Part shown: positions 1 through 36,321 of the stretch, piece by piece
Layout: the number at the start of each line of letters is the position of its first letter
Position numbering within the stretch: position 1 is the first letter of the stretch
Origin: Deltaproteobacteria bacterium
GTDB taxonomy: Bacteria; Desulfobacterota; GWC2-55-46; DRQE01
DNA length: 36,321 nt
Direction: 5' to 3'
NCBI GenBank assembly: GCA_015492245.1
Contig: WGFM01000026.1
Span: 1-36,321 of the forward strand
The notes under the pieces: generated by a model
Databases searched by the model: none
What the model was told of the DNA's origin: nothing
The model's input: only the letters and a program-made list of their open reading frames with translations
Made by a program: the position numbers and the translations under genes

Positions 1-602
1 AGCCCAAGCCATGTTGCCGTCTGGTAGCCAATGATGCCTGCAACGAAACTTGGCAGCAATACATCGTAGAACATGGCACCAACGAACAGCACCTCTATGC
101 CGAATATGGCACCTGCTATGGGAGCACCGAATATGGCAGAAAAGCCAGCGCTTATGCCGCATATAACGATCTTCTTTCTGTCTGTATCGTTCAGCCTGAA
201 CATATCTGCCACCAGACTCGCCAGCCCTGCCCCTATCTGTGCACAGGGCCCAACCTTACCCACAGAACCCCCTGCAACTATGGTAACCACAGTTGCAACA
301 AACTTTACCGGCACCACCTTTACATTCATCCTGCCAGAGTGTTTGTGCACAGCCTCTATGACCTTCTCTGTGCCGTAGCCTGCGGCATCCCTGTCGAAGA
401 CCTCTATCAGAAGGGCCACTGCAAAGAGTGCAACAGGCAGGAAGAAAAAGTAATACTCCGGCCGTATGGAGTATCCCCACTCAAGTAGCGATACGAAGAG
501 GTAGGTGGAAGAACCAACCAGTATACCTATGAAGGTGGCAATGAGGAACCACTTGAGCACACTTGCTATAAGAACGGTCTCTTCACCGAGCCTCAGCCTC
601 AT
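1..602 (-). CDS. ClC-family chloride channel/transporter, N-terminal part (cut by window edge)
   Basis: The first 200 residues are visible and the 3' part lies outside the window. ClC proteins are inner-membrane dimers that move Cl- (or F-) as channels or H+ antiporters. Seen here: a first membrane segment (about 10-38), a second (about 52-68), then GYGTE (74-78) where the family has GSGIP, GKVGP (114-118) where it has GREGP, and the hydrophobic run ICGISAGFSAIFGAPIAGAI that is typical of ClC helices G-I. The gating glutamate of GREGP is therefore a valine (V116), as known for vertebrate ClC-K channels. The ATG at 602-600 directly follows the truA stop codon, so it is the last visible member of that operon. 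Family assignment is firm; channel versus exchanger and substrate are inference. Confidence 0.88.
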   Translation of the reverse strand, partial: MRLRLGEETVLIASVLKWFLIATFIGILVGSSTYLFVSLLEWGYSIRPEYYFFFLPVALFAVALLIEVFDRDAAGYGTEKVIEAVHKHSGRMNVKVVPVKFVATVVTIVAGGSVGKVGPCAQIGAGLASLVADMFRLNDTDRKKIVICGISAGFSAIFGAPIAGAIFGIEVLFVGAMFYDVLLPSFVAGIIGYQTATWLG

Positions 603-1340
603 TCAATATTCCACCTCTTTAAGGAACAGCCCCTGCGGTGGGGCCGTAACATTTGCAAGGGTTCTGTCCCTTGCACCTATTATTCTCTCAATGTCTGCGG
701 GGCTTATCCTGCCAAGCCCGCATGTAACAAGGGTGCCCACCATTATCCTCACCATGTGTCGTAAAAAGGCGGTGCCCTTTACGGTAATCTCTATGAAGCC
801 CTCTTCGGCCTCCTCCACGGTGAACTCCAGTATCTCCCTTACGGTGGTCCTTGCATCGCAACCAGATGCCATGAAGGATCTGAAGTCCTTCTTTCCGATA
901 AAAAACTCTGCCCCCTGCCTCATAAGCTCAACATCGAGTGGATGGAACACGCTCCAGCACCTTGCCCTCGCAAGGGGTGGTATGTAGTCTCTGTTGAATA
1001 TCCTGTAGAGATAGGTCTTGCTCTTTGCACTCCTCCTTGCGTGGAACCGAAGGGGCACCTCTTCTGCCCCTCTTACGGCCATATCTCCTGGGAGTATGGA
1101 GTTGAGCCCCCTCTTTATACCGTAAAGTGGTATGCGCGATGTTGTGGTAAAGTTTGCCACCTGCCCCATGGCATGCACACCACTGTCTGTGCGTGAGGCA
1201 CCCACCAGCCTGACACCCTCGCCTGTAAGCACCTTTATGGCATGTATAAGGGTTCCCTGTATGGTGGGTCTTGTGCTCTGTATCTGCCAGCCTGCGTATC
1301 TTGTGCCATCGTATTCGAGGAGAAGCTTTATGTTGCGCAT
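603..1340 (-). CDS. truA: tRNA pseudouridine synthase A
   Basis: TruA isomerises uridines 38-40 in the anticodon arm of many tRNAs to pseudouridine. The 245-residue length is normal for the family. The catalytic aspartate sits in the motif RTDSGVHA (residues 50-57, Asp52), and the N-terminal EYDGTRYAGWQIQ and the FLRHMVRIMVGTL block near the C terminus are also diagnostic. The ATG at 1340 follows an AGGGG ribosome-binding site 13 bp after the asd stop codon, and the stop codon abuts the ATG of the ClC gene, so it is co-transcribed with both. No irregularity seen. Confidence 0.96.
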   Translation of the reverse strand: MRNIKLLLEYDGTRYAGWQIQSTRPTIQGTLIHAIKVLTGEGVRLVGASRTDSGVHAMGQVANFTTTSRIPLYGIKRGLNSILPGDMAVRGAEEVPLRFHARRSAKSKTYLYRIFNRDYIPPLARARCWSVFHPLDVELMRQGAEFFIGKKDFRSFMASGCDARTTVREILEFTVEEAEEGFIEITVKGTAFLRHMVRIMVGTLVTCGLGRISPADIERIIGARDRTLANVTAPPQGLFLKEVEY

Positions 1341-1353
1341 GGCCCCTGCATAC

Positions 1354-2379
1354 CTACAGATACTCCTTTATGAGAAGCTCTGCAATCTGGACGGCATTCA
1401 GTGCAGCCCCCTTCCTCAGATTGTCCGATACAACCCACAGGTTTATACCGTTCTCCACAGTATCGTCCTCTCTTATTCTACCAACGAATACCTCGTCCCT
1501 TTCGGAGCAATCGACCGGCATGGGATAGAGGGCACCCTGAGGGTCATCCACCACCTCTACCCCCGGGGCATCCTTGAGTATGTCTCTTACCTCATCGGCT
1601 GTCAGGGGCTCTTCTGTCTCTATGTTTATGGCCTCAGAGTGTCCCACGAAAACAGGCACCCTCACGCATGTGGCGGTAACCCTTATGGAGTCATCCTCCA
1701 TTATCTTCTTCGTCTCCATTACCATCTTCATCTCTTCCTTTGTGTAGTCGTTCTCGAGGAAGACATCTATGTGGGGTATGCAGTTGAAGGCTATCTGGTG
1801 GGGGAACACCCTGCACTCGAACCCCCTCATGTTGAAGAGCATCCTTACCTGGTCTGAAAGCTCGTCCATGGCGGCCTTTCCTGCACCTGATACAGACTGG
1901 TAGGTCGAGACCACAACGCGCCTTATCCTGAACCGCTCGTGTATGGGCTTAAGGGCCACCACCATCTGTATGGTGGAGCAATTGGGGTTCGCTATTATAC
2001 CGCGGTTCTTGTAGTCTCCTATCCTGTGTGGATTCACCTCTGGCACGACAAGGGGCACATCTGGCTCCATCCTGAACCGCGATGTGTTGTCTATAACCAC
2101 ACAGCCCTGGGATACGGCCTTTGGAGCATACACCTTAGATACACTCGCCCCTGGTGAGAACAGCCCTATATCCATACCCTCAAAGCTCGCATCCTCGAGG
2201 GGCTCTACGGTGAGTTCCTCGCCCCTGAACTCCATCTTCTCGCCGGCACTGCGCTGGGAGGCAAAGAGCCTCAAGCTTCTTACAGGAAACTCCCTATCTT
2301 CGAGTATGCTTACAATCTCTTTACCAACAAGCCCTGTTGCCCCCACAACACAGAGGTTGAACCTCCTCTTTCCTGCCAA
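1354..2379 (-). CDS. asd: Aspartate-semialdehyde dehydrogenase
   Basis: Asd reduces aspartyl-4-phosphate to aspartate semialdehyde with NADPH in the cytoplasm, the branch point to lysine/diaminopimelate, threonine and methionine. The 341-residue product has the nucleotide-binding loop VVGATGLVGKEI (11-22), the catalytic cysteine in NPNCST (Cys134) and the SVSGAGKAA segment. The start is a TTG (2379-2377): the sequence AAAGGAGGG lies about 8 nt upstream and overlaps the rmuC stop codon, and no ATG gives a better placed start. Sits between rmuC and truA with a 16-bp and a 13-bp gap, in one operon. Confidence 0.96.
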   Translation of the reverse strand: MAGKRRFNLCVVGATGLVGKEIVSILEDREFPVRSLRLFASQRSAGEKMEFRGEELTVEPLEDASFEGMDIGLFSPGASVSKVYAPKAVSQGCVVIDNTSRFRMEPDVPLVVPEVNPHRIGDYKNRGIIANPNCSTIQMVVALKPIHERFRIRRVVVSTYQSVSGAGKAAMDELSDQVRMLFNMRGFECRVFPHQIAFNCIPHIDVFLENDYTKEEMKMVMETKKIMEDDSIRVTATCVRVPVFVGHSEAINIETEEPLTADEVRDILKDAPGVEVVDDPQGALYPMPVDCSERDEVFVGRIREDDTVENGINLWVVSDNLRKGAALNAVQIAELLIKEYL

Positions 2380-2395
2380 ACCCTTCGCCCTCCTT

Positions 2396-3478
2396 TTATG
2401 GTAGTTCCTTCATCTCGTACTCTTTGAGCCTTTCCACCCCTGATAGTCTTTCTCTGAATTTTTCCATCCTCTTGAGTGTATCGTCGTATTTGTTCCTGCT
2501 GTTTGTTATGTGTCTTCCCAGTGTCTCGAAGTCGTCTGCAACCCTGTCGAACTCTGTGCCCAGGGCTTCAAGGTGTTTAAGTATTGCCTGTGCCTTCTTA
2601 CTTATCTCGAGGCCCTTTAGTCCCATAACTATGGTCTGTAGATAGGCGTAAAGGCTGTTGGGAGACACAGGTATGACCCTTTTGGACAGTGCATAGTTCC
2701 ACAGGCCTGCCTCTTCAAGGGGTTCCTCTTTTATTATGGTCTCGTAGTAGACATTCTCAGCAGGTATGTACATGAGGGCAAAGTTGAATGTGCCCTCTTC
2801 GTGCATTATGTAGTCCTGTGCTATCTTGTCGATGTGTTTCTTTACATCCTGGACGAAGCTTCTTCTGGCATCACGCCTTTCCCTGTCCGCTGTTGCGGCA
2901 AGTATCCTTCTGAAGTTCTCCAGCGGAAACTTTGCATCCACCGGCACAAGCCCATGGCTCAGCCGTATTATGGCATCAACGGTCTTTCCGTTCCTGAATT
3001 TGTACTGGAGTGTGTAGTTCTGTTCCGGTAGAATCTGGCGCAGGAGGTCTTCAAGGAGGAACTCGCCGAGCCCGCCCCTCAGTTTTGGAGAGCGGAGTAT
3101 CTCCTGGAGGGTGGATATGTCCCTGCCCACCTCGAATATCTGCTCTGCAGCCTTCGAGAGCTCTCCCAGGCTCTGTTTGAGCTCGCCCACCACCTTCGCA
3201 GCGTTGTCCATCCTCTGGTTGAGCTGCCCTGTGGAGGTCTGAAGCTGTGATGTTACAGAGCTCAACTGGGTTGCCACCTGCGAGGTTATACCGGAGAGCT
3301 GCTCGTTCACTATGGAAAGATGTTTCGTAAGAGAGTCTGTAAGCTCCCGCCTCAGCGTGTCTGTATCCTGCTTGAGGTTGTCTATGGCATCACGGTCTCT
3401 CCTGAGGGCTGGCGCTATCCACACAACAAGCACAACAACAAGCACCAGAAGCAGCCCTGCTATTAGATACTCCATCAT
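2396..3478 (-). CDS. rmuC: RmuC-family DNA recombination protein
   Basis: RmuC proteins are membrane-anchored, coiled-coil proteins with a nuclease-like core; in E. coli RmuC limits recombination at inverted repeats, though the biochemical role is not settled. The 360-residue product has one N-terminal transmembrane helix (about 4-24), a long coiled coil rich in Leu/Gln/Ser heptads (about 30-130) and the RmuC core with GGLGEFLLEDLLRQILP, VDAIIRL and VPVDAKFPLENF. The start ATG overlaps the TGA of the activase gene (ATGATGG), which points to translational coupling. Its stop region carries the ribosome-binding site of asd. Confidence 0.93.
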   Translation of the reverse strand: MMEYLIAGLLLVLVVVLVVWIAPALRRDRDAIDNLKQDTDTLRRELTDSLTKHLSIVNEQLSGITSQVATQLSSVTSQLQTSTGQLNQRMDNAAKVVGELKQSLGELSKAAEQIFEVGRDISTLQEILRSPKLRGGLGEFLLEDLLRQILPEQNYTLQYKFRNGKTVDAIIRLSHGLVPVDAKFPLENFRRILAATADRERRDARRSFVQDVKKHIDKIAQDYIMHEEGTFNFALMYIPAENVYYETIIKEEPLEEAGLWNYALSKRVIPVSPNSLYAYLQTIVMGLKGLEISKKAQAILKHLEALGTEFDRVADDFETLGRHITNSRNKYDDTLKRMEKFRERLSGVERLKEYEMKELP

Positions 3479-6400
3479 CTCGTCTGCCTTTCCATGAACT
3501 CCCTTGCCTGGTGCACAAACGCCTCAAGCCTTGTCATGGCGTTGGTGTCCTCTATGCCTTCATAGACCATGTTGAGGTATGGGATGTTTCCATACTTCTC
3601 CCTCACCCTCTTGAGTATGCCGTTCACCACTGTGCCTGGCATACAGGTGAAGGGCATAACATTTATTATACCCGATGCACCGTGGGCTATGTAGTCTATG
3701 ACCTTGCCCACACTCAGGACTGCCTCACCCTCGAAGGACTCGTGTATATAGGGGGCTGCGTACTCTATAATCTCTTTTGTATGGGGTTCGTGGCCGCTCC
3801 TTAAGTCTCCGTCGAATATGGCGAGCATCTTCTTCTCGTAGCGGTGCTGGAAGAAGTCGTTGAACGCCACCTTGAGGAAGTTCATGTATCCACCCCTTCT
3901 CAAGTTCTTCTTCTTTGCCGTATAGTTTATGTAGTAGAGCCATTCCGCTATGGGGGGCACCCTCACCTCTGCACCGAGGGCCTCGAGTTTTTTCACTATG
4001 TCCTCGTTACTGAAACGGTTGCTCCTCACATATATCTCTCCCACGATACCCACAACCGGCCTTGAACCCACTGCTTCTACAGGGATGGAGCTGAATGCCC
4101 TCCTGGCATAGAGGAGTTCTTTTTCAGGGAACCTCTTCTCCCTTATGGCATCGCATACCCTGTGTATACACTCCCAGTAGAGCTTTTCCACCTCCTCTGG
4201 GTTGTTCGCATAGGGTCTTACCTCACGCAGCCTCTTCTCGAGCAGATCCACTGCCACCATGCCCCACCATGCAAGTTTTGGAAAGTCTCCATCCACCATG
4301 CCGAGTTCCGAATAGAACTTTTCATCCTGATCCGGTGCATACACAGGCACCTGTGGGTAGCCGAGCTCATCGAGTATCAGCCTGTGGTAGCGGTTGTACT
4401 GGCCGAACCTGCAGGGCCCCTTGCCAGAGGGCATGAAGAAGGCACTCCTTTCGGGGTCGAAGTCCTTGCTCTTTACGATCTTCACCATATCGCCTGTGGT
4501 TATTATAGAGGGGTAGCACTCTCTTCCCGAGGTATAGCGTCTTCCCCACTTAAGGGTCTCCTCATCGGGCTCTGGCATGACCACCGCATCTATGCCACAG
4601 GCCTGGAAGGCCGCAGCTATTGCATGCGAGCCATCTGCCATGTTGGGCAGATACAACCGCTTCTTTATGGTTGTTTTCATGTTGCGCTTGGGTCTTTCCA
4701 GTGTGCCCCTGCGCTCCTTTATGTTCCTGAGGCTGTCGAGATAGGCCTCGCACCTTGTAATCGCACCTGCATCTGCAGAGTGCTCGTCTATCTCGAGCTG
4801 GAGGAAGGGCTTTCCAGCAAGGGTGTCCTTGAAGAAGTGCGTTATATAGGAATCGGGCCCGCAGCCAAAGTTGGTTATATAGACGGCAAAGAGCCGTGGG
4901 TCATCGCGCACAAACTTTGCCGTTGCAAGTATCCTCTGTCCGCTCTTCCAGTACATCTCCCCTGCCATCTCGTCATCTATGAGCTCTTCCACCGCCAGCA
5001 TATCGAATGGTATGGCAACCACTTTCATCTCCTTGAGCCTCTGCGGGAGCTCAAGGTTCGTGCCAGGGTCCATGGTGTTGTAGGGTCTACCCACTATGAC
5101 AAGGGCAATATCATCATCCTTGAGAGATGAAAGCACCTCTCTGCCCCTTTCAAGAAGTCTTCTCTTGAACTCCTTCTGCACATCCATTGCAATCTGGAGT
5201 GCCCTGTCCACGCCCTTTCTATCACACCCCAGGGTATGGCCAAACTGGTAGAACTCCTTCTTAACGAGGCTTTCCCTCTGATTGAAGTGTATGATGGGCG
5301 ATATTATCTCCACACCTTCCTTCTCGAAATCGAAGGAGGACTTCGCTATATAGGGGAAACTCTGCACATAGGGGCAGAGCTGGGTGAAGAACTGTCCCTT
5401 CTTAGCAGGTGGCATGTTTATGACACTGGGCAGGAAAATCTTCCTGATCCCCCTGTCCACAAGGTCTCTTATATGTCCGTGTGCCACCTTAACCGGGAAA
5501 CAGGTTTCGGTAACTATCGTTTCTATTCCTTCCTTGCATATATCCTTGTTGGTGGATCTGGAGAGAACCACCCTGTAGCCCAGCTCATTGAGGAATGCCT
5601 TCCAGAAGGGATACCACTCGAACATCATCAGTATCCGTGGTATGCCAATGATGGGGCTGTCTTCTGGAAGGGTCTTACCCTTGTACATGGTAAGAAGGAG
5701 CTTTTCCCTTTCTGTAAAGAGGTCTGGCACCTTGCTCACAGATGTGCCCTCTCTTTTCACATCGTATTTTTCGCATCTGCCACCGTAGTAGAGTGGTTTC
5801 TCGCCCTCTATGAGGACCTTTCTTACCTCGCAGATGTTGGCACAATCTCTGCACTCGAAAGACTCTATGGAGTATCGCTTCTTACTCAGGTCGAACCCCT
5901 TGAAGTGTGTGGGTTGTGAGGGGTCTTTCTCTCGCATGGCGAGTATTGCAGCCCCTATGGCACCCGTAACATCGTGGTGTTCTGGCACGGTTATCTTCTT
6001 TCCTGTAACCTTCTCGAAGGCCGAAACCACCGCAAGGTTTGCAGCGGTGCCACCCTGGAAGAAGATGTGCTCCCCTATCCTTCTATCGCCGACCACCCTG
6101 TTCAGGTAGTTGTGCACTATGGAATATGCAAGCCCTGATAGGAGCCCGCTTTTGTCCACCCCTTTCTGCTGGTGATGAACCATGTCGGTCTCTATGAAGA
6201 CGGTGCACCTTTCACCCATGGGTGCAGGCGAGGCAGCATCCAGTGCAAACTCGCTGAACTCCTTCTTTATGTTTATGCCCAGCCTTTCTGCCTGTTCCTC
6301 GAGAAAAGAGCCGGTGCCAGCGGCACAGACCTTGTTCATCTCGAAGTCCACCACCACGCCGTCCTTTATGGCTATGTATTTCGAGTCCTGCCCGCCTATC

Positions 6401-7668
6401 TCGAATATGGTATCCACCCTGGGGTCTATCGTAACGGCTGCGGTTGCCTGGGCTGTAATCTCATTTCGCACCACATCTGCCCCTATGAAGTCCGCCGTAA
6501 GGTATCTGCCAGAACCAGTGGTTCCAACCCCCAGGACATTTACATCCCTGCCGCATTCTTCCTCGATCTCCTTCAGCCCCTCTCTTACTGCCTCAAGGGG
6601 ACGGCCTGCTGTCTTGAGATACCTCTTTGCCACAACCTTCATCTCTTTGTCTATGAGCACCACATTTGTGCTGGTAGACCCAACATCCACACCAAGGTAT
6701 ACATCCACCTTCCCACTGGATGGAAACACATATCCAGTAGAACTCTGCCTGTGTGATGGATGGCCTTCTGGCCTGTGGAGCCTGGAGAGCCCTCCCTCGT
6801 GCTCACCAAGACCCTGAGAAACAAACCTCTCAAGCTCCTCAATCCCTTTGAACTGGCCAACGCCCTTTCTCCTTTCGAGGGCTATGAATACAGCACCCAG
6901 GGCACCCATGAAGGAGAAGTGCTCGGGGATTATATAATCGCAGTCATCGAGCTCGAGCACATCCTTGAATGCCTTTCTCACCCCCGGGTTTGCTGCCACC
7001 CCCCCCTGGAAGGAGACCACCTTCCTGAACTCCTTGCCCTTGCCTATGGTGGCCTTGAAATTCCTTGCCACTGCATAACACAGGCCTGCCACAATATCGT
7101 AGTCAGGGGTAGCTGTCTGCTGGAGGTGTATCATGTCGCTCTTTGCGAACACACTGCACCTGCCGGCGATACGGGGCGGGTTCTTGCTCTTTAGCGCCAA
7201 TCTGCCGAACTCCTCTATGGTAAGGTTCAGCCTTGTTGCCTGCTGGTCAAGAAAAGAGCCCGTTCCAGCGGCACATACTGAGTTCATCTGGAAGTCCTCT
7301 ATGCGCAGTGTGCCATCGCTTTCTGGCTCCAGGAATATGAGCTTTGCATCCTGTCCACCCATCTCTATGATGGTTCTCACCTCTGGATGGTAGACCTCTG
7401 TCGCCTTTGCCTGGGCTATAACCTCGTTTATGAAGGCAGCCCCTATAAGGGGGGCTATGGTCTTGCCACCTGTGCCCGTGGTTGCAACGAGCTCGACAGA
7501 GTCCCTGCCGTAGCGGGAGAGTATCTCCTCAAAGATGGAGAGGGTAGTTCTGAATGGCTCGCCCTTTGTCCTGACATAGTGCTCCTCCAGTATTTCCCTT
7601 TTCTCATCGAGTATTACCGTGTCGGCACTAACAGAGCCGATGTCCATGCCTATGTAAATCTTCCCCAT
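3475..7668 (-). CDS. Double-domain 2-hydroxyacyl-CoA dehydratase activase-like ATPase with DUF2229 region
   Basis: A 1397-residue protein of the BadF/BadG/BcrA/BcrD (HgdC-type) family. Such ATPases use ATP hydrolysis to fire low-potential electrons into dehydratases or reductases through a [4Fe-4S] cluster bridging a dimer. This protein carries two complete activase modules in tandem. Module 1 (about 3-265) has GMDIGSVSADT, EMGGQDAK and cluster cysteines C132 (CAAGTGSF) and C171 (AGRCSVF). Module 2 (about 322-578) has GVDVGSTSTN, EIGGQDSK, C448 and C488. A cysteine cluster follows (C606, C609, C613, C632), then a DUF2229-like region with the block TETCFPVKVAHGH and a long C-terminal part related to dehydratase subunits. 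So both halves of a cluster-bridged dimer sit in one chain. Start ATG 7668 is preceded by AGGAGGGG; first gene after the promoter at 7725-7753. Physiological substrate unknown; large proteins of this build are widespread in anaerobes. Confidence 0.9.
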   Translation of the reverse strand: MGKIYIGMDIGSVSADTVILDEKREILEEHYVRTKGEPFRTTLSIFEEILSRYGRDSVELVATTGTGGKTIAPLIGAAFINEVIAQAKATEVYHPEVRTIIEMGGQDAKLIFLEPESDGTLRIEDFQMNSVCAAGTGSFLDQQATRLNLTIEEFGRLALKSKNPPRIAGRCSVFAKSDMIHLQQTATPDYDIVAGLCYAVARNFKATIGKGKEFRKVVSFQGGVAANPGVRKAFKDVLELDDCDYIIPEHFSFMGALGAVFIALERRKGVGQFKGIEELERFVSQGLGEHEGGLSRLHRPEGHPSHRQSSTGYVFPSSGKVDVYLGVDVGSTSTNVVLIDKEMKVVAKRYLKTAGRPLEAVREGLKEIEEECGRDVNVLGVGTTGSGRYLTADFIGADVVRNEITAQATAAVTIDPRVDTIFEIGGQDSKYIAIKDGVVVDFEMNKVCAAGTGSFLEEQAERLGINIKKEFSEFALDAASPAPMGERCTVFIETDMVHHQQKGVDKSGLLSGLAYSIVHNYLNRVVGDRRIGEHIFFQGGTAANLAVVSAFEKVTGKKITVPEHHDVTGAIGAAILAMREKDPSQPTHFKGFDLSKKRYSIESFECRDCANICEVRKVLIEGEKPLYYGGRCEKYDVKREGTSVSKVPDLFTEREKLLLTMYKGKTLPEDSPIIGIPRILMMFEWYPFWKAFLNELGYRVVLSRSTNKDICKEGIETIVTETCFPVKVAHGHIRDLVDRGIRKIFLPSVINMPPAKKGQFFTQLCPYVQSFPYIAKSSFDFEKEGVEIISPIIHFNQRESLVKKEFYQFGHTLGCDRKGVDRALQIAMDVQKEFKRRLLERGREVLSSLKDDDIALVIVGRPYNTMDPGTNLELPQRLKEMKVVAIPFDMLAVEELIDDEMAGEMYWKSGQRILATAKFVRDDPRLFAVYITNFGCGPDSYITHFFKDTLAGKPFLQLEIDEHSADAGAITRCEAYLDSLRNIKERRGTLERPKRNMKTTIKKRLYLPNMADGSHAIAAAFQACGIDAVVMPEPDEETLKWGRRYTSGRECYPSIITTGDMVKIVKSKDFDPERSAFFMPSGKGPCRFGQYNRYHRLILDELGYPQVPVYAPDQDEKFYSELGMVDGDFPKLAWWGMVAVDLLEKRLREVRPYANNPEEVEKLYWECIHRVCDAIREKRFPEKELLYARRAFSSIPVEAVGSRPVVGIVGEIYVRSNRFSNEDIVKKLEALGAEVRVPPIAEWLYYINYTAKKKNLRRGGYMNFLKVAFNDFFQHRYEKKMLAIFDGDLRSGHEPHTKEIIEYAAPYIHESFEGEAVLSVGKVIDYIAHGASGIINVMPFTCMPGTVVNGILKRVREKYGNIPYLNMVYEGIEDTNAMTRLEAFVHQAREFMERQTR

Positions 7669-7724
7669 GTGGCCCCTCCTGAATGCAGTATTTCTTGAAG
7701 ACCTGTTGCCCGAAAAATAGCTAT

Positions 7725-7753
7725 ATTATCTTTTATTTCCTGTGGTCTGTCAA
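7725..7753 (-). promoter_or_regulatory. Sigma-70-type promoter of the activase-rmuC-asd-truA-ClC operon
   Basis: On the minus strand TTGACA (7753-7748) is followed after exactly 17 bp by GATAAT (7730-7725), differing from consensus at one base. Transcription would begin near 7718, about 50 nt before the activase ATG. Nothing else promoter-like is visible further down this operon, whose genes overlap or nearly touch. Confidence 0.8.
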
Positions 7754-7782
7754 CACATAGTCCTTGCAGGATTATGACAAAA

Positions 7783-7801
7783 AATCCCCTGAACGGGGAT
7801 T
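7783..7801. repeat. Perfect 7-bp inverted repeat between two divergent promoters
   Basis: Arms AATCCCC and GGGGATT flank TGAAC. It lies in the 286-bp gap between the divergent activase and tadA genes, about 30 bp upstream of the minus-strand -35 box and 107 bp upstream of the plus-strand one. It lacks a T-run, so it is not a terminator; a regulator-binding site is possible. The rest of this gap (7669-7954) holds only the two promoters and A/T-rich sequence. Confidence 0.4.
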
Positions 7802-7907
7802 CCAGGGTAAGGGCATTATCATCATTCATCAATGTAGGGTCCTACCCGTATATTTTGCACCATATTTTAACCAAAAAATGGAGCTTAATCAATCAAAAGA
7901 GGAAGGC

Positions 7908-7936
7908 TTGACATACTCTCTGTTTTCCTGTATTTT
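7908..7936 (+). promoter_or_regulatory. Sigma-70-type promoter of tadA and the mutase gene
   Basis: TTGACA (7908-7913), a 17-bp spacer and TATTTT (7931-7936). The transcription start would fall near 7943, leaving a leader of only about 12 nt that consists of the G-rich ribosome-binding site (7944-7951) and the ATG at 7955. Confidence 0.78.
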
Positions 7937-7954
7937 AGCCAACTGGGGGGGCAG

Positions 7955-8431
7955 ATGGCTACAGACGAAGACATACACTTTATGAGGGAGGCCCTCAAAG
8001 AGGCGCTCAGGGCGGAATCGAAAGAAGAGGTGCCTGTGGGGGCTGTGGTCGTGGTGGATGGCAGGGTCGTGGCAAGGGGGCACAATCTCAAGGAAAAGAG
8101 CCTCGACCCAACAGCCCATGCAGAAGTCCTGGCGATAAGGAAGGCGGCAAAGAGGCTTAAAAACTGGCGTCTTAAAGAGGCAGCGCTGTATGTAACGCTC
8201 GAGCCATGCATAATGTGTGTGGGTGCAATGGTGCAGGCTCGTGTTGGGCGGGTTGTCTTTGCAACAAAGGACCCAAAGGCAGGTGCCTGTGGCTCGGTAT
8301 ACCATATACCGGCTGACAACAGGCTCAACCACCGGATAGTGGTTGAGGAAGGCATACTCCGGGAAGAAGGAGAAGCCCTTCTCAAAGAGTTTTTCAAAAG
8401 ATTGAGAAGACAAACGGAGGAGACCCGATGA
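7955..8431 (+). CDS. tadA: tRNA-specific adenosine deaminase
   Basis: TadA deaminates A34 to inosine in the anticodon wobble position of tRNA-Arg(ACG). The 158-residue protein has the zinc-deaminase signature: HAE (55-57, His ligand and catalytic Glu57) and PCIMC (84-88, Cys85 and Cys88 as ligands), plus the TadA-typical FATKDPKAGACGS loop. ATG 7955 follows a run of G residues. Its TGA overlaps the ATG of the downstream mutase (ATGA), so the two are translationally coupled. Free cytosine/guanine deaminases share the fold, but length and the tRNA-binding FATKDPKAGA region favour TadA. Confidence 0.93.
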   Translation: MATDEDIHFMREALKEALRAESKEEVPVGAVVVVDGRVVARGHNLKEKSLDPTAHAEVLAIRKAAKRLKNWRLKEAALYVTLEPCIMCVGAMVQARVGRVVFATKDPKAGACGSVYHIPADNRLNHRIVVEEGILREEGEALLKEFFKRLRRQTEETR

Positions 8432-9870
8432 ATGTATCCATCAAGGAGACCATCTTCAGGGAATACGACATACGGGGCAGGGCCGAAGAGGAGCTCACAG
8501 ATGATGTGGTAGAACTCCTTGGCATGGCATATGTGCGCTTCATAGAGGAAAAACGAGGAGAACACCCCGAAAAGATAGTGGTTGGCAGAGATGTGCGCCT
8601 GAGCTCCGAGAGACTCTGGAGGGCACTTGCCAGGGGCATTACCTCCTGTGGCGTCAATATAATAGAGATAGGGATGTGCCCCACACCCCTTGAGTATTTT
8701 GCACTCCACACCCTGAAGCCCGACGGAGGCATAATGATAACAGGAAGCCACAACCCGCCTGAATACAATGGATTCAAGATAAGCTCCGGCAGAGAGACGA
8801 TCCATGGCGAGGACATCCAGCGCATAAAACAACTCATGTATAACATAGAAAGAGAAGGTATAAGACCCCATGGTAAAAGAGGAATCATCGAAAGCTTTGA
8901 GATAATACCAAACTACATGGACTACCATGCGAGGACATTTTCTTCCACCATACCTTCGGAAAGGCTCGAAAGGAAGGTGAAGCTCGTTGTGGACAGTGGC
9001 AACGGCACAGCAGGGCTTGTGGCCCCCGAGCTTCTGAAAAGGCTTGGCTGTGAGGTGATAGAGCTTTACTGCACCCCTGATGGCAGATTTCCAAACCATC
9101 ATCCAGACCCAACCGTAGAAGCGAACCTCAAAGACCTGATAGAGGAGGTCCGATCAAGCAGGGCAGACTTTGGCGTGGCCTATGATGGTGATGCCGATAG
9201 GATTGGTGTTGTGGATGAAAACGGAAAAATAGTCTGGGGTGATGAGCTCATGATAATATTCTCAAGAGAGATACTTAAGAGGAAACAGGGTGCCGTAATA
9301 GTGGGAGAGGTCAAGTGCTCACAGATAATGTATGACGAGATAGAACGGCTCGGTGGAAAACCTGTGATGTGGAAGACCGGGCATTCACTCATAAAGGCCA
9401 AGATGAAAGAGCTCGGTGCAGAGCTTGCAGGGGAGATGAGCGGGCACATATTCTTCAGAGACCGCTACTTAGGGTTCGATGATGCCATATACGCCTCAAT
9501 AAGACTTGTGGAGATACTTGCAAGAAGACTCCTGAAAGAGCCAGATACCAGCTTCTCATCGCTTCTTACAGGGCTGCCAGAGACATTCTCCACCCCTGAG
9601 ATAAGGATAGATTGCACCGAAGAGGAAAAATTCGGCATAATAGAACGGCTCAAAGATGGAGTAAAAAGAGAAGAGGTAAAGAAGATCATAGATATAGACG
9701 GTGTGCGCATGGTATTTGACAGCGGCTGGGCACTTGTGCGTGCCAGCAATACCCAGCCCGTTATAGTGGCAAGGTTCGAGGCACTATCAGAGGACTCTTT
9801 AAAGAAGATACAGCGCTTTGTGGCAGAAAGACTCAGGAAGGTCTGGAAAGGGGCAGAACTTCCATTCTGA
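8428..9870 (+). CDS. Phosphomannomutase/phosphoglucomutase
   Basis: Alpha-D-phosphohexomutase family (AlgC/ManB type) enzymes interconvert hexose-1- and hexose-6-phosphates, feeding nucleotide-sugar synthesis for polysaccharide and LPS. Four domains are recognisable in the 480 residues: the N-terminal REYDIRG, the phosphoserine loop TGSHNPPEYNGFK (Ser107), the metal loop DGDADR (253-258), the sugar-binding GEMSGHIFF, and the phosphate-binding RASNTQPVIVARFEA at the C terminus. All catalytic parts are intact. Which hexose is preferred cannot be told from sequence. The end overlaps the convergent lipoprotein gene by 38 bp. Confidence 0.93.
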   Translation: MNVSIKETIFREYDIRGRAEEELTDDVVELLGMAYVRFIEEKRGEHPEKIVVGRDVRLSSERLWRALARGITSCGVNIIEIGMCPTPLEYFALHTLKPDGGIMITGSHNPPEYNGFKISSGRETIHGEDIQRIKQLMYNIEREGIRPHGKRGIIESFEIIPNYMDYHARTFSSTIPSERLERKVKLVVDSGNGTAGLVAPELLKRLGCEVIELYCTPDGRFPNHHPDPTVEANLKDLIEEVRSSRADFGVAYDGDADRIGVVDENGKIVWGDELMIIFSREILKRKQGAVIVGEVKCSQIMYDEIERLGGKPVMWKTGHSLIKAKMKELGAELAGEMSGHIFFRDRYLGFDDAIYASIRLVEILARRLLKEPDTSFSSLLTGLPETFSTPEIRIDCTEEEKFGIIERLKDGVKREEVKKIIDIDGVRMVFDSGWALVRASNTQPVIVARFEALSEDSLKKIQRFVAERLRKVWKGAELPF

Positions 9871-10462
9871 GACCAAGCTTAAACATCTCCACCCCGATCG
9901 ATGGCTCAACCCCTATGGACTCGAACACAAGGCGCAGCATCCTTCCCCCACCCCTGATGACAAGCCCTGAAGGAAAGAGCCTCTTCTCTACAGACCTGTA
10001 GCCCTCTATGGTTATCACCACAACGGGGCTGCCCCACCTGTATTTTGCAAGTTCCGTAACCCTTCCATCCTCGCCCCTGTGGAGTTTCCATCCCTCGAGC
10101 CTGTGATAACGGCCGGTCATTATTGAGACCAGCTCCCCTGGGGCTACAATTATGGAACGCTCCCAGCTACAATCGTCCATCTTTCCATCCATGTAAAGAG
10201 AGCATCTATCGGTGCTACCTGCCACAGCCATCATGAGGGTGTTCATCGCACCATAGAGTTCCACCCTTATGAAATCAGGCTCTCTTGCAAGTACAAAGAG
10301 CCTGCCCTTGAGCCCCTCTGTCTCGAATGTGCCGGTCATACTCAAAGAGGTTGGTGTGGTGGGGGTTGTAGCTGGCCCTGGGCCTGCCCTGTGTGAACAG
10401 GCTGAAGGCAGGGCTACAACGAGGAGTAGAAGGATTGTTCCATGGAGTGCTCTACTGGGCAC
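9833..10462 (-). CDS. Predicted outer-membrane lipoprotein of unknown function
   Basis: A 209-residue protein with a type II signal peptide: hydrophobic TILLLLVVAL then lipobox LPSAC, with Cys22 as the lipidated residue, followed by a Gly/Pro/Thr-rich linker. The mature part (about 40-209) is beta-rich, resembling in pattern LolA/LolB-like lipoprotein folds, but no diagnostic motif lets me name it. GTG start at 10462 with GGAG about 7 nt upstream, lying inside the end of the TPR gene (11-bp overlap), so the pair is translationally coupled and probably works together at the outer membrane. The gene runs 38 bp into the convergent mutase gene. Confidence 0.75.
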   Translation of the reverse strand: MPSRALHGTILLLLVVALPSACSHRAGPGPATTPTTPTSLSMTGTFETEGLKGRLFVLAREPDFIRVELYGAMNTLMMAVAGSTDRCSLYMDGKMDDCSWERSIIVAPGELVSIMTGRYHRLEGWKLHRGEDGRVTELAKYRWGSPVVVITIEGYRSVEKRLFPSGLVIRGGGRMLRLVFESIGVEPSIGVEMFKLGLRMEVLPLSRPS

Positions 10463-12179
10463 TTAACTCCTGCCTCAACCTTTCGAGCTTTGTCTTTACG
10501 GACTCGTTGTCAGGGGCAAGCCTGTAAGCCCTCTCGTAGGCATCCATGGCCTTCTTCTTGAAGCTTTTCTTAAGGTAGGCATCTCCAAGGTGTTCTACCA
10601 CTATGGCGTCATCTGGCAGGTACTTTACGGCCCTCTCGAGCTCTACTATGGCCTTTTCTATCTCGCCCTTCTTGTAGTAGACCCAGCCCAGACTATCTAT
10701 TATATGGCCGCTGTTGGGCCTTATCTTGAGCGCCCTCTTTATGTAACCCTCTGCCTCGTCAAGGTTTATACCACGCTCTGCCAGGGTGTAGCCTATGTAA
10801 TTGAGGGCATCTGCATGTTCGGGGTCTATCTCTATCACCTTGCGCATCTGGGCTATACAGTCCTCCCATCTTCCGCTTTCATCGTAGATGACACCGAGCA
10901 TGAAGTAAACCTCTGTGTTACGGGAGTCCACATCTATGGCATCCATGAGTGTATCTATGGCATCCTGAAGTCTGCCCGCACTGCGCTGCAGGGAGGCAAG
11001 TAGCTTGTAGAGTTCCACATCATCACCCTTTATGTTTATGGACTCGCGTAGTGCCTGTATGGCTTCATCGTATCTGCCCTGCCTTTCGAATATGAAGGCA
11101 AGGTGTATCTTTGCGTCTATGTACTCATCCCTCTCAGGGCTTATCCTGTTGAACTCCCTTATGGCCTCTTCTATCTGGCCATTCTCCTCGTATGCGGTTC
11201 CCAGGTAGTAGTGAATCCTGTCCTTCTCCTTCGCAAGCTCCAGGGCATTCTTGAACATCTCTATGGCCTGCTCGAACTTCTTCTGCTCAAACCTTATGAG
11301 ACCGATCTTAACAAACATCTCCACCCTGAGCATGTCTATGTGGGAGAGCACCTCGTATTCCTTTACCGCCTCCTCGAACCTTTTCTGCTGTATAAGGAGC
11401 ATCCCCAGGTGTCTTCTGGTGTTTATGTCTGTTGGAACGAGCTGAAGGGCCTTTCTGTATGTCTCTATGGCCTTGTCCATATCTCCCATCCTCTCGTAGA
11501 CACCGGCAAGGTCTATGTATGCAGGGTGGAAGGTGGATTTCAGCTCAAGGGTCTTCTGGTAATATTCTTTAGCCCTCTCGAAGTTACCCTTCTGTGCCTC
11601 GAGCCTTCCTATGTAGTAATGCCCTATGGTTGCAGATGGTTTCATCTTGACCAGTTTCTCGAAGACCTCAAGGGCTTCGTCGTAGCGTTTGAGCTTTCCG
11701 TAGAGGGAGCCCAGCAGCACGTAGGAACGCTGCTCGCCAGGGTCGAGTTCTATGGCCTTCTCGTATTCGACTATCGCCTGGTCGTATTGCTTGAGTATGG
11801 AGTAAAGCTCCCCGAGGAAGAGCCTTGCTGGCATGTAGTCAGGGCCCACATCCTTTGCCTTCTCCAGAAGCTCCACCGAAAGCTCTGTGTCTCCCTTGCG
11901 CAGATACAGATGAGCCAGATCAGTGTAGAGGAGTGCAGATGAGGGGTCTATGTCTATACACTTTTTGTAGTAGCTTATGGCGCTGTCTACATCGCCGTCC
12001 TTTGCGGCAAGCTGGGCAAGGACAAAGTAGTAGTATAGGTCCGATGGGTTATACCTCTTTATGGTTACATTCTTCAGTCCTGTGCCACTGCCTTTTGAGA
12101 AAAGGAAAAACCCCTTTGCATCAAGGGGCAGCAACAAGAACAGAATGAAGATAAAAATCAATCCCCTTAAATGTTTCAT
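10452..12179 (-). CDS. Secreted TPR-repeat protein
   Basis: A 575-residue protein with an N-terminal signal sequence (hydrophobic GLIFIFILFLLLPL, about 6-19) and then about 15 tetratricopeptide repeats filling residues 45-570 (repeating units such as YDQAIVEYEKAIELDP, FERAKEYYQKTLEL, MDKAIETYRKALQLVP). TPR superhelices are protein-binding scaffolds; this one would act in the periplasm or at the outer membrane. It lies directly before, and overlaps, the lipoprotein gene. A GTG (12182) lies immediately before the ATG at 12179; the ATG is chosen because AAAGGG is 8 nt upstream of it. Transcribed from its own promoter at 12202-12230. Specific partner unknown. Confidence 0.9.
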   Translation of the reverse strand: MKHLRGLIFIFILFLLLPLDAKGFFLFSKGSGTGLKNVTIKRYNPSDLYYYFVLAQLAAKDGDVDSAISYYKKCIDIDPSSALLYTDLAHLYLRKGDTELSVELLEKAKDVGPDYMPARLFLGELYSILKQYDQAIVEYEKAIELDPGEQRSYVLLGSLYGKLKRYDEALEVFEKLVKMKPSATIGHYYIGRLEAQKGNFERAKEYYQKTLELKSTFHPAYIDLAGVYERMGDMDKAIETYRKALQLVPTDINTRRHLGMLLIQQKRFEEAVKEYEVLSHIDMLRVEMFVKIGLIRFEQKKFEQAIEMFKNALELAKEKDRIHYYLGTAYEENGQIEEAIREFNRISPERDEYIDAKIHLAFIFERQGRYDEAIQALRESINIKGDDVELYKLLASLQRSAGRLQDAIDTLMDAIDVDSRNTEVYFMLGVIYDESGRWEDCIAQMRKVIEIDPEHADALNYIGYTLAERGINLDEAEGYIKRALKIRPNSGHIIDSLGWVYYKKGEIEKAIVELERAVKYLPDDAIVVEHLGDAYLKKSFKKKAMDAYERAYRLAPDNESVKTKLERLRQELSAQ

Positions 12180-12201
12180 CACCCGTTCCCTTTATATTGA
12201 T

Positions 12202-12230
12202 ATTCTACCACCTTTTCGGGGTATAGTCAA
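12202..12230 (-). promoter_or_regulatory. Sigma-70-type promoter of the TPR-lipoprotein pair
   Basis: Minus strand TTGACT (12230-12225), 17-bp spacer, TAGAAT (12207-12202). The -35 box lies over the last codon and stop codon of the upstream 110-residue gene. Predicted start near 12195, about 16 nt before the TPR start codon. Confidence 0.72.
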
Positions 12231-12559
12231 TTCATCTTCACCTGTTGATCCTGCACGCTGGCAGGGGATTCCACCCTCTTGACCCTTCGTGCAACTTCCT
12301 CTGGGAGGGTAGAGCAATCTATGTTCATATCGGCAAGAATCTCTGTGAGTATGGCTACCTTTTCTCTTACAGGAAGATGTTTGTGTACCACGATGTAACG
12401 CTGATTTCTGAACACAAAGGCCCCGCCAGTGGTATTCAGCTCTGCCCGGCGAAGATCGTCGTACTCGAGCCTTACAGAAAGCCTCTCCCTTATCACATCC
12501 TCCATGAGCTTTAGAAGTTCCCTCTCTTTCACGATAATAATATTGTCGGCCAAAGCCAC
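12227..12559 (-). CDS. Hypothetical small protein, about 110 residues
   Basis: No family recognised with certainty. The product is soluble, without signal or membrane segments: a charged helix (about 8-40), a short beta part around GGAFVFRNQRYIVVHK, and a helical end with the segment PVREKVAILTEILADMNIDCSTLPEEVARRV. The latter resembles small conserved proteins of unknown function, but I cannot name one. The longest reading starts with GTG at 12559; GTG 12532 (codon 10) and ATG 12505 (codon 19) are alternatives. The promoter-like TTGACA-17-GACAAT at 12570-12542 would start transcription near 12535, inside the longest reading, which favours a shorter protein unless another promoter lies upstream. 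It diverges from zwf. Confidence 0.6.
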   Translation of the reverse strand: MALADNIIIVKERELLKLMEDVIRERLSVRLEYDDLRRAELNTTGGAFVFRNQRYIVVHKHLPVREKVAILTEILADMNIDCSTLPEEVARRVKRVESPASVQDQQVKMN

Positions 12560-12570
12560 CTGGTTGTCAA
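12542..12570 (-). promoter_or_regulatory. Possible promoter of the small hypothetical gene
   Basis: Minus strand TTGACA (12570-12565), 17-bp spacer, GACAAT (12547-12542, four of six consensus bases). It is the mirror partner of the zwf promoter. If real, it conflicts with the longest start of the 110-residue gene. Confidence 0.4.
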
Positions 12571-12592
12571 GCCCAAACCACAGGGTTTGACA
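12565..12592. repeat. Imperfect 10-bp inverted repeat spanning divergent -35 boxes
   Basis: Arms TGTCAAGCCC (12565-12574) and GGGTTTGACA (12583-12592) match at nine of ten positions around an 8-bp centre. Each outer end is a perfect -35 hexamer pointing away from the centre. One regulator bound here could cover both promoters. Confidence 0.5.
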
Positions 12593-12614
12593 GCACTGTA
12601 ATATGTGTTAGATT
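12587..12614 (+). promoter_or_regulatory. Sigma-70-type promoter of zwf
   Basis: TTGACA (12587-12592), 16-bp spacer, TAGATT (12609-12614, four of six consensus bases). The start would lie near 12621, just before the AAGGAG ribosome-binding site (12623-12628) of zwf. Confidence 0.6.
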
Positions 12615-12636
12615 CTTTAGGTAAGGAGAACAGAGG

Positions 12637-14115
12637 ATGAAGCTGCCCCCACCTGTAACTATGGTAATATTCGGTGCCACAGGAGACCTTGCAAGAAGAA
12701 AGCTCCTGCCGGCCCTCTACAGGCTGAAGACCCTCGGGATACTGCCAGAGTGTTTCAACATAGTCGGGGTATCGGCAAGGGAGATGAGTGACGAGGCCTT
12801 CCGTGAGTTCGTAAAGGACTCTGTTGAGGAACACTCGAAGGATGTGGACATAAAGAGCCTGTATCTGTTCGTTGCCTCTGCAAGTTTCATACCTATGGAC
12901 TTCAACGACAGGGATGCCTACAGAAGGCTACGATACAGGCTCGACTACATAGACAAGCTCTGCAACCATCCTGTAAAGATATTCTACCTTGCCACACCAC
13001 CTGATTATTTTCCCAGGATTGTGCGCTATCTTCACGCAGCAGGGCTTACCCATAAAGGGAACCCTTCGAGGCGCATAATAGTGGAAAAACCCTTTGGCAC
13101 AGACCTTGGATCCGCACAAAAGCTCAACCGCCTTATACTTCGCTACTTCCGTGAGGAAGAGCTCTACAGGATAGACCACTACCTTGGCAAAGAGACGGTC
13201 CAGAACATACTCTTCTTCCGTTTTGCCAACGGCATATACGAGCCCCTGTGGAACGAGAAATACATAGACCATGTGCAGATAACCGTTGCGGAAAGAGACG
13301 GCATAGGTGGGCGTGGCAGGTACTTCGAGGCCGCCGGCATATTGAGGGACATGGTGCAGAACCATGTCATCCAGCTTCTCACCCTCATAGCCATGGAACC
13401 GCCTGTGAACCTCGAGCCATCCACCATAAGGGCAAAGAAGATAGAGCTGCTCGAGGCCATAAGACCAATACATGAAAAAGAGGTGGATAGATTCTGTATC
13501 AGGGGGCAATATGGCCCCAAGATCGTGGAGGGCCACAAGATACACTCCTACAGGGAGGAAGGTGATGTAAACCCACACTCTGCAACAGAGACATTCGTGG
13601 CCCTCAAGCTGTTTGTGGACAACTGGCGGTGGGCAGGGGTGCCCTTCTACCTTAGGACAGGAAAGAGGCTTAGAAAGAGGGTTACAGAGCTGTCCATATT
13701 CTACAGAGATGTGCCCCATTGCCTCTTCCGTGGGCTTGGCGAATGCCCCCAGCCCAACATACTCGTCCTAAGGATACAGCCCGATGAGGGCATCTCCTTC
13801 TCTTTCAATATAAAGGAGCCTGCAACCACCCACAACATAGACATGGTGCGCATGGACTTTTTCTACAAGAACTCCTACAATGTGGAACTGCCCCTTCCAT
13901 ACGAAAGGCTCCTCTACGATGTCATGCTGGGAGACCAGACCCTCTTTCCCCACTCAGAGGAGATAGAGAAGGCATGGAGACTCCTTGACCCTGTATCAAG
14001 GGGCTGGCAGGAGGCCCCAACCCCTGTCTTTCCAAACTACGAGCCATTCAGCTGGGGCCCCATAGAGGCCGATGAATTCATAAGAAAAGACGGCAGGGTG
14101 TGGCGAAACCCCTGA
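12637..14115 (+). CDS. zwf: Glucose-6-phosphate 1-dehydrogenase
   Basis: Oxidises glucose 6-phosphate to 6-phosphogluconolactone with NADP+, the entry to the oxidative pentose phosphate (or Entner-Doudoroff) route. The 492 residues match the family length. Seen: the Rossmann loop [20 protein letters not shown] (11-30), the conserved EKPFG (150-154), the active-site RIDHYLGKE (178-186) and the C-terminal RMDFFY and DQTLF segments. ATG 12637 has AAGGAG upstream. Transcribed alone, 7 bp short of a convergent secreted-protein gene; no 6-phosphogluconolactonase or gnd gene is adjacent, which is a less usual setting. Confidence 0.97.
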
Positions 14116-14122
14116 GAGGGAT

Positions 14123-14593
14123 TCAGTTCGCCATCACCCCCACCATGACAGGCCATGGATAGAGACCGGGTGCTGTGTTGTCTGCAAGGTAGAACCTGTA
14201 GTTTATAACCTTTGTCATATATCCAGTAACTCCTGGATAGGGCTCATAGACAGCTCCTCCACTGGATAGGATGCTCACCACCGTTGTTCCAGAGTCCACC
14301 TCGATTTCACTGAATGGGGTATCCACTGCGCGCTCGAAATAGATCACATAGGAGCTGTTGGTCTTTACCCTGAGGACCGTTCCGCTGTGAATCTCGACAT
14401 AACCTCTTTTCACATCCGCCCTGGTTACCTCGATGGCACCTGCCTGGTCAACCACCTGAGCACTGAGCACCGGAAGAACCCTTGCATACACCCTAACCTC
14501 TGCGCTGCCACTTCCTGCGTGGGCAACGCCTCCGTAGAGTGCCATGAACCCTAAAACCATCACTATGATTATATCTTTAAGTAGCCTCTTCAT
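14123..14593 (-). CDS. Small secreted protein, pilin-like, linked to the chaperone-usher locus
   Basis: A 156-residue exported protein. The signal peptide MKRLLKD-IIIVMVLGFMALYGGVAHA has a clear Ala-X-Ala site; the mature part is rich in short beta strands (AEVRVYARVLPVL, RGYVEIHSGTVLRVKT) and ends in alternating hydrophobic strands (INYRFYLADNTAPGLYPWPVMVGVMAN), the type of ending seen in chaperone-usher subunits. No cysteine pair is present in the mature part, unlike the two SCPU pilins upstream. Reading frame is open further upstream, but ATG 14593 has AGGAGG 9 nt before it and begins the signal peptide. It follows the sigma-54 activator gene after 284 bp and has a sigma-54-like promoter (14622-14637). 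A role as minor or alternative pilus subunit is inference. Confidence 0.7.
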   Translation of the reverse strand: MKRLLKDIIIVMVLGFMALYGGVAHAGSGSAEVRVYARVLPVLSAQVVDQAGAIEVTRADVKRGYVEIHSGTVLRVKTNSSYVIYFERAVDTPFSEIEVDSGTTVVSILSSGGAVYEPYPGVTGYMTKVINYRFYLADNTAPGLYPWPVMVGVMAN

Positions 14594-14621
14594 CTTCTTG
14601 TTCCTCCTGCCCATATATATA

Positions 14622-14637
14622 TGAAAGAACCATGCCA
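14622..14637 (-). promoter_or_regulatory. Sigma-54-like (-24/-12) promoter of the secreted pilin-like gene
   Basis: Minus strand TGGCATGGTTCTTTCA compared with the consensus TGGCAC-N5-TTGCA: the -24 GG and the -12 C with correct spacing are kept, while the C of GGCAC and the G at -13 are both T. The start would lie near 14611, about 18 nt before the ATG, leaving room for the AGGAGG site. The adjacent gene encodes a sigma-54 activator, which supports the call; the changed -13 base weakens it. Confidence 0.5.
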
Positions 14638-14700
14638 AACTCCTAACCACTTGAAATACAAGGATATTTCTTCCAGCCACGATGGATGGACCACCACTCT

Positions 14701-14720
14701 TGTGTGCGTTTTCGCACACA
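14701..14720. repeat. Perfect 8-bp inverted repeat, candidate activator-binding site
   Basis: Arms TGTGTGCG and CGCACACA around TTTT. The centre lies about 99 bp upstream of the predicted start of the sigma-54-like promoter, a normal position for an enhancer site bound by an NtrC-type activator. No T-run follows on either strand, so it is not an intrinsic terminator. Confidence 0.55.
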
Positions 14721-14797
14721 TGGATACACCCTGTTTGAGAAAAGTGCTTGATTATCGGCTGGTTACAGCGAAGAAAAGGCTGCCTCTATGGCTGGAG

Positions 14798-14842
14798 CTG
14801 GTGTGCTAATCCGCTCTGGTGTGCGGTTATGACACAGCTGTG
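14798..14842. repeat. Cluster of GTGTGC-type elements upstream of the sigma-54-like promoter
   Basis: CTGGTGTGC occurs twice in direct orientation (14798-14806 and 14816-14824), followed by the perfect palindrome CACAGCTGTG (14833-14842). With the inverted repeat at 14701-14720 they share TGTGC/GCACA half-sites and lie roughly 190-230 bp upstream of the predicted transcription start. Together with 14594-14700 they fill the 284-bp gap; no small gene is convincing there. Confidence 0.4.
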
Positions 14843-14875
14843 CCGGAGTAAATCTGTGGCTTGGGCTGTTTTTTT
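14834..14875 (+). terminator. Weak terminator-like structure on the plus strand
   Basis: ACAGC (14834-14838) pairs with GCTGT (14865-14869) and GCC (14842-14844) with GGC (14858-14860), followed by seven T residues (14869-14875). The long loop and internal bulge make it weak. It could stop read-through from zwf before it runs antisense into the activator gene. Confidence 0.25.
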
Positions 14876-14877
14876 GG

Positions 14878-16203
14878 CTAATCGATGGAATATTTCTGTA
14901 GTTTTCTTATCAGTGCCCGTCTGCTTATCCCCAGGGCCTGGGCTGCCCTGGTTCTGTTTCCATCGTATCTTTTGAGCACACTCTGGATGTGTCTTCTCAC
15001 CACCTCATCGAGGGTGAGGCGTGGCTGTATTGGGGAGGCCTGCTGGAAGTCTTCTTTCATGTAGGATGGAAGGTCTTCCACCCTTATGAAGGGTTCTTTT
15101 GCAAGGATTGCAGCCCTTTCTATGACATTCTCGAGCTCTCTCACATTGCCTGGCCAGTGGTAGGAAAGAAGGAGCCTCTGGGCAGGCCGTGATATACCGG
15201 TTATCTTCTTGCCCGTTCTCTGCGAGAAGAGGGAGAGGAAGTGCCTTAAGAGAAGCAGTATATCGTCCCTTCTCTCCCTCAGCGGGGGTATGTATATGGT
15301 TATGGGGGTGAGCCGGTAGTAGAGGTCTTCACGGAATCGGCCCTCTTTCACCTCTTCCCAGAGGTCCTTGTTGGTGGCAGCTATCACCCTGCACTCTGCC
15401 CTGAGGGTCATGTTGCTGCCCACGGGTCTGAACTCTCCATTTTGCAGCACCCTCAGAAGATGGGGCTGCACAGACAGGGGAAGCTCACCCACCTCGTCAA
15501 GGAAGATGGTGCCCCTTCGGGCGGTCTCGAAGAGCCCCTTCTTGTCTGCCACTGCCCCTGTGAATGCACCCTTCTTGTGTCCAAAGAGCTCACTCTCTAT
15601 GAGGGTCTCGACCACCCCTCCACAGTTGAAGGTAACGAAGGGCTCGTCCTTTACAGGGCTTGTCTCGTGTATGGCCCGTGCTATGAGCTCTTTGCCTGTG
15701 CCTGTCTCACCTGTGATGGTTACTGTCCTGTAGTAGGGGGCGATGCGACGGATGAAGCTGAAGACCTCGAGCATCTGGGGGTTTCTTCCCACGATACCAC
15801 TGAAGGTGTACTTCCTTGTAAGCTCCCTCTCGAGGGTTGCGGTCTCCACCCTCAGGGCCACAAGCTCCCGTATGCGCTCTATGAGTCTTCTGAACTCCTC
15901 GGTATCTACCTCGGTGCGGAAACACCCGCTCGCGCCCTCCCTCAGGGCATCCACCACATCCACCTGGCCGTCTCCAAAGAGGATGACCTCTGGTCTCGGG
16001 TCCCTGTGCTTTATGCTCTTTAGAAACTCGATATTGTCGCCTATCATTACCACATCGTAGCTCTTACGGGCCACCGTTGAAAGCAGCTCTCCCTCTGCCA
16101 CGCTCTCTACCACCTCATCACTTATTACATCCTTTATGTGTTCTGGAAGATGAAGAGACCCTGATACGAGGATCTTCAATGTGGGATACTTTCTTTCTAC
16201 CAT
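14878..16203 (-). CDS. Sigma-54-dependent transcriptional activator with degenerate receiver domain
   Basis: An NtrC-family enhancer-binding protein of 441 residues. Residues 9-125 have the receiver fold pattern but lack its chemistry: the acidic pair after the first strand is replaced by SGS (LKILVSGS), the third strand ends MIGDN out of register for the phospho-acceptor, and the lysine of the fifth strand is missing. The AAA+ domain is complete: Walker A GETGTGKE (165-172), sigma-54 contact loop GAFTGA (212-217), Walker B FLDEVGE (234-240), and WPGNVRELENVIERA. A Fis-type DNA-binding helix-turn-helix ends the protein (about 400-441, NRTRAAQALGISRRALIRKLQ). Its ATG overlaps the end of the second SCPU pilin gene by 7 bp (ATATGGTAG) without its own Shine-Dalgarno, so it is the coupled last gene of the pilus operon. 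Likely target: the sigma-54-like promoter just downstream. Confidence 0.94.
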   Translation of the reverse strand: MVERKYPTLKILVSGSLHLPEHIKDVISDEVVESVAEGELLSTVARKSYDVVMIGDNIEFLKSIKHRDPRPEVILFGDGQVDVVDALREGASGCFRTEVDTEEFRRLIERIRELVALRVETATLERELTRKYTFSGIVGRNPQMLEVFSFIRRIAPYYRTVTITGETGTGKELIARAIHETSPVKDEPFVTFNCGGVVETLIESELFGHKKGAFTGAVADKKGLFETARRGTIFLDEVGELPLSVQPHLLRVLQNGEFRPVGSNMTLRAECRVIAATNKDLWEEVKEGRFREDLYYRLTPITIYIPPLRERRDDILLLLRHFLSLFSQRTGKKITGISRPAQRLLLSYHWPGNVRELENVIERAAILAKEPFIRVEDLPSYMKEDFQQASPIQPRLTLDEVVRRHIQSVLKRYDGNRTRAAQALGISRRALIRKLQKYSID

Positions 16204-16652
16204 ATTACTGTAACAACCAGTGTGTCGTTATATGTTCCCACACTTACATTCTGTCCTGGGGGTATTCTGCCATACACAGTAAGTGATGTAGCCCTGTTTC
16301 TCCTCACCCATGCTATCCTGAAGATGGTACCACCTGTGCCGTTTCCCCAGATCCGCGTGCGATTGCTGTTCGTATAGAGGTTGTAGTCAAGAAGGTCGGG
16401 AAGGCTGGTGTGCTTCATGCTGCGCGGGTTGAACCCGCCGGAGTTGTTGCTGGGCCCTATGGTCACTATTACCAGCGCATTTCTGGAGCAACCTATCGTG
16501 ATGGTGCCTGTTGTGTCAAGTGGGGTGGGGGACAATGTATCGTAGGTGCCGAAATCAACTGTAGAGGCACTCACACTACACTGAGCCCACACCGAAGTGC
16601 CTGCCATGAGCACATACAGCAGAACACCTATCAGGACATTCCGAAATCTCAT
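16197..16652 (-). CDS. SCPU-domain (spore coat U type) pilus subunit
   Basis: A 151-residue exported protein: signal peptide up to AQC (MRFRNVLIGVLLYVLMAGTS then VWA), then one classical SCPU domain with CSVSASTVDFGTYDTLSPTPLDTTGTITIGC, the RSM and LLDYNLYTN segments, WGNGTGGT, YGRIPPGQNVSVGTYNDTL and a final beta strand TVIW. These are the subunits of archaic chaperone-usher pili (Csu type). Cys pair in the N-terminal part probably forms the disulfide. AAGGGG precedes ATG 16652. Lies between the usher and the activator. A two-domain tip adhesin is absent, so this gene may supply the tip or a minor subunit (inference). Confidence 0.88.
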   Translation of the reverse strand: MRFRNVLIGVLLYVLMAGTSVWAQCSVSASTVDFGTYDTLSPTPLDTTGTITIGCSRNALVIVTIGPSNNSGGFNPRSMKHTSLPDLLDYNLYTNSNRTRIWGNGTGGTIFRIAWVRRNRATSLTVYGRIPPGQNVSVGTYNDTLVVTVIW

Positions 16653-16713
16653 TACACAACCCCTTCATACATAATACACCAGAACAGATGTATTTTCCAC
16701 ACTTACATGGAGC

Positions 16714-19713
16714 CTATCTTATAACCCTTATCTCCACCCTCCTGTTGAGTGCCCTTACATCTGATACATGGCAGCACTCGCCCATGCCCATTATGTTTAT
16801 AAGCCTTGCCGGTATACCGCTTTCCTCGAGGGCCTTCTTTACCGTTATGGCCCTTCTTACAGAAAGCCTATGGTTGTACTCTTCTGTGCCTATATCACAT
16901 GTGTAGCCTTTAACATCTATCCTTCTCAGCTCGACACCCTCAAGTGCCCTTGCAAACTGCCTGATCCTTTCGACCTCTTCACTTCTCAGGCTGTGTCTGT
17001 CGAAGTCGAAGTGTATGACTATGGAAAGGGGTGCTGCCTTTTCGGTCTCCTCCTGTGGTCTGGCCGCCTGTGGTTTGGCAGCAGGTGCTGGTGGTGTCAG
17101 AGGAGGCTTTACAGCAGGACTTACAGATGATGGCACCTTTTCTTCCACATCTGCCTCTGTCTCCATGGCAGTTGCAGCCACCTGCTTTCCCTCTTCTCTC
17201 ATCTCTTCGGCAGGTTGCGGGGCTTTAGCCCATCTGACATTTCTACACACCACATCTCCAACCTCGACGAACATCTCCTCCGATGGGGGCACATCTATCA
17301 GTGCCTCGCACTCGCCTTCCTCGAAGAGAAGCCTTACAGTGTGGACCCCCTGTTTGAGAAGTCTCAGGTCATCACCCTCCATGAACACACATCTTTCCTC
17401 GTCCTCCTCTATTACCTCCTCTTCCTGCCTGAAGTTGTCCATGTAGAACTCCCCGTCACTGCCCGTATCGAACAACACCTCTCCATCCGGAAGCACCATG
17501 ACAACCTCTTTGTACTTCATTGGTTCTCTTCTGCCGTCCACCTCCATGAACAGCCTTCCGGTGAGGAGCTGAATCTTTCTTATACCGAAGTCCAGGCAGA
17601 ACCCTCCCATAAGTGCTGGAGACACATACTTCATAACCTCTGGCACATAGTAGTCCATGGGGAGGTCTCTCACTTTGATGGAAACCTGGTTGTCGATGTA
17701 TGAGGCGAGGGTGGGAATAAAGAGGTATCCCTCTTCATCTGTTCTGCCCATCAGCTGGCTGTTGACATATACTGGCACATCTTCGAGCCTGTCGACCCTT
17801 ACAAGCCCGAAGCTACCACGAACAGGTCTCGAGAGTCCAACCTTTCCCCCAAGGCTGAGCACAGAGCCAGAAAAAGACAACCTTGTATAGTTTCTACTGC
17901 CTGAGGTGGAGTCCTCGAGTGTCTGGTCTATCCTGTATATTCCATGGTCTGCGTTGATCTGCAAGGACGGGTCCACCCTGTTTGTGGTTACACTGGGGGT
18001 AGTGTCCCTCTCAAAGAGAACCCTCCACCCATAGCCCTCTCCAGCGGGCATCCTGTTCTGTATCTGAACCTTCGCATTCTCACCTGATGTCTCTTTTGTG
18101 TAGCCTGTATTCACATATACATCCTTTCCTGCTGGATAATAATTGAGCCCCAGGAAGAACTCGTTTGTATCTGCCCCTGCCTCCACCCTCTTGAGGCGTG
18201 TATAGAGGATAAATTCTCTACTGAGGGTCCTTGAATACCTTACGGAGTATTCCCGTCTTTCTCGCCCGTTGTGGTATCTGACCGAGTTTATGTTGGCCGC
18301 TATCACACCACCTTCGGTGGTGCCATAGTTCACACCTCCACCCACCTCGTACTTCACCCCCAGGGATGTGCCGTTAATACTCGATATGTTTTCATAATCC
18401 TCTGTGTATGCACTCACAGAGAGGCTTGCGCTCTTGTTCTCCCTTACATAACTGTAGCCCAGAGAGCCCGCCCCACCGCCTCTGCCATCGGTGTTGCTTC
18501 CCCTTACCCTCACCGTAACGAGCCCTGCTTTCGGAAAGACCCTCGATACATCTGCTCCAAGATTCACGAATCCCTCTGAAAGCTCTGTGCTCAGGCCTGC
18601 TGTAAGGAAATCGGTAAAGCCATAACGGTGAAACCCCGTGAGGACAGGCTTATCGTAGGAAAAACTTTTCAACCCGAAGTCCTCCCTCTTGACCCCCACA
18701 GCATAGCTGTACTCATGCAGCCCCTTGCTGAGCACCGTGTCTGTAAAGTAGTAGGGGTACCTAAGCCTTCTCTCAACCCCGAAGGCATCCCTAATGACCA
18801 CCTCCACAGTCCTTGAACCCACTGTCTGGTAGATATTTCGCAGTTCGAACTCCCCTGGCGAGAGCCGTTCCCTGCTTATGAGCACATTGTCCATGTAGAC
18901 CTCTACATCTGAGGGTGTGGTCAGGAACCCGCGGATATTCAGCTTTGGCTGTTTTATGAAGTAGGGGTTTATGGTGAACACCTTTGAGAAGCTCACCCCA
19001 CCGAGCATCACACTGCCCCCCAGCCCACCTGACGAACCTATGAAGTCTCCCAGAACGAGCCTTGTCATATCCTCCCTGTCATCGTGGGTCAGGCTTGTTG
19101 AAAGGCGGCTGAACCTCTCTTCCGTATCGTTCCTTGTATACGATGTATCTGTAAGGAAGAGCCATCCCCGGTGCCTTATGCCCAGTTGGTTGGTGAGCGT
19201 GAAGGTCTCAAAATCCGCTCTGTCATCATGAGTGTATACGAGCCCGTAGTTCAAGAAGGCAGCAGAGTGTTCTGGCCTGAAGACCCTTTCAACCCTCCTT
19301 GCTCCCATGTCAACCACATGTAGCCTCAGGAGCCTCGGGGCTGCCGTTATGGAGAGCGCTATGGCTTCTTCGTCAAGGCTGAAGCTCACCCCTTCTATGG
19401 AGCTAAGGGATATGTAGGACTCACCTTCAACAGTTACCATCCTTCCCTCTATACCCTCTCTGAAGCCCATCTCCTCGAGGTCCTCCATCCTGACGAGGAA
19501 GTCCCCATCATCGGTGAGAACCATGAAGAACTCTCCCCTGCGTTCATGGTTCACCACCACATCCGCTATTATCATCTCATCTGAAAGGGCTGTATATGGG
19601 AGGCAAAAAAAAGAAAAAAAGATTGTTCCGCATACAAGAAAAACATGTATGCGTTCTATGAAGGCGGCGGATCTATCGTTTTCTCTAAGGCACACACATC
19701 GCCTTCTGGACAT
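16714..19713 (-). CDS. Chaperone-usher outer-membrane usher fused to a C-terminal OmpA-like domain
   Basis: A 999-residue usher that would secrete and assemble the SCPU subunits through the outer membrane. Order: signal peptide (to about 45), periplasmic N-terminal domain (47-125, MIIADVVVNHERRGEFF), the long beta-barrel starting near FLNYGLVY (153-160), a plug-type segment (DVEVYMDNVLIS, SPGEFELRN, 269-293), then the usher C-terminal domains up to about 745. Beyond these lies an acidic segment, a Pro/Ala/Lys-rich linker (about 830-895) and an OmpA-like domain (896-999) with IHFDFDRHSL, TCDIGTEEYN, LSVRRA and ALNRRVEIRV. The peptidoglycan-contact residues Asp940 and Arg954 are present. Ordinary ushers are about 800-870 residues and end before this linker. 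The ATG overlaps the chaperone gene by 29 bp; a GTG at 19695, with AGAAGG 6 nt upstream, is an alternative start. Confidence 0.93.
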   Translation of the reverse strand: MSRRRCVCLRENDRSAAFIERIHVFLVCGTIFFSFFCLPYTALSDEMIIADVVVNHERRGEFFMVLTDDGDFLVRMEDLEEMGFREGIEGRMVTVEGESYISLSSIEGVSFSLDEEAIALSITAAPRLLRLHVVDMGARRVERVFRPEHSAAFLNYGLVYTHDDRADFETFTLTNQLGIRHRGWLFLTDTSYTRNDTEERFSRLSTSLTHDDREDMTRLVLGDFIGSSGGLGGSVMLGGVSFSKVFTINPYFIKQPKLNIRGFLTTPSDVEVYMDNVLISRERLSPGEFELRNIYQTVGSRTVEVVIRDAFGVERRLRYPYYFTDTVLSKGLHEYSYAVGVKREDFGLKSFSYDKPVLTGFHRYGFTDFLTAGLSTELSEGFVNLGADVSRVFPKAGLVTVRVRGSNTDGRGGGAGSLGYSYVRENKSASLSVSAYTEDYENISSINGTSLGVKYEVGGGVNYGTTEGGVIAANINSVRYHNGRERREYSVRYSRTLSREFILYTRLKRVEAGADTNEFFLGLNYYPAGKDVYVNTGYTKETSGENAKVQIQNRMPAGEGYGWRVLFERDTTPSVTTNRVDPSLQINADHGIYRIDQTLEDSTSGSRNYTRLSFSGSVLSLGGKVGLSRPVRGSFGLVRVDRLEDVPVYVNSQLMGRTDEEGYLFIPTLASYIDNQVSIKVRDLPMDYYVPEVMKYVSPALMGGFCLDFGIRKIQLLTGRLFMEVDGRREPMKYKEVVMVLPDGEVLFDTGSDGEFYMDNFRQEEEVIEEDEERCVFMEGDDLRLLKQGVHTVRLLFEEGECEALIDVPPSEEMFVEVGDVVCRNVRWAKAPQPAEEMREEGKQVAATAMETEADVEEKVPSSVSPAVKPPLTPPAPAAKPQAARPQEETEKAAPLSIVIHFDFDRHSLRSEEVERIRQFARALEGVELRRIDVKGYTCDIGTEEYNHRLSVRRAITVKKALEESGIPARLINIMGMGECCHVSDVRALNRRVEIRVIR

Positions 19714-20449
19714 CTAACCTGCCTGAAAAGTCCACCCTGTCGGTATCAACAGCAACACCTATCTCTTTCAACCTCTCACAGACATCCTTCTTGAGTTTTA
19801 CCCTGTACACCCTCTTTACCCCGTGGAGCAGGTACCACCCTGCAATGCTTTCTTCAAACACCTTCTCTCCCTTCTCGTCCAGGCCTGTAACACCTATGGT
19901 GTTTATCCTGAAGTGCACATTGCCGCTGTTCTTTATGGTAATGAGAAGGGCTCCATCATTCAGTTCCATCTTCTCTATATCTCCTGCGACCTTCTCTCTC
20001 ACGGGCTTGACGAAAACTGGCACACCGAACCTCAGTGCTATATGCACGGCCGTTGCCTTCTTCTTTATATCCTCGGGCACACCCTGTATGAAGATCCTGT
20101 AGGTCCTCTCCACGCCAGCCGGTGGCATCTTTACCCCGAGCCTTATGGCACGCCTCTTTTCGGGCTCAACAGTAATGACCTTTGGATAATATATTATGTC
20201 CTTCGAAGGGGTGTAGAGGTCTTTACCCTCTTCATCCTGCTTCCACTCCACAAGCTTTGCCTCGAACTTGAACCTCTTCTTGTCGTCGTTTATTATGGTT
20301 ACAATAGCTGACCTTACATTCCCACTGAAGACCACCTTTATGGGGGCTATCCTGAAACCCTTTGTGTGGGCCGGTGTAGAGATCAGGATAGAAGATAGAG
20401 ATACAATACCAGTATATAGGATCAGCCTTTTCAGAACCCTCTTCATCAT
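19685..20449 (-). CDS. Periplasmic pilus chaperone, PapD-like
   Basis: A 254-residue exported protein (signal peptide to about STPAHTKG). Such chaperones fold pilus subunits by donor-strand complementation and hand them to the usher. Domain 1 contains FRIAPIKVVFSGNVRSAIVTIIND and the family-typical ERTYRIFIQGVP; domain 2 begins near DIEKMELNDGALLITIKNSGN. Reading frame is closed just upstream, so start is ATG 20449 or 20446; no good Shine-Dalgarno precedes it closely (GGGAGG is about 25 nt away). It overlaps the usher start by 29 bp and follows a large palindrome after the first pilin. Confidence 0.88.
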   Translation of the reverse strand: MMKRVLKRLILYTGIVSLSSILISTPAHTKGFRIAPIKVVFSGNVRSAIVTIINDDKKRFKFEAKLVEWKQDEEGKDLYTPSKDIIYYPKVITVEPEKRRAIRLGVKMPPAGVERTYRIFIQGVPEDIKKKATAVHIALRFGVPVFVKPVREKVAGDIEKMELNDGALLITIKNSGNVHFRINTIGVTGLDEKGEKVFEESIAGWYLLHGVKRVYRVKLKKDVCERLKEIGVAVDTDRVDFSGRLDVQKAMCVP

Positions 20450-20495
20450 GGCATTACATCAAACTATACGACAAACCTCCCTCTTTTTCAAGACA

Positions 20496-20527
20496 AAAGA
20501 GGGGGATGTGTACACATCCCCCTCTTT
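20496..20527. repeat. Perfect 32-bp palindrome between pilin and chaperone genes
   Basis: Left arm AAAGAGGGGGATGTGT (20496-20511) and right arm ACACATCCCCCTCTTT (20512-20527) are exact reverse complements with no spacer. On the transcribed minus strand the RNA hairpin ends in UCUUUUG, a short U-run, so partial termination or 3'-end protection of the pilin message is likely. It lies 40 bp after the pilin stop codon and 46 bp before the chaperone start, in the 118-bp gap. Confidence 0.85.
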
Positions 20528-20567
20528 AAGACAAGGCCCCTGGCTTATTCTATCGAACCTTAAAAGC

Positions 20568-21032
20568 TCAGTAGGTAACCGTAACGGTTACCGTATCGGT
20601 ATATGTCCCTGCTGGCACCGCGGTGTAATCAATCTCAAGCACATCCCCTGTGATGCCAAGTGTTACTGCAGCATTACGCCCGTTACCTGTTCCACCTGTA
20701 TTACCAATATTCATCACATAGGGTATAAGGTTTACACCATCGCTCATACAGTGCTCCTTCGTACAGCCTGTATCATTCGCCCCTACCTCACCTGTTACAT
20801 TCCAGCCCACACCACTTGTGCACCAGATCTCAAGGTCAGGATTGGCTGCCACACCTAATACATCACCTGATGTGAGTGTTCCGAAGTCAAGAGATGCTGT
20901 GGCGACAGAGAACTGACAGGTACCCTGCACCGCAGCGGTTACATTAACGGTACCCGTGGTTGTGGCCGCCCATACCCTGCCAGCCCCAAGGACCAGCACC
21001 ATGATGACTATCAATGCACCCAGTCTCCTCAT
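20568..21032 (-). CDS. SCPU-like pilus subunit, probable major pilin
   Basis: A 154-residue exported protein with a signal peptide cut near VWA-ATT. The mature protein has TCQFSVATASLDFGTLTSGDV, a second cysteine in IWCTSG and the end PAGTYTDTVTVTVTY, which are the landmarks of SCPU/archaic pilin domains; the middle (GANDTGCTKEHCMSDG) carries an extra Cys pair and is more divergent than the downstream SCPU protein. First gene behind the strongest promoter of the window and followed by a stabilising or attenuating palindrome, which is the usual place for a major subunit. AAGGAGGG lies 9 nt before ATG 21032. Confidence 0.85.
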   Translation of the reverse strand: MRRLGALIVIMVLVLGAGRVWAATTTGTVNVTAAVQGTCQFSVATASLDFGTLTSGDVLGVAANPDLEIWCTSGVGWNVTGEVGANDTGCTKEHCMSDGVNLIPYVMNIGNTGGTGNGRNAAVTLGITGDVLEIDYTAVPAGTYTDTVTVTVTY

Positions 21033-21089
21033 AGCTCAACCCTCCTTTATCTGTAATTTCTTTACCCCCTGATATATCCTTTACCTGAA

Positions 21090-21118
21090 ATTATAGCCCT
21101 ACCGAGGGATGGTGTCAA
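21090..21118 (-). promoter_or_regulatory. Consensus sigma-70 promoter of the pilus operon
   Basis: Minus strand TTGACA (21118-21113), exactly 17 bp, TATAAT (21095-21090): a full match to consensus. The start would be near 21083, giving a leader of about 50 nt before the pilin ATG. Confidence 0.9.
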
Positions 21119-21126
21119 GCCTAAAA

Positions 21127-21142
21127 TTACCCTTTAGGGTAA
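21127..21142. repeat. Inverted repeat just upstream of the pilus promoter
   Basis: Arms TTACCCT and AGGGTAA around TT, ending 8 bp upstream of the -35 box. Position and symmetry suit a dimeric regulator acting on the otherwise consensus promoter. The remainder of 21033-21267 contains the promoter, the terminator of the ribosomal operon and a short leader; no gene is seen. Confidence 0.5.
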
Positions 21143-21177
21143 AAAATAAATCTGGACTATCCACCCACCCTGGACAC

Positions 21178-21203
21178 AAAAAAACGGGGTCAGCAAGACC
21201 CCG
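21178..21203 (-). terminator. Intrinsic terminator of the ribosomal protein superoperon
   Basis: On the minus strand CGGGGTC, loop TTGCT, GACCCCG and then seven T residues (21184-21178). It lies 65 bp after the rplQ stop codon and separates the ribosomal genes from the pilus promoter. Confidence 0.93.
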
Positions 21204-21267
21204 CATATATTCTACCTTCCAGGCTGCTGGTTGCCTTAATCCTCTTTACAGGCCATGTGCGCCCTCG

Positions 21268-21660
21268 CTATGCCGTCTTCTTCTCTTCTTTTTCGGATGC
21301 CTCTTTCTTCTCCACCAGCTCTATCACCGAAAGGGGTGCGCAATCTCCCTTGCGGTTGCCGAGTTTGAGTATCCTCGTGTATCCGCCTGCCCTTGTGGTG
21401 TAGCGCTTTGCTATGTCTTCGAAGAGCTTTGTAACCATGGCCTTGTTTCGCATGAATGCCATGGCCCTTCTTCTTGCAGGAAGGGTTCCCTTCTTGCCCA
21501 GGGTAATCATCCTCTCGGCATATCTTCTGAGGAGCTTTGCCTTCGGTGTGGTGGTCTTTATGCGCTCGTGCTCGAAGAGGGAGTTCACCATGTTTGCCAT
21601 CATGCAGCGAAGGTGTCCTGCTGGTCTTGAAAGCCGTTTGTCGTCTCTATTGTGTCTCAT
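21268..21660 (-). CDS. rplQ: 50S ribosomal protein L17
   Basis: L17 (130 residues) binds 23S rRNA near the exit side of the large subunit. The N-terminal [29 protein letters not shown] is diagnostic, as is [14 protein letters not shown]. The C terminus carries a Lys/Glu-rich tail ([13 protein letters not shown]). Last gene of the alpha operon, 15 bp after rpoA, followed by the terminator at 21178-21203. Confidence 0.97.
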
Positions 21661-21675
21661 CTCAAAACACCCCTT

Positions 21676-22710
21676 TTATTCCGTCTCTTTGCTCTTTTCC
21701 AGGTGCATGCGGTCGAGCTCCTCACGGGATGGGAAGCCATCGAGCTTCATGCCGAAGTCAAGCCCCATGCCGTGGAGAATCTCCTTTATCTCGTTGAGCG
21801 ATTTCCTGCCGAAGTTCTTCGTTTTGAGCATCTCCTGCTCGGTCTTCTGCACCATCTCGCCTATGTACTTTATATCTGCGTTCTTGAGACAGTTTGCACT
21901 CCTCACCGAGAGCTCGAGCTCGTCCACCGTCTTGAAGAGGTTCTCGTTGTACCAGGGTTTGTTCTCGAGCCTTTCCTCTACGCTCTCTTCTTCTGCGCCC
22001 TCATCTTCTTCAAAGGCTATGAACACAGAGAGCTGGTCCTTGAGGATCTTTGCCGCTATGCCCACGGCTGTCTGTGGGTCTATGGCACCGGTGGTCCAGA
22101 CCTCGAGGGTGAGCTTGTCGTAGTCCGTTCTGTGTCCCACCCGGGCCTGGCTCACATCGAATGTGGCCCTTATGACAGGCTGGAATATGGCATCCACAGG
22201 CACAACGCCCACCGGGGAGTCCGGCAGCTTGTTCCGTTCAGCCGGTACATAGCCCCTGCCACCTTCCACGGTCATCTCGCAGACGAGTTTTCCGTCCTTA
22301 CCCACGGTTGCTATGTAGAGCTCAGGGTTGAGCACTTCCACCGCTGGATCACACTCGATGTCTGCTGCCCTTACCTCTTTGGGTTCTGTAACATTGAGTC
22401 TTATGGTCTTTGGCCCTTCTCCGTCGAGCCTGAGCCTTACCTGTTTCAGGTTCAGAATAATATCTGTAACATCCTCTTTTACCCCTGGAATACTGGTGAA
22501 CTCATAGAGCACTCCATCAAACCTTACATTCGTTATGGCTGCACCACGAAGGGATGAAAGAAGGATCCTGCGAAGCGAGTTGCCCAGGGTCGTGCCATAG
22601 CCCCTCTCAAGGGGTTCTGCCACGAACTTACCATAGGTATCTGTGAGTTTTACTGCCTCGAGTGTCTTTGGTTTTATAAGGTCTCGCCAGTTTTTCTGCA
22701 TATTCTGCAT
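21676..22710 (-). CDS. rpoA: DNA-directed RNA polymerase subunit alpha
   Basis: The alpha dimer nucleates RNA polymerase assembly. The 344-residue protein has the N-terminal assembly domain (about 15-235; [28 protein letters not shown]), an acidic linker ([17 protein letters not shown]) and the C-terminal DNA/activator-binding domain (about 265-335; [20 protein letters not shown] and [14 protein letters not shown]). ATG 22710 has GGGGGG only 3 nt before it; an in-frame ATG at 22701 would have better spacing. Preceded by an inverted repeat overlapping the rpsD stop codon. Confidence 0.97.
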
Positions 22711-22731
22711 AGTCCCCCCGTTTTTGTGAAA

Positions 22732-22757
22732 TAATGTTAATTACGCCCTTAACATTA
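22732..22757. repeat. 9-bp inverted repeat at the rpsD/rpoA junction
   Basis: TAATGTTAA (22732-22740) and TTAACATTA (22749-22757) pair perfectly around an 8-nt loop; the repeat includes the rpsD stop codon. In the transcript it would form an A/U-rich hairpin just before the rpoA ribosome-binding site, without a T-run. It may adjust rpoA translation or be a processing site. Confidence 0.5.
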
Positions 22758-23381
22758 CTTTGAATAAAGCTCTACTATGAGGTGTTCTTCAATGGGCATG
22801 GTTACATCCATCCTCTGGGGCAGCCTTGTTACGACACCCTTGAGGTTACCTGCATTCAGGGAGAGCCATTCCGGTATGCCTCTTCTCTCTGCGCTCTTAA
22901 GGTTCTCTTTGAGTTTCTCACCGCCTTTGAGCTTTTCGGCCACCTCTATTGTGTTCCCTTCTCTTATCATGTACGATGGTATATTCACCTTTCTTCCATT
23001 TACCCTGAAGTGCCCCTGGGTAATGAGTATCCTCGCCTCTCTTCTTGAAGAGGCGAAACCGAGTCTGAAGACCACATTATCGAGCCTTCTTTCAAGAAGG
23101 GAAATCAGGTTTTCACCCGTAACCCCGCGCATCCTTTCGGCCTTCTTGAAGAGGTTGTGGAACTGGTTTTCGAGAAGCCCATAGATGCGTTTTACCTTCT
23201 GTTTCTCTCTGAGCTGGAGTCCGTACTCGCTTATCTTGCTTCTGGACTGGCCGTGCTGGCCTGGGGGGTAGGGTCTTCTCTCAAAGGCACACTTGTCAGT
23301 GAAGCACCTTTCCCCCTTGAGAAAGAGCTTCATCCCCTCACGCCTGCACAGTTTACATACAGGACCTGTATATCTTGCCAA
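22755..23381 (-). CDS. rpsD: 30S ribosomal protein S4
   Basis: S4 is a primary 16S rRNA binder that starts body assembly of the small subunit. The 208 residues contain an N-terminal zinc-ligand set (C9, C12, C26, C31), as in the C+ form of S4, and the S4 RNA-binding domain ([35 protein letters not shown]). The start codon is TTG at 23381 with AAGGAGG 6 nt upstream; translation as MARYTGP fits the family start exactly. In enterobacteria S4 autoregulates the alpha operon; whether that holds here is not visible. Confidence 0.97.
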
Positions 23382-23407
23382 CTTCTACCTCCTTGAATTT
23401 AAAAATA

Positions 23408-23782
23408 TCAGACCCTTCTTCTCTTTGGTGGCCTGCAACCGTTGTGTGGTATGGGAGTTACATCCCTTATGAGTGTTATGCTCAGCCCTGCTGTCTGCAA
23501 AGACCTGAGGGCTGCCTCCCTGCCTGCTCCAGGCCCCTTTATGTGCACATCCACACTTCTCATTCCACATTCCATGGCCTTTCTCGCAGCCGATGTTGCT
23601 GCCACCTGTGCGGCAAAGGGTGTGCCCTTTCTTGAGCCCTTGAATCCTTCGCTCCCTGCACTGGCCCAGGCAACCACATTGCCCTGTGGGTCTGTTATGG
23701 TAATTATGGTGTTGTTGAATGTAGCCTTTATGTGTGCAACACCTTTTGGCACATTCTTCTTCGTCTTCTTAACCCTTGCCAT
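23408..23782 (-). CDS. rpsK: 30S ribosomal protein S11
   Basis: S11 (124 residues) lines the platform of the small subunit near the E-site. Diagnostic segments: [39 protein letters not shown], and the C-terminal [21 protein letters not shown] 23782 with GGAGGAG-like sequence upstream, 21 bp after rpsM. Confidence 0.97.
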
Positions 23783-23803
23783 AGGAAAGCTCCTCCGAAG
23801 CTC

Positions 23804-24172
23804 TTATTTTTTGGTCTTAACGGCTCCCTTGCGCGGGCCCTTTCTGGTTCTTGCGTTGGTTCTTGTGCGCTGCCCCCTTGCAGGAAGCCCCATCCTGTGC
23901 CGCAATCCACGATAGGCGCCAAGGTCTATGAGCCTTTTTATGTTCATGGCCACTTCTTTGCGAAGGTCTCCTTCCACCTTGTACTCATTGTCTATTACCT
24001 TCCTTATCCTCGAGACCTCGTCATCTGTAAGCTCCTTCGCCCTCTTCGATGGAGGCACATCTGCCGTCGTGAGTATCTTGCCCGCAGAGGAGCGTCCTAT
24101 CCCGTATATGCGGGTAAGGGCTATATCTATCCGTTTGTCCTTTGGCAGGTCGACTCCTGCTATCCTTGGCAC
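23804..24172 (-). CDS. rpsM: 30S ribosomal protein S13
   Basis: S13 (122 residues) sits in the small-subunit head and contacts P-site tRNA and the large subunit. [31 protein letters not shown] and the C-terminal [22 protein letters not shown] are diagnostic. GTG start at 24172 with AGGAGG 10 nt upstream. First gene after rpmJ in the alpha-operon part. Confidence 0.97.
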
Positions 24173-24195
24173 TTTTCTGTAACCTCCTTTTTGTA

Positions 24196-24309
24196 TTAAC
24201 CCTGACGCTGCTTGTGTTTGGGGTTCTCACACATAACCCGCACCACACCCTTACGCCTTATAATCTTGCACTTTGCACATATCTTCTTTACAGAGCTCCT
24301 TACCTTCAT
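24196..24309 (-). CDS. rpmJ: 50S ribosomal protein L36
   Basis: A 37-residue protein, [20 protein letters not shown] followed by [17 protein letters not shown]. It carries the complete zinc-ribbon ligand set of the C+ form (C11, C14, C27, H32). L36 stabilises the 23S rRNA core near the L7/L12 base. AGGTGG lies before ATG 24309. Typical position between infA and rpsM. Confidence 0.96.
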
Positions 24310-24318
24310 CTTCCCACC

Positions 24319-24537
24319 TCACTTTACCCTGTATACTATCCGTCCTCTTGTAAGGTCATAGGGTGAAAGCTCCACTATGACCTTATCACCTGGTAGAATC
24401 TTTATAAAATACATCCTCATCTTTCCCGACACATAGGCAAGCACCCTGTGTCCGTTCTCAAGCTCAACCCTGAACATGGCATTGGGCAGTGTCTCCACGA
24501 CCGTTCCTTCTACCTGTATAGCCTCTTCCTTTGGCAT
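24319..24537 (-). CDS. infA: Translation initiation factor IF-1
   Basis: IF-1 (72 residues, one OB-fold) blocks the A-site during initiation and aids IF-2 and IF-3. [30 protein letters not shown] and [10 protein letters not shown] and [22 protein letters not shown] are diagnostic. ATG 24537 follows a G-rich site (AGGGGGG) 7 bp after the map stop codon. Confidence 0.97.
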
Positions 24538-24544
24538 AACCCCC

Positions 24545-25306
24545 CTATGTTTTACTCAGGACGATGGCACCATCTTTCGTTATCGCCACCGAGTGCTCGA
24601 AGTGTGCCGAAAGGCTGCCATCCATGGTAACCGCTGTCCACCCATCTTCGAGTATCTTCACCGCACTGTCGCCTGCATTGACCATCGGCTCTATGGCCAG
24701 CACCATACCCTCCTTGAGCACAATGCCCTTGCCAGGGCTGCCGAAGTTTGGCACCTGAGGGGCCTCGTGCAGTTCCCTGCCTATCCCGTGCCCAACGAAG
24801 GCCCTTACCACGGAGAACCCCGCACCTTCGGCACAGCTCTGTATGGCATGGGATATGTCGTAGAGCCTGTTACCCACCCTTGCCTCTTCTATCGCAAGCT
24901 CAAGACACCTCAGGGTTACATCTATGAGCCTCTGTGCCTCAGGGGTTGTCTCTCCCACAGGCACCGTTACAGCCGCATCTCCGTAATAGCCATCGCAGCA
25001 GACGCCAAAATCTATGCTTACTATATCTCCTTCTCTTAATACCTTGCTTTCCGAGGGCATCCCGTGGACCACCTCGTGGTTTACCGACACGCACAGACAA
25101 TAGGGATAGCCGTTATACCCCTTGAATGCTGGTCTGGCTCCTCTTTTTCTGGTCTCCCCCTCGCATATCCTCTCAAGCTCCATTGTGCTTGTACCAGGGG
25201 AAACCCTCGCTTTTAAGACCTCCAGCACCTCTGCAACTATCTGGTTGCTCCTTCTGAGTTTCTCTATCTCAGCCGGGGTTTTCAGTATAACCTCTTCTAT
25301 CCTCAA
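24545..25306 (-). CDS. map: Methionine aminopeptidase, type I
   Basis: Removes the N-terminal methionine from nascent proteins. The 253-residue product has all five metal ligands of the pita-bread fold (Asp99, Asp110, His173, Glu206, Glu237) and the substrate histidine His81 in VNHEVVHG. The reading frame starts with TTG at 25306, inside the 3' end of adk (38-bp overlap); AAAGG lies very close upstream, so initiation by coupling to adk is likely. The family start ([16 protein letters not shown]) begins at residue 6, and no ATG is available. Confidence 0.94.
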
Positions 25307-25940
25307 TTGCCTTTACTATGTTCTCCGTAATGCCGTCCATACTGCCAATGCCACCTACGGCCCTGTAGAGCCCTTTCTCCCTGTAATACTCTATGACGGG
25401 TCTTGTCTCCTCTTCATATATCCTGAGCCTTGCCCTTATGGTCTCTTCCTTGTCGTCATCGCGCTGATATAGCTCCACACCGCAGTTATCACATGTATCT
25501 GTATTGACCGGTGGATTGAATGTAACATGATACACCGCACCACATCCCCTGCATACCCTTCTACCACTCAACCTTCTCACAAGCTCTCTTTCCTCCACCT
25601 CTATGCCAACCACGGCATCTATCTTCTTTCCAATCTTCTCGAGTGTTCTCTCGAGGGCCTCTGCCTGTGCCACATTTCTGGGAAAACCATCGAGTATGAA
25701 GCCACCTGCACAGTCCCTGCTCTTAAGCCTTTCTGCCACCATCTCCACCACCAGATCATCCGGCACCAGGACACCCTTTTCCATGTAGTCCTTCGCCTTG
25801 AGTCCCAGGGTGGTCTTCTCCCGCACATTCATCCTGAGAATATCACCTGTTGAAATCTGTGGTATGTGAAACCTTTCTGAAAGTATCTTTGCCTGCGTTC
25901 CCTTACCTGCTCCAGGCGGACCCATAAGAATTATATTCAT
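25269..25940 (-). CDS. adk: Adenylate kinase, zinc-LID form
   Basis: Interconverts ATP + AMP and 2 ADP. The 223-residue protein has the P-loop GPPGAGKGTQ (7-16), the AMP-binding TGDILR (31-36) and FPRN (86-89), and a long LID with four cysteines (C130, C133, C150, C153) that bind a structural zinc, as in Gram-positive and many thermophilic enzymes. The frame is open further upstream into secY, but ATG 25940 gives the canonical MNIILMGPPGAGKGT start. Usual secY-adk-map order. Confidence 0.96.
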   Translation of the reverse strand: MNIILMGPPGAGKGTQAKILSERFHIPQISTGDILRMNVREKTTLGLKAKDYMEKGVLVPDDLVVEMVAERLKSRDCAGGFILDGFPRNVAQAEALERTLEKIGKKIDAVVGIEVEERELVRRLSGRRVCRGCGAVYHVTFNPPVNTDTCDNCGVELYQRDDDKEETIRARLRIYEEETRPVIEYYREKGLYRAVGGIGSMDGITENIVKAIEDRRGYTENPG

Positions 25941-25945
25941 GGCTA

Positions 25946-27262
25946 TCAAGCATACCTTCCTTTTATTTTTCCTTTCTTCAAAAGCCCCTCGTAGCTGCGT
26001 GCAAAGAGATGGGCCTCTATCTGCTGGGCTGTATCCATGGCAACACCCACCACTATGAGCAACGCCGTGCCCCCGAAATAGAATGGCACATTGAACTCCC
26101 ATATGAGTATGCTTGGCAGTATGCAGACTGCCGAGAGATAAAGCCCACCCCAGAATACAAGCCTTGACAGAACCCTGTCTATGTAGTCGGCCGTATTCTG
26201 GCCAGGCCGTATGCCCGGTATGAACCCTCCGTATTTTTTGAGGTTCTCTGCCACATCCTTGGGGTTGAAGAGTATGGCCGTATAGAAATAGGCGAAGAAT
26301 ATTATAAGCCCCACAAACACAAGATTGTACAACACCCCCCCTGGGTTCAGGCTCTCTGCGAGCCAGCTCATAACTGGTATATCCGTGAGTCCCACCACCG
26401 TTGCCGGAAACAGTATTATAGAAGATGCAAATATGGGTGGTATAACCCCTGAGGGGTTTATCTTGAGAGGAAGATGCTGCACACCTCCGCCCATCATCTT
26501 TCTGCCCACGATCCGTTTGGGATACTGTATGGGTATCCTTCTCTGTGCCGTCTCCATGTATACTATGAATGCTATGGTTCCTACAATTATAAAGAGTATG
26601 AGAAGGGCGAGCAGGAACTCTATCTCCCCTGCCCTCACAAGGTTTATGGTATTGCCCACGGCCGATGGCATCCTTGCCACTATTCCAGCAAATATTATAA
26701 GGGATATACCGTTTCCTATACCCCTCTCTGTTATCTGTTCACCAAGCCACATTATGAATGCCGTGCCTGCCGTAAGGGTAATGGCTGTCATTATCCTGAA
26801 TGTCCAGCCCGGTGTAAGCACTATGGGCTCGCCCCCTGGGCCTGTCATCTTCTCGAGCCCTATGCTTATCATTATACCCTGCACCGCACTCAATACCACC
26901 GTGAGGTATCGAGTATACTCGGTTATCTTCTTTTTGCCCTGCTCACCCTCTTTCGAGAGCTTTTCGAGATGTGGCACCACAACAGTGAGAAGCTGCAGTA
27001 TTATGGCGGCACTTATGTATGGCATTATACCAAGGGCGAATACCGAAAAGTTCTCGAGCGCCCCTCCGGTGAACATGGTTGCCATATCGAGCAATGTACC
27101 CCTTGCAGCCTGGAAGAACCCCTTGAGGGCATCGGCATCTATACCTGGTGTGGGTATGAACACACCCACACGATACACGGCAAGAAGAAACAGTGTAAAG
27201 AGTATCCTTTTCTGCAGCTCCGGAATCTTGGTGATATTTATTGCCGGGACCTTCTTTTCCAC
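25946..27262 (-). CDS. secY: Protein translocase subunit SecY
   Basis: The channel subunit of the SecYEG translocon in the inner membrane, needed here for export of the pilus proteins among others. 438 residues with ten membrane helices; diagnostic are [24 protein letters not shown], the plug region near [23 protein letters not shown], and the cytosolic loop [24 protein letters not shown] start at 27262, GGAGG about 11 nt upstream at the end of rplO. Confidence 0.97.
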
Positions 27263-27265
27263 CCC

Positions 27266-27706
27266 TTAAAGAACCTCCACCTTACCGCCACAGGCCTCTA
27301 TCTTTTCTCTGGCAGACTTGCTGAAAAGCTCTGCCCTTACGGTAAGTGCTATCTTTATGTTCCCATCTCCGAGCACCTTAAGGGGCAGCCTCTTCTTCTT
27401 TACAAGCCCCCTTTCCATGAGGACATCCTTGTCCACCACATCGCCCTCTTTGAAGCACTCTGCCAGGGTTCCAACATTTATTATAGAATAGACCTTCTTG
27501 AATATATTTGTAAAACCCCTTTTGGGCAGTCTTCTCTTGAGCGGCATCTGTCCGCCTTCGAACCCTGCCCGCACACCTCCACCGGCTCTCGAGTTCTGCC
27601 CCTTGGTGCCCCGTCCTGCGGTCTTGCCCCAGCCAGAGCCCTCCCCCCGGCCAACCCTTCTCTTCCTCTTCACTGCTCCACATGGAGGCTTGAGTCTATC
27701 GAGCAT
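27266..27706 (-). CDS. rplO: 50S ribosomal protein L15
   Basis: L15 (146 residues) is a late assembly protein of the large subunit with a long Gly/Arg/Lys extension, seen here as [28 protein letters not shown], then [17 protein letters not shown]. The frame is open to an earlier ATG at 27739, but ATG 27706 is chosen: AAGGAGGAGG lies about 9 nt before it and [21 protein letters not shown] is the usual start. It overlaps rpmD by 11 bp. Confidence 0.96.
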
Positions 27707-27902
27707 TCTCTTCTTCCTCCTCCTTGCACTCTTCAACATCTACGAGGTGTGAGACCTTCTGTATCATCCCCCTTATGGCCTTGTTGTCCTCGAAGACCCT
27801 GGTTCTATTTAGCCTTCTCAGGCCCAGCCCCTCAAGTGTCTGCCTCTGCTTTTCAGGGTAACCTATGGGGCTTTTCTTAAGCGTAACCTTGATTTTCCTC
27901 AT
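27696..27902 (-). CDS. rpmD: 50S ribosomal protein L30
   Basis: L30 core (about 1-58): [28 protein letters not shown] and [13 protein letters not shown]. The 68-residue length slightly exceeds the usual ~60 because of an acidic tail ([12 protein letters not shown]) whose codons also form the Shine-Dalgarno and start of rplO. ATG 27902 overlaps the rpsE stop (ATGA). Confidence 0.95.
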
Positions 27903-28405
27903 CTCACCATCTCTTCGAGTTTCTTTCCTCTAAGGCGTGCCACATCCTCTGGGCTACGCAGTTTCTTCAGAGCATCTATCGTTGCCTTCACCATGTTGTG
28001 CGGGTTGTTGGAACCCAGAGACTTTGTGAGCACATTGTGTATACCGGAGCTTTCCACCACGGCCCTCACCCCACCACCTGCTATTATACCTGTACCCTGT
28101 GAGGCTGGCTTGAGGATTACCTTGCCTGCACCGTATTTGCCCATGACAGCATGTGGTATGGTGCCATTGACTATGGGTATCCTGAATATACTCTTTTTTG
28201 CCCTCTCTATGGCCTTTCTTATGGCATCTGGCACCTCGTTGGCCTTACCGAGCCCGTATCCTACCCAGCCCTTGCCGTCGCCAACCACCACCACCGCATT
28301 GAAGCTGAACCTTTTACCGCCCTTTACGACCTTCGAGACCCTGTTCAGATATACCAGTCTATCCTTTAATTCCAGCTCCTCTGGATTTGTCTTCTCCAAC
28401 TTCAT
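27899..28405 (-). CDS. rpsE: 30S ribosomal protein S5
   Basis: S5 (168 residues) contributes to decoding accuracy in the small-subunit body. [50 protein letters not shown] and the [17 protein letters not shown] loop are diagnostic. Its stop overlaps the rpmD start. Confidence 0.97.
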
Positions 28406-28412
28406 GCCTCCT

Positions 28413-28775
28413 CTAAAGGTTTATCCCTGTCTCTCTTACCCCTTCTGCAAGGGCTCTTACTCTTCCGTGGTAGAGGTAGCCGCTCCTGTCGAAGACGAGT
28501 TTTTCTATACCCTGCCTTTTTGCCAGCTCTCCCAGGTATTCGCCAACCTTTCTTGCGGCCTCGCACTTCTTGAGCCCCTTTATGGCCTCCTTCAGCTCCT
28601 GAGTAAGAGTGGATGCTGAAACAACGGTTCTGCCCTCGATGTCGTTAATAATCTGGGCGTATATGTGCCTGTTGCTCCTGTATACATTGAGACGCAGTCT
28701 TTCGGGTGTGCCTAATATCTTTTTGCGCACCCTTGCCTTTCTTCTGTGCCAGCCTGTAAGTCTCTTCCTTCTCAT
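28413..28775 (-). CDS. rplR: 50S ribosomal protein L18
   Basis: L18 (120 residues) binds 5S rRNA together with L5. [29 protein letters not shown] and the C-terminal [24 protein letters not shown] are diagnostic. Six bp after the rplF stop codon. Confidence 0.97.
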
Positions 28776-28781
28776 AGAGTA

Positions 28782-29330
28782 TTAACCTCCAGCACCTTTG
28801 CCTGCTTTTCCTGCCTTTCTTATTATAACCTCGTCGCTGTAGCGTATGCCCTTGCCCTTGTATGGCACTGGTGGACGCAAGGAGCGTATCTCTGCAGCAA
28901 CCTGCCCAACAAGCTGCTTGTTGTAGCCTGAAATTACGATGGATGTCTGTCTGTCAACCTTTGCGTTTATACCTTCAGGCAGTCTGTAGTTTACAGGGTT
29001 TGAGTATCCAAGGGAAAACACAAGGGTATCTCCCTTAAGTTCTGCCCTGTAGCCGACACCCACTATCTCGAGCTTCTTTTCGAACCCCTCAGAGACCCCC
29101 ATGACCATGTTGGCTATGAGTGTCCTTGTAAGCCCGTGCATGGAGCGTGCAACCCTTGAGTCATCCCTTCTTTCCACCTTTATGGTAGAGCCCTCAACCG
29201 TAACACTGACCTCGTCTCTCAGTGGCAGACTCATGTTGCCCCTGGGGCCACTTACGCTTATGACCCCTTCTGCTATATTCACCTTCACACCCTGTGGTAT
29301 CTCTATGGGTAGTTTTCCTATCCTTGACAT
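28782..29330 (-). CDS. rplF: 50S ribosomal protein L6
   Basis: L6 (182 residues, two related alpha/beta domains) sits near the factor-binding site. MSRIGKLPIEIPQGV at the start and the C-terminal motif PPVPYKGKGIRYSDEVIIRKAGKAGK are diagnostic. Confidence 0.97.
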   Translation of the reverse strand: MSRIGKLPIEIPQGVKVNIAEGVISVSGPRGNMSLPLRDEVSVTVEGSTIKVERRDDSRVARSMHGLTRTLIANMVMGVSEGFEKKLEIVGVGYRAELKGDTLVFSLGYSNPVNYRLPEGINAKVDRQTSIVISGYNKQLVGQVAAEIRSLRPPVPYKGKGIRYSDEVIIRKAGKAGKGAGG

Positions 29331-29343
29331 ATACTTTACCCCT

Positions 29344-29742
29344 TTAACATACTGTTCCTATAAGCTCTCCACCAACACCGAGTTTTCTTGCCTCTCTGTC
29401 TGAAAGGATTCCCTTCGATGTTGACAGTATGGCTATACCGAGCCCGTTCATAACCCTTGGTATCTCGTCCTTGCCCACATAGACCCTTCTGCCAGGCTTG
29501 CTCACCCTCTTTATCTCTGCTATCACCCTCTCCTTATTGGGCCCATACTTGAGCTTTATCTTGAGCCTTCTCGGTCTGTCCTCCTGGTTGGAAGAGTAGT
29601 CCTCGATATATCCCTCTTCTTTGAGTATTCTTGCTACCTCGAGCTTTATCCTGGAAAGAGGCACTTCCACCTCTCTGTGGTTTGCCTGTATGGCATTGCG
29701 TATCCTTGTGAACATATCTGCTATGGGATCAGTGGTTACCAT
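29344..29742 (-). CDS. rpsH: 30S ribosomal protein S8
   Basis: S8 (132 residues) binds the central domain of 16S rRNA; in E. coli it also represses the spc operon. [18 protein letters not shown] at the start and the C-terminal [31 protein letters not shown] are diagnostic. Confidence 0.97.
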
Positions 29743-29752
29743 ACCCTACTCC

Positions 29753-29938
29753 TTACCAGCTTGATTTTATAACGCCTGGCAGTTCCCCCTTGAGTGCCAT
29801 CGTTCTGAGACAGATTCTACACATATCGAACTTCCTGTAATACGCCCTTGCCCTTCCACACAGTGGACATCGGTGGTACTGCCTTACCCTGAACTTCGGT
29901 TTTCTTTTAGCCTTTGCTATGAGAGCCTTTCTTGCCAA
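29753..29938 (-). CDS. rpsZ: 30S ribosomal protein S14, type Z (zinc-binding)
   Basis: A 61-residue S14 with the zinc ribbon C24-x2-C27 ... C40-x2-C43 ([20 protein letters not shown]) and the end LPGVIKSSW. The true start is TTG at 29938 ([13 protein letters not shown]), with AGGGGG 9 nt upstream right after the rplE stop; a longer frame starting at 30010 would add 24 unrelated residues. The short zinc form is typical of Firmicutes, thermophiles and many deep-branching phyla. Confidence 0.95.
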
Positions 29939-29957
29939 TCTAAGTTTCCCCCTCTTC

Positions 29958-30500
29958 TTACTTTTTGAAAGGCATGCCCATGTGTTTGAGCAGCGCCTTA
30001 CCCTCCTCATCTGTCTGTGCGGTGGTATTTATCGTTATGTTCATGCCCCTTATCTTATCCACCTTGTCGTAGTCCACCTCAGGGAATATTATCTGCTCTT
30101 TTATGCCCATGGTATAATTGCCCTTTCCATCGAACCCTTTATCACTCACGCCCTTGAAGTCTCTTATTCTGGGCATGGCAAAGTTTATGAACCTGTCAAA
30201 GAACTCGTACATCCTTATCCCCCGCAGTGTAACCTTGCACCCTATGGGCATGCCTGCACGAAGCTTGAAGGAAGCTATGGACTTCTTTGCCCTTGTAACC
30301 ACAGGTCTCTGCCCGGTTATGGCGCTCAGGTCTCTCATGGCACTGTCTATAACCTTTATGTCCCTTACGGCCTCACCGAGCCCTATGTTCACAACTATCT
30401 TTTCGAGCTTTGGCACCTGCATGATGTTCTTGTAGCCAAACTCCTTCATGAGTTCCGGCGCCACCTTACTCCTGTATATCTCCTTCAATCTGGGCATCAT
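29958..30500 (-). CDS. rplE: 50S ribosomal protein L5
   Basis: L5 (180 residues) binds 5S rRNA and contacts P-site t[52 protein letters not shown] and [20 protein letters not shown] are diagnostic. ATG 30500 overlaps the TGA of rplX (ATGATG). Confidence 0.97.
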
Positions 30501-30820
30501 CTGTCAAGCACCTCACCACAGGATTTGCAGTATCTTACCTTCTTACCATCTTCAAGAAACTTTCTTCCCACACGCACCCCTTTCTTGCACTTATCACATA
30601 TGATCATAAGGTTCGATACATGTATGGGGGCCTCTTTCTCTATCACTCCCCCCTGGGGATATTTTGCTGTGGGCTTCTGGTGTTTTTTCACCATGTTGAG
30701 TTTTTCCACCAGAGCCATGGCCCTGTCAGGCAATACCCTTATGATTCTTCCGGTCTTGCCCTTCTCTCTACCTGTTGTAACCATCACATTGTCGTCTTTT
30801 CTTATCTTAAACTTTCTCAT
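30497..30820 (-). CDS. rplX: 50S ribosomal protein L24 with C-terminal zinc ribbon
   Basis: L24 (107 residues) starts large-subunit assembly; KOW motif [19 protein letters not shown] (11-29) and NMVKKHQKP are diagnostic. The C-terminal half keeps two cysteine pairs (C75-x2-C78, C98-x2-C101) that many bacteria have lost. The frame also opens at GTG 30832, but ATG 30820 has AAGGAG at a usable distance and gives the family start [10 protein letters not shown]. Confidence 0.95.
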
Positions 30821-30835
30821 CGTTCGAGCCACTCC

Positions 30836-31204
30836 TTACAGAACCTCAGGCGCAAGGGATATTATCTTAAGGAATCTCTTTGCCCTCAGCTCTCTTGCCA
30901 CGGGGCCGAATATTCTGGTTCCTATGGGGTCATTATCCTTGTTTATAATGACAACAGAGTTGTCATCGAACTTTATATAGGAACCATCGGGCCTTCTGAG
31001 GGGTTTGACAGTTCTCACCACCACGGCCCTTACCACATCTCCCTTCTTTACTCTGGACTCTGGTATGGCCTCCTTGACATTAACCACTATCACATCTCCC
31101 ACACTGGCGAACCTCTTGTTTGACGCCCCTATGACCCTTATACACGAGACCTTCTTTGCACCAGAGTTGTCGGCAACACTCAGCATGGTTCGCATCTGTA
31201 TCAT
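30836..31204 (-). CDS. rplN: 50S ribosomal protein L14
   Basis: L14 (122 residues) lies at the subunit interface. [26 protein letters not shown] at the start and [28 protein letters not shown] at the end are diagnostic. ATG 31204 overlaps the rpsQ stop codon (ATGA). Confidence 0.97.
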
Positions 31205-31461
31205 CTTGCCCTCTCCAGTATCTCTTTAATACGCCAGCGTTTGTGCCTGCTAATCGGGCGGGTCTCCACTATGACCACCTTGTCGCCCTTCTTGCAGTCG
31301 TTGTTCTCATCATGTGCCATGAACTTCACACGCCTTCTGACATACTTGCCGTAAAGCGGATGTTTCTCGAGCCTTTCCACCATCACAACCCTGGTCCTGT
31401 CCATCCTGTCGCTAACAATCCATCCTACAAAGCTCTTTCTTCTGCCTCTTGCCTGACCCAT
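31201..31461 (-). CDS. rpsQ: 30S ribosomal protein S17
   Basis: S17 (86 residues, OB-fold) binds 16S rRNA early in assembly. [40 protein letters not shown] and [20 protein letters not shown] are diagnostic. The frame also opens at GTG 31473, inside rpmC; ATG 31461 is preferred because AAAGGTG lies about 9 nt upstream. Confidence 0.95.
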
Positions 31462-31465
31462 GGTC

Positions 31466-31672
31466 TTATTCACCTTTTCCCTCTTTTAGTTCTTTCTCTC
31501 TTATAATGGTCTTGACCCTTGCTATATCCTTTTCAACAAGCCTCTTTTTTACCGGGTTTTCAAGCTGCCCCATCGAGTGCTGTATTCTCATGTTGAAGAG
31601 TTCCTTTCTCAGTTCCTCTTCTTTTGTTCTGAGCTCATCTGTATCCATTGCTCTCAACTCTTCCGGATTCAT
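31466..31672 (-). CDS. rpmC: 50S ribosomal protein L29
   Basis: L29 (68 residues, helical hairpin) sits at the polypeptide exit and docks chaperones and [40 protein letters not shown] is diagnostic. ATG 31672 overlaps the rplP stop (ATGA). Confidence 0.96.
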
Positions 31673-32085
31673 ACAATGTCCTCCCTCTTTACGAACTTTG
31701 TGCCTATGGGGAGTTTATGGGATGCAAGCCTGAAGGCCTCTTTTGCCACATCTTCTGGCACACCTTCCATCTCGTAGAGGATTCTCCCTGGTCTTACCAC
31801 TGCCACCCATTCTTCTGGCGAGCCCTTTCCGCTACCCATCCTTGTTTCTGCCGGCTTTTTGGTAATGGGTTTGTCAGGGAATATCCTTATCCAGACCTTG
31901 CCACCTCTTTTTACATGCCTTGTTATGGCCACCCTTGCGGCCTCTATCTGCCTTGCCGTAATCCATCCGCGCCCGGTGGCCTTAAGCCCGTACATACCGA
32001 AGCCGAGGGTTGCCCCCCCCTTGGTCATACCCTTTCTGCGGCCTCTCTGCTGTTTGCGATACTTTGTCTTCTTTGGCATCAACAT
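31669..32085 (-). CDS. rplP: 50S ribosomal protein L16
   Basis: L16 (138 residues) helps shape the A-site of the large subunit. [19 protein letters not shown] at the start and [37 protein letters not shown] are diagnostic. GGAGG lies 10 nt before ATG 32085. Confidence 0.97.
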
Positions 32086-32100
32086 GACAAACTTTCCTCC

Positions 32101-32778
32101 TTACGCACCCTGGGTGGGGTGGGCTGCCTGCGCTGCCTCCTGGCTCTCGGGCTGTATTTCGAAGTCTCCCCTGTAGATGTAGACCTTTACACCTATTACC
32201 CCGTATGTGGTCTTGGCCTCGGCAAACCCGTAGTCTATATCCGCCCTCAATGTATGCAGTGGCACCCTGCCTTCCCTGTACCACTCGGTCCTTGCTATCT
32301 CTGCTCCACCGAGTCTACCTGCACACATAATCTTTATACCCTTCGCGCCCATCCTCATGGCAGAGCTTACCGCCTTCTTCATGGCCCTTCTGAAAGAGAC
32401 CCTTCTTTCAAGCTGAAGCGCCACGCTCTCTGCCACAAGCTGTGCATCCAGATCAGGCTTTCTTACCTCCACTATGTCTATCTCCACCTTGCCCTTTATG
32501 AATCTGGCAAGCTCCTTCTTCATGGCCTCTATCTCTGCACCTCTTTTTCCTATCACTATGCCAGGCCTCGATGTATGTATGATAATGCGCACCTTGTCGC
32601 CTGTCCTTTCTATCTCTATCCTGGATATTCCTGCATGGTAGAGCCTCCTTTTGAGAACCCCCCTTATCCGCTTGTCCTCATGGACGAACCTTGCATATTC
32701 CTTCTCACCATACCAGCGTGATACCCAGGTCTTGTATACCCCTAATCTGAACCCATTTGGATGAACCTTCTGCCCCAA
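32101..32778 (-). CDS. rpsC: 30S ribosomal protein S3
   Basis: S3 (225 residues) forms part of the mRNA entry and helicase site. [13 protein letters not shown], the KH-domain loop [17 protein letters not shown] and [23 protein letters not shown] are diagnostic; the short C-terminal tail is Gln/Ala-rich. Start is TTG at 32778, with GGAGG 7 nt upstream. Confidence 0.97.
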
Positions 32779-32793
32779 GGCATCTCCTCCCTT

Positions 32794-33129
32794 TTAGCTT
32801 TTTTCTTCGAGCACTATCGTTATATGGCTTGTCCTTCTGCGTATGACATTCGCCCTTCCCATGGCCCTTGGCCTTATCCGTTTCATCACAGGGCCCTGGT
32901 CCACAAACGCCTTTTTCACATAGAGGGCGTCAATATCCATGTTGTTGTTGTTCTCTGCATTGGCTATGGCACTTTTGAGCACCTTGGAGACCACTCTGCT
33001 TACAGCCTTCCTGTTGAGGGCAAGTATATTCAATGCCTCCTCTGCCTTTCTGCCCCTTATAAGGTCTACCACCAGCCTTGCCTTGCGTGGCGATACCCTG
33101 ACATATTTTGCAACAGCCCGTGTTTCCAT
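32794..33129 (-). CDS. rplV: 50S ribosomal protein L22
   Basis: L22 (111 residues) lines the exit tunnel. [33 protein letters not shown] at the start and [27 protein letters not shown] at the end are diagnostic. The frame is open upstream into rpsS, but ATG 33129, 4 bp after the rpsS stop codon, gives the family length and start. Confidence 0.95.
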
Positions 33130-33133
33130 AGCC

Positions 33134-33412
33134 TTATCTACCCACCTTCGTCTTTTTGAGACCCGCATGCCCCCGGAATGTTCTTGTAGGGGCAAACTCA
33201 CCGAGCTTGTGTCCCACCATGTTCTCTGTAATAAAGACAGGTATGAACTTCTTTCCGTTGTGCACCGCTATGGTGAGTCCCACCATCTCCGGTATTATGG
33301 TTGATCTTCTGGACCATGTCTTTACAACCTTCTTAGAGCCCGACTCACGAGCTGCATCCACCTTCTTCAACAGATGCTCGTCTATGAAAGGACCCTTTTT
33401 GGAAGACCTCAC
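33134..33412 (-). CDS. rpsS: 30S ribosomal protein S19
   Basis: S19 (92 residues) lies in the small-subunit head next to S13. [44 protein letters not shown] and [16 protein letters not shown] are diagnostic. GTG start at 33412; its GGAGG site is formed by the last codons of rplB. Confidence 0.97.
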
Positions 33413-33415
33413 CCC

Positions 33416-34237
33416 TTACTTCCTCCTCTTTAATATATACTTGTCAGACGGCCTTTCTCTTCTTGTCTTGTAACCCTTGGTTGGCATGCCCCATGGGCTC
33501 ATGGGATGGTTTCCGCCCTTGCTTTTGCCCTCACCGCCACCGTGGGGATGGTCTACCGGGTTCATTGCCACACCCCTCACCTTTGGTCTTCTACCGAGCC
33601 AGCGGCTTCTGCCTGCCTTACCGATACTTACATTCTCGTGATCGATGTTGCCCACCTGCCCTATGGTTGCATAACAGTTCTGGTGTACAAGCCTTATCTC
33701 TCCACTTGGCATCTTGATGGTGGCATAGTCTCCCTCTTTTGCCATGAGCTGGGCATACCCACCTGCGGCACGCACAAGCTGGCCGCCCTTTCCTGGCTTC
33801 ATCTCTATATTGTGTATGAATGTTCCAAGAGGCATGGAGCGAAGTGGCAGTGCATTACCAACCCTTATGTCCACATCCTCGCCTGACATCAGTGTATCTC
33901 CAACCCTGAGCCCTTCGGGTGCCAATATGTATCTCTTCTCTCCATCCACATGGTTAAGAAGCGCTATGTTTGCACTGCGGTTCGGATCGTACTCTATGGC
34001 CACAACCTTTGCAGGTATGTTGTGTTTGTCTCTCCTGAAGTCTATTATCCTGTAGAGCCTCTTGTGGCCACCACCACGGCGCCTTACGGTAATCCTCCCT
34101 TTGGTATTACGGCCTGATATGCGCTTCTTGGGCAGTGTCAGAGCCTTCTCTGGTCTTTTCTTTGCCAGCTCCCTGTATGCCAGGGTGGACATCCCTCTCA
34201 TCCCTGGTGATGTCGGTTTGTATACCTTTACAGCCAT
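33416..34237 (-). CDS. rplB: 50S ribosomal protein L2
   Basis: L2 (273 residues) is essential for subunit joining and the peptidyl-transferase centre. [25 protein letters not shown] and the C-terminal [23 protein letters not shown], with the conserved histidine, are diagnostic. Confidence 0.98.
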
Positions 34238-34240
34238 CTC

Positions 34241-34531
34241 TTACACTCCACCACTTCCGAACATGTCTATCGTGTGCCCCTCCTTGAGCTTTACATATGC
34301 CTTCTTCCTCATGGGTGTCTTGCCTGCAAACCTGCCCATCCTTCTCAACTTTCCTGGCACTATCTGGGTGTTTACGCTGTCCACCTTCACATTGAATATC
34401 TTCTCCACCGCTCTCTTTATCTCCTGCTTGTTGGCCCTAACATCCACCCAGAAGCAGACCTTGCCCTCGGCAATATCCTTCGTTGCCTTCTCCGTTATGA
34501 CAGGAGACTTTATTATCGAATATATATCCAT
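34241..34531 (-). CDS. rplW: 50S ribosomal protein L23
   Basis: L23 (96 residues) sits at the tunnel exit and binds trigger factor and [50 protein letters not shown] is diagnostic. Three-bp gaps on both sides. Confidence 0.97.
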
Positions 34532-34534
34532 CTC

Positions 34535-35161
34535 TTACTCCACCCTGAGCATATCTTCCATCTTCTTGAAGGCATCCTCTGTTGTAACCAGTTCATCATA
34601 CCTGAGGATGTCGTACACATTCAGTGCCTTCAGCTCGATATACTTGAAATCTTTAAGATTTCTTACCGCAAGCCTTAAATCTCTCTCATCACCGTCGGTT
34701 ACCAGAAGTGCACCTTTTATGCCGAGCCTGGCGAACAGTTCTACCGCCTTCCTGGTCTTTGGCTCATCAACTGTAAGGGTTTCGAACACCCTGAGTTTGC
34801 CCTCGTTCATCTTGTGCTGTATGGCGGACCTTATTCCACCTTTTACAACCTTCTTTGGCACACTGTAGGAATAATCCCTTGGCCTTGGCCCGAACACCAC
34901 CCCACCATGGCGCCACAGCGGAGATCTCACAGAGCCAACCCTTGCCCTACCTGTGCCCTTCTGCCTCCAGGGTTTGCGCCCGCTTCCACTCACCTCTGCC
35001 CTTGTCTTCGTGGATGCGGCCCCACTCCTTCTTCTTGCAAGCTGCATCCTTACGACCTCGTAGAAAAGCGCCTCGTTAACATGCCCGTCGAATACCTTCT
35101 CGTCCACAGGCAGTTCTTTCTTCTTCGAGCCTTCTATATTGAATACATCTATCGTTGCCAT
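34535..35161 (-). CDS. rplD: 50S ribosomal protein L4
   Basis: L4 (208 residues) reaches into the exit tunnel; in E. coli it also represses the S10 operon. RAEVSGSGRKPWRQKGTGRARVGSVRSPLWRHGGVVFGP is the diagnostic tunnel loop (about 54-92). Confidence 0.97.
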   Translation of the reverse strand: MATIDVFNIEGSKKKELPVDEKVFDGHVNEALFYEVVRMQLARRRSGAASTKTRAEVSGSGRKPWRQKGTGRARVGSVRSPLWRHGGVVFGPRPRDYSYSVPKKVVKGGIRSAIQHKMNEGKLRVFETLTVDEPKTRKAVELFARLGIKGALLVTDGDERDLRLAVRNLKDFKYIELKALNVYDILRYDELVTTEDAFKKMEDMLRVE

Positions 35162-35167
35162 ACCTTC

Positions 35168-35812
35168 TTACTCTTCTGCCTTTCTCTTCTTTATGGACTT
35201 CTTTATAACCACCACAGCCCCTTTTGGCCCTGGCACACAGCCCCGCACAAGAATCAGCCCTTCATCCTCCTTTATGGCCACCACCTTGAGGTTCTGTGTT
35301 GTAACCCTTTTTGCCCCATGGTGTCCGGCCATCTTCATCCCCTTGAAGACCCTCGATGGGAAGGAACTCTGCCCTATGGAGCCGGGTGCACGGTTGTGCA
35401 TCGAGCCATGACTTGCAGGCCCGCCCCTGAAGTTCCATCTCTTCATAACCCCTGTAAACCCCTTGCCCTTGGATTGACCTGTAACATCCACGAACTCACC
35501 CACCTCGAAGACATCGGTAAGGGTTACCTTCTGTCCCACCCTGAGATCATCGAGCCCGGAGCCACGGAACTCCCTCAGGTGGTAGAAACATGGGGTACCC
35601 GCCTTCTTGAAGTGTTCTGCCATGGGTTTGTTCACCCTCTTGGCCTTCTTCTCCTCGAAGCCCAGCTGCACCGCCTCGTAGCCGTCCTTCTCGGCTGTCT
35701 TCTTCTGCACAATGTAACACCCATCGGCCTTTATCACGGTTACGGGCAAGTCCTCATCACCTGTAAAGACTCTGGTCATCCCCAGTTTTTTACCAATAAA
35801 ACCCTCTATCAT
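35168..35812 (-). CDS. rplC: 50S ribosomal protein L3
   Basis: L3 (214 residues) is an early assembly protein near the peptidyl-transferase centre. [16 protein letters not shown] at the start and [23 protein letters not shown] in the middle are diagnostic. ATG 35812 is chosen because AGGTG lies 6-7 nt upstream and it gives the family start; a GTG at 35821, directly after the rpsJ stop, would add three residues. Confidence 0.95.
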
Positions 35813-35821
35813 ACGCTTCAC

Positions 35822-36136
35822 CTATTCACTTAGTTTTATCTCCACATCCACCCCTGCTGGAAGGTCCAGCATCATAAGGGCATCCACGGTGTGTGCCGTG
35901 GGCTCCTCTATATCTATTAGCCGTTTGTGGGTCCTTATCTCGAACTGCTCGCGGCTCTTCTTGTCCACATGTGGAGATCTGAGCACACAGAACTTGGAAA
36001 TTCTCGTTGGAAGTGGTATGGGCCCCTTCACCCGTGCTCCCGTCCTGCGGGCTGTCTCCACTATCTCCTTCACAGAACGGTCAAGAAGACGGTGGTCGTA
36101 TGCCTTCAGTCTTATCCTTATCCTCTGGCTCTCCAA
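35822..36136 (-). CDS. rpsJ: 30S ribosomal protein S10 (NusE)
   Basis: S10 (104 residues) is a small-subunit head protein that also acts in antitermination with Nus[41 protein letters not shown] and [23 protein letters not shown] are diagnostic. The start is TTG at 36136 (MESQRIRI) behind only a weak GGGG site. It follows tuf by 30 bp, without an intervening promoter or terminator that I can see. Confidence 0.96.
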
Positions 36137-36166
36137 CTTTCAAAACCCCGCTAAATTGTTTTTATT

Positions 36167-36321
36167 TTATTCCACAACCTTCGTTACAACCCCTGCACCC
36201 ACTGTCCTTCCACCCTCTCTTATGGCAAACCTCAAACCCTCTTCCATCGCTATGGGGGTTATGAGCTCGACATCTATGCCCACATTGTCACCGGGCATCA
36301 CCATCTCAACTCCCTCGGGCA
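36167..36321 (-). CDS. tuf: Elongation factor Tu, C-terminal end (cut by window edge)
   Basis: The last 51 codons of EF-Tu: [20 protein letters not shown], then [20 protein letters not shown] and [10 protein letters not shown] before the stop codon. This is the end of domain 3, which binds tRNA and EF-Ts. The 5' part lies beyond the window. Its place just before rpsJ shows that the str and S10 operons are joined. Confidence 0.97.

Follow-up and report, generated by a model that had tools for sequence, protein, structure and literature searches.

In the window (the whole stretch of DNA analysed here, 36,321 nucleotides), an operon on the minus strand encodes, in order, an SCPU-domain pilin, a chaperone, an usher fused to an OmpA-like domain, another SCPU subunit, a sigma-54 activator and a small secreted beta protein (Table 1). 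It lies downstream of rpsD-rpoA and a short ribosomal gene that follows rpoA. The pilin-chaperone-usher-SCPU core is kept in deltaproteobacterial relatives, its order is that of annotated SCPU operons, and nearly all relatives have an SCPU subunit in the same place after the usher.

Table 1. Genes of the operon and parts of the fusion protein, with positions in the window.
Feature	Position	Strand	Evidence
SCPU-domain pilin, 154 aa	20568..21032	-	PF05229, E=1.8e-9
PapD-type periplasmic chaperone, 254 aa, overlaps usher start	19685..20449	-	PF00345, E=1.4e-13
Usher-OmpA fusion gene, 999 aa	16714..19713	-	Translation, Pfam Usher and OmpA, AF2 model, Foldseek
Usher part, ~residues 46-828	17230..19578	-	AF2 strand list; Foldseek FimD/PapC
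Pro/Ala/Glu-rich disordered linker, residues 831-895	17029..17223	-	pLDDT <50 over most of 831-894
OmpA-like domain, residues 896-999	16717..17028	-	PF00691, PDB matches, Foldseek
Second SCPU-domain subunit, 151 aa, directly after usher	16197..16652	-	PF05229, E=3.7e-33
Sigma-54 activator, AAA+ and Fis HTH	14878..16203	-	PF00158, E=5e-67
Secreted beta-sandwich protein, 156 aa from likelier start Met43	14123..14593	-	Synteny, AF2, Foldseek

Judged by sequence, the system is an archaic/sigma chaperone-usher system, with SCPU subunits encoded together with chaperone and usher. Known archaic systems, namely Csu of Acinetobacter (PMC9452303; PMC4654587) and two plasmid-borne SCPU operons (L091 and L092), share with it the SCPU subunits, the PapD-type chaperone, an SCPU protein after the usher and a FimD-like translocon fold. 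The window system differs from them in the C-terminal linker and OmpA domain of its usher and in having a sigma-54 activator within the operon. By analogy, its second SCPU subunit would occupy the tip position of archaic operons. In archaic systems this can be a two-domain tip adhesin, as with CsuE, although this is not universal. The window protein has a single SCPU domain and so is not a two-domain tip adhesin, unlike in Csu-type systems; the proteins after the usher in L091 and L092 are likewise single-domain-sized.

The sigma-54 activator is likely the operon's regulator. Its position is the same in the related loci L060 and L061, and it is divergent in L065 and L066. No Pfam receiver was matched in its first 130 residues, though the protein is built like a response regulator. 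Its gene begins inside the 3' end of the SCPU gene, so the pilus operon may encode a dedicated regulator that acts independently of phosphorylation.

The small secreted protein was modelled with a pLDDT of 82 and weakly matches FimG/FimA in Foldseek (TM ~0.5, E ~0.02). Its homologues are operon-encoded in relatives, and on this structural and syntenic evidence it is possibly a minor pilin. In other genomes (L062, L064, L067, L069 and L074), homologues of this protein (window 14123-14719) are encoded between the pilins and the chaperone and are fused to an N-terminal region. This region is non-secreted and contains a putative transmembrane segment as well as DUF4388-type (PATAN/MshEN-like) repeats. 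The window copy lacks this N-terminal part. Such fusion proteins may form a control link from cytoplasm to periplasm for the chaperone-usher system.

The usher gene is a single open frame with no internal stops, and the initial annotation was right to describe a continuous frame running from a full-length archaic-type usher through a linker of about 65 residues into a complete OmpA-like domain. Both domains match Pfam above the curated cut-offs: Usher (PF00577) at residues 175-694 (E=1.1e-27, 97.5 bits against a cut-off of 27.1) and OmpA (PF00691) at residues 902-984 (E=1.6e-13, 51 bits against 27.2). In the AlphaFold model (15 sequences, pLDDT 74.6, pTM 0.59), residues 151-621 form a barrel of 24 strands (6 + 18) with a plug at ~259-318 between strands 6 and 7, followed by beta-rich C-terminal domains (CTDs) at ~634-828. 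The N-terminal domain (NTD, 46-124), which would take up chaperone-subunit complexes, has no separate Pfam match, and is beta-rich in the model with a pLDDT of ~81-89. After the disordered segment, residues 897-998 fold as beta-alpha-beta-alpha-beta-beta, an OmpA-type fold, so the model agrees with the limits originally given for the domain. Foldseek gives FimD (3rfz) as the top match of the usher part (E=6.9e-41), and matches the tail to the peptidoglycan-binding domain of OprF (5u1h, TMt 0.74, rmsd 2.3 A). By sequence, the tail matches the class 4 protein, OprF and YfiB in the PDB, and YfiB is also the closest NCBIfam OmpA model. A single protein thus combines an intact usher translocon with a folded OmpA-like domain, joined by a flexible linker of ~65 residues. 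It is the sole usher in its genome (1.88 Mb in 35 contigs), where its tail is one of four OmpA matches.

FimD and PapC (3rfz, 2vqi) share with this usher the 24-strand barrel, the plug and the periplasmic CTDs, and probably the periplasmic NTD, but are only 14-15% identical to it and stop after CTD2. The tail, in turn, resembles the OmpA C-terminal, Pal, OprF and YfiB domains (5u1h, 4zhy, 1r1m) in fold and general sequence, whereas its partner is an usher and theirs is a small barrel, a lipoprotein or MotB. We also observed an acidic insertion in CTD2 (usher residues ~760-790, window 17345-17435) that is common to L007, L008, L010, L013 and others, with many relatives lacking it. Separately, the C-terminal stretch of a photosystem I PsaB (PDB 7f4v chain aB) matches the window OmpA domain (E=3.6e-6), so an OmpA-type tail also occurs in a further large membrane complex.

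Since the window comes from a draft genome of 35 contigs, two genes might have been joined by an assembly chimera, a frameshift or a missed stop. However, the same fusion occurs in frame in a separately assembled genome of the same genus (G001; Deltaproteobacteria bacterium isolate HyVt-575, DRQE01000073, L007/L060), and a further, independent OmpA-usher fusion is found in JACRNO010000027 (L062). These independent genomes, together with the absence of a stop in the window frame, rule out an artefact, to which we give practically no weight. The two same-genus fusions are 55% identical across residues 54-999, and their ushers are only 60% identical. Divergence at codon positions 1, 2 and 3 is 0.32/0.23/0.57 in the OmpA part and 0.26/0.22/0.53 in the usher part; in the OmpA part, as in the usher part, third positions thus show roughly double the divergence of first and second positions, indicating that the OmpA domain is under protein-level selection. 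The linker diverges faster than the domains on either side of it.

Ushers above the cut-off are found in 20 of 395 sampled genomes of the phylum and 11 of 63 genomes of the class. With all searches combined, the usher gene was readable to its 3' end in 47 genomes, five of which (G000, G001, G031, G091 and G477) carry an OmpA tail, while most have no tail. Other tails also occur. In another family of the class, the usher of G062 (L017) ends in a tandem SPOR tail (PF05036, E=2e-22); here, a duplicated CTD2-like domain precedes the two SPOR domains at the C terminus (contig C100). The usher of G480 (L128, C345) has a long Pro-rich linker and an extra C-terminal domain of ~180 residues with no Pfam match, where its close relatives have OmpA or nothing. 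Among plasmids, 130 records matched, of which a single one spanned 80% of the query; among the best 30 of these 130 matches, no record reached the usher and the OmpA part together.

The OmpA tails fall on three separate branches of the usher tree, each beside tail-less relatives at 100/100: the window usher and L007 beside L008, L010 beside L011, and L013 within a genus (g67) where several members have no tail. The SPOR tail is on a fourth branch, apart from these. In the domain tree, a single clade of all four tested OmpA tails is rejected (AU p=0.00024). The L013 domain groups with OmpA proteins of its own genus (99/97), while the L010 domain sits on a long branch, with 41% identity to Pal and an AU p of 0.06 for grouping with the window domain. 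Counts of changes alone do not separate gain from loss; it is the different donors of the OmpA tails (at least two) that show the gains to be separate. Since the g67 ushers L013 and L125 share a linker, we count them as one origin, and the sequences suggest a single OmpA gain in this genus, followed by losses and one replacement. Both trees contradict a single-origin class of OmpA-ushers. The earlier proposal of one distinct class does not hold, as tailed ushers are not a clade, their nearest relatives are tail-less, and one genus shows both loss and replacement of the tail.

This patchy distribution could mean that the usher C terminus is merely a site that tolerates the gain and loss of domains, and that the OmpA tail is largely or wholly without function. 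The differing tails of close relatives, the losses and replacement in g67 and the tail-less majority of the 47 ushers all fit such a view. Nevertheless, we consider it improbable: the codon-position bias reveals constraint on the OmpA part between ushers that have diverged this far, the cysteines, arginine and fold of the domain are kept, and both tail kinds identifiable with Pfam (OmpA and SPOR, leaving aside the L128 tail, which has no match) are of a peptidoglycan-binding type.

In Acinetobacter baumannii OmpA, diaminopimelate is contacted by Asp271 and Arg286 (PMC12108004). HMMER aligns the GHTD of solved OmpA domains with GYTC in the window domain. Asp271 is the D of GHTD in A. baumannii OmpA, and the contact-Asp column of the window domain holds Cys939, with Asp940 one residue later. 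Arg954 is at the contact-Arg position, matching Arg286, and Asn947 is also kept. The initial annotation had listed Asp940 and Arg954 as retained contacts; this stands for the arginine, which the domain shares with OmpA, Pal, OprF and YfiB domains, but not for Asp940. The domain has additional cysteines at Cys980/Cys981, and the contact Asp is likewise Cys in the same-genus homologue. The tails of L010, L013 and L125, on the other hand, keep the contact Asp.

The same GYTC...CC signature is found in free-standing OmpA proteins in four genomes of the class (L023, L024, L027 and L028). All members of this subfamily have Cys in place of the contact Asp, and the second Cys pair is conserved, while Asp940 is not (S or A in L024, L027 and L028). 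With Cys939 replacing the contact Asp and Asp940 not conserved, the canonical diaminopimelate contact is incomplete. The free-standing proteins (~220-250 aa) belong to TraL/TraE operons of F-type conjugation systems, in contrast to the window domain, which is part of an usher. The neighbours of L027 (G027) are a DsbA-like thioredoxin, an SLT transglycosylase, a weakly matching TrbC/VirB2-like pilin and TraE (E=1e-38); those of L023 (G054) include TraL (E=2e-9) and TraE (E=2e-38), and L024 and L028 have the same layout judged by eye. In these operons the four genes lie between the lytic transglycosylase and the TraA/VirB2-like pilin, and their products are possibly an undescribed envelope component of type IV secretion systems (T4SS).

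In the domain tree, the window domain and the four T4SS proteins form one branch (100/100). As a result, the sequences make it most likely that the window tail was taken from an OmpA family serving F-type conjugation machines. Descent from the Pal, MotB or NHL-OmpA proteins of the same genome is rejected, since these have other positions in the tree. The window tail suggests that an anchoring domain has been transferred between conjugation and chaperone-usher systems, which are unrelated pilus machines.

The loss of the contact Asp throughout the subfamily, alongside a conserved second Cys pair, raises the possibility that the window domain no longer binds peptidoglycan, but docks onto another envelope protein and positions the usher by protein-protein contact. 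The free-standing members, encoded beside a DsbA-like thioredoxin, a transglycosylase and Tra proteins, would fit such a role in an envelope-spanning complex. In a variant of this explanation, a disulfide between Cys939 and Cys980 or Cys981 might stabilise the domain for a different ligand. However, the domain retains Arg954, Asn947 and its entire fold, and the usher fusions that arose independently involve canonical OmpA and SPOR domains, which suggests that all of them target the wall. The window's own genome also has no TraE, so the conjugation partner is absent. We therefore regard docking, in either form, as rather unlikely.

Instead, we think it probable that, in this uncultured bacterium, the assembly platform of an archaic/sigma-type adhesive pilus carries its own periplasmic tether to the cell wall, through putative peptidoglycan binding. 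The NTD and CTDs of ushers act in the periplasm (PMC12122975), which supports the original view that the topology is right for a wall anchor, and by the same reasoning places the C-terminal extension in the periplasm. The OmpA domain would sit below the CTDs, and the linker would allow it to extend to the wall while the NTD and CTDs stay free for handing over subunits. By gripping the peptidoglycan, it would pass pilus tension on to the wall rather than to the outer membrane alone, and fix the platform laterally. A mechanical tether has a plausible use, given that archaic pili bear a load of ~23 pN at clinch opening (PMC9452303). Against this stand Cys939 in the window lineage, the fact that most ushers of the group work without a tail, and the loss or replacement of the tail in g67.

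Other usher lineages have fused other OmpA domains, and one of them SPOR domains. SPOR domains bind peptidoglycan glycan. The feature common to these tails is that the C terminus, on the periplasmic side, ends in a domain of a peptidoglycan-binding type. This is so on three OmpA branches, of which one probably took its domain from conjugation machines, and on one SPOR branch. Since such domains were acquired on several separate occasions among related ushers, wall tethering looks like a recurring solution; and since lineages independent of one another placed wall-binding types of domain at the same terminus, they presumably share a benefit, most simply a mechanical one. The independent OmpA gains from different donors, together with SPOR in one relative, add to the evidence for a tethering role. 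On balance, we lean towards a convergent design, in which archaic-type usher lineages have independently added wall-binding domains that fix their pilus platforms mechanically to the wall.

Consistent with the novelty originally claimed, we found no description of an usher with an OmpA or SPOR tail in the open-access literature searched, although earlier database annotation is possible. The parts are known, while their combination and its convergence appear undescribed. Two structural papers on chaperone-usher pili (PMC9452303; PMC12122975) do not mention peptidoglycan or address the force path into the envelope. Ushers have been treated as held by the outer membrane alone, with the pilus held by the usher. 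The repeatedly acquired, putatively wall-binding tails provide a natural experiment, with the same machine present with and without the proposed tether in sister lineages. These lineages allow tests of what wall anchoring may contribute to the force bearing of pili, the mobility of their assembly platforms and the integrity of the outer membrane.
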